Part shown: positions 1 through 64,000 of the stretch, piece by piece | How positions within the stretch are numbered: the first letter of the stretch is position 1 | How the letters are laid out: each line of letters begins with the position of its first letter | Assembly: GCF_010727325.1 (NCBI RefSeq) | Contig: NZ_AP022565.1 | Span: 4,898,001 to 4,962,000 of the forward strand | Source: Mycolicibacterium alvei | GTDB lineage: Bacteria; Actinomycetota; Actinomycetes; Mycobacteriales; Mycobacteriaceae | Reading direction: 5' to 3' | DNA length: 64,000 nt | Notes under the pieces: generated by a model | What the model was told of the DNA's origin: nothing | What the model saw: only the letters and a program-made list of their open reading frames with translations | The model's database searches: none | Translations under genes and position numbers: made by a program

Positions 1-23
1 GTGATCAAGACTGCGGGGCACAG

Positions 24-677
24 CTATTCGGCCAGTGCCCGGTCGAACGCGGTGGCCAACTCTTGAAGGCTGTGTGGCTGGATGCGCTCGCCGTCGAGAA
101 AGAACGTCGGCGTTCCCTGCACACCCAGTGCGCGCCCGTCGGCCACATCGAGTTGGACTCGGGCAGCGGTGGCGGGGTCGCGGTAGACCTTGTCGAATGC
201 CGCCAGATCGAGGCCGAGTTCTCCTGCGAAGCCACGGAATACCTCGTCGGCCGGGGTCTGTTGCTCGCCCCACTGGCCTTGGGTCTCGAACATCTTCTTG
301 TACATCGCCTCGAACCTGCCCTGTTGGGCCGCGGCTTCGACGGCGCGCGCCGCCCGTTCGGCGTTGTAGTGCGCGCCCATGGGGAAGTACCGGATGACGA
401 AGTTCACCCGATCGCCGTACTCGGATCGCAGTTGCTCGATCGCCGGGTAGACCGCGCGACAGCCTTCGCATTCGAAATCGAGGAATTCCACGAAGGTGGC
501 AGCACTGTCCGGCACGGAGCTCAGTCGGTGACTGTTATCGCGAACCAACTGGCCGGCGTCGGCGGTCGCAGCTTGCGGTGGCGTACCACGATCGCGAACT
601 GACTGGTACACGAGAACGCCGACGGCCATCAACGCGATGACCAATGCGGTCAGCAGGATTCGGGTGTTGCGCGTCAA
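24..677 (-). CDS. DsbA-family thioredoxin-like protein, membrane anchored
   Basis: The 217-residue protein has an uncleaved-looking N-terminal membrane segment (about residues 8-24) and then a DsbA-type thioredoxin domain. The active site is C70-E-G-C73 in FLDFECEGC, and GTPTFFLDG near residue 190 supplies the cis-Pro loop. It probably acts in the cell envelope as a disulfide oxidoreductase. It starts 12 nt after efeB on the same strand, so it may be the last gene of the efeUOB operon. The substrate is unknown; Dsb oxidase, isomerase or reductase roles cannot be told apart from sequence. Confidence 0.88.
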   Translation of the reverse strand: MTRNTRILLTALVIALMAVGVLVYQSVRDRGTPPQAATADAGQLVRDNSHRLSSVPDSAATFVEFLDFECEGCRAVYPAIEQLRSEYGDRVNFVIRYFPMGAHYNAERAARAVEAAAQQGRFEAMYKKMFETQGQWGEQQTPADEVFRGFAGELGLDLAAFDKVYRDPATAARVQLDVADGRALGVQGTPTFFLDGERIQPHSLQELATAFDRALAE

Positions 678-689
678 CTGATCTGTACC

Positions 690-2012
690 TCACTCGAAGA
701 GTGTCGAACCCCAGTAACCCGAGGTGTCACCGTCACGCAGCCCGGGCGGGCAGGCGAAGACAGCCGTCCCGGTGTGGGTGATGTATTCGTTGAGCAGGTC
801 CTTGCGGGCCAGTTCCCGCTGCATGGGGATGAACTGCTTCTCGGGGCTGCGCACGAATGCGATGAAGAACAGGCCCGCGTCCAGGTGGCCGACGCCATCC
901 GAACCGTCGGTGAAGTTGTAACCGCGACGCAGGATCTCGATGCCGCCCAGATGCTCGGGTGAGGCCAAACGCACATGCGCGGCCATGTCGATCTTCGGAT
1001 TGCCCTTGCCGTCGGTGATCTCGAAGTTGAGCTCGTCGAACTCCTGCTGCAACCCAATGGGGGCGCCGCTGCCCTTCTGCCGGCCGAACACCCGCTCCTG
1101 CTCCAGAAGCGTGGTGCGGTCCCAGTTTTCGATCCGCATCCGGATCCGCCGAGTGATCAGATAGCTGCCGCCGGTGAGCCAGCCCGGTCCGTCTCCCTCG
1201 GCCACCCACACGCTCTGGTTGAGCTGATCTGTCTCGTCGGACCTGAGATTGTTCGTTCCGTCCTTGAACCCGAACAGGTTTCGCGGGGTGGCCTGATCCC
1301 GGGTGGTCGACGAGGTCCGGCCGAACCCCAGCTGGGAGTACCGCACCGCGACGGTGCCGAATCCGACACGGGCCAGGTTGCGGATTGCGTGTACCGCCAC
1401 CTGTGGATCGTTGGCACAGGCCTGCACGCAGATGTCGCCGCCGCACTTGGCCGGGTCCATGGTCTCGTTGGGGAACTTGGGCAGGTCTTTGAGCTCGGCG
1501 GGTTGCTTGTCGGCGATGCCGAAGCGGTCCTTGCCGTCCTTTCGGAAGAAGGATGGCCCGAACCCGATGGTCAGGGTCAGCTGGGAGGCCGGTAGGCCCA
1601 ACGCCTCACCGGTATCCGACGGCGGCGCATACGGATTGCCGTCCACGGCGCCGCCGGCTTCGGTCTCCTCACCGCGCACCATCCGCTCGGCCATCTGGGT
1701 CCACTGCTTGAGCAGTGCGATGACGTCGTCGCGGTTGTCGGTGGTGATGTCGAAGGAGCAGAAATGCATCCGGTCCTGCGCCTCGGTGATGATGCCGGCC
1801 TGCCGGTCACCTCGAAACGGCACCGGACGGATCAGATGATCAGCGTTCGTGGTGCTGGCGGCAGAGGCGCGGCCGGCCAGCGCACCCGCGCCGGCCGCAC
1901 CGACTACCGCAGCGGTGACCCCGGCGGCGCCGAACAGCTTGCGTCGGGAGAACCCGCTCGTCTGCTCGGCATCCGGGGTTGCTTCGGACGAATCATTGCT
2001 TGGCGATGACAC
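690..2012 (-). CDS. efeB: Dyp-type peroxidase / deferrochelatase EfeB
   Basis: The 440-residue heme peroxidase has a twin-arginine export signal (SRRKLF at residues 22-27, then an Ala-rich segment). It has the DyP signature GFKDG (residues 248-252) followed by TNNL, and further on a conserved His in AHVRLASPE, the usual proximal heme ligand region. EfeB is the periplasmic peroxidase of the EfeUOB ferrous-iron uptake system and is also reported to act on heme. The start overlaps the end of efeO by 20 nt, so the two are probably translated together. Confidence 0.95.
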   Translation of the reverse strand: MSSPSNDSSEATPDAEQTSGFSRRKLFGAAGVTAAVVGAAGAGALAGRASAASTTNADHLIRPVPFRGDRQAGIITEAQDRMHFCSFDITTDNRDDVIALLKQWTQMAERMVRGEETEAGGAVDGNPYAPPSDTGEALGLPASQLTLTIGFGPSFFRKDGKDRFGIADKQPAELKDLPKFPNETMDPAKCGGDICVQACANDPQVAVHAIRNLARVGFGTVAVRYSQLGFGRTSSTTRDQATPRNLFGFKDGTNNLRSDETDQLNQSVWVAEGDGPGWLTGGSYLITRRIRMRIENWDRTTLLEQERVFGRQKGSGAPIGLQQEFDELNFEITDGKGNPKIDMAAHVRLASPEHLGGIEILRRGYNFTDGSDGVGHLDAGLFFIAFVRSPEKQFIPMQRELARKDLLNEYITHTGTAVFACPPGLRDGDTSGYWGSTLFE

Positions 2013-3156
2013 CTTGCACCTGGCTCACTTCTTTGCTCAGCGCGTCGATGGCGCGCGACAGTTCCTGGCGTTGGGGTTCGGTCACCTTTTCGTAGGAGAC
2101 GAAACCATCGCCGTCACGATACTTCTCCAGCAACTTCTCGACATCGGCGAACCGCTGGTCCACGCGCTTGCCCAGCTCGGCGTCGCGCTCGTCGAGGATC
2201 GGTCGCACGGAGGCCACCGCGGTCTGCGAACCTTCGACGTTGGCCCGGAAGTCCCACAGGTCGGTGTGGCTGAAGATGTCCTCTTCGCCGCTGATCTTGC
2301 TCATCGAGATCTCGTCGAGCAGACCCTGTGCGCCACCGGCGATCTGGGTGGAGTCGATGGTCCAGTCGGGAGCCTTCACGCCGGCCTGGAGTTCCTTGAC
2401 GTCGGCGATCAGCTGGTCGCCCAGTGCGCTCGCGTTCGGCTGCAGGCCGGTCACCCACAGCTGCTTCTCCAGAGCGTGGAAGCCGGTCCACTTCTGTCCG
2501 GGTTCCAGGTCGGCCTCCCGCAGGTCGACGCGGGGGTCGAGGTCGTTCGGGAAGGACTCGGCGACCGGCTCGATGCGCTCCCAGTAGATCCGCGAGGACG
2601 GGTAGAGCTCCTTGGCCTTGGCGACGTCCTTGGCCTTGACCGCGGCGACGAACTCTTCGACGGCCGGGATCAGGGCGTCGACCTGGCTGTTCACGTACCG
2701 CTTGTAGTTGTCGGCCGCTTCTTTGAACTTGCCCTCGGTGTCGACCTTCACGGTCTCGCCGGTCACCAGGAAATCGCCGCGGATGCCTTCACCGACCATG
2801 CCGGGGCGGCACGAGGTCCGGTAGGTGCCCGGCTGGGTGAGCTGCACGATCAGTTGGCGCTTGAGCCCGGGGGAGATGTTCTCCACCTCGCCCATGACCC
2901 GCTCGCCCTCGCCGTAGACGTAGAACTCGGTGACCTTGTCGCCGCTGTTGGTGACGACGAAGGTGCTCGGGCCGGTGGTCGCGGTCGTCTCGGACAGCTT
3001 GCAGCCGGTGTCGGTGGCGTCGACGGTGATCTGAGCGCCCTCGGCGCCGGCGCTGCCGCTGTCGGCTTCCTTGGCCTGGCAGGCGCTCATCGAGACGCCG
3101 ACCAGCACCGCGGCGGTGGCCGCGAATCCGGTCTTGACGGCAGGGGTGATCTTCAC
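1993..3156 (-). CDS. efeO: EfeO iron-uptake lipoprotein (cupredoxin plus M75/imelysin domain)
   Basis: A GTG start at 3156 is chosen because it overlaps the efeU stop in a GTGA and gives a clean export signal (KITPAVKTGFAATAAVLVG) ending in a Cys near residue 26, suggesting a lipoprotein. The 387-residue product has an N-terminal cupredoxin-like domain (about 45-145) and a C-terminal M75 imelysin domain with the family HxxE motif in GFHALEKQLW. EfeO is thought to bind iron and pass it to EfeU. Longer upstream reading is out of character and was not used. Confidence 0.94.
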   Translation of the reverse strand: MKITPAVKTGFAATAAVLVGVSMSACQAKEADSGSAGAEGAQITVDATDTGCKLSETTATTGPSTFVVTNSGDKVTEFYVYGEGERVMGEVENISPGLKRQLIVQLTQPGTYRTSCRPGMVGEGIRGDFLVTGETVKVDTEGKFKEAADNYKRYVNSQVDALIPAVEEFVAAVKAKDVAKAKELYPSSRIYWERIEPVAESFPNDLDPRVDLREADLEPGQKWTGFHALEKQLWVTGLQPNASALGDQLIADVKELQAGVKAPDWTIDSTQIAGGAQGLLDEISMSKISGEEDIFSHTDLWDFRANVEGSQTAVASVRPILDERDAELGKRVDQRFADVEKLLEKYRDGDGFVSYEKVTEPQRQELSRAIDALSKEVSQVQGVIAKQ

Positions 3157-4100
3157 TTGGTCGACCTTTCGGGTGCGATGGCGGTCTCCGGCTCGACGGT
3201 CGGCTCGGAGGAAATCTCGGGGGAGGCACTGGCCGACGGGGCGACCGCGGCGCGAATCGGTTTCAGGAACAGCGCCAGCACCACCACGATGTAGGCCACC
3301 CACGCGGCGAGCTGCAGCACGGTCGGCGTGGGGTCGATGTTGAAGACACCCTGGATGACCTCGCCGTACCAGGCCGACCAGTCGAATGCACCGCTCATGT
3401 CGAAAGCCTTGGTGCCCAGGCCGGGCAGCCAGCCCACGGTCTGCAGCGCCTTGATCCCGTAGGCGAGGATTCCGGCGGCGACCACGATCAGGAAGATGCC
3501 GGTGTAGGTGAAGAACTTGGCGAGATTGATCCGGACGGCGCCGGCGTACATGCCGTAGGCGATCGCCGCGGCGATCAGCACGCCGATGATCAGCCCGGTC
3601 AGCGGCCAGAGTGTCTCGGCCTCGGCGTAGCCGACCATGAACAGCGCGGTCTCCACGCCCTCCCGGCCGACCGCCAGGAACGCCAGCAGCGCCACTGCCA
3701 GGCCGCCGGTCTGCAGCGCCTGCGACATGTCGCCGCGTAGCTGGCCGGACATCGAGGCGGAGGCCTTCTTCATCCAGAGCACCATGGTGGTGACGATGAC
3801 GACGGCGATCAGTGAGGCGATGCCGGCGATGGCTTCGGCGCCCAGTCCGCTGATGGTGTTCTCACCGAACTGGATCACCAGGAAGACGGTGACGGTCATG
3901 GCGATCGCGGCGCCGACGCCCAGCCACACCCATTTGAGCGCATCGCGGCGGTCGGATTTGACCAGGAACGCGACGAGGATCGACACCACGATGGCGGCTT
4001 CGAGGCCCTCCCGTAAACCGATCAGCCCGCTGCCGAATACCTGGGATGTGACGTTGGACGCGGCCAGTGTGCTGGTCGGAACGTCCGAGATGACAGACAT
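3153..4100 (-). CDS. efeU: EfeU ferrous iron permease (FTR1/OFeT family)
   Basis: The 315-residue polytopic membrane protein carries the two iron-binding REGLE-type motifs of the FTR1 family: LIGLREGLEAA (residues 27-37) and VGREGVETALF in a later helix. It has about seven hydrophobic segments. The start ATG at 4100 puts the first REGLE helix close to the N-terminus as in the family; a longer reading to 4280 adds a non-homologous stretch. It is the first gene of efeU-efeO-efeB and is transcribed divergently from lpqU. A candidate iron-repressor box lies about 65 nt upstream. Confidence 0.94.
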   Translation of the reverse strand: MSVISDVPTSTLAASNVTSQVFGSGLIGLREGLEAAIVVSILVAFLVKSDRRDALKWVWLGVGAAIAMTVTVFLVIQFGENTISGLGAEAIAGIASLIAVVIVTTMVLWMKKASASMSGQLRGDMSQALQTGGLAVALLAFLAVGREGVETALFMVGYAEAETLWPLTGLIIGVLIAAAIAYGMYAGAVRINLAKFFTYTGIFLIVVAAGILAYGIKALQTVGWLPGLGTKAFDMSGAFDWSAWYGEVIQGVFNIDPTPTVLQLAAWVAYIVVVLALFLKPIRAAVAPSASASPEISSEPTVEPETAIAPERSTK

Positions 4101-4163
4101 CAAAGCGTCCTCGTTGGACCGGGGTGAAAACACCATGAAGAATATAGCCTTGGCTTGCCATAG

Positions 4164-4182
4164 CAAGGCGTGGCTCACCTTA
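4164..4182 (-). promoter_or_regulatory. Candidate IdeR (iron repressor) box upstream of efeU
   Basis: Read on the minus strand the 19 bases are TAAGGTGAGCCACGCCTTG. Against the IdeR/DtxR consensus TWAGGTWAGSCTWACCTWA, 14 of 19 positions agree; the left half is strong and the right half weak. Its position 64-82 nt upstream of the efeU start suits repression of iron uptake by iron-loaded IdeR. This is inferred from the match only. Confidence 0.4.
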
Positions 4183-4308
4183 TCAGGGGGATCTGTGAGG
4201 CCGGCTGCCCTCACCTGCCGTTCTCCCGGCATGGACCCGTCGCCCGCCACGTCCTCAGTCGCGCATGCGACGATGGCCAATCAGACCGAGCGGGGTTGAG
4301 GGAGTCCG

Positions 4309-5040
4309 GTGTCGCCAGTGCGTTGGCTGCGGGCTGTCGCCGTAATTGCTGCGACAGCGCTGCTGTTGGCATCCAGTTGTTCTTGGCATCTGGGTACCCC
4401 AATTCCCGAGGGCGTGCCGCCGCCGCCCGGGGATCCGGTGCCGGCCATCGATATCTACGCCAAGGGCCGACCGGCCGATCAGCTGCACGAATGGGCGGCA
4501 CAGCGAGCGCCCGCCATGAACATGCCCGTCAACGCCCTGGAGGCCTACGCCTACGCCGCACGTGTTGCCCAGGTGGTGAACCCCAACTGCAAATTGGCGT
4601 GGACGACCCTGGCCGGTATCGGCATGGTCGAAAGCCACCACGGCACCTATCGCGGCGCGATGATCGCGCGCAACGGCGACGTCACCCCGCCGATCCGTGG
4701 CGTGCAGTTGGACGGGACCGCAGGCAACATGCGCATTCCTGACACCGACAAGGGCAAGCTCGACGGCGATCCGCTGATGGATCGAGCCATGGGGCCGATG
4801 CAGTTCATCCCCGAGACCTGGGGTCATTTCGGGGTGGACGCGAACAACGACGGCGTGGTGAATCCGGACAACTTCGACGACGCTGCGCTCTCGGCGGCCG
4901 GTCTGCTGTGCTGGTACGGCAAGGACCTGTCCAGCCCGAGGGGCTGGATGACGGCGCTCAAGGCCTATAACAACTCCGAGCAGTACGCGCGTGCGGTGCG
5001 GGACTGGGCAACGGCGTATGCGGCCGGCCACGGCCTGTGA
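4309..5040 (+). CDS. lpqU: LpqU-like lipoprotein, lytic transglycosylase domain
   Basis: The 243-residue protein has a signal peptide ending LLLASSC, with the Cys at residue 24 as probable lipidation site. It then has an SLT_2-type lytic transglycosylase domain with the catalytic Glu in GIGMVESHHG, then AMGPMQFIPETW and the AYNNSEQYARAV end motif. It should cleave peptidoglycan glycan strands at the outer face of the membrane. A GAGGGAG ribosome site precedes the GTG start. It sits directly before eno, as Rv1022 does in M. tuberculosis, which supports the name. Confidence 0.9.
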   Translation: MSPVRWLRAVAVIAATALLLASSCSWHLGTPIPEGVPPPPGDPVPAIDIYAKGRPADQLHEWAAQRAPAMNMPVNALEAYAYAARVAQVVNPNCKLAWTTLAGIGMVESHHGTYRGAMIARNGDVTPPIRGVQLDGTAGNMRIPDTDKGKLDGDPLMDRAMGPMQFIPETWGHFGVDANNDGVVNPDNFDDAALSAAGLLCWYGKDLSSPRGWMTALKAYNNSEQYARAVRDWATAYAAGHGL

Positions 5041-5062
5041 CCCAGATGGGCGACCCGTGTGA

Positions 5063-6421
<1,359 letters not shown>

Positions 6422-6442
6422 TCCAACCCCTTCCCGACGACG

Positions 6443-7138
6443 ATGCCCGAAGCGAAGCGGCCCGATCCGAAGCGACGGTCCCCGGCCTCCAGACCCGGTA
6501 AGCCGGGCAAGGCCGGGGATGCGAATCGGCCGCGGGCTTCGCAGGCCCGCCGGCGGGTGACCGAAACCCGCGCGGCGCAGGCCGAGCCGGCTGTCGACGA
6601 GACGGTCACCAAAGCCATTGCGGTACAGGCGCAGCAGCAGGCCGAGCTGCAGTCCGAACAGCGGTTCGGTTCGACGGCACGCCGTGCGGCGATCCTGGCC
6701 GCGGTGGTGTGCGTGCTGACCCTGACCATCGCCGGACCGGTCCGCACCTACTTCGCCCAACGCACCGAGATGAAGCAGCTCAAGGCCAGCGAGGAACAAT
6801 TGCGGACCCAGATCGCCGACCTGGAGCAGCAGAAGATCAAGTTGGCCGACCCGGTCTACATCGCGGCCCAGGCCAGGGAGCGGCTCGGCTTCGTGATGCC
6901 CGGCGATACTCCATATCAGGTACAGCTGCCCCCGGGGGCCGTGGTCTCGGCTGAGCCGGGGGAGGCGGTGCTGCCCGGTTCGACCGTGCCGGCCGGCCAG
7001 CCCTGGTATACCTCGTTGTGGCACACGATCGCCGATGAGCCCCATGGGGTTTCACCGACCATCGGCGGATCGCCACCGGTGCCTGCCGGGCCGCCTGTGC
7101 CACCGCCGCCGGCCGAACCCGGAGGTCCGCATGGTTGA
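6443..7138 (+). CDS. FtsB/DivIC family septum formation protein
   Basis: The 231-residue bitopic membrane protein has a basic, Pro-rich cytoplasmic tail (residues 1-75), one membrane helix (about 76-95: AAILAAVVCVLTLTIAGPV), and then a coiled coil (about 105-135, LKASEEQLRTQIADLEQQ). The DivIC/FtsB signature region VYIAAQARERLGFVMPGD follows, then a Pro-rich tail. Family members join FtsL and FtsQ in the divisome. Position after eno matches Rv1024. It overlaps the next gene by 8 nt. Confidence 0.9.
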   Translation: MPEAKRPDPKRRSPASRPGKPGKAGDANRPRASQARRRVTETRAAQAEPAVDETVTKAIAVQAQQQAELQSEQRFGSTARRAAILAAVVCVLTLTIAGPVRTYFAQRTEMKQLKASEEQLRTQIADLEQQKIKLADPVYIAAQARERLGFVMPGDTPYQVQLPPGAVVSAEPGEAVLPGSTVPAGQPWYTSLWHTIADEPHGVSPTIGGSPPVPAGPPVPPPPAEPGGPHG

Positions 7139-7622
7139 TCCCACCGACATCGAGGCTGTGACGCGGCAGTTGGGCCGCGAACCACGTGGCGTTCTGGAGA
7201 TCGCCTATCGCTGCCCCAACGGCGAACCGGCCGTCGTGAAGACTGCGCCCAGACTTGCTGACGGCACACCGTTTCCGACGCTGTACTACCTGACGCACCC
7301 CGCACTCACCGCGGCTGCCAGCCGGCTGGAATCCTCCGGGCTGATGCGTGAGATGTCCGAGCGGCTGCAGGACGACGAGGAATTGGCCGCGGCCTACCGG
7401 CGGGCACACGAGTCGTATCTGGCCGAGCGGGACGCGATCGAATCGTTGGGTACCACGTTCACCGGCGGCGGTATGCCCGACCGGGTCAAATGTCTGCACG
7501 TGGTGATGGCCCACGCGTTGGCAAAGGGCCCCGGGGTCAACCCCTTTGGTGACGAGGCGCTGGCGGTGCTGGCGGTCGAGCCCGCGATGGCGGGAATTCT
7601 GGATCGAGAGGTATGGGTTTGA
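7131..7622 (+). CDS. DUF501 family protein (Rv1025-like)
   Basis: The 163-residue cytoplasmic protein starts at ATG 7131 behind a GGAGG site that lies within the end of the preceding gene. Features of the DUF501 family are LGREPRGVLEIAYRCPNGEP near the start and CLHVVMAHALAKGPGVNPFGDEAL near the end, the latter with a Cys-His pair. The function is unknown. It is fixed between the septum protein and ppx2 in mycobacteria and overlaps ppx2 by 10 nt, so the three are probably one transcript. Confidence 0.9.
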   Translation: MVDPTDIEAVTRQLGREPRGVLEIAYRCPNGEPAVVKTAPRLADGTPFPTLYYLTHPALTAAASRLESSGLMREMSERLQDDEELAAAYRRAHESYLAERDAIESLGTTFTGGGMPDRVKCLHVVMAHALAKGPGVNPFGDEALAVLAVEPAMAGILDREVWV

Positions 7623-8557
7623 GGCGGGTCGGCGCAATCGATTGTGGCACCAATTCGATTCGTCTGTTGATCGCCGACGTGGTGGACGGAAGGCTGCGGG
7701 ACGTGCACCGCGAGATGCGGGTCGTGCGGTTGGGCCAGGGCGTCGACGCCACCGGGAAGTTCGCCGTGGAAGCCTTGGCGCGCACCGAATCCGCACTGGC
7801 CGATTATGTGGCGTTGATGGCGGAGCATTCGGTGACCGCGGTGCGCATGGTCGCCACCTCGGCTGCGCGCGATGCCGGAAACCGTGACGAGTTCTTCGCG
7901 ATGACCGCACGCCTGCTGGGCAAGGTGGTCCCGGGATCGGTGGCTGAGGTGATCACCGGTACCGAGGAGGCCGAGCTGTCATTCCAGGGTGCGGTCGGTG
8001 AACTCGATCCTGCCGCAGGCCCTTTCGTGGTCGTCGACCTGGGCGGTGGGTCAACCGAACTGGTGCTCGGCGAGACGGCCGTGCAGGCGAGCTTCTCTGC
8101 CGACATCGGGTGTGTCCGGCTGACCGAGCGGTGCCTGCACTCCGATCCGCCCACCGCGGACGAGGTGGCGCAGGCGCGGGCGGTGGCTCGCGACGGCCTG
8201 GCCCACGCGTTGCAGGTGGTGCCGGTCGGAGGTGCGCGCACGTGGGTGGGGGTGGCCGGGACGATGACGACGCTGTCGGCGCTGGCACAGCGGATGACCG
8301 AATATGATCCCGACGCAATTCACCTGTCCCGCATCGGGTTCGACGATCTGCTCGGGGTGTGTGAGCAGTTGATCGGAATGACGAAGGCGGAACGCCTGGC
8401 GCTCGGACCGATGCATGCCGGCCGTGCCGATGTGATCGGCGGCGGTGCGATCATCGTCGAGGAGTTGGCGGCCGTTCTCGGTGATCGGGCCGGGATCGGC
8501 GAACTGGTGGTCAGCGAGCACGACATTCTCGACGGCATCGCGTTGTCGATCGCCTGA
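7613..8557 (+). CDS. ppx2: Ppx/GppA family phosphatase (exopolyphosphatase-like)
   Basis: The 314-residue member of the ASKHA-fold Ppx/GppA family has phosphate-1 loop VGAIDCGTNSIRLLIAD (residues 5-21), VVDLGGGSTEL as phosphate-2, and the AGRADVIGGGAIIVEEL region near the C-terminus. Family members degrade polyphosphate or hydrolyse pppGpp. At 314 residues it is the short two-domain form, like mycobacterial PPX1/PPX2. The place after the DUF501 gene equals Rv1026 (ppx2), but the substrate is not proven here. Confidence 0.9.
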   Translation: MGLRRVGAIDCGTNSIRLLIADVVDGRLRDVHREMRVVRLGQGVDATGKFAVEALARTESALADYVALMAEHSVTAVRMVATSAARDAGNRDEFFAMTARLLGKVVPGSVAEVITGTEEAELSFQGAVGELDPAAGPFVVVDLGGGSTELVLGETAVQASFSADIGCVRLTERCLHSDPPTADEVAQARAVARDGLAHALQVVPVGGARTWVGVAGTMTTLSALAQRMTEYDPDAIHLSRIGFDDLLGVCEQLIGMTKAERLALGPMHAGRADVIGGGAIIVEELAAVLGDRAGIGELVVSEHDILDGIALSIA

Positions 8558-8572
8558 CCCCGATTCTCTGCG

Positions 8573-8637
8573 CGCCGGTTTCTACCGTGGGGTCGTGGTC
8601 TGAGCGTCAGCGCCGCCCAGGTGTAGAAACGGTGGCG
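8573..8637. repeat. Imperfect inverted repeat, copy 1 of a dispersed palindrome
   Basis: The left arm (8573-8595, CGCCGGTTTCTACC...GGTCG) is complementary in its core to the right arm (8614-8637, CGCCCAGGTGTAGAAAC...). The arms closely resemble those of a second 63-bp copy at 30093-30155 (shared CGCCGGTTTC[T/G]ACC and CCCAGGTGT[A/C]GAAAC), while the loops differ. This looks like a small dispersed palindromic element. It lies just after ppx2 and before a separate terminator hairpin. Confidence 0.7.
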
Positions 8638-8663
8638 GGAAGTGCGGGACCCTCGACATAAAA

Positions 8664-8699
8664 CAACGGCCGAACGCGGTTATCCGCGTCCGGCCGTTG
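8664..8699. terminator. Strong hairpin between convergent genes
   Basis: A 16-bp stem (8664-8679 with 8684-8699) with a TTAT loop has one G-T wobble only. It sits between ppx2 (plus) and the MPT63-like gene (minus), so it probably ends transcription in both directions. There is no long T-run, as is usual in mycobacteria. Confidence 0.75.
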
Positions 8700-8714
8700 C
8701 CTTGACTACCTAGA

Positions 8715-9764
8715 TCAGGACGCAGTCCCGTGGTTGCTCGCCGGGGCGACCGCGGGGGCCGGGGCGGGCGTGATGACGGGCTGGGTGCCCGCCGGAACCA
8801 ACGCGGGCTCGCCGGCCGGTGCCGGGGCAGCCGGAGCGGCCGGAGCGGCCGGAGCAGCCGGAGCAGCGGCGGGTGCACCCTCGGCGGGCACACCCTCAAC
8901 CGGCGTCAGCGCGGTCGCGGCGTTGCCTGCACCGGTGGCGGCCGGTGCCGGGGCACCCTCGGCGACCGGGGTGCCGTGCGCGACCGGGGTCGACTCGGGA
9001 GCCGGAGCACCCGGTGCCGGTGCGGCCGGAACCGCTTCGGCGTCAACCGGGGTGGCGGCCGGGGCGCCCGGAGCGGCGGCAGGCAGGTCCGCCGCGCGGC
9101 TACCTGCACCGGTGCCGGCCGGTGCGGCCGGGACGGCAGCGGGCGCGGGGGCCGGGGATGCGGCGGCCGGAGCAGCAGCCGGAGCGCCGGCAGCGGGTGC
9201 GGCGGCCGGGGCTGCAGCCGGAGCCGCGGCGGGAGCCTGACGCTTCGGGGCGTCGGCGGCCGGGCTTGCAGCGGGTGCGGCACCCTTGTCCCACGCCAGC
9301 ACGTCGTGGCCACCGGCGTTGTAGACGACCGAGGTCGGCTGGTCACCGGTCACGTCGAAGTAGATCTTGCCGCTGGTCTTCTGGCCCTGTGACAGGGTGG
9401 CCGGGTTGACGCCCTGCGCGCTGGGCACCTGGAACAGCGCGCGGTAGTTCTGCCCATCGGCGGCGCGAATGTTGAAGTTGGAGACGATCGGCGTCACCGA
9501 GCCCTCGAGAGCTTCATTCGTCGCGGTGACTTCCCACAGGGTGCCGCGAGGCGTGTAGTTGATGGTGTCGGTGCTGGGCTTCAGGTCGGTGACCGTCCAG
9601 CTCTGGGTGCCGTTGTCCAGCTTGCCCTGGCCGCCGAGCGCGGCGGTGGTGACGGCGTTGTCGTCGGCGCTGGCGTCGGCGAGCGCCATCGGGGCGCTGG
9701 CGACGATGGCCGCGGCGGCAATAGCCGCAGCGGCAAAGGCCGTACTGATGTTTGACTTCTTCAA
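8715..9764 (-). CDS. Secreted MPT63-domain (DUF1942) protein with long Ala/Pro-rich tail
   Basis: A TTG start at 9764 is preferred: GGAG lies 8 nt upstream and the product opens with LKKSNISTAFAAAA, a signal peptide cut near MALADA. The mature protein has an MPT63/DUF1942 immunoglobulin-like domain (about residues 35-165: GTLWEVTATNEALEG, IVSNFNIRAADGQNY, GKIYFDVTGDQPTSVVYN). It then has about 170 residues of Ala, Pro and Gly low complexity (APAAAP repeats). MPT63 itself has only the domain. Role unknown; a cell-wall-spanning or surface tether is possible for the tail. Confidence 0.85.
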   Translation of the reverse strand: MKKSNISTAFAAAAIAAAAIVASAPMALADASADDNAVTTAALGGQGKLDNGTQSWTVTDLKPSTDTINYTPRGTLWEVTATNEALEGSVTPIVSNFNIRAADGQNYRALFQVPSAQGVNPATLSQGQKTSGKIYFDVTGDQPTSVVYNAGGHDVLAWDKGAAPAASPAADAPKRQAPAAAPAAAPAAAPAAGAPAAAPAAASPAPAPAAVPAAPAGTGAGSRAADLPAAAPGAPAATPVDAEAVPAAPAPGAPAPESTPVAHGTPVAEGAPAPAATGAGNAATALTPVEGVPAEGAPAAAPAAPAAPAAPAAPAPAGEPALVPAGTQPVITPAPAPAVAPASNHGTAS

Positions 9765-9876
9765 GGTGTTGACTCCTGACTGGTCCAGAAAGAGGCGGCA
9801 GGCCCCCCGGCGGTGGGACACCCACTTCATCCGAAACTATCAGCTTAAGAGGACGGTTAGGAACAGCAGTTTGCAG

Positions 9877-9902
9877 TTTCTGCCATCAGCGCATGGCAGA
9901 AA
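9877..9902. repeat. Perfect 10-bp inverted repeat
   Basis: TTTCTGCCAT and ATGGCAGAAA are separated by CAGCGC. It lies between the end of the radical SAM gene (9976) and the start of the MPT63-like gene (9764), both on the minus strand. It could be a terminator of the upstream operon or an operator for the downstream gene; the sequence does not decide. Confidence 0.6.
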
Positions 9903-9975
9903 GGCGCGTTGACCTGGTCGCCGACGCTGGTGGTCGAATTCGAATGTGGCCGTGAACAGCCCATTCGTCCCCTCA

Positions 9976-11544
9976 TCAAATCTCGATGAGCGGTAATGCC
10001 CGACCTACCGACAGGGACAACCGTTGACGTCCCAGCGCGGGCCAGGCCTGCACGGCGCAGAACGGCGCGCACTGGTGTTGGGCTGGTTCCGACTGCCCCG
10101 AGCGGGTGCCGACGTGTACACAGCACTGGGTCAGCCGCTCCTCGATCATCGTGGACATGTCCATGAACGGCTTGACGGTCAGCCGCACCACGCGCTCGCC
10201 GAGCAATCTGCGGATCTTGCGGCGACGGCCCGGCAGGGCCGAGGACGCCAGCGTCAACAATGTCCCCATTCCCAGGTCGCAGCTCTCACAGATGGCGCGC
10301 CAGACGTCGCCGATCTGAGGATGCGAAAGCGACGACTGCTCGGAGAGCAGTCCGAGCAGTGACTCCTGCACCGCCATGCGAAGTTGGCGGGGGATCTCCG
10401 CGTCGGCGATCCGGTTGGAGACCAGGCCCAGTTTGTCCTTGAGGCTTTCGGTACCGATGAGCGATACCAGGGAGCGCCACTGGTCGCTGTCGTCCCGGAC
10501 CAGGTAGCCGACCGAACAGCAGTGCGGGTGCGAGCAGGGCAGTGCGGTCAGGTCACGCCAGGTGACGGCGCCGCCGGTTTGCGGGCCCAGCCGCTTGAGC
10601 ACCCCGGTGTGGGTGAGCCGGTTCATCGGGTCGATCGCCCCCGAGCGTCCGGAGCCGAACTGCGGTTGGATGGTGAGCCCGCCGACGTAGGGAGTCTCCA
10701 GGGCGAGCCGGACCATGTCGCCGATCTCGTCGTCGTTGACGCCCAGTGCGGTCGTCATCACCAGGGTGGTGAAGATCTCGCGCTCGGAGAGTCGCTGGAG
10801 GGCTTGGCTTTTGACCCTCCGCAGATCGCCGCCGCGGTGGTGACGGTGCGCCTGTTCGGACAGCCCGTCGTATTGCAGATAGACCTCGACGCGTTCCCGG
10901 TGTTCGGTCAGGAGATCGAGTAGGCCGTCGTCGGTGGCGATGCGGACCCCGTTGCTGTTGACCAGGATTCGGGTGATCGGGCGGGCGACCAGCTGATCGA
11001 GAAGTTCGGCCAGGTTCGGGTGCAGGGTGGGTTCGCCCCCGCTGAGCATCAGGACGTCGATACGGCCGTTCTCCCGGGCCAACCGCTGGTCGACGTTGGC
11101 CAGCACGTCGGCGGTCGGCACCACATGGCGCAAATCGGGAGAGCTGTCGGTGAAACAGGTCGGGCAGCGCAGGTTGCAGGTTTCGGCGATGTCCTGCAGC
11201 AGGATGCACGTGTGCTGGGTCTGCATCTCGGGCAGGCCGCGCAGGTAGGCAGAGGGAATCGGGTCGAAGTTCCCCGCGACGTCGGGGATGTGGGCCTTGG
11301 TCGGGGCGGTCCACTCCTCCAGATAGGACAGGATCTCGGGATCCTCGTCATAGAGCGTGCTCACCAGTCCGTGTGTGCGGCAGCCGCGTTCGAGCCAGAT
11401 CCGGCCCTCGCGCTCGACCAGGATGCCGGCCAGGCGCGCGACGTCGGCGAGCGGTCGCTCGGGTGCGTCGTCGTGGCATCGGGGGCAGAACGCGGTGACG
11501 TACCGGTGCAACCGGTCGCCGCGCAACCCCATTCCGGTGCTCAC
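9976..11544 (-). CDS. Radical SAM protein related to the archaeal tetraether-synthase (Tes/MJ0619) type
   Basis: The 522-residue protein from a GTG at 11544 overlaps the previous gene in GTGA. The N-terminus has a Cys-rich module (FCPRCHDD ... RGCRTHG, residues about 15-65). The radical SAM cluster motif is CNLRCPTC (Cx3Cx2C, about residue 130), and LMLSGGEPTLHP is the SAM-binding GGE motif. The C-terminal part has further Cys (PCSHPHCCSVGY, CESCD, QCCVHV ... CAPFC), consistent with extra Fe-S clusters. This layout is that of MJ0619-type enzymes that couple lipid tails in archaea; homologues in bacteria have been linked to membrane-spanning lipids. Substrate here is unknown. Confidence 0.8.
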   Translation of the reverse strand: MSTGMGLRGDRLHRYVTAFCPRCHDDAPERPLADVARLAGILVEREGRIWLERGCRTHGLVSTLYDEDPEILSYLEEWTAPTKAHIPDVAGNFDPIPSAYLRGLPEMQTQHTCILLQDIAETCNLRCPTCFTDSSPDLRHVVPTADVLANVDQRLARENGRIDVLMLSGGEPTLHPNLAELLDQLVARPITRILVNSNGVRIATDDGLLDLLTEHRERVEVYLQYDGLSEQAHRHHRGGDLRRVKSQALQRLSEREIFTTLVMTTALGVNDDEIGDMVRLALETPYVGGLTIQPQFGSGRSGAIDPMNRLTHTGVLKRLGPQTGGAVTWRDLTALPCSHPHCCSVGYLVRDDSDQWRSLVSLIGTESLKDKLGLVSNRIADAEIPRQLRMAVQESLLGLLSEQSSLSHPQIGDVWRAICESCDLGMGTLLTLASSALPGRRRKIRRLLGERVVRLTVKPFMDMSTMIEERLTQCCVHVGTRSGQSEPAQHQCAPFCAVQAWPALGRQRLSLSVGRALPLIEI

Positions 11545-11957
11545 AGGTTGTACACCACGGGGTTGATGCCGGTGCACAGTCCGGCGGAGAACAGCGAGAC
11601 CAGGGCCCAGCCGACCATCAGCCCGATACCAAGGCCCTTGGCCGTAGGGCTTTTCGACAACAACAGCAAGGTGCCACCGCCGAAGGCGATGACGGCCAAC
11701 AGCACCGCGGTGCCGGCCAGGACGAGACTGGCGTCGTGTCGACTGTTGCCCTCTGCCGCGGCGGCGAGAAAACCGAGGAATCCGATCACCAGGTTGAGTG
11801 CAGCGTAGATGAACGGGCCCAGGATCACCATGGGCACCGAAATGCGGCGCGGCGGTTGCGCGGGCGGGTACTGGTAGGCGGGATAGAAAGGGGGCGGAGG
11901 TGGGGGACTGAACCCGTACGGAGGCGTGTCGTCGGATGGGCCGGGCGGTGTCGTCAA
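11541..11957 (-). CDS. Small membrane protein with Pro-rich N-terminus
   Basis: The 138-residue protein is read from TTG 11957, which overlaps the stop of the Lgt-like gene in TTGA. Residues 1-40 are Pro/Tyr-rich (PPYGFSPPPPPPFYPAYQYP); the rest has about three membrane helices (MVILGPFIYAALNLVIGFLGFLA, LVLAGTAVLLAVIAFGGGTLLLL, GLGIGLMVGWALVSLFSAG). No family is recognised with certainty. It sits between the Lgt-like gene and the radical SAM gene, both joined by 4-bp overlaps, so it probably works with them. Confidence 0.8.
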   Translation of the reverse strand: MTTPPGPSDDTPPYGFSPPPPPPFYPAYQYPPAQPPRRISVPMVILGPFIYAALNLVIGFLGFLAAAAEGNSRHDASLVLAGTAVLLAVIAFGGGTLLLLSKSPTAKGLGIGLMVGWALVSLFSAGLCTGINPVVYNL

Positions 11958-12739
11958 GCGGGCACCTCCTGAGTGTTGGCTGGGCTGCGATAGTACCCAC
12001 GGCGGTAGCCGTACCACAGCCGAAACCCCAGGATCAGCAGCGATGGCAGTAGGAACCATTGCGGGCGGGTCAGATCCAGCCACACGGTCTCGTTGGCCCG
12101 GACGAACTCGACGAGGAAACGGAACATCGCATAGCCCGCGACGTAGAGCACGAACAGCTCACCGGGCCGGACGATCCGGGGACGCAGCCACAGCAGTACG
12201 GCGAATGCGGTGAGCTGGAAGGCGATCTCGTACAGAAACGACGGGTGCATCGCGACTCCGGCCAGACACCCCGGACATTCGGGGGTATCGGCCGGGGCGT
12301 GAATCCCCCACGGCAGGGTGGTGGGCCGTCCGGGGGCTTCGGTGAGGTAACAGCCGATGCGGCCGATCGCCATGCCGAGCGCGACCGCGGGTGCGAACAG
12401 GTCACCGGTCTTGCCCCGGTAACCGCCCAGGCGTTTGGCGATCAGCACCCCGAGATAGGCGCCGAGCAGCCCGCCGATGATGCTGCGCGAGCCGAACTGC
12501 CAGGCCTGCGCCAGGCTCGGATTGGCGCTGAAGTCCAGGTGCCGTATCCACCCGGTCAGCCTCATGCCGATGGCGCCACCGATCAACGCCCCGGCCGCAG
12601 CGACCACGGACTGCTCGTTGACCGCGCCACGCCGGCGGGCCTCGGCGAGGAACACCAGCAACGCGGCGAACACCCCGAGTGCCACGAACAGGTTGTGCAC
12701 CCCGACGTTGAGAGGTCCCAGGTGCCACTGCGTAGTCAC
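11954..12739 (-). CDS. Lgt-like prolipoprotein diacylglyceryl transferase paralogue
   Basis: The 261-residue polytopic membrane protein starts at GTG 12739. It shows the Lgt fold: GIGxxGRIGCYLTEAPGR in place of the usual GRIGNFINGExxGR, and the conserved C-terminal FRFLVEFVRANE. However, the loop that normally holds the catalytic His (HGG) reads GSRSIIGGLLGAY, and the Asn after GRIG is Cys. So it may be a divergent transferase rather than the housekeeping Lgt, which in mycobacteria lies elsewhere near the trp genes. It sits in an operon with a ZIP transporter and a radical SAM enzyme. Confidence 0.8.
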   Translation of the reverse strand: MTTQWHLGPLNVGVHNLFVALGVFAALLVFLAEARRRGAVNEQSVVAAAGALIGGAIGMRLTGWIRHLDFSANPSLAQAWQFGSRSIIGGLLGAYLGVLIAKRLGGYRGKTGDLFAPAVALGMAIGRIGCYLTEAPGRPTTLPWGIHAPADTPECPGCLAGVAMHPSFLYEIAFQLTAFAVLLWLRPRIVRPGELFVLYVAGYAMFRFLVEFVRANETVWLDLTRPQWFLLPSLLILGFRLWYGYRRGYYRSPANTQEVPA

Positions 12740-12756
12740 CCGCTGAACGTAACCCG

Positions 12757-13461
12757 TCAGCCGGCCAGTGACAGCCCCGCGGCCACGGCAAATCCCAGCA
12801 CGGCCGCCAGTCCGGCGATCTCCCGGGCTTTCTCGGTGGCCTCGGGGATCATCGAGCCCACCAACATGACCAGCAGTGCTCCGGCGGCGAAACCATTGAT
12901 CCCGCCCTGCAATTGGGCACCGGCGACATCCTGCAGCTGATAGCCACCCACGGTGGCCAGCGCGCAGAGTGCGGCGATCACCGCCCACCCGCCCACGATG
13001 CGGCCGGCCGGCTCACCGGCTGATCGCATGTCGCTTGCTGATCCGATGGCCTCGGGCAGGTTGGAGACGAAGATGGACACCACCAGCGCCAGGCTGACGC
13101 CGGCGCCGGTCGCGATGCCGATGCCGAGTGCGGCCTGTTCGGGAATGCCGTCGAGCAGGGCGCCGAGGAGCAGGGGTGGCCCGGCGGTCTGAGTTCCCTT
13201 GCGGCCCATCCGATCTACGGCCTTGTCCGCGAGATAGAACACCACGGCCCCGATGGCCAGGCCGAGTGCGACGGCCCACGCGCCGCTGGCCCGGAAGCCT
13301 TCCTCGGCGAGCTCGAAGGAGATGCTGGAGATGAGTGCACCGGCGCCGAAGCCGAGGACGAGGCCGACGAGGCGTTGATTCCAGTTTCGGATTACCCCGG
13401 CGACCGCACCGATCAGCAATGAGGATGCGGCGACCAGGCCCCAGACCAGCGCGGTGAGCAC
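12757..13461 (-). CDS. ZIP family metal transporter
   Basis: The 234-residue protein has about seven to eight hydrophobic helices. The ZIP metal-site helices are recognisable as SNLPEAIGSASDMRSAG (a variant of HNxPEG) and LLGALLDGIPEQAALGIGIA. ZIP proteins import divalent metals such as zinc or iron. The first metal His is replaced by Ser, so specificity is uncertain. It is the first gene of the run that continues 17 nt later with the Lgt-like gene. Confidence 0.83.
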   Translation of the reverse strand: MLTALVWGLVAASSLLIGAVAGVIRNWNQRLVGLVLGFGAGALISSISFELAEEGFRASGAWAVALGLAIGAVVFYLADKAVDRMGRKGTQTAGPPLLLGALLDGIPEQAALGIGIATGAGVSLALVVSIFVSNLPEAIGSASDMRSAGEPAGRIVGGWAVIAALCALATVGGYQLQDVAGAQLQGGINGFAAGALLVMLVGSMIPEATEKAREIAGLAAVLGFAVAAGLSLAG

Positions 13462-13646
13462 AGCCGCAGCATAGGCCGACGGAGGCTCAGCGCGGGGGAA
13501 GTAGAAGTGACGATAGGTGCGACGAAGCGCGAAATCGCACGGTCGATCGGTGCGATCGATGGTTTACGGCCCGTTGTTCAGGGCGGTATGGCGGGTGCTG
13601 ATGGTGACCTGTCGCTGGTTGTCCGGGCGACAGGTCACCGACGGCG

Positions 13647-13745
13647 TCAGCGCCGCGCGTTGCAGTTCGGGGGGTTTCCGCAGTGGTGGCCACCGTCGCA
13701 GGCATTACAGCGACAGGTGCAGGATCCCTTGGTTGCCATGCGCAT
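13647..13745 (-). CDS. 32-residue Cys-rich metallothionein-like peptide
   Basis: This small gene has a GAGGAG ribosome site 10 nt before ATG 13745; a second ATG follows two codons later at 13739. The peptide contains GSCTCRCNACDGGHHCGNPP and ends NCNARR, so it has six Cys and two adjacent His in 32 residues. The CxCxCxxC spacing is typical of metal-thiolate clusters. It stands alone between the ZIP operon and the acyl-CoA synthetase. It does not closely resemble the copper metallothionein MymT, but a metal-buffering role is the natural guess. Confidence 0.7.
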   Translation of the reverse strand: MRMATKGSCTCRCNACDGGHHCGNPPNCNARR

Positions 13746-13958
13746 CGTCGTTCAACTCCTCACTGTTCGGGTGCTGTCGGCGAGCCGGCAGCAAACTCCC
13801 GAGTTGGGTCGGACATCAACATATAACGACTTCACAATAGTTCGGCCCACCGTGAAAACAAAGGATTCCGGAAACGGCGGGCCCTTTTTGCGCGAGGGTT
13901 GTTTCGGGTGCCGATTCTGCCGTCATCGGTGCGTGAAACCCCTTTGGCTGTGCCGGTT

Positions 13959-15827
13959 TCAGGGGCGCAGGACGTCCTTGATCGCGTCGAGCACGGCGGG
14001 ATCCTCGATGGTGGACGGGACCGGCTCGTCGAGTCCGTCGGCGATACCGCGCATGGTCTTGCGCAAGATCTTGCCCGAGCGGGTCTTCGGCAACGCCGCC
14101 ACGACGTCGACCTTCTTGAAAACCGCTACCGCACCGATATTCTCCCGCACCCGCGTCACCAGCTCCTCGGCGATCTTGTCGCCCGTGGCCCCGGACTTGA
14201 GCACCACGAAGCCTCGCGGCACCTGACCCTTGAGTTCGTCGGCGACGCCGATCACCGCGCATTCGGCCACGGACGGGTGGTCGGCCAGCACGGCCTCGAT
14301 CGACCCGGTGGACAGCCGGTGCCCGGCAACATTGATCACGTCGTCGGTGCGGCCCATCACGAACAGGTAGTCGTCGGAGTCCAGGTAGCCGCCGTCGCCG
14401 GTGAGGTAATACCCGGTGAATGCCGACAGGTACGACGCCACGTAACGATGGTCGTCGCCCCACAGCGTTGGCAGCGTGCCTGGCGGAAGCGGCAGCTTGA
14501 TGCAGATGGCGCCCTCCTCGCCGGGGTCGCACAGGGTGCCGTCCGACTGCAGGATCTGTACGTCGTAGCCGGGCATCGGCACCGTCGCCGAACCCGGTTT
14601 GATCGGCAGCACTTCCAGCCCCATCGGATTGGCGGCGATGGGCCAGCCCGTTTCGGTCTGCCACCAGTTGTCGACGATCGGGATGCCGAGCTTGCTCGCG
14701 GCCCACTGGTAGGTGTCGGGGTCGAGGCGCTCGCCGGCCTGGAACAGATACTTCAAGCCGGACAGATCGTAGTTGCCGATCTGGGTGCCTTCGGGGTCTT
14801 CCTTCTTGATCGCGCGGATCGCGGTCGGGGCGGTGAACAGCGCCTTGACGCCGTACTCGGCGGCTACCCGCCAGAATGCGCCGGCATCGGGGGTGCCGAT
14901 CGGTTTACCTTCGTAGAGAACGGTTGTCGCGCCCAGGAGCAGGGGGGCGTAGACGATGTAGGAGTGCCCGACGACCCAGCCGACATCGGAGGCCGCCCAG
15001 AACACGTCGCCGGGTGCCACGTCGTAGATGTGGCGCATGCTCCACAGCAGGGCCACCGCGTGCCCGCCGTTGTCACGGACGATGCCCTTGGGTTTGCCGG
15101 TGGTGCCCGAGGTGTGCAGCACGTACAACGGGTCGGTGGCGGCCACCGGCACCGGATCAGCCGGTTGGGCGGCGGCCACCAACTGCTGCCAGTCGTGATC
15201 CCGCCCGTCGACCAATCCGCAGGGACTCTGCTCGCGCTCCAGGACGACGCAGGCCCTGGGCTTGTGCTCGGCGATGTCGAGCGCCGCATCCAGCATCGGC
15301 TTGTACTCGATGATGCGGGTGGGTTCGATACCGCAGGATGCGCTCACCACGACCACGGGGCGGGCGTCGTCGATGCGGGTGGCCAACTCGTGCGCGGCGA
15401 ACCCACCGAACACCACCGAGTGCACCGCGCCGAGCCGGGCGCAGGCCAGCATCGCGATGACGGCCTCGGGGATCATCGGCATGTAGATCACGACGAGATC
15501 GCCCTTGTTCACCCCGAGCCCGCGTAGGGCGCCGGCGAACTGGGCGGTGGCGTCGCGCAACTCGCGGTAGGTGTAGGTGGCCTTGGTGCCGGTGACGGGG
15601 GAGTCGTAGATCAGTGCGGCCTGATCGCCGCGTTCGGCGACGTGGCGGTCCAGGGCGTTGGCGCACGTATTGAGCTCAGCGTCGGGGAACCAGCGGTAGA
15701 ACGGCGGCCTGGAGTCGTCGAGTATGCGCTGGGGCTCGGAGGTCCAGGTCACCGCCTTGGCGGCGTCGGCCCAGAACGTGGCCGGATCGTCGAGGCTGGC
15801 GTCAAACAGGGCGCGGTAACCGGACAT
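13959..15827 (-). CDS. Propionyl/acetyl-CoA synthetase (AMP-forming, PrpE type)
   Basis: The 622-residue ANL-superfamily enzyme activates a short carboxylic acid with ATP and CoA. Motifs seen: phosphate loop VLHTSGTTGKPKGIV (about 240-254), VDNWWQTETGWPI, GYYLTGDGGYLDSDDY, GRTDDVINVAGHRLSTGSIE, and the C-terminal PKTRSGKILRKTMR with the Lys that is acetylated in this family. Overall it looks nearer to propionyl-CoA synthetase PrpE/ACSS3 than to classical Acs, which is why no symbol is given. It lies 117 nt after kdpE on the same strand but is probably a separate unit. Confidence 0.9.
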   Translation of the reverse strand: MSGYRALFDASLDDPATFWADAAKAVTWTSEPQRILDDSRPPFYRWFPDAELNTCANALDRHVAERGDQAALIYDSPVTGTKATYTYRELRDATAQFAGALRGLGVNKGDLVVIYMPMIPEAVIAMLACARLGAVHSVVFGGFAAHELATRIDDARPVVVVSASCGIEPTRIIEYKPMLDAALDIAEHKPRACVVLEREQSPCGLVDGRDHDWQQLVAAAQPADPVPVAATDPLYVLHTSGTTGKPKGIVRDNGGHAVALLWSMRHIYDVAPGDVFWAASDVGWVVGHSYIVYAPLLLGATTVLYEGKPIGTPDAGAFWRVAAEYGVKALFTAPTAIRAIKKEDPEGTQIGNYDLSGLKYLFQAGERLDPDTYQWAASKLGIPIVDNWWQTETGWPIAANPMGLEVLPIKPGSATVPMPGYDVQILQSDGTLCDPGEEGAICIKLPLPPGTLPTLWGDDHRYVASYLSAFTGYYLTGDGGYLDSDDYLFVMGRTDDVINVAGHRLSTGSIEAVLADHPSVAECAVIGVADELKGQVPRGFVVLKSGATGDKIAEELVTRVRENIGAVAVFKKVDVVAALPKTRSGKILRKTMRGIADGLDEPVPSTIEDPAVLDAIKDVLRP

Positions 15828-15944
15828 ACCGGCACCGTAGCGTGTCCGGCCAGCCGAGATCGGTGATTTTCGCTGGTCGGTGGCCTGTCCGCGGCCGGTG
15901 GTAGCTCACGCGCGGTTATTGGTCGTCTGTTCGCCGAGGAATCG

Positions 15945-16646
15945 TCACTCCTGGAAGCGGTAGCCCATCCCCGCCTCGGTCAGCAGGTGCACCGGATGTG
16001 CCGGATCGTCCTCGAGCTTGCGGCGCAGTTGCGCCAGGTACACCCGCAGATAATGCGTCTCCTTGGCGTAGGCAGGCCCCCACACCTCTTTGAGCAGCTC
16101 CTCGCGGCCCACCAACTTGCCGCGGTTGCGCACCAGCATCTCCAGCATGCCCCACTCGGTGGGGGTCAGGTGTACCTCGTGGTTGTTCTTCGTCACCTTC
16201 TTAGCGGCGAGATCGACGGTGAACGAGGAGGTTTCGATGACCGGCTCATCGGTCTCGGAAGCTGCCGCTCCACGGCGCACCGCGGCGCGCAGCCGGGCCA
16301 GGAACTCATCCATGCCAAAGGGTTTGGTGACGTAGTCGTCGGCGCCGGCATCGAGGGCCTCAACCTTGTCCGATGAGTCGGTACGGGCCGAGAGCACGAT
16401 CACCGGTGCCGAGAGCCAGCCGCGAAGCCCGGCCAGCACCTCGATGCCCGACATGTCCGGCAGGCCGAGATCGAGCACGATCACGTCGGGCCGGTGATCG
16501 GCGGCGATGCGAAGTCCCTGTCCGCCGTTGGTGGCGGTGTCGACCTCGTAACCGCGCACCGACAGGTTGATCCGCAACGCGCGAAGGATCTGGGGTTCGT
16601 CGTCGATCACCAGGACCCGTGTCTTGGCGGAGTTGGTGGGTGTCAT
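15945..16646 (-). CDS. kdpE: KdpE response regulator
   Basis: The 233-residue OmpR-type regulator has a receiver domain with acidic pocket D15-D16 and phosphoacceptor D59 in VIVLDLGLPD. The C-terminal winged-helix DNA-binding domain has VHLTPTEWGMLEMLVRN and HYLRVYLAQLRRKLEDD. It should activate the kdp operon under potassium limitation or osmotic stress when phosphorylated by KdpD. It overlaps kdpD by 4 nt and ends the operon. Confidence 0.97.
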   Translation of the reverse strand: MTPTNSAKTRVLVIDDEPQILRALRINLSVRGYEVDTATNGGQGLRIAADHRPDVIVLDLGLPDMSGIEVLAGLRGWLSAPVIVLSARTDSSDKVEALDAGADDYVTKPFGMDEFLARLRAAVRRGAAASETDEPVIETSSFTVDLAAKKVTKNNHEVHLTPTEWGMLEMLVRNRGKLVGREELLKEVWGPAYAKETHYLRVYLAQLRRKLEDDPAHPVHLLTEAGMGYRFQE

Positions 16647-19177
16647 ACCGGTCCGTCTTTCGGTGCAGCAAGGTCGATTTCGACGGTGAGCCCACCGCCG
16701 GGGGTATCGGTCGCCGAGATGGTGCCGCCCATGGCTTCGACGAAGCCGCGCGCCACGGACAGGCCCAGACCGACACCGATGGTGGTGTTGTGATCGCCGA
16801 GTCGTTGAAACGGTGCGAAGAGTTGTTCCTCGGCGCCGCGCGGCATTCCGGGCCCTTCGTCGATCACCGCGATCAGTACCCGGTCGGCGACCTGTCCGGC
16901 GCTGACCCGGATGGGGCCACCGGGTGCATACCGCAGGGCGTTGTCGATCAGGTTGGCCAGCACCCGCTCCAACAGCCCGGCGTCGGCCATCGCAACCGCA
17001 TCGCCGACCTCGACCTTGACCCGGTCCAGGCCTTCGCGGGTGAATCCGGTGGTGCCCTTGCTGATTCCGAGCAACGCGCGTTGCGCGGTTTCCTCGAGAT
17101 ACACGCGGCGCAGCTCGGGGCGGACCACGCCGGCCGACAGTCGGGAGGAGTCCAGCAGGTTACCGACGAGCGCGGTGAGCGCATCGACGGATTCCTCGAT
17201 GGTGGCCAGCAACTCGGCGGTGTCCTCGGCCGAGAAATCGATGTCCTCGCTGCGCAGGCTCGAGGCCGCCGCCTTGGCCGCGGCCAACGGGGTGCGCAGG
17301 TCGTGGCTGACCGCCGACAGCAGTGACCGACGCAGTTCGTCGGCCTGCGCGATGGCCGCGGCCTTGCTCGCCTCTTCGGTGAGCTCGCGCTGCTTGACCA
17401 GTCCGGCAGCCTGTTTGGCGACCGCGCTGAGTACGCGGCGATCGCGGGCGGCGAGTTTCCGCCCGGCCATCAGCAGCCAGAACTCGTCGTCGCCGACTTC
17501 GATGGCGGTATCGGCGCTGTCCACCTCGGCACAGGGTTTCGGGCCGACACAGGCAACGATCTCCGCGGTGCCGCTCTGTTCCCGCAGCAGACTCACCGCG
17601 CGTTGCGAATAGGTTTCGCGGACGCGTTCCAACAGTGTGGTCAGATCGGCGCCGCGCAGCACCGACCCGGCGAACAGGGTCAGCAGTTCGGCTTCCTGTG
17701 AGGCCTTCCGGGCTTCGCGGGCCCGGCTGGCGGCGCCGTCGACCAATGCGGCGACCGCCACGGCGACCAGCAGCAGGACCACCACGGTGACTGCGCTGTC
17801 GGGTTCGGAGATGGTGAACGTGTGCCGCGGCGCCACCAGGAAGTAGTTCAACAGCAGACCGGACAGCAGGGCCGACAGCGCGGCGGGTGCCACCCCGCCG
17901 AGCAGCGCGACCACCAGCACACCGATGAAGAACAGGGCGCTCTCGCCGCTGACCCCGAGGGTCGGATCCAGCACCCCGACGATCAGCAGGCAGATCGCGG
18001 ACGGAACCACCAGGGCGGCAAGCCACGACACGATATGACGCTGTGGGGGCGAGGAGGTCGCCCAGCTGAACCCGCGACGGGCCTGCTCATGGGTCACCAT
18101 GTGGACGTCGATCTTGCCGGAGTGTTGCACCACCACGGCCCCGATGCCCTCGTCGAACATCCTGGCCCAGCGGGACCGCCTCGACGTGCCGAGCACCAAC
18201 TGGGTGGCATTGCGTTCGCGCGCGAAATCCAGGAGCGCCGTCGGGACGTCATCGCCGACGACGGTGTGCAGGGTGGCGCCCAGGCTCAAGGCCAGCTCCC
18301 GCACCTTGCCCATCTGGGGTGCCGAGACACCCGAGAGTCCGTCTCCGCGGACGACGTGCACCACCATCAGCTCGGCACTGGATTTCGAGGCGATTCGGGA
18401 TGCCCGGCGCACCAGGGTTTCCGATTCGGCACCGCCGGTGACGGCGACGACGACGCGTTCGCGGGCCTCCCACGTGTCGGTGATCTTGTTGTCGGCCCGG
18501 TACTTGGCCAGCGCGGCGTCGACCTGATCGGCCAACCACAGCAGCGCCAGCTCCCTTAGCGCGGTGAGGTTTCCGCGCCGGAAGTAGTTCGACAGTGCGG
18601 CATCGACACGCTCCGGTGCGTACACATTGCCGTGGGACAGCCTGCGGCGCAACGCCTCCGGAGTGATGTCCACTAGTTCGATCTGGTCGGCCGCCCGAAC
18701 GATGTCGTCGGGAACCTTTTCCTGCTGCTCGATTCCGGTGATCTGGGTGACCACGTCGTTGAGGCTGTCCAGATGCTGGACATTCACCGTCGTGATCACG
18801 GTGATCCCGGCGGCGAGCAGTTCCTCGACGTCCTGCCAGCGTTTGGGGTTCTTGCTGCCCGGGGTGTTGGTGTGGGCGAGTTCGTCGACCAACACCACCT
18901 GGGGGTTGCGGGCCAGCACCGCTGTGACGTCGAGTTCGGGGAAGCGGCCTCCCCGGTACTCGATGTAGCGCGGCGGGACGGCCTCGATGCCTTCGAGAAG
19001 CTCGGCGGTCTTCTTGCGCCCGTGCGTTTCGACCACCGCGGCCACCACGTCGGTGCCGCGTTCGAGCCGGCGGTGGGCCTCACCGAGCATCGCGTAGGTC
19101 TTGCCGACGCCAGGAGCCGCACCCAGGTATATGCGCAGCTCACCGCGTTTGGCGGGGCTCGACGCCGGCGTGCTCAC
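16643..19177 (-). CDS. kdpD: KdpD sensor histidine kinase
   Basis: The 844-residue protein has the KdpD N-terminal domain with Walker A GAAPGVGKTYAML (about 18-30) and VLVDELAHTNTPGSKN. A universal-stress-like domain (about 250-365) follows, then four membrane helices (about 395-495), a GAF-like region, the HisKA box SAVSHDLRTPLAA (His near 630) and the ATPase domain ending GVGLGLSVARGFVEAMGG. It senses potassium and turgor and phosphorylates KdpE. The start is GTG, 19 nt after kdpC. Confidence 0.97.
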   Translation of the reverse strand: MSTPASSPAKRGELRIYLGAAPGVGKTYAMLGEAHRRLERGTDVVAAVVETHGRKKTAELLEGIEAVPPRYIEYRGGRFPELDVTAVLARNPQVVLVDELAHTNTPGSKNPKRWQDVEELLAAGITVITTVNVQHLDSLNDVVTQITGIEQQEKVPDDIVRAADQIELVDITPEALRRRLSHGNVYAPERVDAALSNYFRRGNLTALRELALLWLADQVDAALAKYRADNKITDTWEARERVVVAVTGGAESETLVRRASRIASKSSAELMVVHVVRGDGLSGVSAPQMGKVRELALSLGATLHTVVGDDVPTALLDFARERNATQLVLGTSRRSRWARMFDEGIGAVVVQHSGKIDVHMVTHEQARRGFSWATSSPPQRHIVSWLAALVVPSAICLLIVGVLDPTLGVSGESALFFIGVLVVALLGGVAPAALSALLSGLLLNYFLVAPRHTFTISEPDSAVTVVVLLLVAVAVAALVDGAASRAREARKASQEAELLTLFAGSVLRGADLTTLLERVRETYSQRAVSLLREQSGTAEIVACVGPKPCAEVDSADTAIEVGDDEFWLLMAGRKLAARDRRVLSAVAKQAAGLVKQRELTEEASKAAAIAQADELRRSLLSAVSHDLRTPLAAAKAAASSLRSEDIDFSAEDTAELLATIEESVDALTALVGNLLDSSRLSAGVVRPELRRVYLEETAQRALLGISKGTTGFTREGLDRVKVEVGDAVAMADAGLLERVLANLIDNALRYAPGGPIRVSAGQVADRVLIAVIDEGPGMPRGAEEQLFAPFQRLGDHNTTIGVGLGLSVARGFVEAMGGTISATDTPGGGLTVEIDLAAPKDGPV

Positions 19178-19196
19178 AAGACCATCATCCTCGTGC

Positions 19197-20057
19197 TTAC
19201 AGCGCGTCGAGGGCGATGTTGAGTTCGAGCACGTTGACCCGCGGTTCGCCGAAGAAGCCCAGGGTGCGTCCGTCGGTGTGCTGCGCCACCACGGCGCGCA
19301 CCAGATCGGAGTTGAGACCGCGGGCCTTGGCCACCCGATCGACCTGCAGATCGGCGTAGGCCACCGAGATGTTCGGGTCCAGGCCGCTGCCGCTGGCGGT
19401 CACCGCATCGGCCGGTACCGCCGGTTCGGCGGGTGCGCTGCCGCGGATCGGCACGATCTGGCCGAGGCTGTAATTCTCGCCGGCCTTGGCGCATTCCACC
19501 CGCACGCCCTCATAGCTGTTCAGGAACGGCACCTTGGTGGTGTCGCACGGTTCGTTGATGCTGACCACCTTTGTCGGGTGCACGACGTTTCCGCGCGTGT
19601 CGCGGGGCCCGATCACCGACAACACCGCTCCGACACCGCCTCCGGTGCAGAACGGGCGGGCGCCGTCGACGCCGTCGAGCGTGCCGACCGCTGCGCTGCG
19701 CGAGCACACCAGGGTGAGCAGGCTCAGTTTGTCGGGTTGGTCGACAACGCTTTCCGGTCCGAGGTTGCTCGCGCCGGTGGACATCGGGTCGTAGCCGTCA
19801 CCGGCCATCGACGGCCGGCTCTGGAAGTACCGGGGCAGCGGATTGCCGTCGGCATCGGTGAAGGACTGACCGATCAGGCTGCTGCCGACCAGTTTTCCGT
19901 TCGCCTCGATCAGCGATCCGTCGGCATTGTCGCGCAGGCCGGGGATCTGGGCCACCAGCCAGATGAAGACCGGGTAGCCGATGCCCAGGATCACGGTGAG
20001 CACCAGCAGGGCCCGCAGGGCGGCTGCATGTTGGCGGAGCAGGTTGGCGAAGTTCAT
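19197..20057 (-). CDS. kdpC: KdpC subunit with an unusual central insertion
   Basis: KdpC is the inner-membrane chaperone-like subunit of the Kdp K+-ATPase. The 286-residue product has the N-terminal helix (LLVLTVILGIGYPVFIWLVAQ), GSSLIGQSF, YFQSRPS, SNLGPES, and the C-terminal PADAVTASGSGLDPNISVAYA and DLVRAVVAQHT motifs. Typical KdpC is about 190 residues; here about 95 extra residues lie between SNLGPES and PADAVTASG. They include four Cys (LVCSRSA, PFCTGGG, EPCDTTK, VECAKAG) that could form disulfides outside the cell. Confidence 0.95.
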   Translation of the reverse strand: MNFANLLRQHAAALRALLVLTVILGIGYPVFIWLVAQIPGLRDNADGSLIEANGKLVGSSLIGQSFTDADGNPLPRYFQSRPSMAGDGYDPMSTGASNLGPESVVDQPDKLSLLTLVCSRSAAVGTLDGVDGARPFCTGGGVGAVLSVIGPRDTRGNVVHPTKVVSINEPCDTTKVPFLNSYEGVRVECAKAGENYSLGQIVPIRGSAPAEPAVPADAVTASGSGLDPNISVAYADLQVDRVAKARGLNSDLVRAVVAQHTDGRTLGFFGEPRVNVLELNIALDAL

Positions 20058-20058
20058 G

Positions 20059-22236
20059 TCACATTCCCGGGAAGAGTTGGACGACGAGGTCGATCAGCTT
20101 GATGCCGATGAACGGCGCGATGATGCCGCCGAGGCCGTAGACGTACAGGTTGCGGCTCAACAGCTTGGACGCGCTGCTGGGGGTGTATCGGACACCCTTG
20201 AGCGCCAACGGGATCAGCGCCACGATGATGATCGCGTTGAAGATCACCGCGGACAGGATCGCCGATTGCGGGCTGTGCAGCCGCATGATGTTCAGCAGGT
20301 CCAGGCCGGGAAACAGGGCCACGAACAACGCCGGGATGATCGCGAAGTACTTCGCGATGTCGTTGGCGATGGAGAACGTGGTCAGTGCGCCCCGGGTGAT
20401 CAACAACTGCTTGCCGATCTCGACGATCTCGATGAGCTTGGTCGGGTCAGAGTCGAGATCGACCATGTTGCCGGCCTCTTTGGCCGCCGAGGTCCCGCTG
20501 TTCATCGCGACGCCGACATCGGCCTGGGCCAGGGCGGGGGCGTCGTTGGTGCCGTCGCCGGTCATCGCGACGAGCTTGCCGCCGGCCTGCTCCTTCTTGA
20601 TCAGCGCCATCTTGTCCTCGGGCGTGGCCTCGGCGAGGAAGTCGTCCACTCCGGCCTCGTCGGCGATGGCCTTGGCCGTCAACGGATTGTCGCCGGTGAT
20701 CATCACCGTGCGGATGCCCATGCGGCGCATCTCGTCGAAGCGTTCGCGCATGCCCTGTTTGACGACGTCCTTGAGATGGATGACGCCGAGCACCTCGGCA
20801 TTGCCGTCCACCACATGTCCGACCACCAGCGGTGTCCCGCCGGCCGCGGAGATCCCGTCCACGATGTCACCGAGTTCGGTGGGTACCCGGCCACCTTCGG
20901 AACGCACCCATTCGGCGACCGCGCCCGCCGCGCCCTTGCGCAGCCGGTGATCGCCGGACAGATCGACGCCCGACATCCGGGTGTTGGCACTGAACTCGAC
21001 CCAACGCGCGTTGTCGAGTTCGCCGGGTGTGCGGCCACGTAACCCGTGCTCCTGCTTGGCGAATACCACGATGGAGCGCCCTTCCGGGGTCTCGTCGGCC
21101 AGGCTGGACAGCTGAGCCGCATCGGCGAGTTGTTCCGGCGTGACGTTCGACAGCGGGACGAACGCGGCGGCCTGCCGGTTGCCGAGGGTGATGGTGCCGG
21201 TCTTGTCGAGCAGCAGGGTGTTGACGTCGCCGGCCGCCTCGACGGCACGGCCGGACATGGCCAGCACGTTGCGCTGCACCAACCGGTCCATGCCGGCGAT
21301 ACCGATCGCGCTCAGCAACGCACCGATGGTGGTGGGGATCAGACACACCAGCAGCGACACCATGACGATGCCCGAGATGCCGTCCCCGCTGAGCGCCAAG
21401 GTATCCGGCACGCCGGGGTTGTTGGCCTTGGAGAAGATCGCCAGCGGCTGCAGGGTCGCGACGGCGAAAACGAAGATGATCGTCAACGAGGCCAGCAGGA
21501 TGTTCAGCGCGACTTCGTTGGGAGTCTTCTGCCGATTGGCGCCCTCGACGAGGTTGATCATCCGGTCGATGAAGCTCTCACCCGGCTTCTGGGTGATCTG
21601 CACGACGATGCGGTCGGACAGCACCGTGGTGCCGCCGGTGACGGCGCTCCGGTCGCCGCCGGACTCGCGGATGACGGGTGCCGATTCGCCGGTGATCGCC
21701 GATTCATCCACCGAGGCAATGCCTTCCACGACATCACCGTCGCCGGGGATGGCCTGGCCGGCCTCGACCACGACGAGGTCGCCCTGTTGCAGCAGCGGTG
21801 CGGCCACCTCTTCTTCGTGGCCGGGGTTGCCCGGTGCCCAGCCGGTGAGCCGCCGCGCCATGGTGGAGGTCTTGGTCTTACGCAGCGACTCGGCCTGGGC
21901 CTTGCCGCGACCTTCGGCGACGGCCTCGGCCAGGTTGGCGAAGATCACCGTCAGCCAGAGCCAGGCGACGATCAACCCGGCGAACCAGGACAAGTTCAGA
22001 ATCGCGCACAGTGTTGCCGCTACCGCGCCGATCTCGACGATGAACATGACGGGGTTGCGCCACAGCGTGCGCGGGTCGAGCTTGCGCAGCGCATCGGGCG
22101 TCGAGCGCCACAGCATCTTCGGGTCCAGCAGGCCGCCTTGAATTCGATTGCCCTTTGTCACGCTGGAGTGGCTGCCGCCGACGGCAGCCACTCTGGCGTG
22201 ACGCTCGGCGACGGGGGAGGAGTGAACGCTTGGCAT
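20059..22236 (-). CDS. kdpB: KdpB, P-type K+-ATPase catalytic subunit
   Basis: The 725-residue P-type ATPase hydrolyses ATP for high-affinity potassium import. It has the actuator motif [20 protein letters not shown], phosphorylation site [13 protein letters not shown]-domain [18 protein letters not shown] and hinge [19 protein letters not shown]. It starts one base inside the kdpA stop (TGATG) and is followed by kdpC after two nt. The N-terminal 30 residues contain a segment coded by a long hairpin (see the repeat at 22157). Confidence 0.98.
22157..22202. repeat. 20-bp inverted repeat inside the kdpB 5' end
   Basis: Arms 22157-22176 (GTCACGCTGGAGTGGCTGCC) and 22183-22202 pair at 18 of 20 positions around a 6-base loop. 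It encodes residues about 12-27 of KdpB ([14 protein letters not shown]), a part not conserved in the family. In mRNA it would form a strong hairpin shortly after the kdpB start, so it could influence the KdpA to KdpB ratio. It may also be an inserted palindromic element. Confidence 0.75.
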
Positions 22237-23906
22237 CAGTGGATTCCTTCGGCAAGAGGCCCGAGCGCGAGCATGGGCAAGAAGGTGAGGGCGACCAGGA
22301 TCAGCGTGACGCCGGCGACCATGCCGACGAACTGGGGCCGATGGGTGGGCAGGGTCCCGACCGAATCAGGTGTCTTACCCTGGCGGGCCAGCGATCCGGC
22401 GAGTGCCAGCACAAAGATGATCGGCAGGAACCGGCCGAACACCATCGCCAGGCCCAGCGCGGTGTTGTACCACTCGGTGTTGACGCTGATACCGGCGAAG
22501 GCCGAACCGTTGTTGTTGGCGGCCGAGGTGAACGCGTACAGCACCTCCGACAGTCCGTGCGGCCCGGTGTTCAGCATGCCCGCCCGTTGGCCGGGCATGG
22601 CCATGGCCACCGCGGTGCCGGTCAACACCAGCAACGGTGTGATCAGGAAATATGTTGCGGCGAGCTTGATCTCACGGGGAGTGATCTTCTTGCCGAGGTA
22701 TTCCGGGGTGCGGCCCACCATCAGGCCCGCGACGAACACCGTCAGGATCGCCAGCACCAACATCCCGTACAGCCCGGAGCCGACACCGCCGGGAGCCACT
22801 TCGCCGAGCTGCATGTTGAACATCGTGATCATGCCGCCGAGGCTGGTGTAGGAGTCGTGGAAGGAGTCCACGGCGCCGGTCGATGTCAGCGTCGTCGCAT
22901 CCGCGAACACCGCCGAATTGGCGATGCCGAACCGCTGCTCGACACCCTCCATCGCGGCGCCGGTGGCGGTGGGGACGGTGCCGTGGGCCTGCAGCTGGAA
23001 CAGCATCATCAGGCTGACGCTGAGTGTCGCGATGACGGCCATCACCGCGGCGATCGCGTAGCCCTGCTTCACGTTGCCCACCATGCGGCCGAACGTCCGC
23101 GGCAGCGAGAACGGGATCATCAGGATCAGGAAGATCTCCACCCAGTTGGTCCAGGTGGTGGGGTTCTCGAACGGGTGCGCCGAGTTGGCGTTGAAGAAGC
23201 CGCCGCCGTTGGTGCCCAGCAGCTTGATGACTTCCTGACTGGCCACCGGTCCGCCCGGGATGGTCTGAGTGCCTCCGACGAGCGTGTTGACGACCTCGCT
23301 GTGCAGCGCGAAGTTCTGGATGGCGCCGCCGCCGATCAGGATCAGCGCGCCGACGATCGAAATCGGCAGCAGGATACGGAGATTGCCGCGAACGAGATCG
23401 ACCCAGAAGTTGCCGAGGTCGCCGGTGTTGCGCCGGACCAGGCCGCGGACGAAGGCCATCGCCACAGCCATGCCGACCGCGGCAGAGACGAAGTTCTGCA
23501 CCGCCAGGCCGGCCATCTGCACGAGGTGGCCCTGGGTGGATTCACCCGAATAGGCCTGCCAGTTGGTGTTGGTCACGAAGCTGATCGCGGTGTTCCAGGC
23601 CAGCGCCGGGGTCATCGGGGTGCCCGGATCGTTCAGATGCAGCGGCAGCTTGCCCTGCACCAGCTGCAGGGTGAACAGGAACAGGACGCTGATCGCGGAG
23701 AAGGCCAGCACGCTGCGGGCATAGGCGCCCCAGGTCTGTTCGGCCTTCGGATCGGCGCCGATCAGCCGGTAGATGACGCGCTCGACACGCGAATGCTTCT
23801 CGGCTGTGTAGACGCGGTACATGTAGTCGCCGAGCGGGACGTGGACGGCCGCCACCGCGGCGATGAGGACGGCGAGAAAGACGATTCCCGCGGTGGTAGT
23901 GGTCAC
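22236..23906 (-). CDS. kdpA: KdpA, potassium-binding and translocating subunit
   Basis: The 556-residue protein is the normal KdpA length with about ten helices. Selectivity-filter stretches are visible: [47 protein letters not shown]. The GTG at 23906 is chosen because it gives the usual [15 protein letters not shown] start and overlaps the kdpF stop by one base (TAGTG). It forms the K+ channel-like subunit of KdpFABC. Confidence 0.97.
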
Positions 23907-23995
23907 TAGAACCTCTCCGGAAACAGCAGCGCCGCGAAGAGAAACAGCGCGATGAGGATCGCCAGGCCCAGGCCGATGACGTTTTCGTAGCTCAC
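23906..23995 (-). CDS. kdpF: KdpF small stabilising subunit
   Basis: The 29-residue single-helix peptide is [20 protein letters not shown] followed by AALLFPERF. The FPERF ending is typical of KdpF. The GTG start at 23995 overlaps the stop of another tiny reading frame in GTGA, and the stop overlaps kdpA. KdpF stabilises the KdpABC complex in the membrane. Confidence 0.93.
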
Positions 23996-24075
23996 AGTCC
24001 CTCGACCAACTTCTGCACCAGGCCCAGCAGCGCAAAGATCGCCACTGTCAGCACCAGATAGAGCAGGACAGACAT
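23992..24075 (-). CDS. 27-residue membrane micropeptide leading the kdp operon
   Basis: ATG 24075 has GGAG seven bases upstream. The peptide [20 protein letters not shown] then QKLVEGL is one hydrophobic helix with a short polar tail. Its stop overlaps the kdpF start in GTGA, so it is translationally coupled to kdpF. It resembles KdpF in size and topology but lacks the FPERF end. It is a real candidate for an additional Kdp subunit or regulator; no name is known to me. Confidence 0.75.
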
Positions 24076-24162
24076 GCCGTCTCCGTTCGAAGACACGTTT
24101 ACGGGCCTCCGGATTTCGGCGGCCTTTCCCAGGATCTGTCCAGGTAGCAGCCATGACCGGGG

Positions 24163-24208
24163 CCTTGACGGTTTCTTTACGCCCGAGGCGCAGTCCTTAA
24201 CGGTCTTT
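24163..24208. promoter_or_regulatory. Direct repeats upstream of kdp, possible KdpE sites
   Basis: CCTTGACGGTTTCTTT at 24163-24178 and CCTTAACGGTCTTT at 24195-24208 are near copies spaced 32 bp apart, about three helical turns. They lie 90-130 nt upstream of the first kdp micropeptide. Spacing on one DNA face suits a response-regulator dimer pair. Assignment to KdpE is inference. Confidence 0.4.
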
Positions 24209-24290
24209 GGACAACGGGTGCTGGTGGTATGACGCGGTCCAGCCTGTGGGAACGAGGCGGCAACCCTGTACAGCGGCCCCGGACCGGACA

Positions 24291-24296
24291 TAAATT
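24291..24296 (+). promoter_or_regulatory. -10 element TAAATT for a leaderless start
   Basis: TAAATT fits the mycobacterial -10 pattern TAnnnT and lies 6 nt before the GTG at 24302. Transcription would then begin at or next to the start codon, giving a leaderless mRNA; no ribosome site precedes the gene. Confidence 0.45.
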
Positions 24297-24301
24297 GAGC
24301 C

Positions 24302-25549
24302 GTGGGCCCACAACGGCCCGAGAGCCGGCACCACGTCCAGTCAGCGCCGAAAGCGTCGCTGAAGGTTCTCGTTGTCGGCGCAGGGGTGGGTGGTATCTCC
24401 ATCGCCCGCGGATTGTTGCGCGACGGGCACGACGTGACGGTGTTTGAGCAGCGCCCGGAGGTGCGGGCCGGCGGCGGTGCCGTCACCATCTGGTCGAACG
24501 GTGAAACTGTGCTGCAGCAACTCGGCGTCGAAATGGCGGGCGCCGGCCAGGAGCTGACCACCGTCCGGGTGGTGACCTCCACGGGTCGCCCGATGACCAC
24601 CCTCGACGTGGCCGCGATCGTGAACCGGATGGGTGCGCCGGTCCGGATGGTTCCGCGTCGGGTTCTGCTCGAACGTCTGCTGGAAGGGTTTCCGGCTGAA
24701 CGGATTCGGTGTGGCGCGCAGGTGGTCGGCGTCGGGACCGGCAGTGGGATGCGGGTCGATTTCGCCGACGGCCGTTGTGTGGAGGGAGATCTGGTGATCG
24801 GCGCGGACGGCCTGCACTCGAAGATCCGCGAGATCGTCGGTGCGCCAACCGCGGTGCCGACGGGCTGGTGCAGTTGGCAAGGGCTGGCCGCGCTTCCGGA
24901 GGGGGCCGATCGGCACGTCGCCTTCGTCATCGTCGGCGAGCACGGAAACCTCGGCCTCTGGCCGGCCGGAGACACCGAGGTGCAGTGGTGGTTCGACCTG
25001 CCGTGGTCGCCGGACTTCGTCAGGCCCGAACGCCCGATCGAGGTGATCCGCGCCAATTTCACCGGATGGTCCGACCTGGTTGATCGAGTACTCGCGACAT
25101 TGACCGACGATGACCTGGCGCATTCGCCCTATCCGCATTTCCGTCATCCCGTTCCCGGGCCGGGGCGCGGCGCGTTGACGTTGCTGGGCGATGCGGCGCA
25201 CACCATGCCACCAACCCTGGCGCAGGGAACCAACCAGGCGCTGCTCGACACGATGGTGTTGTGCAAGGCGATTTCTGACTTCCATCACCGTGCCGACGGC
25301 GATCTCTCTGCTGCCCTGCGCTGGTACGAGAACAGCCGTCGCCGTCGGGTCGCGGCGGTGTCCCGGGTGGCCTCGCTGCAGGTGTCGCACGGTGAGGCCG
25401 TACTGCGGCCGGCGGCGATGGTTCCGAACCGGATGATGACGTGGGTGTTGGCGACCTTCCTGCGGGTGGTGAGCCACCGCCGGATGGCCGCGGGAATCAG
25501 TCGGGAGCTCGCCGCGGCGAGCTCCGCCGGCAGTGACCATGCCCGCTGA
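24302..25549 (+). CDS. FAD-dependent aromatic-type monooxygenase
   Basis: The 415-residue group A flavin monooxygenase has Rossmann GxGxxG in KVLVVGAGVGGISIARGL (about 21-38), GDLVIGADGLHSKIR (DG motif), and TLLGDAAHTMPPTLAQGTNQALLD (GD motif). Such enzymes hydroxylate or epoxidise aromatic or polyketide substrates with NAD(P)H. The substrate is unknown. It overlaps the DUF4389 gene by 17 nt and lies divergent from kdp. Confidence 0.9.
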   Translation: MGPQRPESRHHVQSAPKASLKVLVVGAGVGGISIARGLLRDGHDVTVFEQRPEVRAGGGAVTIWSNGETVLQQLGVEMAGAGQELTTVRVVTSTGRPMTTLDVAAIVNRMGAPVRMVPRRVLLERLLEGFPAERIRCGAQVVGVGTGSGMRVDFADGRCVEGDLVIGADGLHSKIREIVGAPTAVPTGWCSWQGLAALPEGADRHVAFVIVGEHGNLGLWPAGDTEVQWWFDLPWSPDFVRPERPIEVIRANFTGWSDLVDRVLATLTDDDLAHSPYPHFRHPVPGPGRGALTLLGDAAHTMPPTLAQGTNQALLDTMVLCKAISDFHHRADGDLSAALRWYENSRRRRVAAVSRVASLQVSHGEAVLRPAAMVPNRMMTWVLATFLRVVSHRRMAAGISRELAAASSAGSDHAR

Positions 25550-26129
25550 GACCGTGCGGGTGCGAGGCGCGATCGACGCGCCGTCGAGATGGCTGTGGCT
25601 GGTCAAATGGTGCGTGCTGGCCGTGCCGCACTACCCGATCCTGATCGGCCTCTACCTGGTGTATCCGCTGGTGGTGTTCGCGGCGGGTATCGCGATCCTG
25701 TTCACCGGTCGGTATCCGCGGCCCCTGTTCGATTTCAATGTCGGGGTGCTGCGCTGGTCGTGGCGGGTGATGAATTACCGGTTCCCGATGAACACCACCG
25801 ACAAGTACCCGCCCTTTACCCTCAAGCCCCGCGACGACTATCCGGGCGATCTCCAGGTCGCCTATCCCGAACAGCTCTCCCGCGGGTCGGTTCTGGTGAA
25901 GTGGCTGTTGGCGCTTCCGCAGATCATCATGTGCTGGGCGATGGAGGCGCCGTTGCAAGTGTTGTGCGTCGTCTCCGCGGTGCGACTGTCGGCCCGGGGG
26001 ACGGTCTCGCAGAGCATGTTCGACCTGCTCATGGGGATGGTGCGATGGCGCTACCGGGTCGCCGTGTACGTGTCGCTGATGAGCGACGAATATCCACCGT
26101 TTCGAATGGATCTGGGGTCCCGCGAGTGA
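25533..26129 (+). CDS. DUF4389 membrane protein
   Basis: The 198-residue protein has paired hydrophobic segments (WLVKWCVLAVPHYPILIGLYL; VFAAGIAILFTGRYP; VKWLLALPQIIMCWAMEAP). The DUF4389 hallmarks are FTGRYPRPLFDFNVGVLRWSWRV and MNYRFPMNTTDKYPPF, with a second half repeating the pattern (MGMVRWRYRVAVYVSLMSDEYPPF). Function unknown. It overlaps the FAD gene upstream and the methyltransferase downstream in GTGA, so the three form one unit. Confidence 0.85.
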   Translation: MTMPAETVRVRGAIDAPSRWLWLVKWCVLAVPHYPILIGLYLVYPLVVFAAGIAILFTGRYPRPLFDFNVGVLRWSWRVMNYRFPMNTTDKYPPFTLKPRDDYPGDLQVAYPEQLSRGSVLVKWLLALPQIIMCWAMEAPLQVLCVVSAVRLSARGTVSQSMFDLLMGMVRWRYRVAVYVSLMSDEYPPFRMDLGSRE

Positions 26130-26749
26130 GGCACCGTAACCCGTTGTTCCCGTATATCTATCGGCTCGGTATGCCGATATTCGACCGGCTGTTCTACCGC
26201 CGGTACCGCCGGTCGGCGATGAGCCAGGCGACGGGCCGGTTGCTGATGATCGGGGTCGGGCCGGGGACCGATCTGCTGTTCGTGCCGGATGCGGTGACGT
26301 CTGTCGCCGCGGTGGAGCCCGATCCCGCGATGCGGCGGATGGCCCGCGCCCTGGCTCGGCGCAACGGTGTCAACGTCGATGTCGTCGCCGGCGCGGGCGA
26401 ATCGATTCCGTTCCCGGACAGTAGTTTCGACTCGGTTCACGTGGGTCTGGTGTTGTGCTCGGTTGATGATGTGCCCGCCACGCTCGCCGAGATCCGGCGC
26501 GTGCTGACTCCCGACGGGCGGTTGGTCGTCCTCGAGCATGTGCGCGGTGAGGGCCTGATGGGTCGGTTCCAGGATCTGATTGCGAGGCCGTGGGCGTGGT
26601 TGTCATCGGGCTGCGAGCCGAACCGTCGTACCGTCGACGCCATCGCCGCCGCCGGGTTCGACACCAGCGGGCTGCGCAGTACCCGGCGGACGTTGGTGCC
26701 GCCGCCCTGCACACCACATCTGCAGGGAGTCGCGACTATTCGACGCTGA
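26126..26749 (+). CDS. SAM-dependent methyltransferase (UbiE/phospholipid N-methyltransferase type)
   Basis: The 207-residue class I methyltransferase starts at GTG 26126 in a GTGA overlap. Motif I is LLMIGVGPGTDLLF, followed by AAVEPDPAMRRMA, the methyltransf_11 motif GESIPFPDSSFDSVHVGLVLCSV, and LTPDGRLVVLEHVRGEG. The substrate is not evident; neighbours suggest a lipid or polyketide-like product. Its end overlaps the end of the convergent ABC permease gene by 14 nt. Confidence 0.88.
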   Translation: MRHRNPLFPYIYRLGMPIFDRLFYRRYRRSAMSQATGRLLMIGVGPGTDLLFVPDAVTSVAAVEPDPAMRRMARALARRNGVNVDVVAGAGESIPFPDSSFDSVHVGLVLCSVDDVPATLAEIRRVLTPDGRLVVLEHVRGEGLMGRFQDLIARPWAWLSSGCEPNRRTVDAIAAAGFDTSGLRSTRRTLVPPPCTPHLQGVATIRR

Positions 26750-29237
26750 CGGCCTCGATGATGTTGAGCCGCGCGGCCCGTCGCGCCGGCGGCACCGAGC
26801 CCAGCAGGCTGATCGCCAGCGCTCCGAGCGTGAACACCAGGGCCATGGGACTGGGCCGGAACGTGACATTGAAACTCATGATGTCCCCGCTGACGAGGCT
26901 GAACAGCCACTGATCGATCAGCCCGATCAGCAGGCCCAGGATGCCGCCCACGATGCCGATGGCCGCCGCCTCCGCCAGCACCATGGCCAGCGCGTAGCGA
27001 CGGCTGGATCCCATCGCCCGCAGCACCCCGATCTCGCGCCGCCGCTCGAGTACGGACAACGTCAGTGTGTTCAGCAGCGCGACCGCGGCGACGAACACCA
27101 CGATGATCCACACCGCGTTGGCGATCAGCATGCTCTGGTGCAACGGAGCTTCCAGACCAGCCAGCGCGGAGCGTCCGTCGTAAGTGTGGTTCGGCGCGGG
27201 GACGACGTGACGGATGTTGGCCAGCAGGCGTTCGGGGTCCGTGCCCTTGGCCGCGGTGACCTGTAGCGTCGTCGACCCCGGCCGGTCGTACCAGGTGCGC
27301 ATCTGATCGAGACTCATTCCGACGGTGCCGATCACCGTGGAGAAGTAGGGCACCAGGGCCAGCACCTTCGCCTGCTGCGGGCCGTGCGGTGTCTGCAACT
27401 GCAGGTCGTCGCCGACCCCGACGTCGAGGGTCTTGCCCAGATTCTGCGAGAGCACCACGCCACGGCCGGCCAGCACGTCGGCGCGGGTCTGGTCGTCGAG
27501 GGCACGGAAGAGGGCATCGTGGCTGCCGGGGGCGAAGCCGTCGAGCATGACGCGGGTGCCGCCGACGACGGCGAAGCCCAGGGCCCCTTCGGTGACGTTC
27601 GCGACCCCGGGCACTTCGGTGACGTTCTGGGTAAGGCCTTGGGGCAGAAGATCAGTGGGGTACTGATCGGGTGAATTGGCGCTCACCCAGACGTCGACAT
27701 CGGCGACGGGGGCGAACACGTCACGGGCCGAGCGGATCATGTCGTTGTTCGTCCCGGTGATCACCACGGTGGTGACGACGGCGATCAGCACGGTCATCAC
27801 GGTGGCCCACACCCGCCTCGGCGCACGCTCCACCGTCGCCGCCGCCAGCGCCCCGGCCGATCCGAACAGGCGTGCCACCGCGGCGGTGGCCGTGACGATG
27901 GGCCCGGCCAACGCGAAGCCGAGTGCGATCTGTGCGGTGAACAGGGCTGCGATCGCGACGAACGCCATGGAACCCGGTTGGTAGAACACGATCAGGATCG
28001 CCGCCGCCAGCACCGCCACGGCCGCGATGCCGGTGGTGATGCGCAGCCAGCGCGGAACGTTGTCGGCCGCCGACACCCCGACCGGGGCCAGCGCCTCGAT
28101 CGGCGACACCTTGTACACCTGCCGGGCCGCCATCGCCGACGCCGCCACACTGGTCAGTACCGTGGCCGCGATCGCGACCGGGATCGCGTAGCTGGGCAGC
28201 CAGTACTCGATGCGGGCTTCGAGGCCCTGCGTCACCGTCGGGGGCAGCCGTCCGATTGCCAGGCGGCCCAACGCGATTCCCAACAGTGATCCGATGGTGC
28301 CGCCGATCAGCCCGAGGATCGTGGCCTCGGCCAGCATGTCGCGGACAATGGTGGTGCGCCGGCCGCCGATGGCGCGCAGCATCGAGATGACCGGGCGGCG
28401 TTGGGCGATCGCCATCGTCATCGTCGTGTAGATCAGGAACGCGCCGACCACCAGGGCGACCGCCGCGCCCATCAACGCCATGTAGTTCATCAGCTTGACG
28501 CCGTCGCCGGCGCGGGCCGCCCGTGAACTCGGGGCGGCGACCAGGGCCCGGCCGTTCACCGCCGCGGTGACCTGCTCTCTCACCGTGTTGAGATCCGCGT
28601 CCGGTGTGGTGGTGATCAGGATCGAGTCGAGCTGTCCTTGTCGTCCGGTGACGTTCTGCGCCAACGGAAGTGGGGCCAACACGTAGTGGCCGCCGTTGAG
28701 ATCGGCGAGCTGTTTGCCCTCCAGGACCTCGGTGACGGTGACCGAGCCCGAACCGAGCTGGAACGTCTCGCCTTTCGCGTGCCCGACGCCGGGTCCGACG
28801 CGGACGCCCTCTTGTGCCGTCGGGGATTGGACGTCCACTCCGACGGCATCTTTCAGGGCGCCTTCCAAGGCACGGCTGCGGTCGTCGGCACCGAACAGCA
28901 GCACCGGTTCGGTCGCGGTGGGGGCGGACATCCGGATCATCGGGGCGGCGGTCGCCACACCGGGAACCTTGGCGACATCGGCTGCTACCGACTCGGGAAA
29001 CCCCGCGTCGGTGACACCCGAGACCTCCAGCGCGGCGATGCCGGCGACGCCGTCCGCGAGCCGGTTGACCGATCCGGTGATCGACCCGAAGATGCCGAGG
29101 ATCGCGACGAGATACATTGCCGACACGGCCATTACGGCGATCGAGGCCAGCGTGCGCCGTCGGTGCACGGTGAGCTCGCGCAGGCTGAACACCCGGAGCC
29201 GACTCGCTGCCGCCCCTATCGCGAGGTGGGGTTTCAC
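26736..29237 (-). CDS. ABC transporter permease, MacB/FtsX family (double length)
   Basis: The 833-residue protein has two FtsX domains: a leading helix (near 35), an extracellular domain, three helices (near 260-380), more helices near 400-490, a second extracellular domain, and three final helices (from about 710: LIANAVWIIVVFVAAVALLNTL ... ALVFTLGALAISLLGSVPPARRAARLN). This duplicated form is common for actinobacterial exporters of peptides, lipids or drugs. It overlaps the ATPase gene by 4 nt. Cargo unknown. Confidence 0.92.
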   Translation of the reverse strand: MKPHLAIGAAASRLRVFSLRELTVHRRRTLASIAVMAVSAMYLVAILGIFGSITGSVNRLADGVAGIAALEVSGVTDAGFPESVAADVAKVPGVATAAPMIRMSAPTATEPVLLFGADDRSRALEGALKDAVGVDVQSPTAQEGVRVGPGVGHAKGETFQLGSGSVTVTEVLEGKQLADLNGGHYVLAPLPLAQNVTGRQGQLDSILITTTPDADLNTVREQVTAAVNGRALVAAPSSRAARAGDGVKLMNYMALMGAAVALVVGAFLIYTTMTMAIAQRRPVISMLRAIGGRRTTIVRDMLAEATILGLIGGTIGSLLGIALGRLAIGRLPPTVTQGLEARIEYWLPSYAIPVAIAATVLTSVAASAMAARQVYKVSPIEALAPVGVSAADNVPRWLRITTGIAAVAVLAAAILIVFYQPGSMAFVAIAALFTAQIALGFALAGPIVTATAAVARLFGSAGALAAATVERAPRRVWATVMTVLIAVVTTVVITGTNNDMIRSARDVFAPVADVDVWVSANSPDQYPTDLLPQGLTQNVTEVPGVANVTEGALGFAVVGGTRVMLDGFAPGSHDALFRALDDQTRADVLAGRGVVLSQNLGKTLDVGVGDDLQLQTPHGPQQAKVLALVPYFSTVIGTVGMSLDQMRTWYDRPGSTTLQVTAAKGTDPERLLANIRHVVPAPNHTYDGRSALAGLEAPLHQSMLIANAVWIIVVFVAAVALLNTLTLSVLERRREIGVLRAMGSSRRYALAMVLAEAAAIGIVGGILGLLIGLIDQWLFSLVSGDIMSFNVTFRPSPMALVFTLGALAISLLGSVPPARRAARLNIIEAVSVE

Positions 29238-29941
29238 CCCGGCACCACCGACATCTCGTCGGAGCCGAGCCGCCCGTCCTGCAGGGTGATGATCCGATCG
29301 GTGGCCGCCGCGGCCTCGGCGTTGTGGGTCACCATCACCACCAGGCGGCCGAGGCCCTCCTCGTGGGCGACCTCGGCCAGCAGGGTCAAGATCGCCGCAC
29401 CCGTCGTCGAATCCAGGTTGCCCGTCGGTTCGTCGGCGAGGATCAGCGGCGGGTCCATCATCATGGCGCGGGCCACCGCGACGCGTTGCATCTGGCCGCC
29501 GGACAGTTCGGACGGCCGATGCTCGGTCCGATTACCCAGGCCGACCCGGTCCAATAACTCCACGGCCTGCGGTTTGACCTTGCCGAGCCGGACCCCGTCG
29601 AGCAGCTTCGGGACGGCCACGTTCTCCCAGGCCGACAGCGTCGGCAACAGGTTGAAGAACTGGAAGACGAACCCGACCCGGTGGTGACGGAACGCCGACT
29701 GCTGCTCGTCGCCCAGGCGCCCGATCTCCTCGCCATCGAAGGTGATCGAGCCGGAATCGGGGGAGTCCAGTGCGCCGAGCAGGTGCAGCAGAGTGCTCTT
29801 ACCCGCGCCCGAGGGCCCGATGATCGACACGAACTGCCCGCCGTTGAGGTGGAGGCTGATCTCGTCGAGAGCGCGGACGATCTGGCCGCCGACCTTGTAC
29901 TCGCGCACCACGTCGCGCAGTTCGATGGCCAGTTCGGGCAT
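29234..29941 (-). CDS. ABC transporter ATP-binding protein (LolD/MacB type)
   Basis: The 235-residue ATPase has Walker A IGPSGAGKSTLLHLLG (about 41-56), Q-loop FVFQFFNLLPTLS, signature LSGGQMQRVAVARAM, Walker B LILADEPTGNLD and the switch MVTHN. It powers the permease coded just downstream through a 4-nt overlap. FQFFNLLPTLSAWENV is typical for the MacB/LolD/FtsE group. Confidence 0.95.
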   Translation of the reverse strand: MPELAIELRDVVREYKVGGQIVRALDEISLHLNGGQFVSIIGPSGAGKSTLLHLLGALDSPDSGSITFDGEEIGRLGDEQQSAFRHHRVGFVFQFFNLLPTLSAWENVAVPKLLDGVRLGKVKPQAVELLDRVGLGNRTEHRPSELSGGQMQRVAVARAMMMDPPLILADEPTGNLDSTTGAAILTLLAEVAHEEGLGRLVVMVTHNAEAAAATDRIITLQDGRLGSDEMSVVPG

Positions 29942-30092
29942 CGCAGCCTCCCGGGAGTCGGGATATGCGCAGCCTACGCCGGGTCATGTCGCCTATCTGG
30001 GCGAACCTGCGCGTCTGCTGCCCCGACTCGGCGCGTTTTGCGCACGCTCGGTGGCATCGAGCAGTCAGAACGGGCTTCCACCATGGCCACGG

Positions 30093-30155
30093 CGCCGGTT
30101 TCGACCCCAGGGTCGCGCCGCCTCGATTTGCACGACCCAGGTGTCGAAACCGGCG
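30093..30155. repeat. Inverted repeat, copy 2 of a dispersed palindrome
   Basis: Left arm 30093-30115 (CGCCGGTTTCGACCCC...GGTCG) and right arm 30133-30155 (CGACCCAGGTGTCGAAACC...) pair at 21 of 23 positions around a 17-base loop. It is related to the element at 8573-8637. It abuts the 3' end of a degraded gene fragment. Confidence 0.75.
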
Positions 30156-30289
30156 TCACTGTGGCGACGAACCACAGCGGCTGCGCCGGCGACCCAGACA
30201 TTGCGCACCCAATCCGAGTGCTCGCCGTAGTTCAGCACCGCCGAGACGGACTTGTCATCGACGAAGGCCATGACCGGGGTTGATCGTCT
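30156..30289 (-). pseudogene. Fragment of a deazaflavin (F420)-dependent nitroreductase-family protein
   Basis: Minus-strand translation gives RRSTPVMAFVDDKSVSAVLN followed by YGEHSDWVRNVWVAGAAAVV, which matches the central part of the DUF385/Ddn-like family (TPV..., YG...DWVRN...AG). Neither the N-terminus nor the C-terminus is present. This is a remnant of about 45 codons between the ABC ATPase and the hemerythrin gene. The rest of the 29942-30296 gap holds the inverted repeat and nothing else that I can see. Confidence 0.5.
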
Positions 30290-30296
30290 GTGTCGT

Positions 30297-30995
30297 TCAG
30301 CCGAATACCCGGCGCTCGAATCGCCGGTGCCGCAACGCCATCAGCTTGATCAGGGCCAGTAGCACCGGGCTGACTTCGTCGGTCAGCGCGGCCCGCTCGT
30401 CATCGGTCATCACCGCCAGCGTGCGAGGCCCGTCGAAGGACAACCGTCCGCCCCGTTGAGCGGCCTTCTCCACCATGGCCCAGTTGGCAACTGCGACGTG
30501 CCGCCGGATCACCGGGAACAACTCGCGCTCCTCGTCGGCGATGTGGTCGCGCAGCATGGTGTGCAGTTCTTGGAGCGCGGCCTTCAGCGGGATCGCGGCA
30601 ATGTTGTGGCCGCCCGACTGCCGAAACGAGTTGGCCAAGGCGCGTATCCCGTCGAGACGAGGATCGAGCGCCGTGTGGTCTTCGGTCAGTTTGGTCAGGT
30701 CCACATTGCTCCCGGCGGAGGCTTTGATGACCGGCCACAACACCTGGTCCTCGAGCCTGTGATGGTGGTGGATGGAGTCGCACAACAGATCGACATACCG
30801 CGCCAGTGCCTGCGCGCGGTTGGGTGCGCACAGGATGCGCCCGTCGGCGATTTCCTCGGTCAACTCTGCGACCCGGCCGACATCGGTGATCATTGCGCGG
30901 TGGGCCAGGGTGATGCCCAGAAGATCAGGTGCGGGGTCGCCGTCGTGGCGTGGCGTGACCCGAATGGATGTTGTCGGCTGAGTGGGGCTTTCCAT
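30297..30995 (-). CDS. Hemerythrin HHE-domain protein
   Basis: The 232-residue protein has a di-iron hemerythrin-like four-helix domain: LAHRAMITD, SIHHHHRLEDQVLWPVI (HxxxE), LTEDHTALDPRL and LRDHIADEERELFPVI. Mycobacterial HHE proteins have been tied to nitric-oxide and redox stress. A C-terminal helical extension ends RHRRFERRVFG. It stands alone, upstream of the tRNA. An independent, shorter HHE gene is at 40511. Confidence 0.9.
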   Translation of the reverse strand: MESPTQPTTSIRVTPRHDGDPAPDLLGITLAHRAMITDVGRVAELTEEIADGRILCAPNRAQALARYVDLLCDSIHHHHRLEDQVLWPVIKASAGSNVDLTKLTEDHTALDPRLDGIRALANSFRQSGGHNIAAIPLKAALQELHTMLRDHIADEERELFPVIRRHVAVANWAMVEKAAQRGGRLSFDGPRTLAVMTDDERAALTDEVSPVLLALIKLMALRHRRFERRVFG

Positions 30996-31112
30996 GCGCC
31001 TAGCGTGACGGGTGGCACTTGCGGCGGACTTGGCGTCGGCTTGTGATGCGGGGCAATCTAGCTCAGGGCGTGGCCGGTGGCGACCCCGTGGCCAGGTACG
31101 GTGCTACCGATC

Positions 31113-31186
31113 GCCCCCATAGCCCAATTGGCAGAGGCAGCGGACTTAAAATCCGCCAAGTGTCGGTTCGAGTCCGACTGGGGGCA
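31113..31186 (+). tRNA. tRNA-Leu (anticodon UAA)
   Basis: The cloverleaf folds well: acceptor GCCCCCA pairs with TGGGGGC, anticodon stem GCGGA/TCCGC with loop CTTAAAA (anticodon TAA at 31147-31149), and T-arm GTCGG-TTCGAGT-CCGAC. The discriminator is A, and CCA is not encoded. The variable arm is only five bases (CAAGT), unusual for a leucine tRNA, which normally has a long arm. The 3' half served as the integration site for the element that follows. Confidence 0.94.
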
Positions 31187-31187
31187 C
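31161..31187 (+). other. attL-type core at the 3' end of tRNA-Leu
   Basis: These 27 bases (T-arm and 3' acceptor strand of the tRNA) recur at 33277-33303 with one mismatch (T at 31168, G at 33284). A 3' tRNA segment repeated at both edges is the normal result of tyrosine-integrase insertion that restores the tRNA. Confidence 0.85.
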
Positions 31188-31233
31188 CGTGTCGATTGTG
31201 GCATCGTGGCTGGTAGAAGCCATATCGCGGCGT

Positions 31234-31992
31234 CTATCCGGCGGCCTGAGCGCGCTTTGCCCACATTTTGCCCACAGTCTCATCTAATTTGTCGGCAACC
31301 CCAGTGAGGTCGTCATCGAATAAGTCGGCGTACACGTCCAATGTCATCGCCGCCGAGGAGTGTCCGAGCATTCGCTGAATCACCTTCACGTTGGCCCCGG
31401 CTGAGATCGCCAACGACGCCGCGGTGTGCCGCAGCGCGTGCGCCGTAACACGCGGGACTACCGGTGTGGTCGGTTCCTTGCCGCCCTTGCTTTCCTTGGC
31501 CCTGGCCGCGGTGGCGGCGGTCTGGCAGCGTCCGACCGAACCGGACAGCCAGGAATCGTGTGACGACGGGGGACCGAGGTGGCCACCGTCGCGGGCCGGC
31601 CAGATCAGGTCACCGTGCTGCTTGCCCCGGCATGTCTTCGCCAGCTCGTCAACGACGAACGCGGGCAACACAACCGTGCGTTCCTTGCCTGACTTCAGCG
31701 TGCCCAGGTGGACATCAGCGCCGACCGCGACAGCGTTCTCGTGAAATACCACTTTGCGTTTGAGGAAGTCGAAGTCACCGACCCGCAGCGCCGCAGCCTC
31801 GCCCCAGCGCAGGCCGGCCGTTCCGAGCAACAACACCAGCGACAGGTACCGGCCCGACTCCACGGCGAGCACCTGGAGCTGCTCGGCGGTCAAATAGATG
31901 TTCTTCCGCTTGGACCGGGCCGGGAGCTTCACGCCCCGAGCCGCGTTGCGCGCCAAGCACGCGGCAGCAGCCCGCGTGTTCGAGGCGGTCAC
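31234..31992 (-). pseudogene. Tyrosine integrase, catalytic domain only
   Basis: The 252-residue product has all catalytic residues of a tyrosine recombinase: GLRWGEAAALRVGDF (first Arg near 62), LKSGKERTVVLP, AHALRHTAASLA (HxxR), MLGHSSAAMT and the nucleophile Tyr in LDVYADLF. The usual N-terminal arm-binding domain and most of the core-binding domain are absent: homology starts at about LARNAARGVKLP near 31965 and the frame opens at ATG 31992. Full integrases are about 370-400 residues. It lies next to attL, as expected, but can hardly act alone. Confidence 0.85.
31258..31276 (+). repeat. Paired TGCCCACA sites, left end (putative integrase arm sites)
   Basis: TGCCCACA occurs at 31258-31265 and 31269-31276, exactly 11 bp apart, 71 nt from the att core and within the integrase C-terminal codons. 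The same doublet with the same spacing lies at 33179-33197 near the right end. Arm-type sites for tyrosine integrases have this arrangement. Confidence 0.6.
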
Positions 31993-32065
31993 CGGTCACA
32001 CTGTCGGCAAGGTGGAGCTGATTGACGAAGACGACACAGTGATCCGGACGCGCTCAGCCGAGTAG
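31976..32065 (+). pseudogene. C-terminal end of an unidentified plus-strand gene
   Basis: An open plus-strand frame encodes VFEAVTGHTVGKVELIDEDD then TVIRTRSAE and a stop at 32063-32065. The composition looks protein-like, with an acidic then basic end, but no start or upstream part exists; upstream it would be antisense to the integrase. It is most simply the tail of a gene joined to the integrase by deletion. Family not recognised. Confidence 0.35.
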
Positions 32066-32555
32066 GTGGCCGAATCCCTCAGCCGGCAGGTGATAGCGCA
32101 GTGCCCAGCCGGGCTTGTTGTGGCGCAGACAGTCGCGGATCGCGTCGGCCTGCTGATCGTGGGGCGCATCGGTCAGGCCGGCGTCGCAGAGGATGATCCA
32201 GCCCATGTGTGCGTCGCCGAACGTGCCGATCGTGCCAGCCTTCACGTTGGTGGACGGCACCTGGTCGACCAGTCGGCGCATCTCGACTGTCTCCTCGTAC
32301 AGGTGATCGCGGCACTGGCGCCATCGAGCAGCCAGTCGATCGCGTCGCGCACTGCGGACACGATGTCATGAGGGATCGGGTAGTGCGCCGCGGTGATCGC
32401 ATGCAGGAGATCGTAGAGAGCAAAGAATGGCTCTCCGCCGTGCAGAGCATTGAATATGACACTGCGCCGTCGTCGAGGCAGGGATCAGCCGCGTCGGCGA
32501 GTGCCTCGGCGATGTCGTAAGGGTCAGGTGGTGCGGTGTTCACGTCGTCTCTCAT
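32054..32555 (-). pseudogene. Unidentified gene broken by two frameshifts
   Basis: Joining three minus-strand frames gives one continuous protein of about 165 residues. The first part is 32555 to about 32460 (MRDDVNTAPPDPYDIAEALA ... DDGA). The second is about 32460 to 32315 (IFNALHGGEPFFALYDLLHA, then HYPIPHDIVSAVRDAIDWLL). The third is about 32315 to 32054 (QCRDHLYEETVEMRRLVDQV ... FGDAHMGWIILCDAGLT ... NKPGWALRYHLPAEGFGHLL). The original start overlaps the NADAR stop in ATGA, so the two were an operon. Function not recognised. Confidence 0.7.
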
Positions 32556-33106
32556 GGTCGGCGATCGGAGCCCGATGGGTAACGAATATCAGCCGAGCAG
32601 GAAGGGGCGCGTTTCAAACGCGACCCTTGTGGATTTGAAATCGCAAGCCGCATCCGGATGACCATCAGGATGACGCCGAGCGCGTTGTCGCCGGGGACGT
32701 CGCGGTGTTCGTCGCAGGTGCAGGTTCCCCAGGTTTGGTCGTGCCAGGTGTTGCCCTCCACCAGGACGGTGCCCGCCGTGGCGATCAGCTTGTGGGCGAG
32801 ATCGGGGTTGTGGGTGAACTTGGCGGTGAGGATGTCTTCCATGGCCGCGTACTTGCGGGTTCCCCAGTGGTCGACGAGCGGCGCCGCGGCCGCGATGGTC
32901 TTGGCTTCATTCGGGTCTTCGGTTGCGAGGATCGCGGCGATCGCGGCCTGGTCGTCGGTCTTGGCGGCCATGTATGCGTGCTCACTCGTCGGGAACAGAT
33001 GGCCACGGTGTGGCGTCACCGCGGGGTAATGGTTCGACAGGAAGAAATGCTCACCGCGGAACCGATCGATCACCGGCACCAGTAATCTGTCACTCGTTCC
33101 CGCCAC
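32552..33106 (-). CDS. NADAR-domain (YbiA-like) protein
   Basis: The 184-residue product from GTG 33106 matches the NADAR family. Seen are IDRFRGEHFFLSNHYPA (the F-SN stretch), HLFPTSEHAYMAAKTDD (conserved Glu-His of the active site, as in YbiA PTSEHYFQA), and GNTWHDQTWGTC (D-x-x-WG). NADAR proteins are N-glycosidases; some remove ADP-ribose from guanosine and serve as antitoxins of DarT-type DNA ADP-ribosyl transferases, others act on riboflavin intermediates. It lies inside the tRNA island; no DarT-like partner is left. The last 30 residues after VILMVIRMRLA are not family-like. Confidence 0.8.
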   Translation of the reverse strand: MAGTSDRLLVPVIDRFRGEHFFLSNHYPAVTPHRGHLFPTSEHAYMAAKTDDQAAIAAILATEDPNEAKTIAAAAPLVDHWGTRKYAAMEDILTAKFTHNPDLAHKLIATAGTVLVEGNTWHDQTWGTCTCDEHRDVPGDNALGVILMVIRMRLAISNPQGSRLKRAPSCSADIRYPSGSDRRP

Positions 33107-33178
33107 GGCACCCAACCTAGCTGTCGCTGTCAACGCGACGATCCGGGATGGACTCACCAGTCCGTCCCATTCATTCAC

Positions 33179-33197
33179 TGCCCACATTCTGCCCACA
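33179..33197 (+). repeat. Paired TGCCCACA sites, right end (putative integrase arm sites)
   Basis: TGCCCACA occurs at 33179-33186 and 33190-33197 with an 11-bp period, 79 nt before the right att core. The orientation and spacing are those of the left-end doublet at 31258. Confidence 0.6.
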
Positions 33198-33276
33198 GTT
33201 ACAGATACTGTCAGTGATCTACGGTGATGCCTTTGGTCAGGTAAACCCGCTGTGGGGCAGTCGATCTGGGCCGCTA

Positions 33277-33303
33277 TGTCGGTGCGAGTCCGACTGGGGG
33301 CAC
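33277..33303 (+). other. attR-type copy of the tRNA-Leu 3' end
   Basis: This is a 27-base copy of 31161-31187 with one mismatch in the T-loop. There is no tRNA 5' half here, so it is not a tRNA gene but the outer edge of the integrated element. Confidence 0.85.
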
Positions 33304-33356
33304 ATCAACACCAACGGCCACCCGTACTCGGGTGGCCGTTGGGATCGCAGGCAGCG

Positions 33357-34214
33357 TCAGCCCTTGTCGAGCAGCCGCTCGATGTTGTTGACGCCGAACG
33401 GGGTCATGCCGGACTTCTCGTCACTGGCAAGCACGATGAACCCGGGGCCCTGGTGGTTCTTGGTGATCAGCAGGGTCTCGTTGTTCATGCCCACATCGGC
33501 GCCGGCCTTCTTCAGCGGCGCGACGATCTGGGTGTTCAGCGCGGCGAAGAAGTTCTGGTCGATGTTGTCGGTGTTCCACGCCCGGTAGCCGCGGGGGCTG
33601 GTCTCGATCGGGCCCTTCTCGGTGTGGCCGCGCACCCCGATCACCGAGGTCTTCCAGGCCTTCTCATCCTTGGTGACCTTGTGGTTCTTGACGGCCTGGT
33701 CGATGTCGGCGCGGGCGGTCGGGTCGAGCAGGGTCACGTGGATGTGCAGCTGGTCCTGGCCGCGGTTGTCGGCGGAGTTGATGCCCAGTGCCCAGTCCGG
33801 AGCCTGACCCTGGTTGCCCGGCGGCAGGATGCTGGCCTGCTCGAAGGCGTCCTTGAAGTAGTGCGGAGCGTTGGCTTCCAACAGGTTGTCGCATTCGATG
33901 CCGGTCTCGCGGGCCGTCGGGATCACCAGCAGATCGGTCAGCTGCGCGGGGTGGTGTCCTTGCCGGACCGCGTAGCCGCGGGACTTGTCCCCGCCGGGGA
34001 ACACGACGTCGATGGCGCCGTCCTTGTGCTTGGGCGTGGCGTACCTGACGTCCTTCCAGAGGTCGACGTTGTCGTGCACGTTCCCGCACGGACCGAACTC
34101 GGTGGCCTGTGCGCCGGCGGTCGGCGCGACGACGAGTCCCATCACCGGCACAGCCGCTGCGGCGGTGATGAGTGCGAAGCGACGGGCGAAACCGATGCGG
34201 TTGGTGGTGGTCAT
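33357..34214 (-). CDS. cdh: CDP-diacylglycerol pyrophosphatase, exported
   Basis: The 285-residue protein has a signal peptide (about residues 1-36, cut near AGAQA) and the Cdh domain (CDP-DAG hydrolase, HIT-like fold). The catalytic HxH motif appears in GQDQLHIHVTLLDP, with WALGINSADNR before it and FVAxAL-like NFFAALNTQIV after it. It hydrolyses CDP-diacylglycerol to phosphatidate and CMP. M. tuberculosis has a homologue, Rv2289. It begins 54 nt after the island and is transcribed alone. Confidence 0.9.
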   Translation of the reverse strand: MTTTNRIGFARRFALITAAAAVPVMGLVVAPTAGAQATEFGPCGNVHDNVDLWKDVRYATPKHKDGAIDVVFPGGDKSRGYAVRQGHHPAQLTDLLVIPTARETGIECDNLLEANAPHYFKDAFEQASILPPGNQGQAPDWALGINSADNRGQDQLHIHVTLLDPTARADIDQAVKNHKVTKDEKAWKTSVIGVRGHTEKGPIETSPRGYRAWNTDNIDQNFFAALNTQIVAPLKKAGADVGMNNETLLITKNHQGPGFIVLASDEKSGMTPFGVNNIERLLDKG

Positions 34215-34354
34215 GTGGTGTCCCCTCGGGTGGGTGTCGGTGTGTTGAAAACACCATCCCGTTTGAGAGCCACCGAGTCTGTCCGCTGGTCAGACGATGA
34301 ATCACCGGAATCGCGGGTCCCCCGATCGGGGGAACGGTCCTACGATCGATCGGT

Positions 34355-34987
34355 ATGACCAGCAAGCCTGCTTTGATCCTGGCCGTGGCGGCATTCGCCG
34401 CAGCTGTCCCGACGGCCACCGCCGCGCCGGCCGCGGCGGCCCCGTGCCCCGATGTTGAGGTGGTGTTCGCCCGCGGCACCAACGAGCCGCCGGGCCTGGG
34501 CAGTGTCGGTGGTCCGTTCGTCGACGATCTGCGGGCCCGGGCGGCACCGCGCACCGTCGACGCAACCGCGGTGGATTACCCGGCCAACAACGATTTCCAC
34601 AACAGCACCCCGGCCGGCACCGACGCGGCGCGGTCCCTCATCGAGTCCATCGCCGCCAACTGCCCGAACACCAAGATGGTGCTCGGCGGCTACTCGCAGG
34701 GGGCGGCGGTCATCGAACAGGCCACCAACGCAGCGTCTCCCCAGACCGCCGACCATGTGGCGGCCACGGCCTTGTTCGGTGCGCCGCGCACCAGCTTCTC
34801 GGGCCTTCTGGCCGCCGGGATGCCGCTGCCGACGCTGACACCGCAGTACGCTGCCAACTCCGTCGACCAGTGCAACGAGGGCGACCCGATCTGTTGGGAG
34901 GGCGGCTGGGACATGGGCGCCCATGTTTCTTACGTGCAGTCCGGAAAGGTCGCTCAGGCAGCCGATTTCGCCGCCGGTCGGCTCTAG
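34355..34987 (+). CDS. Cutinase-family esterase, secreted
   Basis: The 210-residue secreted serine esterase has a signal peptide (1 to about 28, AAPAAAA). The catalytic triad sits in GGYSQGAAV (Ser), CNEGDPIC (Asp) and MGAHVSYV (His). Cys pairs CPDVE...NCPN and QCNEGDPIC form the usual disulfides. Mycobacterial cutinase-like proteins hydrolyse lipid esters, phospholipids or mycolate esters at the cell surface. Specificity cannot be read. Confidence 0.93.
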   Translation: MTSKPALILAVAAFAAAVPTATAAPAAAAPCPDVEVVFARGTNEPPGLGSVGGPFVDDLRARAAPRTVDATAVDYPANNDFHNSTPAGTDAARSLIESIAANCPNTKMVLGGYSQGAAVIEQATNAASPQTADHVAATALFGAPRTSFSGLLAAGMPLPTLTPQYAANSVDQCNEGDPICWEGGWDMGAHVSYVQSGKVAQAADFAAGRL

Positions 34988-34995
34988 CCAGCCGT

Positions 34996-35052
34996 CGAAT
35001 CTGAACTTGTGTGCGAGATTCTGGCCGAAGCTCGCACACAAGCTCAGATTCG
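34996..35052. repeat. 22-bp near-perfect inverted repeat
   Basis: Arms 34996-35017 (starting CGAATCTGAACTTGTGTGCG) and 35031-35052 pair at 21 of 22 positions with a 13-base loop (ATTCTGGCCGAAG). There is no T-run after it. It follows the cutinase stop by nine bases and precedes the truncated kinase gene. It could terminate transcription, but the length and perfect stem suggest a mobile palindrome. Confidence 0.8.
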
Positions 35053-35145
35053 CGGACGACGCGCGGAAAGTCAGACGTTCTGGGCGCTCACCGTGGCCCA
35101 ACGGGCGATACTGCGTCTATATCGAACGACCAGGGGAGATCGGAA

Positions 35146-35637
35146 GTGGGGACGACGTTCGGCACGTACTCCATCACGCGCCTGCTCGGAAAAGGCGGGA
35201 TGGGGCGCGGCCGCGTGCTGCCGACCGCCATCGCAGTGGCGGCCATCATCGCCCTCCCCGCAACCGCATACGCCAGCCCGGCGCCGCACAAGTTCATCAC
35301 CCCGTCGGGCAATATCTGGTGTCTGGTCTCCGACGGCGTCGACGGCACCAACGGCGTCGTCTGCGAGATCCGTGAGCACACCTATACCCCTCCGCCCAAG
35401 CCGACAGACTGCCCCCTGGCCTGGGGTGACCGCGTCAGCCTGGAGCCGGGCAGCGCACCCGAGGTGCACTGCCACGGCGACACCATTTTCGAGCCCGGAA
35501 CACCCACGCTGCCGTACGGTCAGGCACGTTCGGCCGGGCCGATCAGGTGCGAGTCGCAACCCACGGGTGTCATCTGCACCGAGGCCACCACCGGACACTT
35601 CTTCCGGATATCGCGCGAATCTCTCGACCTCGGCTAG
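35146..35637 (+). CDS. Receptor Ser/Thr kinase remnant: P-loop fused to TM and extracellular domain
   Basis: GTG 35146 sits behind GGGGAG. Residues 1-20 (MGTTFGTYSITRLLGKGGMG) are exactly how mycobacterial Pkn kinases begin, ending in the glycine-rich loop. The kinase catalytic domain is missing: the next residues RGRVLPTAIAVAAIIALPAT are a membrane or signal helix, then an exported domain of about 115 residues with six Cys (FITPSGNIWCLVSDG, VVCEIREH, PTDCPLAWGDR, VHCHGD, IRCESQPTGVICTEAT) that looks like DUF6636. An in-frame internal deletion of a receptor kinase explains it. The 163-residue product could still be exported. Confidence 0.75.
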   Translation: MGTTFGTYSITRLLGKGGMGRGRVLPTAIAVAAIIALPATAYASPAPHKFITPSGNIWCLVSDGVDGTNGVVCEIREHTYTPPPKPTDCPLAWGDRVSLEPGSAPEVHCHGDTIFEPGTPTLPYGQARSAGPIRCESQPTGVICTEATTGHFFRISRESLDLG

Positions 35638-36359
35638 GGCTCTCGCGAGGGTCGCTTGCGCCCCGTGCCGCCGAACACGCCCTCGGGGAGATCCCGGGCC
35701 CGCAGCTGGGAACTGCTCGCCAACGTCGTCACCGACCGTACCCGCGAGGCGACCGACCGCGACGAGCGTGCGTCGAGCACCACGTGTTCGGGTGCTTCGA
35801 ATATCGAGATCGACAGATCACTCGGCGCGATGGTCGCGAGCGCCCCGACGGGTACGCGAATGGCAGTCTCCCAAGTGGATTCGCGAACGACACGATGCCC
35901 GCGGAAGTCGTCAGATGAATCGGCCGGGTCGGGAATGCCGATGCTGAGTCCGGGATCGATCAGCGGTTGCAACGCGATCACCTGATCACCGGCGCGCACC
36001 TCGAGGAACGCCGAACCGCGCACCTCGGCGTCATCGGCGGCGGGGGCCTCGACGACGGCACTGTCCAGCACGGTGATTCGGCCGCGGCGGACCTGCAGGC
36101 GAAGGCGGACACTGCGGTCCGGTTCTGCTGGTTCACGTTCCGGTGCCACCTGGGGACCCCATTTCCGTTTCGTGGCGCTACCACGGACCAGCGCCTGTGA
36201 GGCGGCCACCGAGGGCTTGCTCCGGCCAGTCTGCTCCCGGCGCAGCGCCGATAGTGTGCCGCCGTCCTTGGCCTGACCGCGGGCGAACCCGTCGGTGGTC
36301 GTGCCCAACGGCCGTCGCCGGCGCAGGTTCTTCGACGGCCGTTCAGTCGAATCAGTCAT
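35634..36359 (-). CDS. Conserved protein coupled to the M64 peptidase gene, unknown function
   Basis: The 241-residue soluble protein is from ATG 36359, with GGAG six bases upstream; an ATG at 36371 overlapping the peptidase stop (TGATG) is an alternative. The N-terminal 85 residues are basic and disordered (KNLRRRRPLGTTTDGFARGQ). The rest is beta-rich (SVRLRLQVRRGRITVLDSAV, FLEVRAGDQVIALQPLIDPG). I do not recognise the family. It directly follows the metallopeptidase gene and its stop overlaps that of the convergent kinase remnant by three bases. Confidence 0.8.
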   Translation of the reverse strand: MTDSTERPSKNLRRRRPLGTTTDGFARGQAKDGGTLSALRREQTGRSKPSVAASQALVRGSATKRKWGPQVAPEREPAEPDRSVRLRLQVRRGRITVLDSAVVEAPAADDAEVRGSAFLEVRAGDQVIALQPLIDPGLSIGIPDPADSSDDFRGHRVVRESTWETAIRVPVGALATIAPSDLSISIFEAPEHVVLDARSSRSVASRVRSVTTLASSSQLRARDLPEGVFGGTGRKRPSREP

Positions 36360-36370
36360 CTTCGTCTCCA

Positions 36371-38512
36371 TCACCAGTTTCTGCCGTACCGGTAGTTGTG
36401 CACCCATTTGTTGTAGATGCAGTTCAGTCGCAGCGGTTGGACGCCGCGGAAAGTGCCCAGCCAGTCACGGTTGTGCACGAGCACGCGGTCGGGTCCGCGC
36501 AGGATGATCGGGCCGGGGAGTATCCGGTGCCCTTTGCCGATCGGCGGACGGAACCGCTCGTAGACGGGAACGCGGTTGAAGACATCCGATGAACTCAGGT
36601 GCCATTCGCCGATCCAGTCCTCACGGAAGTCTGCCGACAGGTTGGCGCCGCTGGAGATCATCCGCCCGGCGTAGGTGTGCGACCAGTCGACCATGTTCCA
36701 GGCGAACAGGCCGACTTTCCCGCTGCCGGTGAGATCGGCGGCCAGGAACTGGTCACCCTGGCGCATTCCGCCCCAGCCGGGGACCTCGCCGTCGAACATC
36801 CGGCTACGGGTGAAATCGCTTCCCGTGGAACGGAACATCGCCAGGTACGGGTTCGCCCAGTCGGTGCCGTTGAAGAGGTAGAGATCGTCCTTTCCGTCAC
36901 CGTTGAAGTCACCGACGATGAACCTGTCATGCTTGGCGAACCCGCCCCAGCCCGGAAGGTCGTCCTCCCACAACCGGATACAGCTGAACGCTCCGCGTCG
37001 CATGCGGAACAGGCCGAGGTACTCGCTGCTCCAATCCCGCGAGTTCCAGATCAGTAGGTCGTCGTGGTCGGTACCGCCGAAATCGCCGACGAAGATCTGG
37101 TCGTGGCGGGCCAACCCGCCCCATCCGGGGATGTCGCCGTCATAGCGGCGGCTCTGGGTGAATCCGGAACCGGTCGACATCAACGTCGCGACATAGGGCA
37201 TCGACCAGTCGTCGAAGTTGTAGATCAGCAGGTCGGTCTTGCCGTCGCCGTTGAAGTCACCGGCCATCAGCCGATCGTTGCGCGCAAACCCGCCCCACCC
37301 GGGGATGTCCCCGTCATACCGTGCCTGCACCCGCATCGTGCCGTCGGTGTTCACCTTGATCAGCGCGAGGTACGGGAAAACCCAGTCGGTGGAGTTGAAT
37401 ACGACGAGTTCGTCGCGGCCGTCGCCGTCGAAGTCCGCCGCGAGGTAGGTGTCACCGGGACGGATGGCCCAGATGCCGGGGACGGCTGCGGCCGTGGTCT
37501 TCTTGTGCTCCCACAGGTTGCCGTCGGCGCGGTAGACGGTCAGTGCGCGGTTCTCGGGGACGACGACCTCCGAACCGTAAGTCGACGTGAACCGCCCGGG
37601 TACCGCCTTGCGGAAATCGTGCCCGGCGGGAAGGTGGTAGCGCGTCTTGAGTTCCGTGTAGCAGACCGGGCAGAAGTCCGGGGTGTCGCTGTTCATCCGG
37701 CAATTGATCACCGGCCGGTAGATCCCGGTCTCGAAAGTGTGGCCGCCCTCGAACAACCCGGCGTCGGAGGCGTCGTCCCACCCGACGGGCTTGGTGCCGA
37801 CGGTCCACCCAGCGGCCGTCCCCACGCCGGTGGGCACCGGCGTCGAGGGATTGACGTAGTTGCTCCATTTCAGTTTGGAGCGTTTCGTTTCGAGGGTGAG
37901 GTTCACCTTACCGGGGTCGGAACCGGTGAAGGCTCCTTTGCCGTTGGCACTGTACTCGTCGGCCAAATCGCCGAAGCCGTGGCCGAATTCGTGGGCGATG
38001 GTTGCCCAGCCCTCGTTGAGGGTGACCTTGAGGGTGGTGCCGGTGCGCAGTCCGCCCGGCTTTGTCGAGTTGACGATGATCAGGGTGAAATCCGCCCCCT
38101 TGGCCCACGTATTGATCGCGTTGCTGATCCGGGTGCCGGTATCGGTCCCGTCCTCGAACCAGTTGTGCCACCACGCGCCGTTGGCGATGATGTTCAGCGC
38201 GGTGTCGTGGATGCTGTCGGTGGATGTGTCGTCGGAGATGTCGGTCGGCGTTCCGGCGTCGTTCCATGTCCGCTCGCTCGCGCCGGAGTCCTTCGATTCG
38301 AGGTTCACCCGCCGGATGTTCCACGCGGCGGCGTCCTCGTTGTAATAGCTGGCCGCCCCGAAGACCTGCTTCATCACGACGTCGCGGACGTAGTTGTTAT
38401 AGGTCGTCTGGTCTGCACCCGCCGCGAATCCGTCGCCGAGAATCGCCAGCGTCTTCTTGAAACTGAACAACCCGGTCCCCACGTCCTGCAGGACGGTCAC
38501 ACTGTCAGTCAT
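36371..38512 (-). CDS. M64-type metallopeptidase with C-terminal FG-GAP/VCBS repeats
   Basis: The 713-residue protein has the zinc motif HEFGH at 174-178 followed by GFGDLADEY, the M64 pattern HExxHxxxxxxxDEY. A second part (from about 325) holds at least five FG-GAP-like repeats with calcium-type loops (DFDGDGRDELVVFN, DFNGDGKTDLLIYN, DFGGTDHDDLLIWN, DFNGDGKDDLYLFN, DLTGSGKVGLFAWN), each followed by a DW...Y-L/A-M strand, likely a beta-propeller. No signal peptide is visible from ATG 38512 or GTG 38524, so the route out of the cell is unclear. Confidence 0.88.
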   Translation of the reverse strand: MTDSVTVLQDVGTGLFSFKKTLAILGDGFAAGADQTTYNNYVRDVVMKQVFGAASYYNEDAAAWNIRRVNLESKDSGASERTWNDAGTPTDISDDTSTDSIHDTALNIIANGAWWHNWFEDGTDTGTRISNAINTWAKGADFTLIIVNSTKPGGLRTGTTLKVTLNEGWATIAHEFGHGFGDLADEYSANGKGAFTGSDPGKVNLTLETKRSKLKWSNYVNPSTPVPTGVGTAAGWTVGTKPVGWDDASDAGLFEGGHTFETGIYRPVINCRMNSDTPDFCPVCYTELKTRYHLPAGHDFRKAVPGRFTSTYGSEVVVPENRALTVYRADGNLWEHKKTTAAAVPGIWAIRPGDTYLAADFDGDGRDELVVFNSTDWVFPYLALIKVNTDGTMRVQARYDGDIPGWGGFARNDRLMAGDFNGDGKTDLLIYNFDDWSMPYVATLMSTGSGFTQSRRYDGDIPGWGGLARHDQIFVGDFGGTDHDDLLIWNSRDWSSEYLGLFRMRRGAFSCIRLWEDDLPGWGGFAKHDRFIVGDFNGDGKDDLYLFNGTDWANPYLAMFRSTGSDFTRSRMFDGEVPGWGGMRQGDQFLAADLTGSGKVGLFAWNMVDWSHTYAGRMISSGANLSADFREDWIGEWHLSSSDVFNRVPVYERFRPPIGKGHRILPGPIILRGPDRVLVHNRDWLGTFRGVQPLRLNCIYNKWVHNYRYGRNW

Positions 38513-38669
38513 CTCAGCCCCCACTCGTGCGGTGAGATTCTGACGATCCTCCTTCAGACCCTGGACCGAACGCGTAGTGCGCTACCTGTTCTGGCCGAAC
38601 TCGGCCCGCAGGGTCACCGGTCCCACTAGCGTGCGACGAGTCAGGGTCGGCGCACAGGGGGAGCGGGAT

Positions 38670-40502
38670 ATGACTCGAGTCGCAGGATGGGTGGGTGCCG
38701 GAGTGTTCACGGCCGGATTGTCGGCGGCCGTGCTGGCCGGGGCGGGCACCGCCCACGCCGAGGAGGGGGACTCGGGGAAGCAGGATGCCAAGCCGGCGGC
38801 CACACACAACGATTCAGAACGACAGTCCCCGCCACGGAGCACACGCTCGGTAAAAGTGCGGGCGAGATCGGAGGGCTCAGAAGCCGCGGCAACCGACACG
38901 AAAGCCGTACGACGCGCGGCGACAGAATCCGACCGGTCCGCGAGCCCATTCGCTGCTTCGGTACGAAAAGCCCGCGCCGATTTTCGGGATTCCACCCGCG
39001 GCGTCCGGAAAGCGTTGCGTGACATCGGCGACACCACCCGCGACGTGATGGACAACGCCACCGACGCCACCGAGGAGGTTGCGGCACAGCAACCGCGCGT
39101 CGCCGAAGTGCGGGTCCGGCCACCGATCCGCATCCGGACGGCACCGATCGCACCGCAACCGCCGGCCCGACCGGAGCGCTCCGCCGCCGCGCCCGCCGCC
39201 CACGACCCGGTCGAGACCATCCACGACGTGATCCGCAGCCTCGGCACACTGACGCTCAATCCCGAACCGCAGCACTATCCCAAGGCGTTGTCGGTGATCA
39301 GCGACGCCGTGTTCGGCACGCTGGCCACCCTGGAGCGGGTGGTCGGTGGAGACCCGGTGGTTCCGCCGGAATTGCGTGACTCCGTCCAGGTCAGCACCTC
39401 CACCCTGGTCATCTCCGAGGGCCATGAAGTCGAATCCAATTGGTATTTCCCTACCTCCGAGAACGGTGAGCCGCCCGCCCGGATGATCTACCTGCAGCAC
39501 GGCTTTCTGGCGAACGGCCCGCTCTACAGCTACACGGCCTCGTATCTGGCCCATTCGACCAACAGCGTCGTCGTCACCACCACGTTCTCGTCGAATCCGT
39601 TCGAGGCCGACGGTATGTGGCTCGGCGGCGACAACCTGCACGAGTCGGTCGCCCAGTTGTTCCTCGACCCGGACCGCACCGCGCTCAACGCCAGCATGGA
39701 TACCGCGGAGCTCAAAGCCGGGCGCACCGAGAACCTGGACGTGCCAACGCAGTTCGTCCTCGTCGGGCACTCGCTGGGCGGCGGGTTCGCGCCCGGCGTC
39801 GCGGGGTACTACGCCGAGGGCTTGTCACGCCGACGCGACCAGGGTCTTGAGGCACCCAACGACCTCGCCGGTGTGGTGATCTACGACGCGGTGCCGATGG
39901 GCTCGATCATCCCCGACGCCATGGACCGGCTGGACGCGCTGGAAACGAATGGGACCGCGGACCCCAGCGATGACGACCCGAACGACTACATCCCGATCTA
40001 CGAGATCGGCGCCCCACTGAACTTTCTCAACGTGTTCAGCGATGTCAACGGCCAGCTGACCGAAGCCAGGCCGGGACAGTTCACCGGTGTGGTCCTCGAA
40101 GACGGCGTGCACATGGACCCGATGCAGGGCGGCAACCCGTTGATCCAGGCCACCGCGTACCTGATCGCCGGGTTCCCGCAGCCGCAGAATCCGCTGGCCG
40201 TCCGTGAGCTGTCCGCCGGGTGGATCAACGACATGTTCGACGAGAACATCGATCCGGCCACCGGGGCATGCAAGACCGGCATCGACTGCGCAGGCCAGTA
40301 CGGCGACGGCGACGACTCGTTCACCATCACCACGGCACGGGGTGATGCCGTGGCGGTGCTGATCGGCTCGCAACGGGCCACCGATATCACGTCACTGCGC
40401 GCCATCAGCGCCATCGACTTCGTCTCCGCCATACCGGCAGGAGTGCTCAACGGACTGCAGACCACGTGGGATCTCTTCACCGGAGGCGCCGGCGCGGTGT
40501 AG
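38670..40502 (+). CDS. Large secreted alpha/beta hydrolase
   Basis: The 610-residue protein starts at ATG 38670 after GGGGGAG. It has a signal peptide (VFTAGLSAAVLAGAGTAHA) and a long basic, Ser/Arg-rich linker (about 30-185). The alpha/beta-hydrolase domain has oxyanion stretch IYLQHGFLANGPLYSY and nucleophile elbow VLVGHSLGGGF; a late His in EDGVHMDP may complete the triad. It resembles mycobacterial PE/PPE-linked esterase domains in its long N-terminal linker. Substrate unknown, probably a lipid or ester. Confidence 0.85.
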   Translation: MTRVAGWVGAGVFTAGLSAAVLAGAGTAHAEEGDSGKQDAKPAATHNDSERQSPPRSTRSVKVRARSEGSEAAATDTKAVRRAATESDRSASPFAASVRKARADFRDSTRGVRKALRDIGDTTRDVMDNATDATEEVAAQQPRVAEVRVRPPIRIRTAPIAPQPPARPERSAAAPAAHDPVETIHDVIRSLGTLTLNPEPQHYPKALSVISDAVFGTLATLERVVGGDPVVPPELRDSVQVSTSTLVISEGHEVESNWYFPTSENGEPPARMIYLQHGFLANGPLYSYTASYLAHSTNSVVVTTTFSSNPFEADGMWLGGDNLHESVAQLFLDPDRTALNASMDTAELKAGRTENLDVPTQFVLVGHSLGGGFAPGVAGYYAEGLSRRRDQGLEAPNDLAGVVIYDAVPMGSIIPDAMDRLDALETNGTADPSDDDPNDYIPIYEIGAPLNFLNVFSDVNGQLTEARPGQFTGVVLEDGVHMDPMQGGNPLIQATAYLIAGFPQPQNPLAVRELSAGWINDMFDENIDPATGACKTGIDCAGQYGDGDDSFTITTARGDAVAVLIGSQRATDITSLRAISAIDFVSAIPAGVLNGLQTTWDLFTGGAGAV

Positions 40503-40510
40503 TCCGACGA

Positions 40511-40987
40511 TCAAGACCTCAACACGCCGCCGCACACCCAATCCGCCGGAATCTCAGCGGTGCTGAGCAGATCGGTCAGTTCATCGAGATCCCCTGGTGA
40601 CAACACCTCATCGGCCTGCGGGTAGAGAATCATCTCCTCTTTCGTATTGTGAGAGTTCAACTGCTGCAACAGGTCCCGGCACAGCTGTGTTGCAGTGCCG
40701 AAATCTCCGTCGGAAACCAGCCGCTGCAGCTGGTCCAGCAGCGGCCACATCAGGCCGTGCTCCCGCACCATCACCATCACCGGCCCGACCATCCCGGCGG
40801 CCCGCAGCGGCGGAAACAGGTATTGCTCTTCGATGTAGATGTGGCGGCGCAGAACCGCGATGGAGTCAAGGAGAGCGCTCCGCTGCTCGGGGGCGACCGC
40901 AGACGGATCGGCGCCGGCGAAGTCCATGATGCCGTCATCGATCGTGCGGTGTTCGCGTTCCAGGGTCGCCCCCACGGTGGCCGTCAC
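40511..40987 (-). CDS. Hemerythrin HHE-domain protein, short form
   Basis: The 158-residue product from GTG 40987 overlaps the OsmC gene stop in GTGA. The di-iron ligands are in LEREHRTID, LRRHIYIEEQYLFPPL, VREHGLMWPLLDQL and LNSHNTKEEMILYPQ. It is the last gene of a PAS-MarR-OsmC-HHE operon, which suggests defence against peroxide, nitric oxide or reactive sulfur. Convergent to the hydrolase gene, with 8 nt between stops. Confidence 0.9.
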   Translation of the reverse strand: MTATVGATLEREHRTIDDGIMDFAGADPSAVAPEQRSALLDSIAVLRRHIYIEEQYLFPPLRAAGMVGPVMVMVREHGLMWPLLDQLQRLVSDGDFGTATQLCRDLLQQLNSHNTKEEMILYPQADEVLSPGDLDELTDLLSTAEIPADWVCGGVLRS

Positions 40988-41421
40988 TCGAGTTCGGCTT
41001 TCACACTGATCTCGGCCCCGGCGAACAACCGAGACACCGGGCAGAGGGCGGCGGCGTCGTCGACGATCCGTTGGAATTTGGCCGCATCCACCCCGCTGAC
41101 CCGGGCTTTGATGACCAGCGCAGAGGAGACGATCGTGGGTAGGCCGCCGACCTCGTCGAGGGTGACGGTGGACCGTACATCGAGGCGTTCGGGGGTCAGT
41201 TGCTGCTCGCCGAGTTTCAGCGCCAATGCCATCGAAAAGCACGAAGAGTGCGCGGCCGCCGCCAGCTCCTCGGGGCTGGTCTTGCCACCGGGCGCCTCGG
41301 TGCGCGCGGCCCAGGTCACATCGAGTCCGGTCAATACCCCACTGCCGGAATCCAATCGACCCGTCCCTGACGCGAGGGGACCTTCCCAACTGGTGCCTGC
41401 GCTGCGTTCGGCGATGCTCAT
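40984..41421 (-). CDS. OsmC/Ohr family peroxidase
   Basis: The 145-residue product from ATG 41421 has GGAGG six bases upstream. It has the OsmC fold with catalytic Cys in AAAHSSCFSMALA (first Cys) and AAALCPVSRLFAG (second Cys), and the Arg near the N-terminus (SGTGRLDSGSG). It reduces organic hydroperoxides or fatty-acid peroxides through a two-Cys mechanism. A perfect palindrome 15 nt upstream of the start probably controls it. Confidence 0.92.
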   Translation of the reverse strand: MSIAERSAGTSWEGPLASGTGRLDSGSGVLTGLDVTWAARTEAPGGKTSPEELAAAAHSSCFSMALALKLGEQQLTPERLDVRSTVTLDEVGGLPTIVSSALVIKARVSGVDAAKFQRIVDDAAALCPVSRLFAGAEISVKAELE

Positions 41422-41435
41422 AACCACCCTCCATA

Positions 41436-41462
41436 GTTTCTACAAAAGCGACTTGTAGAAAC
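41436..41462. promoter_or_regulatory. Palindromic operator upstream of osmC-like gene
   Basis: GTTTCTACAA and TTGTAGAAAC are perfect 10-bp inverted arms around AAGCGAC. The site lies between the MarR gene stop (41503) and the OsmC start (41421). OhrR-type MarR repressors bind palindromes of this type (TACAA...TTGTA). The MarR protein coded just upstream is the obvious candidate to bind it; that is inference. Confidence 0.65.
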
Positions 41463-41502
41463 GCTACGCCCCGCGGCCCGATAAGGCCAGGGTCGGGACG
41501 GC

Positions 41503-41961
41503 TTACAGCGGCATCTGCATGGGGGCATCGGCGCGGCCGTCGTGGAACCGCTCGTGCAGCGTGGCGAGGACGGCCGCGCACGCGGCGCGTTCGGCCGGGT
41601 CGATCTGATCGAGTACCCGGCTCAGCTCCCGATGGCGGCGAGCGGCAACCGCACTGACCAGCCCGCGTCCCTGTGGCGTCAACTCCAACGCGACGATCCT
41701 GCGGTTCGACGGGTCGGCGACCCGCACCAGATGGCCCGAGGCATGCAACCGGTCGGCCAACCGGGTCACCGACGAACCGGCCACGCCGAGCGCCTTGGCG
41801 CACTGCGTAGAACTGGACCGGCCGCGCTCCTGCAGTACCGCCAGCAACCGGTATTGCGGCAGTGAGATCTCGACGTGCTGCAGGCTGCGCAGCGCCACGC
41901 CGACCAGGTCGCGGGATGCCATTTCGAACGCGCGCAATTCCCCGGCGGCGGTCTTCGTCAC
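41503..41961 (-). CDS. MarR-family transcriptional regulator
   Basis: The 152-residue winged-helix protein has SLPQYRLLAVLQERGRSSST, recognition helix region ALGVAGSSVTRLADRLHASG and wing VADPSNRRIVALELTPQG. It carries no OhrR-type N-terminal redox Cys; the only Cys are in STQCAKAL and AACAAVL. It starts at GTG 41961, overlapping the PAS gene by 4 nt. It probably regulates the OsmC/HHE genes downstream. Confidence 0.9.
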   Translation of the reverse strand: MTKTAAGELRAFEMASRDLVGVALRSLQHVEISLPQYRLLAVLQERGRSSSTQCAKALGVAGSSVTRLADRLHASGHLVRVADPSNRRIVALELTPQGRGLVSAVAARRHRELSRVLDQIDPAERAACAAVLATLHERFHDGRADAPMQMPL

Positions 41962-42371
41962 CGTTCGGCGAGCCGGCGCTTCAGGTCACGGGTCTCCTCG
42001 AAGCGGGCGGTGACATCGCGGAGAGTGGCGGCGACCCCGATGAGTTGGCCCGAGGTGTCGGAGACCGGGTGGATGACGAACTCCACCGAGATGGTCGAAC
42101 CGTCGGCGCGTATGGCGGGAACGGCCAGCAGGTCGCCATCGCCGTAGCGGCTCTGGCCGGTCTGCATGACCCGGTGCCATCCGTCCCAATGTCGGGCGCG
42201 GAGCTTCTTGGGGATGATCAGATCCAGCGACTCGCCGACCGCCTGATCGGCGGGAAACCCGAACAGTCGCTCGGCGCCGCCGTTCCAGAACGTAATCAAT
42301 CCGTTTCGGTCCGCGGCCATGATCGCGTCGGGTCCCGACAACAGTGCAGTGGCGATCATTCCTTCGTCCAT
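41958..42371 (-). CDS. Single PAS-domain protein
   Basis: The 137-residue protein from ATG 42371 is essentially one PAS domain (GPDAIMAADRNGLITFWNGG, AERLFGFPADQAVGESLDLI, VEFVIHPVSDTSGQLIGVAA) and a short helical tail (ETRDLKRRLAER). There is no output domain, so it may bind a ligand or cofactor and act on the MarR protein encoded next to it. An inverted repeat covers its start codon. Confidence 0.88.
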   Translation of the reverse strand: MDEGMIATALLSGPDAIMAADRNGLITFWNGGAERLFGFPADQAVGESLDLIIPKKLRARHWDGWHRVMQTGQSRYGDGDLLAVPAIRADGSTISVEFVIHPVSDTSGQLIGVAATLRDVTARFEETRDLKRRLAER

Positions 42372-42394
42372 GCCTAGCAGTATTGCACTAGGCA
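42371..42394. promoter_or_regulatory. Inverted repeat over the start of the PAS-MarR-OsmC-HHE operon
   Basis: TGCCTAG (42371-42377) and CTAGGCA (42388-42394) are perfect arms around ten bases. The left arm begins at the first base of the PAS start codon. The sequence differs from the palindrome at 41436, so it may be the site of a different regulator or a translational hairpin. Confidence 0.45.
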
Positions 42395-42452
42395 ACACTT
42401 GTGGTATGCAAGTGTGAGGCGATCGGGAAGGCGGTACGCCAGGGGCCGATAC

Positions 42453-43292
42453 TTACCAGACGCGGACGTAGTCCACCAGCATGTCGGCCGGGTAGGTGCC
42501 CCCGCTGGGGTCTTCTCCGCCCGATCCTGCGACCGCGAGGTTCAAGACGACGAACATCGTGTAGCCGGGCTGGTTGAACGGCCAGTCCGGCAGCTGGCTC
42601 GCCGACACCTCGAAGTAGGGCTGCGCGCCTTCGGTGTAGTCCCGCCAGAACCGCGCGCCGTTGGCGTCCCACTGGGTGCGCCACGTATGCCAGCCGGAGT
42701 CGACGGCGATGTTGTGGGTCTCCCATTCGCCGCCGTTGGACTTGGCGTGCACAGTGGTGGCCGACGGCCATTTGCCATTGCCGTACCACTCGACGATGTC
42801 GAGTTCGCCCTCGCCCAGGGTGCCCAGCCAGAACGCCGGCCAGGCGCCCGGGGTCAGGCAGTTGAACTTGATCCGGGCTTCCCAGGTGTGTCCGGCGCCG
42901 CCCTCCCACACGCTGGCCAGCTTGGCGCCGTAGTAGGCGTCGCCTTCCTTCGTGGCCCGGATGACGAGATTCCCCTTGCCGTCGAGGAACGCGTTCTTAC
43001 GATCATTGCGGTACTGCCCGATGCGGCCGGGCTGTTCCCAGTAGGTGGGCTCCTTGAAGGTCTCGCGGGCCTTGGCGATGGTCCACTTCGACGCGTTCGG
43101 TGCCGAGCCGGCAGGGCCGTCGAATTCATCGGCGAACACGTAGTTGACCGCGGACTGCGGAGCGGAGGGGGCGGGAACGGGCGGTGTCTGGGGCCTGGCC
43201 GGGAGGGCATTGGCTAGCGGGGCGGGAATCGCCGCCGCCATCGCGCCCAGACCCGACAACATCATCATTTTTCGGCGGTCCAAGTTGGCCAT
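42453..43292 (-). CDS. GH16 beta-1,3-glucanase-like protein, Tat-exported (Rv0315-like)
   Basis: The 279-residue protein has a Tat-like signal (NLDRRKMMMLSGLGAMAAAI) and a GH16 concanavalin-like domain. The catalytic motif GELDIVEWYG contains both acidic residues (ExDxxE). WEARIKFNCLTPGAWPAFWLG and the C-terminal YPADMLVDYVRVW are typical. It should cleave beta-1,3 (laminarin-type) glucans outside the cell. Start ATG 43292 is chosen for the signal; the reading further upstream is not homologous. Confidence 0.9.
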   Translation of the reverse strand: MANLDRRKMMMLSGLGAMAAAIPAPLANALPARPQTPPVPAPSAPQSAVNYVFADEFDGPAGSAPNASKWTIAKARETFKEPTYWEQPGRIGQYRNDRKNAFLDGKGNLVIRATKEGDAYYGAKLASVWEGGAGHTWEARIKFNCLTPGAWPAFWLGTLGEGELDIVEWYGNGKWPSATTVHAKSNGGEWETHNIAVDSGWHTWRTQWDANGARFWRDYTEGAQPYFEVSASQLPDWPFNQPGYTMFVVLNLAVAGSGGEDPSGGTYPADMLVDYVRVW

Positions 43293-43423
43293 GGTGGACC
43301 ACCCTAACCCGGTTGCGTGTGTACGTACGGAGCGAAAGGGATTGCCGGCAGGCAGTTCGGTTGACAAGATTTCCATAGGAAACGCTTCATCCCTGCTCAG
43401 CAAGCGTGGGGACAGTGGATTTC

Positions 43424-43597
43424 ATGACGCTGATCGAAACTTTCGCCACCGGCGGGGAGTGGGCCACCGGGTTGGCCTCGCTGGCGGGCTTCGCCACGGC
43501 CATCACGATGATCGCGGCCGTGGTGATCAACTGGGAACACGTCGTCGTCAGCGCCCGCAGCGCCGGGTTGGTCGAATCCGAAGGCGAATCCCGCTGA
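43424..43597 (+). CDS. Small single-helix membrane protein
   Basis: The 57-residue peptide is MTLIETFATGGEWATGLASL followed by AGFATAITMIAAVVINWEHV and a short polar tail. A GTG at 43406 would add six residues. One membrane helix is evident. Function unknown and it is isolated between two divergent/convergent secreted-protein genes; coding is supported by regular codon use only. Confidence 0.5.
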   Translation: MTLIETFATGGEWATGLASLAGFATAITMIAAVVINWEHVVVSARSAGLVESEGESR

Positions 43598-43756
43598 CCG
43601 CCCTCCGGTTTGCCAGCTAAGTCACACTCCCGAAGGCCGCGCCAACTCGGGCCATCGCACCGTCAATCCCGCTGTGCCCAAAGCATGTTCGTGTGAGATG
43701 CTCTGCCCGTCAATTTTGTGGGTTCGGGGCGGGGCCAATTTTCAGGGAGTGCGATC

Positions 43757-44179
43757 GTGAGACGTGTCATGGGCATTATTCCGGCTGTGGTTCTGGCCGG
43801 AGCCGCTGTGGGCCTGGCGAGCCCGGCAGCCGCCGACGAACTCAACGGCACCTATCGCTACGACCACGACGGCCCGTCGACCTGGAGCACGTGGACCGTG
43901 ACGTCATGTGGGCCGGGATGCGCCGAGGTGGCCGCCACCGGCGGCGCGACATGGGCGCCCTATGGCGGGCAGGCCCACCTGGACGGCACCCGTTGGACGA
44001 TGGTGAGCCCATGGCCCGATGCGGGGACCTGCGAAGGCACCCCGCTCACCGCCTCACGCACGCTCGCCTGGGATGACGCGACGCTGGCCGGCACCGGTTT
44101 TGCCACCTGGGAGGCGAGTGACTGTGGTCCGGCCGAGCGCAGTGATCAGTTCTCGTTCACCTTGACGAAGCTCTCCTAG
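43757..44179 (+). CDS. Small secreted protein, unknown function
   Basis: The 140-residue product from GTG 43757 has CAGGGAG upstream. A signal peptide (RRVMGIIPAVVLAGAAVGLA) is cut near AAADE. The mature part is a beta-rich domain with four Cys (VTSCGPGCAEV, GTCEGTP, ASDCGPAER) and many Trp. Proteins with the pattern NGTYRYDHDGPSTWSTWTV are common in mycobacteria as secreted hypothetical proteins. Role unknown. Confidence 0.8.
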   Translation: MRRVMGIIPAVVLAGAAVGLASPAAADELNGTYRYDHDGPSTWSTWTVTSCGPGCAEVAATGGATWAPYGGQAHLDGTRWTMVSPWPDAGTCEGTPLTASRTLAWDDATLAGTGFATWEASDCGPAERSDQFSFTLTKLS

Positions 44180-44262
44180 CACCCGTTTTCCTCGCGCCGC
44201 CGGGGGAGATTTCAACGCGCCAGCCCGAGGTATGAGCCCGGTGGCTGCGAACGAACTCTGGA

Positions 44263-44337
44263 GCTGCTCACGTAATCCTGGCCCGTGACGGGAAAATCGT
44301 TGCGCTGTATGTCTTTCTGAATCCGGTGCTGTCCTAG
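44263..44337 (+). pseudogene. C-terminal remnant of a SnoaL/NTF2-like protein
   Basis: The plus-strand frame reads AAHVILARDGKIVALYVFLN then PVLS and stop. RDGKIVALYVFLxP is the usual ending of SnoaL-like (NTF2-fold) proteins. Nothing upstream continues the domain. The 44180-44419 gap otherwise holds only the promoter of the next gene. Confidence 0.4.
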
Positions 44338-44407
44338 CCCGTCGAAACATCTGACGCTCCGCGTCCGCACGTGTCGTGCGGAAAGCCGCCCGTTGACGCC
44401 GCTGACC

Positions 44408-44413
44408 TAAAAT
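44408..44413 (+). promoter_or_regulatory. -10 element TAAAAT for a leaderless start
   Basis: TAAAAT lies 6 nt before the GTG at 44420, the spacing of leaderless mycobacterial transcripts; no ribosome site is visible before that start. Confidence 0.45.
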
Positions 44414-44419
44414 GCTCGG

Positions 44420-46683
44420 GTGGTAGCAGGGTCCGGGCCGGCGCACATTCCGGTGGCGACCGTCGGCCGACCGGTCGCCGGTCTTGCCGGAGTTCCCCGT
44501 CCGGGAGTGACCCGCTTACTGCAGGATCACACCGGCCTGGTGGTGGTGGCTGCACCCGCGGGATACGGCAAGACCACCGCGGTGGCGCAGTGGGATGACG
44601 CCGACGGACGCCCGTTCGCGTGGGCGCGCCTCGACAACCTCGACAACGACCCCGCGCACCTGCTGCTGCACCTGACCACCGCGCTGGACCAGGTCAAGCC
44701 CATCGACCCGGCGGTGCTGCACTACCTGCAGGGCGCGGGCCGCGATGAATCCCAGCTGGTGCCGGTATTCGTCCAGGCACTCGAAAGCTGTGGGCCCATC
44801 GTGCTGGTGCTGGACGACGTTCACGAGTTGTCGTCGAGCGCAGCCGCTGACACGTTGCGCGCCGTGGTGGACCTGGCGCCGAGTTCGACGACCCTGGTGC
44901 TGGTCGGCCGGCAGAAACCTGCGCTCGAACTGGGGCGACGCCGATTGCAGGGCCATGTCGTCGAGATCGGCATTCCGGAACTGAAGCTGTCGGGATCAGA
45001 AGGCGCGGCCGCATTCGCGGCCCTGGATGCCGGCATCGACCAGGCCACGATCACGCGGGTACTCGACAAATGTGAAGGCTGGGCCGCCGGGGTCGCCATG
45101 GCGGCGTTGGCGCTGCGCGATGGCGCACCCGCTGACGCGGTGACGGGTCGGCACCGGCTGGTGGCCGACTACCTGGTCGAGGAGGTGCTCAGTCAGCTCG
45201 AACCAGGCACCACAACGTTTCTCATGGAATCAGCGGTGCTGGACCGCTTCAGCGCCGATGAGCTCGATGCGTTGCTGGGACGTACCGATTCGGCCGCGAT
45301 GCTGGACGCAATCACCCGCTCCGGCAATATGTTTCTGGTTTCCCTTGACGCCCAGGGAATCTGGTACCGGTATCACCAACTTTTCGGAGATCTGTTGCGC
45401 GCGCGGTTGCACGGCCGGGATCCGGACCGGTTCCGGGAGCTGGCGACGAGGGCGGCAGATCGGCTGGCCCGCGCCGGTGACGTCGACGGCGCGCTGACCC
45501 AGGCGCTGGCTGCCGACGACCGTGCCCACGCGGCGGCGCTGGTGGGTATCGATGCCGTGCGACTGGGTTTCGACGGCCGCGTCGGCGTCCTGGCCCGGCG
45601 TCTCAGCCTCATCGATGAGCAGACCTTCACCGACTACCCCGACGCGGCGATTGCGCGGGCGTGGCTGGGGGTGGCGACCGGTGACGCCGAGTTGATCCAG
45701 CGGTCGTTGTTGACGGCGAGCGCGGCCGATACCGGCAAGCCACTCGCGGACGGCACGCCCTCGGTCGATGTGGCTGCGGCCCTGGTCGGTTCTCTGGTCG
45801 GTGTCGGCGGGGTGGGGGAGGTCATCCGTCATGCCGAAACAGTCTGTGCCGCCGGCGATCATCTGGTCAACCCATGGTGGGGTGCGGCCACGATGATGAA
45901 AGGCGCCGCGCTGGCCATGCTCGACGAACCCGAGCAGGCGCGGACCACCCTGGAATCGGCACTCCCAGTGATCGAAGACCTCCCCGGGTTCCAGGCCGCG
46001 GCGCTGGCGCATCTCGCCGCTCTGGACCTCGGTGACGACGATCTGCCGGCTGCCGTCGAACATGCCGCGGCCGCGCGCTCGATCGTCGACTCACGGGACC
46101 TGTCCGACATGGTCCCGATGGTGGTGGTCTACGCGGTCGACGCGTTGGTGCGGTCCCGGCGCGGCGACGTGGCGGGGCGCGCTCGGCCGTCCGCGCCACC
46201 GAACGGCTGGTCGACCGGCTGGGTGACCTGTCTGCCCGTACCGCGCTGTTGGCCCATGTGCTGGTCGCCGGCACCGCTGTGGAGATCGACGACACCGAAC
46301 TGTGTGACCGGCACCTGGATGCCGCGCAGCGTGCCCACCGACGAGAACCGGAGGCCGTGGGCATCGGGCAGGGGCTGGAACGTATTCGTGCCCTCTCAGC
46401 AGCCCGTGCGGCCCGCGGGGCTCGGCCGTCATTGACGACGGCCGAGCTCAGGCTGCTGCCTTTGCTGGCCACCCATCTGTCCCTGCAGCGCATTGCCGGT
46501 GAGTTGACGCTGGGCCGGGAGACGGTGAAAAGCCAGGCCACGTCGATCTACCGCAAGCTCGGCGTTTCGTCCCGCGCTGCGGCCGTGGCCGAGGCGGCGC
46601 GGTTCGGGCTGCTCAGCGAGACCGCGCGAGCCGCCGGGCGAACGGCAACAGCATCACAAACTCGACGATCAACACCACGGTGA
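44420..46683 (+). pseudogene. LuxR-family MalT-like ATPase regulator, frameshifted
   Basis: Residues 1 to about 585 read in one frame: Walker A VAAPAGYGKTTAV (44-56), Walker B IVLVLDDVHELSS, then helical repeats. After the GGGG run at 46173-46176 the frame changes: one missing G restores ARSAVRATERLVDRLGDLSA, a linker, and the LuxR helix-turn-helix (LTTAELRLLPLLATHLSLQR, GRETVKSQATSIYRKLGVSS) ending at 46683. As written, the long frame ends at 46435 without its DNA-binding domain. So it is a pseudogene, a slippage site, or a sequencing error. The family integrates a small-molecule signal with transcription. Confidence 0.8.
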
Positions 46684-47452
46684 TCATCACGACGACCTTC
46701 GGGTCGTCGAAGTTCTGGCCGGCGACCACGAACGCAGCGGCGGCGTTGCGTTGTGCGGTACCCAGCGCCAGGACGTCCCGAGACCCGGATCCGCCCAGGA
46801 GCCAACCGATCCCGGCGCAGATCACCGTGTAGATGATGGCCGCCAGGATGGCGAACGTACCGAAAACTGATGTCACGCTGTTGAAATGGGCCGCGATGGT
46901 CAGCACGATCACCAGCGCCATGCTGATGGTGGACAGCTTCGCCACGGCCGGCTGGATGCGGGCCGCCGCGCCGGCAGCGCGGGCCCGGAACACCAGACCG
47001 GCGGCCAGCGGGATGAGCATCAGCACCACCAGGGACAGCGCGATCTGGGCGGGGTTCACCGCGGTGCCTGCGACGACGATCGGCAGGACCAGTGGCACGT
47101 ACCCGACGGTGACGACCATCAGCAGCACCATCAGCCCGACCGCGAAGGCCATGTCGGCCTTCGCGAACTCGGCGAGCTTGATCAGGAACGGTGCGCCTGC
47201 CGCAAGTCCGGCCAGCAGCAACCCGATCCCGAGCGGTTCGTCGAGACCGAACACCCGCCACAACCCGAACGCGGCCAGCGGCGCCAGCACGAAGTTGGCC
47301 GCCAGCGACAGCGCCACCAAGCGAACGTTCTTGAGCGGGGCCAGGATCTGGCCGACGGTCAGGCTCAGACCGACGGCCAGAGTGCTGGATACGACGAACA
47401 GGACAACCGCGATGTTCGAACCCGACAGGAGAAGATCGCTGATGCCGCCCAT
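46613..47452 (-). CDS. BASS-family (bile acid:sodium symporter-like) transporter
   Basis: The 279-residue protein has about nine to ten helices. Family features are NFVLAPLAAFGLWRVFGLDE, LAGLAAGAPFLIKLAEFAKAD and ALGTAQRNAAAAFVVAGQNF (the GxxQRN helix crossing). BASS proteins move organic acids, often with sodium. It is the last gene of the DyP operon, beginning at the stop of the previous gene (1-nt overlap) and running into the convergent LuxR gene by 71 nt. Confidence 0.85.
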   Translation of the reverse strand: MGGISDLLLSGSNIAVVLFVVSSTLAVGLSLTVGQILAPLKNVRLVALSLAANFVLAPLAAFGLWRVFGLDEPLGIGLLLAGLAAGAPFLIKLAEFAKADMAFAVGLMVLLMVVTVGYVPLVLPIVVAGTAVNPAQIALSLVVLMLIPLAAGLVFRARAAGAAARIQPAVAKLSTISMALVIVLTIAAHFNSVTSVFGTFAILAAIIYTVICAGIGWLLGGSGSRDVLALGTAQRNAAAAFVVAGQNFDDPKVVVMITVVLIVEFVMLLPFARRLARSR

Positions 47453-48468
47453 CAGGCCATCGTCACGAGGTTGCGCCAGAAGGACTTCAGACTGTCGCTG
47501 GCGCCGAACAGGGTTGTGAAATGGGTGGAGTCGACGAGCACGATGTCACCGGCGCGGTCACCGGACGGAGGCATGTGGATCAGTGCGTTGAACTCGGTGT
47601 TGCCGGCCAGGGTGAACGGATGCGGCCGGGTCTGGTCGATCGGCTGCCGGCCCAGCACCCGAAGGTCGGGCCCCTCGGGCGCGGTCAACTCGTAGTGCGG
47701 CAGGTGCGGGTGCAAGGCCAGAGTGCTGACGTCGCGCAGCAGGCCCGCCGAATCCAGGTCGCGGAATGCGGTGAGCGGCAAAACCTGTCGGGTGCCCTCG
47801 ACGGTGGCCGGACGCAGGCCCCAGGTGTTGTGCACCGGGATGTTCAGTCCGGTCAGCAGCGACCGGGCATAGCCGCTGAAGCGCTGGACCCGAGGCGTCA
47901 GGGGATCACCGTGGTGCAGGTACTCCATCTGCTGCTGCTCTTTGTCATCGGTGAACCCGACGTCATGGTGTGGTGCCAGCATCAGGCAGGTGCCCTCGCG
48001 CTTCAACCACTGCTGGATCGCGGCGATCTCTTCCGGACTCGCCGCCTCGTCGCCGAGCAGGTGGTCCAAGCCGAAGATCATCAGGGTGTCGGTGTCGTTC
48101 AGGATGCATTCGTCGATCGGCAGCCGGTACCCGGCCTGATCGACCCGCTGAAACACCGCCACCGGATGCCCGGTCGCCTCGCCGGCGACTTCCTGGAATG
48201 CCAGCGACGAGCGGTGAAACGTCTCCAGCGTTCCGTCGATGCCCTGCAGGAAGTTCCGCGCGATGTACTCGGGTGATTCGTAGGCCGGCCACGTCGCCAG
48301 ACGTACCTCGGTGAAGGTCGAGAACCGGTTGTACAACTCGGCGGGGTCGCGCTGCACCTCCCACGGGTAGCTCCACGACCAGTAGATGCTGACGCGTCGC
48401 TTGCCGTTGTGTGGCCGGGCGACGTGGGCCTGGTTGTAGGTGCGGGCGTATGAACGGGGTGTGGTCAT
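47452..48468 (-). CDS. Unknown protein with GATase-like stretch, in the DyP operon
   Basis: The 338-residue soluble protein is not recognised. A stretch DTLMIFGLDHLLGDEAASPE followed by EIAAIQQWLKREGTCLMLAP resembles the core of ThuA/class I glutamine-amidotransferase-like folds, in which a flavodoxin-like domain ends with a wxxxGG strand. APHHDVGFTDDKE may be a metal or active-site loop. It overlaps the DyP gene by 4 nt and abuts the BASS transporter. Confidence 0.8.
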   Translation of the reverse strand: MTTPRSYARTYNQAHVARPHNGKRRVSIYWSWSYPWEVQRDPAELYNRFSTFTEVRLATWPAYESPEYIARNFLQGIDGTLETFHRSSLAFQEVAGEATGHPVAVFQRVDQAGYRLPIDECILNDTDTLMIFGLDHLLGDEAASPEEIAAIQQWLKREGTCLMLAPHHDVGFTDDKEQQQMEYLHHGDPLTPRVQRFSGYARSLLTGLNIPVHNTWGLRPATVEGTRQVLPLTAFRDLDSAGLLRDVSTLALHPHLPHYELTAPEGPDLRVLGRQPIDQTRPHPFTLAGNTEFNALIHMPPSGDRAGDIVLVDSTHFTTLFGASDSLKSFWRNLVTMA

Positions 48469-49841
48469 GCTGTCTCCTTGCTTCGTGGGGTCCCGAGCTC
48501 TGTGAGGTAACGCAGCCCGTTCAGGCCGGGCAGGAAGAAGTACCCTCCGCCGCGGAGCGTGGTGAAAGCGGGTATCCCCTTGTGTACCTTGCGGATCGGC
48601 CGCTTTGGAATCTTGAAGTCCAGCGTGCCGTCCTGGGTGCCGCAGATCGGGTCGTGTTCGTTGCCGAGGTCTTTGAACGATGCGTCGTTGATCCAGACGT
48701 TCTGGGCGAACTCGAACTGACGGACCAAGCTGGCGCAGATCAGGAACATCCCGACGCCGCGTTCCACCCCGTCGTCCGGCGCACCTTCGGGTAACGCCGG
48801 CCCGTAGGTGCCGCTGCGCCGGATCAGCCTGCGCCGATTCGGATTCGGTTCGGTGTCACGCGGGTTGAGCCGACGGGCATGGGAACCGAGCGGGCAGGCG
48901 TAGCCGTGCGGATCCATCTCGCCGTAGTCGAAATCGTTGTTGCGCATCGGATCCGCGCCGAGCTCGGGATCGTCACGCTCGGGTGCCAGCACCAGAGGAG
49001 CGCCACTGCGCCACCGGCCCATGAACTTGGCGGCCAGCAACTCCTCCTCTTCGTCTCCCTCGGCGGTCTGCCTCAGGTAGTCGCGGAAGACCCCGACATG
49101 CTCCTCCAGTCGGCGGTACGCCAGGTAACTGCCGTTGCGCGAAATGGCCTCGGGAGTGGGCTGGTCGGCGACCAGGCCCTCCTCGTCGGGGTAGCCGAGC
49201 AGGAACTCGCCCGGTTCCAGCGCCCCGCCCGAACCGGGGATCAGCACCTCGCCGGACCCCTTCATCTGCGGCTGTGAAATCGGATCGCGATACCCGAAGT
49301 GGTCGTGGTCGTACTCGAACGGTGCAGTGGCGGCCAGATCCAGATGGGACAGTGACCGCACCCCGGGGCAGCGGGCCAGCAGTGCGTCGTGCTCACCGAC
49401 GCAGCGCACGCGCTCCTCCTCGTCCCGGGCGAACAGGATGACGATGGCGTGCAGATCGTCGCCGGCGAGCCCACCCAGCCAGTGTTCGGGTGCGGCCGCG
49501 CCGGTATCCCCGAGGATGTCGGCCCGCGACGCCATCCCTTCCCGGAACTCGTCGGGGAAGCTCGCCAGCGATTCGTCGTCCAGACCCAGTGCGCGCAAGC
49601 CATTCCAGGTGAAGGCCAGGTTGACCCAACGCTTGAAGATATTGACCGTCTCGCGGACATCGGTGGCCGACTGCACCAGGGGGACCATCTCGGCCAGCCA
49701 GGCCTGGCCGGCTTCGGGACTATCGAACGACAGGAACTCGTACCGACCGGTCAGGTGTGGCGTCCCGGTCAGCATGATGTGCTGGATATCGTCGAATTCG
49801 AGGTCGTTCGTCGCATTTGGCACCACAGCATTTGCTGTCAT
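48465..49841 (-). CDS. Dyp-type peroxidase-family protein
   Basis: The 458-residue product from ATG 49841 overlaps the upstream gene by 4 nt. The DyP fold shows IQHIMLTGTPHLTGRYEFLS, the heme-ligand region CPLGSHARRLNPRDTEPN (His-Ala-Arg-Arg) and GTQDGTLDF. It has no export signal, unlike EfeB at the start of the window. It may oxidise a product supplied by the neighbouring enzymes. The longer upstream reading overlaps the 187-residue gene in another frame and is not used. Confidence 0.88.
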   Translation of the reverse strand: MTANAVVPNATNDLEFDDIQHIMLTGTPHLTGRYEFLSFDSPEAGQAWLAEMVPLVQSATDVRETVNIFKRWVNLAFTWNGLRALGLDDESLASFPDEFREGMASRADILGDTGAAAPEHWLGGLAGDDLHAIVILFARDEEERVRCVGEHDALLARCPGVRSLSHLDLAATAPFEYDHDHFGYRDPISQPQMKGSGEVLIPGSGGALEPGEFLLGYPDEEGLVADQPTPEAISRNGSYLAYRRLEEHVGVFRDYLRQTAEGDEEEELLAAKFMGRWRSGAPLVLAPERDDPELGADPMRNNDFDYGEMDPHGYACPLGSHARRLNPRDTEPNPNRRRLIRRSGTYGPALPEGAPDDGVERGVGMFLICASLVRQFEFAQNVWINDASFKDLGNEHDPICGTQDGTLDFKIPKRPIRKVHKGIPAFTTLRGGGYFFLPGLNGLRYLTELGTPRSKETA

Positions 49842-50401
49842 TGCATTTGGTCCAGCATGTCGGAGAACGCGGCCTTGAGCCGCAGCGCCTTCTTGACCTC
49901 CTCGGACGTGACGTACGGGTATTCGCCGTACTCCAGGAAGCTCGGTACCTGGTGGTCGCGGACGAACATGATGAACGCCTCGGGGTTGGTCTTCCAGTCC
50001 TTGGGGAAGCCCTCCAGGTGGGTGAACGCGGTGGTGATGCCCGTCGAGCTGAACAGTTTCACCGCGTCCTCGGTGTATTTGTCGAAGTCGGTGTCGAAGA
50101 TGCCCTGGTACTGGAAATGCAGGCCGGAGCCGACGTCGAACAGCTGCCAGCGCAGGTAGTGCAGCTTCAGTGGGGCCAGCACTTCGGGCTGCGCGGCGAC
50201 GGCCGCCTCGAGCTGCTTGCCGTAGTCGCGGATGGCCTGCTCGTGGCCGTCGAGAACCTTCGCGATGATGTTGAAGCCGTAGCACGCGGGGGTGCGGGGG
50301 AAAACCGGGCCGTATCGCCCTCGGGTCAGCTCGAAGTAGCCCTCCTTCGGGAGCGCCATAGCCGCCGGCTGGGTCCAATCGTTGTTTCCGTTGTGCGCCA
50401 T
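49838..50401 (-). CDS. Unknown protein heading the DyP operon
   Basis: The 187-residue soluble protein has the stretches YFELTRGRYGPVFPRTPACY, LHYLRWQLFDVGSGLHFQYQ, GIFDTDFDKYTEDAVKLFSS and FIMFVRDHQVPSFLEYGEYP. It has many aromatic residues and a His-rich face, and appears alpha/beta. No family is recognised. It is fused to the DyP gene by ATGA overlap, so it is likely a partner or a substrate-binding protein of the peroxidase. Confidence 0.8.
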   Translation of the reverse strand: MAHNGNNDWTQPAAMALPKEGYFELTRGRYGPVFPRTPACYGFNIIAKVLDGHEQAIRDYGKQLEAAVAAQPEVLAPLKLHYLRWQLFDVGSGLHFQYQGIFDTDFDKYTEDAVKLFSSTGITTAFTHLEGFPKDWKTNPEAFIMFVRDHQVPSFLEYGEYPYVTSEEVKKALRLKAAFSDMLDQMQ

Positions 50402-50463
50402 GGTTACGAGACTATGGACGCCAAACCCCCGTGTCGTCCCCCAATTCGGGGGAAATCGCCCTG

Positions 50464-51726
50464 TCAGGGCGCAGTAGATGCACGCCGGGATACCGGAGTG
50501 ACCCTCCAGCTGGAATCACTGTAGACGAGCCGTGCGGTGAGGAACATGGCGCCGAGCAACGCCGCGGTGAAAAGCCATGCACTGACTGATAATTGGACCC
50601 CGCCGCTGAGGGTGTGACCGCTCGTGCAGCCACCCGCCATCCGGGCGCCGAAAAGTACGAAAAACGACCCGACGAAGCACGCCGCAGCCCGCTTGGCGCG
50701 ACTGGGACCGAATCGGTTACGCCAGGAGGGCGGTACGACGGGGCGGAACGCGTTGAAACGACGGCTGACAAACAGGGCCGAGAACAGCGATCCGAGGAGT
50801 ACACCGGCAACGACGAGAGGCTCCCAGCCGATCGTGGCGAAGACCTCTCGGCTGTAGTCGAACCCGGGCATGAACAGGTGCCCGACCACCCACGAGTAGG
50901 TGGTCGACATGCCGAAAGGCTGGCGAAGGAACAGCGACAGAACCACGATCACGGCGACGAACAGGGCTGCCATTGCGGTGGTCCACGCGAAGAAGTTCCC
51001 GTTGGACACCCGCTGTGAGGCCAGACGTGAGAGTCGTGAGCCGTTGCCGGCCCAGGCGGGCACCGCCACACCTTCGTCGAGGTAGGCGGCGGTGTCGTCG
51101 GTGCAGGTCTGGTCATGTGCGTCGACCGGTCTGTTCGCCCTGCGCAGATGCTGCATACAGCTGTGCTCACCGCCCTGGTACCGCGGCAGGCGATACAGCA
51201 GCGTCAGTGATACCGCGGCATACGTGATCGCAATCAGGAGCATGGGGATCGGCCGGATATTCGCGATGTCCCCGGTCGCCACGAGGTTGCCGAAGTCGGC
51301 GGTATGCACCAGCCACCGGCCGACGTCGGTCTGGTACAGCGCGGTCCACGCCGCCGCGCCGAGGAGTCCGCCGGGCAGCGCTGCCAGGACGTCTCGGCGA
51401 CCTTCTCCGAGAGCAATCATCTCGGTACCCGGAAAATAGCCGCTGACTGCGACCCCGGCCCCGAACATCAGCCCACCGAGTGTGACGCCGATCAGATACG
51501 TCGGTCTCGGTGAGAAATGCATCGAGAACCCGAGCGCGTAAAGGCCGTACAGCAGGACCGCGCCGATGGCGGTGACGAACAGGAAACAGCCGATGAGGAG
51601 CCGGTCGACCAACCTGGCGGTCCGGATGATCGTTTCCGGGTTACCGATTCCCCACAACGAGGCCGGCACACTGAACGCCGCACCGATCAACAGCCCTACC
51701 CACAACGGCGCTGTGACGCTGACCAT
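50464..51726 (-). CDS. YeeE/YedE-family transporter
   Basis: The 420-residue polytopic membrane protein has about ten helices and the sulfur-transport DUF395 motifs FGAGVAVSGYFPGTEMIALG and GARMAGGCTSGHTLSGGVQL (the Cys-containing GGCxSGH loop that binds thiosulfate in YeeE). The middle loop has extra Cys/His (GGEHSCMQHLRR ... HDQTCTDD). It probably imports thiosulfate or a related sulfur compound. ATG 51726 is chosen because GGAGG lies five bases before it; a GTG at 51732 is possible. Confidence 0.85.
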   Translation of the reverse strand: MVSVTAPLWVGLLIGAAFSVPASLWGIGNPETIIRTARLVDRLLIGCFLFVTAIGAVLLYGLYALGFSMHFSPRPTYLIGVTLGGLMFGAGVAVSGYFPGTEMIALGEGRRDVLAALPGGLLGAAAWTALYQTDVGRWLVHTADFGNLVATGDIANIRPIPMLLIAITYAAVSLTLLYRLPRYQGGEHSCMQHLRRANRPVDAHDQTCTDDTAAYLDEGVAVPAWAGNGSRLSRLASQRVSNGNFFAWTTAMAALFVAVIVVLSLFLRQPFGMSTTYSWVVGHLFMPGFDYSREVFATIGWEPLVVAGVLLGSLFSALFVSRRFNAFRPVVPPSWRNRFGPSRAKRAAACFVGSFFVLFGARMAGGCTSGHTLSGGVQLSVSAWLFTAALLGAMFLTARLVYSDSSWRVTPVSRRASTAP

Positions 51727-51771
51727 GGGCACCTCCTACGAGCACCTTCCGGGGGTGATAAGCCGGGATCG

Positions 51772-52098
51772 TCAGAAGTCCGGTGTGCTGACGTCTTCGA
51801 GTTCCTGCTCCGGCCCGGGCGGTGCTACCGCCGGCCTGGTGGGGCCCGACTGGACTTCTGCCGAACCGCATTCGGTGCCGCTCACCCCGGGCGGGCACAG
51901 GCTGTTACCGGCAGGCGAGTTCGGAACCAGATAGGGGACGCAGGTCCCGGCGTAGGTGTCGTTTTCCTCACCGTTCGGACAGGCCGCAAGGTTGTTCGTC
52001 GCGGCCGGCGCCGTGGCGACCGCCGCGGCCGCTGCCGTCGCCGCGAGTGCGGAACAGGCGGCGACGATGAACCGTCGAGTGGAGCGAAGCGCTGTCAT
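51772..52098 (-). CDS. Small secreted Cys-containing protein
   Basis: The 108-residue product has a signal peptide (STRRFIVAACSALAATAAAA) and a mature part with four Cys (LAACPNGEEND, GTCVPYL, SLCPPGVSGTECGSAE) and a Pro-rich end. Similar short peptides ending in CPPGVSGTECG are widespread in mycobacteria. Function unknown. It is upstream of the YeeE gene on the same strand, 45 nt away. Confidence 0.75.
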   Translation of the reverse strand: MTALRSTRRFIVAACSALAATAAAAAVATAPAATNNLAACPNGEENDTYAGTCVPYLVPNSPAGNSLCPPGVSGTECGSAEVQSGPTRPAVAPPGPEQELEDVSTPDF

Positions 52099-52111
52099 CA
52101 CTTACCACTTT

Positions 52112-52186
52112 CATTCTCGGGTCAACAGGACGCGATCATTCTCGGGTCAACAGGACGCGATCATTCTCGGGTCAACAGGACGCGAT
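52112..52186. repeat. 25-bp unit repeated three times in tandem
   Basis: Three exact copies at 52112-52136, 52137-52161 and 52162-52186; the unit starts CATTCTCGGGTCAACAGGAC. They overlap the C-terminal codons of the FAD oxidoreductase. The copy number is a candidate for variation between strains (VNTR). Confidence 0.9.
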
Positions 52187-53573
52187 CAGCTTCTCCAGGG
52201 TATCGACCAAACCCGGCTCGAGCGCTCGCGGTACTGCGGGACGAGACGGTGCGACGCCGTTCGAACATCGTCGCCTCGACGATCCGAGCGGCTTCCCGGC
52301 GCACGTCGCGGCGCAGCGTCCACCACAATTGCCTGCGGTCGACGTTCGGATCGCGGGCCGCGGCCAGGGTGAACCGGACCACCCGGCCCGGTGAGAACAG
52401 TTGCTGTGGCGAGCAGATCCGATTGAAGCCATCGGCGATCTCGGTCATGCCGCCGGGGCGTGCGGCGAACCAGCGGTAGGCGGCGAGTTCGATCGGCGAC
52501 ACTTCGTCGGCGCGGCCGAGTTGATTGGCCCACTGGTACATGGCCAGGCATTGCGCGTCGCGGTCCAGTTCCCAGGAGGCCAGCGCACGGTCCAGGCGGA
52601 CCGGGTCGTCGAGATACGGTGCGGCCGCCTCGCCGAGCAGGCGCCCGAACCGAAGTGCGTCGCGAATGCCCTGCGCGGTGACGGGGTCCTTGAAGTGTCC
52701 GGCGTCCCCGGCCAGTGCCCAGCCAGGCCCCTGGGAATGCCGGAAGTAGGAGGGATGGGAGTAGGAGACGAGGATCTTGCTGACTCGGGTGCAGCCATGC
52801 AGCCGCTGTGCGAAAGGCGCGACGCGCTCGACGGTCGCGTCGAAGGCGGCGATCGAATCGGCACGGAACTCGTCGGCGCGGCGGACCGGCGGCATCTGCA
52901 GGGCGACCAATTGTTCACCGTCGCAGGGGAATACCGTCACAAGATCATCACGGAACCGCCACTGCATGGCCAGGTCGCGCAGCTCGGAATGCGTGTCCTG
53001 ATAGTAGGCGTAGGCCATCATGCGCTGGTTGTCGCAGCGGTGATGTTCGCGCGCGCCGACCAGCCGTGCGACGGTGGGCCTCCGTCCATCGGCTCCGATC
53101 ACCAACTTCGCGTTGACGTTGCCCGTCGAACCGTCGCGGCGTTTGAAGCGGACGCCCGCCACCCGGCCCGACGGTTCGCGGATCAGGTCGGTCACCCGGA
53201 CGTGTTCGCGCACGTCGGCGCCGGCTTCGCGGGCGGTCTGCACCAGTGCGAGGTCGAGGCCGGGGCGGCGGATGCAGGCACCTGCCGACAGCCCCTCGTA
53301 GGTGCTGGCCGGCCCGATGGCCTCGACCCCGGGGGTGCCCAGGCCGACGCGGGTGTGCAGCGGCGCGCCGAGGCGCAGCACCCGATCCCGTGCGCCGAGC
53401 CGCTCCAGCTCCGCCCAGTGGTGGGTGAAGAGCAGATGCGTCGAGAGTGTGTCGGACGGAAACCCGGCGCTGTCCAGTGCGACGACGGTGCGACCGCGCC
53501 TGGCCAGGCTGATTGCCGCCGCGGCCCCCGCGCAGCGGCTACCGACGATCACGACGTCCGGCCCCTCGGGCAT
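52161..53573 (-). CDS. FAD-dependent oxidoreductase (geranylgeranyl reductase/monooxygenase type)
   Basis: The 470-residue protein has GxGxxG-like VVIVGSRCAGAAAAISLARRG (about 7-27), VIGADGRRPTVARLVGA and WALAGDAGHFKDPVTAQGIR (GD motif). Such enzymes reduce or hydroxylate lipids and polyketides. The last 20 residues look out of frame: a neighbouring frame gives RALEPGLVDTLEKLIASC and stop at 52172, a better C-terminus, so a frameshift near 52230-52260 is likely. The tandem repeat starts there. It diverges from the TetR gene. Confidence 0.88.
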   Translation of the reverse strand: MPEGPDVVIVGSRCAGAAAAISLARRGRTVVALDSAGFPSDTLSTHLLFTHHWAELERLGARDRVLRLGAPLHTRVGLGTPGVEAIGPASTYEGLSAGACIRRPGLDLALVQTAREAGADVREHVRVTDLIREPSGRVAGVRFKRRDGSTGNVNAKLVIGADGRRPTVARLVGAREHHRCDNQRMMAYAYYQDTHSELRDLAMQWRFRDDLVTVFPCDGEQLVALQMPPVRRADEFRADSIAAFDATVERVAPFAQRLHGCTRVSKILVSYSHPSYFRHSQGPGWALAGDAGHFKDPVTAQGIRDALRFGRLLGEAAAPYLDDPVRLDRALASWELDRDAQCLAMYQWANQLGRADEVSPIELAAYRWFAARPGGMTEIADGFNRICSPQQLFSPGRVVRFTLAAARDPNVDRRQLWWTLRRDVRREAARIVEATMFERRRTVSSRSTASARAGFGRYPGEADRVLLTRE

Positions 53574-53664
53574 GGGGTCAGGGTGCCACCACGATGTCGT
53601 TTTTGTAAGTATTTTCAGTTTTTGAATGCTCTTTGAAATTGCCGGTGTGACCTATCCTGGGCCG

Positions 53665-54405
53665 ATGCCCGTCGGCGACGTACACACTGCGGCCTCGCCG
53701 GGTGCGGCCCGTGCAGGCAGGCGGCGTGCACGCACCCGTGCGGCCATCCTCGACGCCGCCGAGGTGGTGTTCAGCCGTGAGGGCTACAGCGAGGCCCGCA
53801 TCGAGGAGATCGCCGAGTTGGCCGATGTGTCGGTTGGCTCCATCTACGGGCACTTCGACGGGAAGCGCGGGCTGTACCTGCAGCTGGTCAACGGGGCGCT
53901 CGCACTCTTCACCGAATACATGCAGCGCAGCGACGATCCGGCGATGACCCCGCTGCAGCGCGTGCTCGCCGGCGGTGACGCGTATCTGCGCTTCCACCTC
54001 GACCATCCGGGTGCGTTCCATTTTCTGGCGTACCGCAGTCCGGGGGCGCAACCGCTCTCCGGCGACGACGAGACGGAGGCGAGCATCCGCGATCGGGTCG
54101 GTCTGCTGCTGCGCCGATTCGCCGAGCAGATCGACGCTGCCATCGCCGCCGGTGAAGCCCGGCCCGTCGACTCGCTGCGGTTGACGCACTATCTGTGGGG
54201 CGCCTGGAACGGTGTGATCGCTCTGCGTCAGCAGCCCGACGGGCTGCGCATCTCCGACGACGAGATCGCCCAGACCCTGGAGCTGGCCAGGTGGCTGTTG
54301 CGTGAGGGGCTCGCGGCCCCCGCTCTGCGTGATGCCAATGGCGAAGTGGGAGAGCGTGTTCCGCTACCGCACATCGCCCTGGGTGATGACCGGGAGGCCG
54401 AGTAG
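53665..54405 (+). CDS. TetR-family transcriptional regulator
   Basis: The 246-residue protein has the TetR HTH (TRAAILDAAEVVFSREGYSE, IAELADVSVGSIYGHFDGKR, about 30-80) followed by a helical ligand domain. ATG 53665 gives a short N-terminal tail; an ATG at 53626 is possible. It is divergent from the FAD oxidoreductase with an AT-rich 90-bp gap (GTTTTTGTAAGTATTTTCAG), so it very likely represses that gene and itself. Confidence 0.9.
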   Translation: MPVGDVHTAASPGAARAGRRRARTRAAILDAAEVVFSREGYSEARIEEIAELADVSVGSIYGHFDGKRGLYLQLVNGALALFTEYMQRSDDPAMTPLQRVLAGGDAYLRFHLDHPGAFHFLAYRSPGAQPLSGDDETEASIRDRVGLLLRRFAEQIDAAIAAGEARPVDSLRLTHYLWGAWNGVIALRQQPDGLRISDDEIAQTLELARWLLREGLAAPALRDANGEVGERVPLPHIALGDDREAE

Positions 54406-54439
54406 GCGATCCCGCTCTACTCGAAGCTGTTCAATACGG

Positions 54440-54736
54440 CTACACGCACTCGATGCAGAGCTGCTGCTCACCCTTCTGCAGCGCCAACCGGTTGCGGTGC
54501 TGCACCAGGAAACAGCTGGAGCAGGTGAACTCGTCAGCCTGCTTCGGGATGACCCGTACGGTCAGCTCCTCGCCGGAGATGTCGGCGTCGGGCAGGTCGA
54601 ACGAATCGACTACCTCGTCCTCGTCGATGACCGCAGTGTTGGCCGCGGTACGCCGCTGGGCGGCCAGCTCCTCCAGCGACTCGTCGGTAGCCTCGTCGGT
54701 CTCCTTGACGCGCGGGGCGTCGTAGTCAGTAGCCAT
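54440..54736 (-). CDS. DUF4193 zinc-ribbon-like protein
   Basis: The 98-residue acidic protein from ATG 54736 has AGGAGG upstream. It ends in a zinc-ribbon pattern: FTCSSCFLVQHRNRLALQ and QLCIEC (CxxC...CxxC). The first part (MATDYDAPRVKETDEATDES) is acidic and disordered, with LPDADISGEELTVRVIPKQA before the ribbon. The DUF4193 family is universal in mycobacteria and its function is unknown. Confidence 0.9.
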   Translation of the reverse strand: MATDYDAPRVKETDEATDESLEELAAQRRTAANTAVIDEDEVVDSFDLPDADISGEELTVRVIPKQADEFTCSSCFLVQHRNRLALQKGEQQLCIECV

Positions 54737-54870
54737 AGATGATCCTCCTAAGTTCAAGACCAATGTTTGTGGCCAACGCCGCAGCGGGACTCCTTGTTCC
54801 CCGGGCGAACAACCTATAAACGTCGGGTGCACGTTAGCCGTTCAAACCGCCGCAGTCTGCATCGGTAGAC

Positions 54871-55209
54871 GTGATGCTGAGTACAGTCGTCGGCGTGCAT
54901 GACGATGTCAGAGGTTCGGACGCCGAGAACTTCGATGACGCTGAGCTTGATGAGTACCTCGAAGACGACGATGCGGATCTGGAGGATCTGGAGACCAACG
55001 GCCAGGTGATCTCGATCCGCCGCGCCAACGGCGAGGAACTTCTCACGATCGTGGCCCAGGATGACGAGTGGAATGTCGACCTGCAGCCCGGTGGCTCCGT
55101 GCAGAGCGCATTCCTCGGTTCGCGACGCGACACCCCGGTGTGGATCAACGCCCTCGACGGCCAGATCGAGCGTGACGACGACGGCACGTACGTCATCCGT
55201 ATCGACTGA
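54871..55209 (+). CDS. Acidic conserved small protein
   Basis: The 112-residue product has an Asp/Glu-rich N-terminus (DDAELDEYLEDDDADLEDLE) and a beta-rich C-terminus (VISIRRANGEELLTIVAQDD, VWINALDGQIERDDDGTYVI). No domain is recognised. Starts GTG 54871, ATG 54874 or GTG 54895 are possible. Divergent from the DUF4193 gene. Confidence 0.6.
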   Translation: MMLSTVVGVHDDVRGSDAENFDDAELDEYLEDDDADLEDLETNGQVISIRRANGEELLTIVAQDDEWNVDLQPGGSVQSAFLGSRRDTPVWINALDGQIERDDDGTYVIRID

Positions 55210-55335
55210 CCTTCGACTGTCTTTGTGCCCGTCACGAGGGGTCCTGCCGGCCGATGCGCGGTATGACCGGGCTGACAGCCGGCATACCGGTGTGATGTTC
55301 GCCGACCGGGACGGCCGCCGGTCGGCGCCTGCCGG

Positions 55336-55629
55336 TCAGAGCCGGTCCATCTCCCGCGCCATCAGGCTGTTCTCCAGATAGCTGCACCGCGGCGGGTAGT
55401 AGGGCGCGTGCCGCCGGTCGGCAAGGGCGTGCCAGCGTTCGGCAACCGATGACATCGCGTGCGACATCGCCGCGATGACATGGTGGTCCCTGTGGCTGCC
55501 CGCTGCGGCGGCGGTGCCGAACAGCACCTGCTGTTCGGTGATGAGCACTGGCTCGTGCGTGTGCCGGCGCATCGTGGTCTGTCGCGGGGCTTCGCGTCTG
55601 ATGGCGGAAACCTGGTGGAAAACGCTCAT
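55336..55629 (-). CDS. Small conserved hypothetical protein
   Basis: The 97-residue basic protein (MSVFHQVSAIRREAPRQTTM, EPVLITEQQVLFGTAAAAGS, ending YLENSLMAREMDRL) has an ATG at 55629. There is no signal peptide. An aromatic and His-rich C-terminal half (HALADRRHAPYYPPRCSYLE) is seen. It appears to be a mycobacteria-specific protein; function unknown. Confidence 0.65.
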   Translation of the reverse strand: MSVFHQVSAIRREAPRQTTMRRHTHEPVLITEQQVLFGTAAAAGSHRDHHVIAAMSHAMSSVAERWHALADRRHAPYYPPRCSYLENSLMAREMDRL

Positions 55630-56038
55630 GTCGAAACTTCCTCTGAACCAAGCGCCGTACTGTCGAGCGCTCTCATGCAGAAAAAGTACGACTGACCCAG
55701 GTCAATGTTCACGCGTAGTGCACTACCTCAATAGGGGGCATCTGCGGCCGAACGTCCTTTTACAGGACCGGTTCTCACGGCGGCCGGATGGACGAGGACG
55801 GGCGATTTGTAAAGCCCGACACGCGGGATGCCATCGGCCGATGGCATCGCGGCCGGATGTTCCCCGCGCAACCAGCCTCGCGCACAGGACAATTCGACGA
55901 CCCATGAGTTCCGGTGCGCCCGCCCGCCCCGCGACGTGATCGCGGTGCCGAACCGTGCACCGGTAAATGCCGCCCGAATCCCAGTGACGGCGATAGCGTG
56001 GGGACTCGTCGTTTCGTATCTGGATAGGAGACTGGACG
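55630..56038. other. Intergenic region, 409 bp, with one palindrome
   Basis: No convincing gene. The notable element is the 22-bp palindrome at 55827-55848. The region must carry the promoter of the amino-acid transporter operon (ATG 56039, GATAGGAGACTGGACG just before it gives a ribosome site). Confidence 0.6.
55827..55848. promoter_or_regulatory. Perfect 22-bp palindrome
   Basis: GATGCCATCGG is followed at once by its complement CCGATGGCATC, with no loop. It lies 190 nt upstream of the amino-acid ABC transporter. A dimeric regulator (GntR, TetR or similar) is the natural binder; the identity cannot be told. Confidence 0.5.
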
Positions 56039-57517
56039 ATGAGAGCCGAATCCGCGTCGGGCGAGGATATCGCCGGAATCATCCGGTCCCCGCAACGGCT
56101 ACTGGCCGTCGTGGTGGTATTGCTGGTCGGGATATTCGGGGCCGCGATGCTGGCGCCGGCCCGAGCCGCCGCCGATGGCGAGACCTACATCGTCGCTACC
56201 GACATCACCTTCGCGCCGTTCGAATTCCAGGACGCGGAAGGCAAATTCGTCGGGATCGACATCGACCTCCTGAACGAGATCGCGGCGAACCAGAAGTTCA
56301 ACGTCACGGTCAAGCCGTTGGGCTTCGACGCCGCGCTGCAGGCCGTTCAGGCCAATCAGGCCGACGGCGTGATTGCCGGCATGTCGATCACCGATGCGCG
56401 CAAGAAGGTGTTCGACTTCTCCGACCCGTACTTCGAGTCCGGCGTGCAGATGGCTGTGCTGGAGGACAACGAGGACATCAAGTCCTACGAAGATCTGCGT
56501 GGGAAGCGCGTCGCGGTCAAGAACGGCACCCAGGGGGCCGAGTTCGCCGAGTCGATCAAGGACAAGTACGGCTTCTCCACCGTCTACTTCGCAGATTCGG
56601 CCTCGATGTTCGAGGAAGTGAAGACCGGCAATTCGCAGGCGGTCTTCGAGGACTACCCGGTGCTGAACTACAACATCCAGCAGGGCAGCGGATTCAAGAC
56701 CGTGACGCCGAAGGAGAAGGGTGCCAGCTACGGCTTCGCGGTCAACAAGGGCCGCAACGCTGAACTGCTGAGCAAGTTCAACGCCGGCCTCAAGGAACTC
56801 AAGCAGTCCGGTCGCTATGACGAGATCGTCGAGAAGTACCTCGGCGAGGGCGCCGTCGAGTCCGACAACTCCTTCATCGGACTGCTCAAGAGCACCTTCC
56901 CGATCCTGATGGTCGGCCTGAAGATGACGCTCATCCTGACGGTCGTCTCGATCGCCATCGCGCTGGTGCTCGGCGTCATCTTCGGGCTGATGCGGGTATC
57001 GCGGTCGATCGTGCTGCGCGCCGTCGGGACCACCTTCGTCGATGTCTTCCGAGGCACGCCACTTCTGGTGCAGGCCTTCTTCATCTACTTCGGCATCCCG
57101 GCGGCGCTGGGCTTCCAGATGTCGGCGCTGACCGCGGGCATCATCACCCTCTCGCTCAATGCCGGTGCGTACATGACCGAGATCGTGCGCGGCGGAATCC
57201 AGGCGGTGGACAAGGGGCAGATGGAGGCAGCGCGCAGCCTCGGTATCGGGTATCTGCCGACGATGCGAAAAGTCATTCTGCCGCAGGCGATCCGAACGAT
57301 GGTCCCGTCCTATATCAACCAGTTCGTCATCACCCTCAAGGACACCTCGATCCTCTCGGTGATCGGCATCGCAGAACTGACCCAGACCGGGCGGATCATC
57401 ATCGCCCGGAACTTCCAGTCCTTCTACATGTGGCTGATCATCGGCATCATCTACTTCGTCGTCATCATGGCGCTCACCAAATTCTCCGATCGGCTCGAGA
57501 AGAGGATCACCAAATGA
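56039..57517 (+). CDS. Amino-acid ABC transporter: fused binding protein and permease
   Basis: The 492-residue fusion has a signal helix (about 20-40), a class 3 solute-binding domain ([20 protein letters not shown] ... [15 protein letters not shown] ... [11 protein letters not shown]) and from about 280 a HisM/GlnP permease with five helices and the EAA loop [24 protein letters not shown]. Ligand-site Asp and Arg-type residues suggest a polar amino acid such as glutamine or glutamate. The fused architecture is known in actinobacteria and Gram-positives (GlnP). The start is ATG with GGAG upstream. Confidence 0.93.
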
Positions 57518-58287
57518 CCCAGCTGGTACCGGAAGCCGCGGCCGCCGAGCCCGAGGGCACCGTCAAGATCCGCATCGAAGGGCTGAAGAAATCATTCGGC
57601 GATCTGGTGGTGCTCGACGGTATCGACACCACGGTCAGCAAGGGTGAAGTGGTCTGTGTCATCGGGCCGTCGGGGTCGGGCAAGTCCACCTTCCTGCGAT
57701 GCCTCAACAAGCTCGAGGACATCACCGCGGGCAAGGTCACCGTCGACGGATTCGACCTCACCGACCGGAAAGTGGACCTGGACAAGGTCCGTCAGCACAT
57801 CGGCATGGTGTTCCAGCACTTCAACCTGTTCCCGCACATGACCGTGATCGACAACGTCACGCTGGCGCCGCTGCTGACCAAGAAGATGGACAAGGCTGCG
57901 GCCGAGAAGCGGGCCATGGAACTGCTGACCCAGGTGGGCCTGGCCGAGAAGGCCGCGGTGAAACCGGCCACGCTCTCGGGTGGGCAGAAGCAGCGGGTCG
58001 CGATCGCCCGGGCATTGGCGATGAATCCGTCCATCATGTTGTTCGACGAGGCCACCAGCGCCCTGGATCCGGAGATGGTCGGCGATGTACTGCAGGTGCT
58101 GCGCGATCTGGCCGAGGGCGGCATGACGATGGTGGTCGTCACCCACGAGATGGGTTTTGCCCGCGAGGTGGCCTCCCGGGTGATCTTCATGGCCGACGGC
58201 AACATCGTCGAGGATGACACCCCCTCCGAGGTGTTCGACAGCCCCAAACATCCTCGGTTGCAGGAGTTCTTGTCGAAGGTGCTGTAG
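57514..58287 (+). CDS. Amino-acid ABC transporter ATP-binding protein (GlnQ type)
   Basis: The 257-residue ATPase overlaps the permease gene in ATGA. Walker A is [17 protein letters not shown]-loop [15 protein letters not shown], signature [15 protein letters not shown], Walker [18 protein letters not shown] and switch [18 protein letters not shown] and EMGFAREV are hallmarks of the polar amino-acid group. It energises the fused transporter. Confidence 0.95.
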
Positions 58288-58308
58288 CTCAGCGCACGAA
58301 GAGCCCGA

Positions 58309-58995
58309 TCAACCCTGCTCGACCACGTTGGACTGACCCGACTTGGACACATCGGGTTCGCCCGTGTGGAACGTGACGCGGTTGTCGAATCCGGACACCC
58401 CGATGGTGTCGACAGATTCGACGGTGACGACGTTCTCGACGCCGGAGACGGTGAGCGCGGTGCAGTGACCGGTGATCTCCAATTCGTTCTCGACGCCGCT
58501 GACGATCACGATGTTGTCCCGGCACTCGAGGGTCCGGTGCCCGTTGATGCCCGAGACGGTTACCGTCTCTCCCGTCGGAACCTGCGTCGGTGCAACGGCT
58601 CCGGGCCGGGGCATCGGGCTGACGACAGTCCGCCGCATCGTCGTGGACTGGCTGTCGGTGAACCGGTCGGTGCTTGCGGAATCGTCGCTGCTGAATATCA
58701 CGAAGCTCGCGATACTGCCGACTACCGCCATCGCCGTCGCCATGCCGACCATGAAGAACACCGGCAGGTTGCCCGTTTTGCGCTGTGGTGCCGGCGGCGC
58801 CGGATACGGTTCGTAGCCCGGCCACGGCGCGGGCGGACCAGGGGGCGGCGGCGGGAATGTGTTGCCCTGGGTCCAGGGCTGGGTTGGAGGCGGGACGGCT
58901 GAATGCCCGGTGCCGAGCTCGGATGAGCGGGCCGCGTCGGCGAGTGGGCGTTCCAACTCGCGGATGCGGGCCTCAGGGTCGTCCTTCGGATCCAT
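58309..58995 (-). CDS. DUF3060 membrane-anchored protein
   Basis: The 228-residue protein from ATG 58995 has an acidic, then Pro-rich N-terminus (TFPPPPPGPPAPWPGYEPYP), one membrane helix (about 82-105: PVFFMVGMATAMAVVGSIAS) and a C-terminal DUF3060 domain of repeated beta strands with VSG motifs (VTVSGINGHRTLECRDNIVI, VSGVENELEITGHCTALTVS, VSGFDNRVTFHTGEPDVSKS). DUF3060 is a right-handed helix-like domain found in mycobacterial exported proteins. Function unknown. Confidence 0.85.
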   Translation of the reverse strand: MDPKDDPEARIRELERPLADAARSSELGTGHSAVPPPTQPWTQGNTFPPPPPGPPAPWPGYEPYPAPPAPQRKTGNLPVFFMVGMATAMAVVGSIASFVIFSSDDSASTDRFTDSQSTTMRRTVVSPMPRPGAVAPTQVPTGETVTVSGINGHRTLECRDNIVIVSGVENELEITGHCTALTVSGVENVVTVESVDTIGVSGFDNRVTFHTGEPDVSKSGQSNVVEQG

Positions 58996-59239
58996 GCGCA
59001 GATGCTCGCACATTCAGCAGCTGATGCGGGCGGGAAGTGTCGGTGCCGATCCCCGGTGTCGTTTGCTGGAAGTGGACTTCGCGAACCCGCTGAGACGGCA
59101 AGGTCCAGGTGTGGCGACTGCGGGCAAAGTGATTGGCCCATAACCTGTCTGACGGTCGTACGGCATTCCCCGGGGTGTCGTGCCCCCCGCGTAGACTTGC
59201 CGGTACGGAACGTTAGCTGCGCATGGAAAAGGAACCTGA

Positions 59240-60079
59240 GTGCCTCAGACAGGACGATGGACCGGTGACCCGGTCTGGCTGGCCGACATTCTTCGTGCGG
59301 AAGGTATCGACCTCGTCGAGTACCCCGGGTGGCGGACACGGGGCCATGGCGACTTCAAGGACATCCGCGGGGTCATGGTGCATCACACCGGGTCGGACGG
59401 GGCCACTGCCGCATCGATCGCGAACGGCCGTCCGGACCTCCCCGGCCCCTTGTCGCAACTGCACATCGCGCGCGACGGCACGGTGACGATCGTGGCACTC
59501 GGGGTGGCCTGGCATGCGGGTGCGGGCATGTATCCGTGGTTGCCGACGAACATGGGCAACTGGCACCTGATCGGTATCGAGTGTGCCAACAGCGGTACCA
59601 GTCCGACGGCTCCGCACCGTAAGAACTGGCCTGACGCACAGTATTTCGCGCTGGTGCGAAGCTGCGCGGCGATCAACCGCAGATTGGCGCAGACTTCGGC
59701 ACGCACCATCGGCCACAAGGAGTACGCAGGCCGGGCGCAGGGGAAATGGGATCCGGGGGCCATCGACATGGACGTCCTGCGCGCCGACATCGAGGAGCGG
59801 ATCGGGCACATCGCGACGCCGGCACCGACGCCCAGGCCGACGGCTCCGGTGGGGCAGTATGCCGACGTCCTGCTGTTCCGGCCGATGGAGGGCCCAGACG
59901 TCGCGGCACTCCAGCGTCGACTCAGGAGCGACTACGCGCAGTATGCGGGGGATCTCAAGGTCGACGGCGTCTTCGGTCCGCACACCGAGGCGGCCGTCAA
60001 GGAGTTTCAGCGTCGCACCCCCGGCCTCAGGGTCGACGGCATTGTCGGCCCTGCCACCGCCGCCGCGCTGCGACTCTGA
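59240..60079 (+). CDS. N-acetylmuramoyl-L-alanine amidase with peptidoglycan-binding domain
   Basis: The 279-residue protein has an Amidase_2 domain: zinc ligands in GVMVHHTGSDG, VAWHAG and the late His region ARTIGHKEYAGRAQGKWDPG, with GIECANSG. A C-terminal peptidoglycan-binding domain (ALQRRLRSDYAQYAGDLKVD, FGPHTEAAVKEFQRRTPGLR) follows. It has no signal peptide from the GTG at 59240, so export is unexplained. It resembles both Rv3594-type proteins and mycobacteriophage endolysins; no phage genes are near. Confidence 0.88.
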   Translation: MPQTGRWTGDPVWLADILRAEGIDLVEYPGWRTRGHGDFKDIRGVMVHHTGSDGATAASIANGRPDLPGPLSQLHIARDGTVTIVALGVAWHAGAGMYPWLPTNMGNWHLIGIECANSGTSPTAPHRKNWPDAQYFALVRSCAAINRRLAQTSARTIGHKEYAGRAQGKWDPGAIDMDVLRADIEERIGHIATPAPTPRPTAPVGQYADVLLFRPMEGPDVAALQRRLRSDYAQYAGDLKVDGVFGPHTEAAVKEFQRRTPGLRVDGIVGPATAAALRL

Positions 60080-60125
60080 GGTTCCGCTGGGCAAATTCGG
60101 GCGCTCGGTATTGCGGGTGGAGGTG

Positions 60126-60144
60126 TTGCCTTAGGCTAACCAAA
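60126..60144 (+). promoter_or_regulatory. Strong IdeR (iron repressor) box
   Basis: TTGCCTTAGGCTAACCAAA matches the IdeR consensus TTAGGTTAGGCTAACCTAA at 15 of 19 positions, with an unbroken core TTAGGCTAACC. It lies 48-66 nt upstream of the MTB12-like start at 60192. Iron-loaded IdeR would repress the gene, so it should rise in iron shortage. Confidence 0.7.
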
Positions 60145-60191
60145 CTTCTATGGTTAACCGTAGATTTGTCCTCCAAATTAAGGAACCGCTG

Positions 60192-60647
60192 ATGAAGCGC
60201 CTGTTTCCGCTCGTCGCCGGCGCCGTAGCCGCAACACTCGCAGTGTCCCTGGCACCGTCGGCTGCCGCCGAGGACTTCGCCATCACCGCTCCCGTCCCCA
60301 CGTTGGAGGAGCTGAATGCGCAGATCCAGCTACTCGTGGCGAGCCCGGCGCCGGATTACGTCAAGGCCGCGCAACTGGAAGGCGGACCCCGGGCGGTCAT
60401 CGTGCCGAAGATGGTCTACCGGCTCGGCGTCTTCCGTGCGCCGAAAGGCTCGGCTGTGGTGACCGGGCCGGAAACCCACGACGGAACCAGTCACACTGCG
60501 GTGATCAACGGCAGCCGTCAAGGGCAACCGACGCTGCAGATACCCGCCGAGTGGCGCTACATCGACGGACAGTGGAAGCTCGCGAGCAAGTCGATGTGTA
60601 GCGGCATCTCCACCCTGGGCCTACCCATTCCGTGTAATTTCCAGTGA
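60192..60647 (+). CDS. MTB12/CFP-2-like secreted protein
   Basis: The 151-residue product from ATG 60192 has AAGGA seven bases upstream. A signal peptide (KRLFPLVAGAVAATLAVSLA) is cut near SAAAED. The mature part follows the MTB12 pattern (TLEELNAQIQLLVASPAPDY ... AEWRYIDGQWKLASKSMCSG). A Cys pair (SMCSG, PIPCNFQ) probably forms a disulfide. Reading from 60150 only adds a leader. Its IdeR box suggests expression in iron limitation. Function of the family is unknown. Confidence 0.85.
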   Translation: MKRLFPLVAGAVAATLAVSLAPSAAAEDFAITAPVPTLEELNAQIQLLVASPAPDYVKAAQLEGGPRAVIVPKMVYRLGVFRAPKGSAVVTGPETHDGTSHTAVINGSRQGQPTLQIPAEWRYIDGQWKLASKSMCSGISTLGLPIPCNFQ

Positions 60648-60654
60648 CCGGGCG

Positions 60655-61362
60655 ATGATCGAAGTCTGCGGACTGGGGAAGGCCTTCGGCGGTACCCCGG
60701 CCCTGTGCGATGTCACCGCATCGTTCCCGCCCGCCACCGTCACCGGCCTACTCGGTCTCAACGGCGCCGGAAAGACCACGTTGCTCCGGTTGATCGCCGG
60801 CCTCGAGCGACCCGACTGCGGCACGGTCACGGTGTGCGGCAAGGCTATTGACGGGCACACCGAACCCATGCGGGCGCTCGGGGTGCACGGCGACCCGTCC
60901 ACCATGGACCCGCGGCACAGCCCACTGCGCCACCTGTCCTGGTTGGCGGCATTGGGCGGTATCCCCGAGGGGCGCATCGAGGTGGTGTTGGTCCAGGTGG
61001 GGCTGGCCGGCCATCGGCACCGTCGCATTGCCGGACTGTCGATGGGCGCTCGGCAGCGGCTGGCCATCGCGGGTGCACTGTTGGCCGGGCCGCAGGTGCT
61101 GATCTTCGACGAGCCGGTCAACGGCCTTGACGTCCCGGGGATCGTCTGGCTGCGGGAGCTGTTGCGGCAGTTGGCTACCGACGGGTGCACGGTCGTGGTG
61201 GCGAGTCACGTGCTCGGTGAGGTGGCATTGACCGCTGACCGACTGCTGGTGTTGGACCGGGGTCGCGTCGCCGCCGCGGGCCGCCTCGATGAGATCGTTC
61301 CCTCCGGCGCCGATCCTCGTCTGCATCTGGAGACCATGTTGCTCGGAATGGCCGCGGTATGA
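60655..61362 (+). CDS. ABC exporter ATP-binding protein
   Basis: The 235-residue ATPase has Walker A LLGLNGAGKTTLLRLIAG, signature LSMGARQRLAIAGALL (SMGA instead of SGGQ), Walker B VLIFDEPVNGLD and switch VVVASHV. The DRA/CcmA-like exporter subgroup carries this form. It begins 7 nt after the MTB12-like gene and overlaps the permease gene in ATGA, so it may share the iron-controlled transcript. Confidence 0.9.
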   Translation: MIEVCGLGKAFGGTPALCDVTASFPPATVTGLLGLNGAGKTTLLRLIAGLERPDCGTVTVCGKAIDGHTEPMRALGVHGDPSTMDPRHSPLRHLSWLAALGGIPEGRIEVVLVQVGLAGHRHRRIAGLSMGARQRLAIAGALLAGPQVLIFDEPVNGLDVPGIVWLRELLRQLATDGCTVVVASHVLGEVALTADRLLVLDRGRVAAAGRLDEIVPSGADPRLHLETMLLGMAAV

Positions 61363-62147
61363 CCGCGCACGTGTTGCGCAGCATGCGTGCCGAAATGACC
61401 CGCACCGGCGGTCGCGGTCCGTTGTGGAGTGTTCTGGTCCCGGCTGCGGTGATCCTGCCGGCCGTGATCACATTCCTGATTGCCTACGTGGCAGAACGAT
61501 TCGCCCGAATCCCGGGCCAGAGTCATGTCCAGCAGGTATCGACGACCAACGCCGCGTACTGGGTGATCACGGTGACCGTGGTGCTGTCGGCACTGGCGGC
61601 GGCTCACGGACAGGCGCACGAATTCAGGTCCGGCGCAAACCAATACGTACGATTCGCGGTGCCGCGCACCGGGGCGACCACCGTCGGCAAATGGTTGTTC
61701 TACGGCACGTTGGGGGCCGCACTGTCGGCGGCCACGGTGGTGCTGGTGCTCGTCGCGCTACCGCAGATTTCAGAGTCGGTCTACGGGCAGGTGTCGCTGA
61801 CCGACCCGCACGGCCTGCGGTTGCTGTGGACCGTGCCGCTCTACGCATTCTTCGCAGCTGGCCTCGGGCTCGGCGTGGGTGCATTGATTCGTACGCCTGC
61901 CGCCGCCGTCGGCGCAATTCTGCTGTGGGTGTATGTGATCGAGACCGCCGTCGGATACCTGCCCGGCGGATATTCGATACAGCGGTTCATGCCGTTCCTC
62001 AACGGTGTCTACGCCACCGGCCAAGACATCGTGCTGACCCCGCCGTGGGGCCCAAACGTCGCGCTGGCGTACACGTGCGCCTTGTTTTCCGTTGTCCCGC
62101 TGTGCAGTACGTGGTGCACAGCACTCAGAGGAGGAATCCCGAAATGA
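61359..62147 (+). CDS. ABC-2 type permease
   Basis: The 262-residue protein has about six hydrophobic helices (LVPAAVILPAVITFLIAYVA; YWVITVTVVLSALAAAHGQA; LSAATVVLVLVALPQI; LWTVPLYAFFAAGLGLGVGA; ALAYTCALFSVVPLC). It is the membrane half for the preceding ATPase and overlaps the methyltransferase gene in ATGA. The substrate is unknown; small lipids or siderophore-like molecules are possible from the iron context. Confidence 0.85.
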   Translation: MTAHVLRSMRAEMTRTGGRGPLWSVLVPAAVILPAVITFLIAYVAERFARIPGQSHVQQVSTTNAAYWVITVTVVLSALAAAHGQAHEFRSGANQYVRFAVPRTGATTVGKWLFYGTLGAALSAATVVLVLVALPQISESVYGQVSLTDPHGLRLLWTVPLYAFFAAGLGLGVGALIRTPAAAVGAILLWVYVIETAVGYLPGGYSIQRFMPFLNGVYATGQDIVLTPPWGPNVALAYTCALFSVVPLCSTWCTALRGGIPK

Positions 62148-62950
62148 CTCGCAAGAATGACCTGCCGCTGGCACAGCGGTCCGACGCCGACTTGCCGGGG
62201 CACTGGCTGCTGGCCCGGTTGGGCAAGCGGGTGCTGCGGCCCGGCGGGCTGGAACTGACCACCCGGATGCTGGGCTCGGCCCGGATTGCCGACTCCGACG
62301 TTGTCGAACTCGGCCCCGGGCTGGGCCGCACCGCCACCGACATCGCCGCGCAGCGACCACGGTCATACGTCGGGGTCGACGCCAGCTCGGTGGCCTCAGC
62401 GCCGCTGCAGAAGGTGGTGGCCGCCACCGGCGGTCGGCTCATCGATTCCGATGCCGCAGAAACCGGGCTGGGGGCCGCCTCCGCCGACGTCGTGGTCGGC
62501 GAGGCCATGCTGACCATGCAAGGCGAGAACGCCAAGAAGGCCATCGTCGACGAAGCCTTCCGGGTACTGCGTCCCGGCGGGCGCTACGCCATCCACGAAC
62601 TCGGGCTCATGCCCGACGAGTTGGCCGACGACGTCAAAGACGACATCCGCCGAGAGATGGCGCGGGCCATCAAGGTCAACGCCCGGCCGCTGACCGTCAA
62701 AGAGTGGTCGGACCTGTTGACCAGCGCCGGATTTGAGATCAAGAGCGTCGACCTTGCCCCGATGGCGCTGCTGCAACCACGCCGCGTGATCGCCGACGAA
62801 GGCGTGTTCGGTGCACTGCGGATCGTCGGCAACGTCCTCACCCACCCGGCCGCGCGCAAACGGGTGCTCAGCATGCGGGGAACTTTCAATCGCTACCGCG
62901 AGCAGTTGACGGCGGTGGCGATCGTCGCTGTGGTGCCCGGTTCCGACTGA
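62144..62950 (+). CDS. SAM-dependent methyltransferase
   Basis: The 268-residue class I methyltransferase begins at ATG 62144, GAGGAGG nearby. Motif I VVELGPGLGRTATDIA, acidic end YVGVDASSVA, and the Methyltransf_11 pattern AASADVVVGEAMLTMQ with FRVLRPGGRYAIHELGLMPD. A hydrophobic C-terminal region (MALLQPRRVIADEGVFGALR) is unusual. It is coupled to the ABC exporter, so it may modify the exported compound. Confidence 0.88.
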   Translation: MTRKNDLPLAQRSDADLPGHWLLARLGKRVLRPGGLELTTRMLGSARIADSDVVELGPGLGRTATDIAAQRPRSYVGVDASSVASAPLQKVVAATGGRLIDSDAAETGLGAASADVVVGEAMLTMQGENAKKAIVDEAFRVLRPGGRYAIHELGLMPDELADDVKDDIRREMARAIKVNARPLTVKEWSDLLTSAGFEIKSVDLAPMALLQPRRVIADEGVFGALRIVGNVLTHPAARKRVLSMRGTFNRYREQLTAVAIVAVVPGSD

Positions 62951-63017
62951 GCACCGAATCGAAATGGCATCTGTGCCAGGGGCAGATGGGTGGCCCGCCG
63001 GCGTGCATGATGTGGGC

Positions 63018-63704
63018 ATGCCCAGGCATGGTGATCGCGTCGAATCGGACCGGGCGGTCGGCCTGCAGCGGCAGCGGGTAGTTGACCTGCTGCGTGCCGC
63101 GGACACCCCGGTCGATGCGCGACAGATCGCCGAGACGCTGCGGATCCATGTCACCACTGCGCGGTTTCACCTGGGCGCGCTGGAGGCGCGGGGCGTCATC
63201 CGCCGGGGCGGCGTGGCGTCCGGTGCCGGGCGCGTTGGCCGGCCACGGCTGACCTATGAGATCGCCCCGCGCCTGGACTACGCCGACATCGTCGCGTTGT
63301 TCGCGGCACATCTGGGCGGCACCGCCGAGGAACGGGAAGCGCGCGCCCTGCGGATCGGTGCCGATCTGGCGCGTCGGGTGCGGGTGGCGCGTCGGCGCGG
63401 TGAGACCTCGATCGCCGATCTGGTGGTGGCCACCCTCGGCGAACTGGGATTCGAGGTCCGTTCGGTGCTCACGTCGTTCGGCGAGGTGTCCGTGGAGATC
63501 TGCACGTGCCCGCTGGCCGAGGTCGCGGTCGATTCCCCCGAGGTGGTGCGCGGCATCCAGCAGGGCTTGATCCAGGAGGTCATCGACCTGAATGCCGAGG
63601 TCATCGGCGGTCGATACCAGGCTGCGGTACACCCTGACGCCCGTCACGGATCGTGCGAGGTGAACCTCGTGGTCCGGCCGATGACGGACCAGTTGCCCGG
63701 GTAG
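63018..63704 (+). CDS. HTH regulator with Cys-rich sensor end (SufR/ArsR-like)
   Basis: The 228-residue protein (ATG 63018; an ATG at 62964 is possible) has an N-terminal winged HTH (VVDLLRAADTPVDARQIAET, LRIHVTTARFHLGALEARGV). The C-terminal part holds ICTCPLAEVAVDSPEVVRGI ... DARHGSCEVNLVV, the same kind of Cys-xx...Cys arrangement as SufR-type Fe-S regulators. It lies 67 nt after the methyltransferase on the same strand. It probably senses metal or redox state and may control this locus. Confidence 0.82.
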   Translation: MPRHGDRVESDRAVGLQRQRVVDLLRAADTPVDARQIAETLRIHVTTARFHLGALEARGVIRRGGVASGAGRVGRPRLTYEIAPRLDYADIVALFAAHLGGTAEEREARALRIGADLARRVRVARRRGETSIADLVVATLGELGFEVRSVLTSFGEVSVEICTCPLAEVAVDSPEVVRGIQQGLIQEVIDLNAEVIGGRYQAAVHPDARHGSCEVNLVVRPMTDQLPG

Positions 63705-64000
63705 CGAACAACCGACCCGGCATGGCACATCTTTCACAGCAGTCACACGTGGCGGCGCTCGCTGCCGGTCGCGGAGTCTTGACGCCCACGAAAGTTTGCT
63801 GACGTGTCGTTGTGTGATTTACCGCTCACTTTTGCCGACGAAGGTAAGAATTGCTATTGACGGTCGCGCCGCCCGAGAAATGCGTCATATCCGATGGCTC
63901 CAAAGAAGTGCCTGGTAACGGGCATTTAATCAGGCGCAACCAAAAGGTAACGGCTCGATAACGAAGATTTTCCTAAGCGCATTCTGAGGGAGAATTGATG
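63705..64000 (+). other. Intergenic region leading to a gene cut off by the window edge
   Basis: No gene lies in 63705-63997. GAGGGAGAA at 63986-63994 is a good ribosome site for an ATG at 63998-64000, the last bases, so a plus-strand gene starts there. The octamer GGTAACGG recurs at about 63913 and 63945; nothing else recognised. Confidence 0.6.

What the first reader, a model, noticed from the sequence alone, without database searches (positions are those of the whole stretch)
31161..33303. NADAR-bearing genomic island remnant in tRNA-Leu(UAA)
A 27-bp tRNA 3'-end repeat brackets a 2.1 kb element with a truncated tyrosine integrase, one gene broken twice, and an intact NADAR (YbiA-like) gene. 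NADAR proteins are antitoxins or ADP-ribose removers in DarT-type DNA ADP-ribosylation systems, so the sole intact cargo may be the surviving half of an anti-phage module. It may also give the host protection against foreign DarT. Selection to keep this gene while its neighbours decayed is the interesting point.
Basis: partly seen in the sequence, partly recalled or inferred. Interest (0 to 1): 0.8.

Follow-up and report, generated by a model that had tools for sequence, protein, structure and literature searches.

The report
Decayed mycobacterial island keeping NADAR gene
A small, mostly deleted phage-like island sits in a leucine tRNA gene of a mycobacterium and still carries an open gene for an enzyme of a kind that removes ADP-ribose from guanine bases; no toxin partner was found and nothing shows that selection has kept the gene, so the remnant itself is ordinary, though relatives of the gene sit unexpectedly beside proteasome genes in some other mycobacteria.

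Summary
A 26/27-bp copy of the tRNA-Leu(UAA) 3' end brackets 2.1 kb, with a second 21-bp repeat pair inside the ends. It is an internal-deletion remnant of a phiRv/PICI-like element: an intact 9.4-kb relative (L055) at the same tRNA has a 93%-identical integrase, a matching right end, a capsid gene and a SoFic-like gene in the cargo slot. Here the integrase lacks residues 1-155, the middle gene is in three pieces, and the NADAR frame is open with Glu72, Lys79 and Glu147 kept. That makes it YbiA-type, not the DarT1-linked (Asp) type. No DarT was found in this genome or 12 other NADAR-bearing relatives. Intact relatives of the middle gene model as all-helical, unlike a transferase. Selection to keep NADAR is not shown: the truncated integrase is equally lesion-free over 232 codons. 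Best reading: stand-alone ADP-ribose N-glycosidase, accessory cargo of a satellite-like element. The most novel lead lies outside the window: in five mycobacterial genomes a related NADAR sits between prcA and pafA of the Pup-proteasome locus.

The parts
31113..31188 (+). tRNA-Leu(UAA), integration site; left attachment copy is its 3' end 31161-31187
   Evidence: ARAGORN; repeat
31258..31278 (+). left copy of a 21-bp direct repeat, probable arm-type integrase site (inference)
   Evidence: similar pairs near both ends of L057, L059 and, as a variant, L022
31234..31992 (-). truncated tyrosine integrase (residues 156-387 of a 388-aa relative); DNA similarity to relatives ends at about 31953-31958, the probable deletion joint
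   Evidence: PF00589; tblastn to L055 integrase; blastn ends
31957..32065 (+). tail of a + strand reading frame of unknown origin beyond the joint
   Evidence: ORF list; no phage match for 31940-32062
32060..32543 (-). middle gene in three pieces (32451-32543, 32311-32469, 32060-32314), two frame breaks; relative of L020 8769-9473
32552..33106 (-). NADAR (YbiA-type) gene with likely GTG start at 33106; longest open frame reaches 33196
   Evidence: PF08719 E=1.4e-24, TIGR02464 76.2 bits vs cut-off 73.7; E72/K79/E147 numbered from 33196; start codons
33172..33276 (+). right end of the element, 85% identical to the right end of intact element L055; holds the right 21-bp repeat 33179-33199
33277..33303 (+). 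right attachment copy of the tRNA 3' end (26/27)

Best explanation
Shown: the 2.1-kb segment is a deletion derivative of a satellite-like (phiRv/candidate-PICI-type) element that integrated into tRNA-Leu(UAA). Both attachment copies and both inner repeats remain. The integrase N-terminal part is gone, and so, by comparison with L055, are the genes between it and the cargo; what is left next to the right end is a frame-shifted gene and an open NADAR gene. Inferred: the NADAR works alone as an N-glycosidase that takes ADP-ribose off guanine in nucleic acid (or off small ADP-ribose derivatives) and was accessory cargo of the element, protecting element or host against guanine-ADP-ribosylating toxins or ADP-ribose-based defence signals of others. 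It is not half of a DarT pair.
For: Att repeats unique in the genome. L055: tRNA-Leu(UAA) with an element of about 9.4 kb, integrase 93% identical, right-end 105 bp 85% identical, capsid PF05065 3e-15, weaker scaffold (phrog_4708 8e-5) and excisionase-like (phrog_66 4e-5) genes, Fic PF02661 / SoFic cargo. Related integrases at the same tRNA: L056, L057, L059, and L058 with an interrupted integrase. NADAR relatives in L020 (D5_N gene, 46-bp tRNA-Leu copy), L022 (integrase 42% to L055's, between two tRNA-Ala copies, with PD-T4-6-like kinase) and L060 (integrase judged by eye, next to tRNA-Gly). The NADAR itself scores against a PADLOC candidate family, PDC-M42C, E=6e-10, and phrog_1017, function unknown, E=7e-39. 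E72, E147, D153, W156 kept in 117-118 of 119 relatives, K79 in 93 (25 have R). All NADARs assayed in PMC11125620 (passages), E. coli YbiA included, hydrolysed guanosine-ADPr in vitro.
Against: No activity data for this protein; TIGR02464 names it a riboflavin-intermediate N-glycosidase; no capsid, replication or complete integrase gene remains in the window, so satellite origin rests on the integrase and ends; the outer residues (1-35, 188-214) are unlike most relatives, so expression and start are uncertain; the curated anti-phage NADAR model NF053876 is far from met (36.7 of 240 bits); five relatives have a proteasome-locus context that is not obviously defence, and one (G323) another chromosomal place.
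Confidence: 0.6

Rival explanations
1. The remnant is neutral debris: NADAR is simply a frame not yet broken and has no selected function now.
For: The integrase fragment, which cannot be a whole enzyme, is also lesion-free over 232 codons and shows dN/dS 0.085 against L055, so open frames here do not show selection. If two frameshifts fell at random over 152 NADAR, 232 integrase and 166 middle codons, both hit the middle gene with probability about 0.09 (own arithmetic).
Against: NADAR core dN/dS 0.19 against G285 (0.19-0.35 against the other rows of the genus, distant L094 included; 0.59 against Tsukamurella) with the invariant columns kept, though most of those paths predate the decay.
Confidence: 0.3
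2. NADAR and the middle gene form a two-gene system of the mobile cargo slot (partner, regulator or immunity pair); the window copy has lost the partner.
For: The two genes overlap in the window (NADAR then middle gene) and in L020 (middle gene then NADAR, overlap 9470-9473), in opposite order. Two further members of the family lie on contigs whose length equals that of a NADAR contig to the base: P0123/P0031 6,522 and P0127/P0009 127,723 (not checked on DNA).
Against: Of the ten genomes with a strong NADAR match, only two (G000, G202) have the middle gene beside it. Strong relatives of the middle gene occur in 21 of 396 genomes (best E<=1e-40), of which one (G202) is among the 15 with a NADAR match; in 13 of 14 loci fetched, a gene of one cluster lies close by, and its L119 member is COX1, E=4e-163.
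Confidence: 0.15
3. YbiA-like metabolic role: damage control of riboflavin-pathway intermediates, carried by chance on the element.
For: TIGR02464 above its cut-off.
Against: No riboflavin gene seen next to the element-borne relatives in L020, L021, L022 and L060, judged from gene calls and from the family hits of some of the genes; many neighbours have no family, so this is weak.
Confidence: 0.15
4. Surviving antitoxin of a DarT- or YarT-type toxin pair.
For: NADARs are antitoxins in DarT1 operons and one YbiA in a YarT operon (PMC11543638, PMC11125620; passages and one section).
Against: YbiA-type Glu instead of Asp; no PF14487 in own genome or 12 others; the linked gene's family models as all-helical.
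Confidence: 0.07

Closest known systems
Candidate Mycobacterium PICIs / phiRv1-phiRv2-like elements (PMC10654092, passages read)
   Same: Tyrosine integrase at a tRNA gene with attL/attR; a relative with the same integrase carries a capsid gene
   Different: The window copy has lost capsid, replication genes and the integrase N-terminal part, so it is a remnant
E. coli YbiA (PDB 2b3w) and the NADAR of PDB 8bau
   Same: NADAR domain with the Glu, Lys, Glu pattern
   Different: Island-borne here; only these two chains match the window protein at E<=1e-3 (6e-9 and 7e-8); function untested
DarT1-NADAR toxin-antitoxin (PMC11543638)
   Same: NADAR domain
   Different: No DarT, Glu not Asp at the last catalytic position
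NADAR family anti-phage protein DS32_2 (NF053876)
   Same: Same domain, E=2e-9
   Different: 36.7 bits against a cut-off of 240

Membership tests
Candidate mycobacterial PICI (PMC10654092) | Integration genes in a phage-like region | tested here: inconclusive
   Only the C-terminal 232 residues of the integrase remain
Candidate mycobacterial PICI (PMC10654092) | Major capsid gene in the same region | tested here: not met
   No capsid hit among the four frames of the element scanned, and no room for one; relative L055 has one. So the window is a remnant of such an element, not a member by this definition
Candidate mycobacterial PICI (PMC10654092) | attL/attR at a tRNA gene for tyrosine integrases | tested here: met
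NADAR superfamily (PF08719), YbiA-type | Domain score above cut-off | tested here: met
   87.6 bits vs 35.1
NADAR superfamily (PF08719), YbiA-type | Glu (not Asp or His) at the last catalytic position, plus Glu and Lys of the first motif | tested here: met
   E147, E72, K79; mapping via the 8bau alignment, and residue numbers in PMC11543638 section 12
NADAR superfamily (PF08719), YbiA-type | Hydrolysis of guanosine-ADPr | not testable with these tools
   needs enzyme assay
DarT1-NADAR toxin-antitoxin | Adjacent DarT gene | tested here: not met
   PF14487 absent from own genome and from all 13 genomes given, own included
DarT1-NADAR toxin-antitoxin | Asp at the last catalytic position (BC4488 subfamily) | tested here: not met
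   Glu147
YarT-YbiA toxin-antitoxin | Partner with ADP-ribosyltransferase fold | tested here: inconclusive
   Intact relatives of the middle gene model as all-helical, pLDDT 91.5, with no PDB match at E<=1e-3
DS32_2 NADAR anti-phage protein (NF053876) | Score above curated cut-off 240 | tested here: not met
   36.7 bits

The most novel reading that the evidence does not exclude
A mobile YbiA-type NADAR lineage of mycobacteria, carried in the accessory slot of satellite-like islands (at times with an orphan helical partner gene), has been taken into the Pup-proteasome locus of one mycobacterial clade, between prcA and pafA, where it is under purifying selection; ADP-ribose removal would thereby be tied to Pup-proteasome or DNA-damage physiology.
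Probability: 0.3. Interest if true: 0.65.

Novelty: new member of a known kind. Interest (0 to 1): 0.38.

Why it matters
It places a YbiA-type NADAR with a complete catalytic set among the accessory genes of mycobacterial satellite-like islands, and it corrects the tempting DarT reading. The side finding, a NADAR between prcA and pafA in five mycobacterial genomes, gives a concrete and easily tested entry to what stand-alone NADARs do in a cell, a question that PMC11125620 leaves open (passages read).

Full report
The observation. The window belongs to a 6.0-Mb genome; its genus is Mycobacterium in the wide GTDB sense, judged from the named relatives. tRNA-Leu(UAA) lies at 31113-31188. Its 27-base 3' stretch recurs at 33277-33303 with one change; shuffles give none and the genome has no third copy within two mismatches. 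A second repeat pair, 21 bp, lies inside the ends (31258-31278, 33179-33199). By a strict pattern, similar pairs sit near both ends of L057 and L059 and a variant pair in L022; L055 and L056 have one match each; L058, L020 and L060 none. They look like arm-type integrase sites (inference).

What the element was. The integrase frame matches residues 156-387 of a 388-aa integrase at 93%; DNA similarity to relatives stops at about 31953-31958. So a deletion took the integrase N-terminal part. The intact relative in L055 occupies the same tRNA, spans about 9.4 kb to a 25-26-bp tRNA copy, and shares the last 105 bp before the right copy at 85%. It carries a capsid gene, weaker excisionase-like and scaffold matches and a Fic gene that scores as SoFic next to the right end, where the window has NADAR. 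Related integrases occur at this tRNA in L056, L057, L059 and, interrupted, L058. This fits the candidate PICIs and phiRv elements of PMC10654092 (passages read). The window copy no longer meets that paper's capsid criterion. Of six relatives with matching flanks that I fetched (L051-L054, L064, L065), four hold partial tRNA-Leu 3' copies (L053, L054, L064, L065), so the site looks like a hot spot. None of the listed matches from the other 395 genus genomes spans the element (only two candidate places per genome were scored and the list is cut).

The NADAR. PF08719 at 87.6 bits, TIGR02464 at 76.2 against 73.7, a PADLOC candidate family PDC-M42C at E=6e-10, phrog_1017 at 7e-39. Phage records with a tblastn match: 417 of 50,697, all under 60% identity. 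PMC11543638 (section 12 read) names E43, K50 and E125 of P. nicotianae NADAR, and D171 in the DarT1-linked E. coli C7 protein at the place of E125. In chain 8bau, which I take to be the P. nicotianae protein, the matching residues fall two positions later and align with E72, K79 and E147 here (the two-residue offset is my reading, consistent for five residues). Among the 119 listed relatives other than the window's own (of 190 found, 120 listed), E72 is kept in 117, E147 in 118, K79 in 93 with 25 Arg. Hence YbiA-type. The core shared with most relatives is residues 36-187; the first codons overlap the right 21-bp repeat, and GTG 33106 is the likely start.

Partner and context. No DarT in the own genome or in the 13 genomes given, own included; the control rang in 1 of 14 genomes, so sensitivity for divergent DarT is unknown. 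NADAR matches occur in 15 of 396 genus genomes. Ten are strong (E<=1e-59), giving 11 loci: five loci in four genomes in phage-like or integrase-bearing regions (window, L020, L021, L022, L060; L021 and the L060 integrase judged by eye), five between prcA and pafA (L014/G359, L023/G190, L024/G185, L025/G059, L062/G319), one other chromosomal place (L061/G323). Dop, Pup, PrcB, PrcA and PafA were named by NCBIfam in L024; the other four loci were matched to L024 (L014 begins at pup). Zero to two or more other genes lie between NADAR and pafA. The two genes after pafA, which I recall as pafB and pafC, were not tested. The other five matches are weaker and were not analysed closely. The proteasome-locus NADARs fall in a 17-row clade with support 100/98: the five loci, P0051, which is identical to the G319 protein, and 11 rows whose context I did not see. 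dN/dS of G190's copy against three others is 0.09-0.12.

The middle gene. Seventeen full-length relatives were found at E<=1e-19, with one more short, weak match (only the 7,997 best candidates were scored). In L020 the gene overlaps the NADAR start; in the window the order is reversed, with an overlap too. Two more pairs share exact contig lengths. Against a fixed pair: of the ten strong NADAR genomes only G000 and G202 have it beside NADAR; 115 of 396 genomes have some match to the family, 21 with a best E<=1e-40, and only one of these 21 has NADAR; in 13 of 14 loci fetched a gene of one cluster lies nearby, tested in one of them as COX1. The model is all-helical with pLDDT 91.5 and no firm structural match. 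Its C-terminal part resembles small Gordonia phage proteins.

Selection. The NADAR core has dN/dS 0.19 against G285. But the truncated integrase is open over all 232 codons with dN/dS 0.085 against L055. Both values mostly record time before the deletion. The two frameshifts fall in the middle gene only, which chance gives in about 9% (own arithmetic). So 'kept by selection' is possible but not shown.

Mechanism. Shown: anatomy, loss of parts, conserved active site. Established elsewhere: the NADARs assayed in PMC11125620 removed ADP-ribose from guanosine in DNA, and those in PMC11833690 did so on RNA (passages read of both); PMC9503650 (passages read) proposes that phage NADARs counter ADP-ribose signals; PMC13092281 (one passage read) mentions NADAR-domain proteins among its classes of defence proteins. 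Inferred: that this NADAR does the same as accessory cargo.

Verdict. The remnant is a new member of a known kind. The DarT story is unlikely. The prcA-NADAR-pafA arrangement deserves its own look.

Noticed in passing
L014 1965-2423, L023 9582-10037, L024 9788-10264, L025 9792-10250, L062 9738-10214: YbiA-type NADAR between prcA and pafA of the Pup-proteasome locus in five mycobacterial genomes; dN/dS 0.09-0.12 for one copy against three others; the searches listed no paper on it.
   Followed up: partly
L022 4693-12860: 8.1-kb island between two tRNA-Ala(TGC) calls in G160 (its NADAR is identical to P0013, named M. basiliense): integrase, NADAR, a PD-T4-6-like kinase and an uncharacterised 393-aa protein with weak PD-T7-5/PD-T7-1 scores.
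   Followed up: partly
L119-L132: Orphan helical protein family (relatives of the window's middle gene) near a gene of one cluster, COX1 in L119, in 13 of 14 fetched mycobacterial loci; no Pfam family for the three NADAR-type members scanned.
   Followed up: partly
L139 13353-14996 and L140 3050-4711 (own genome): Two more related integrases in the same genome, at tRNA-Leu(CAA) (65% identical to L055's) and tRNA-Pro(CGG) (44%); one might act on the remnant in trans, untested.
   Followed up: no
L053, L054, L064, L065: The tRNA-Leu(UAA) region of close relatives holds partial tRNA copies of 43-48 bp, two copies each in L053 and L064, so other insertions have used this site.
   Followed up: no
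L055 10016-11269: SoFic-like Fic protein as cargo of the intact sister element (PADLOC 8e-47).
   Followed up: no
L029 2178-5474: Rhodococcus phage Weasels2 encodes a NADAR match 2 kb from an annotated ADP-ribosylglycohydrolase, which follows thymidylate synthase.
   Followed up: no
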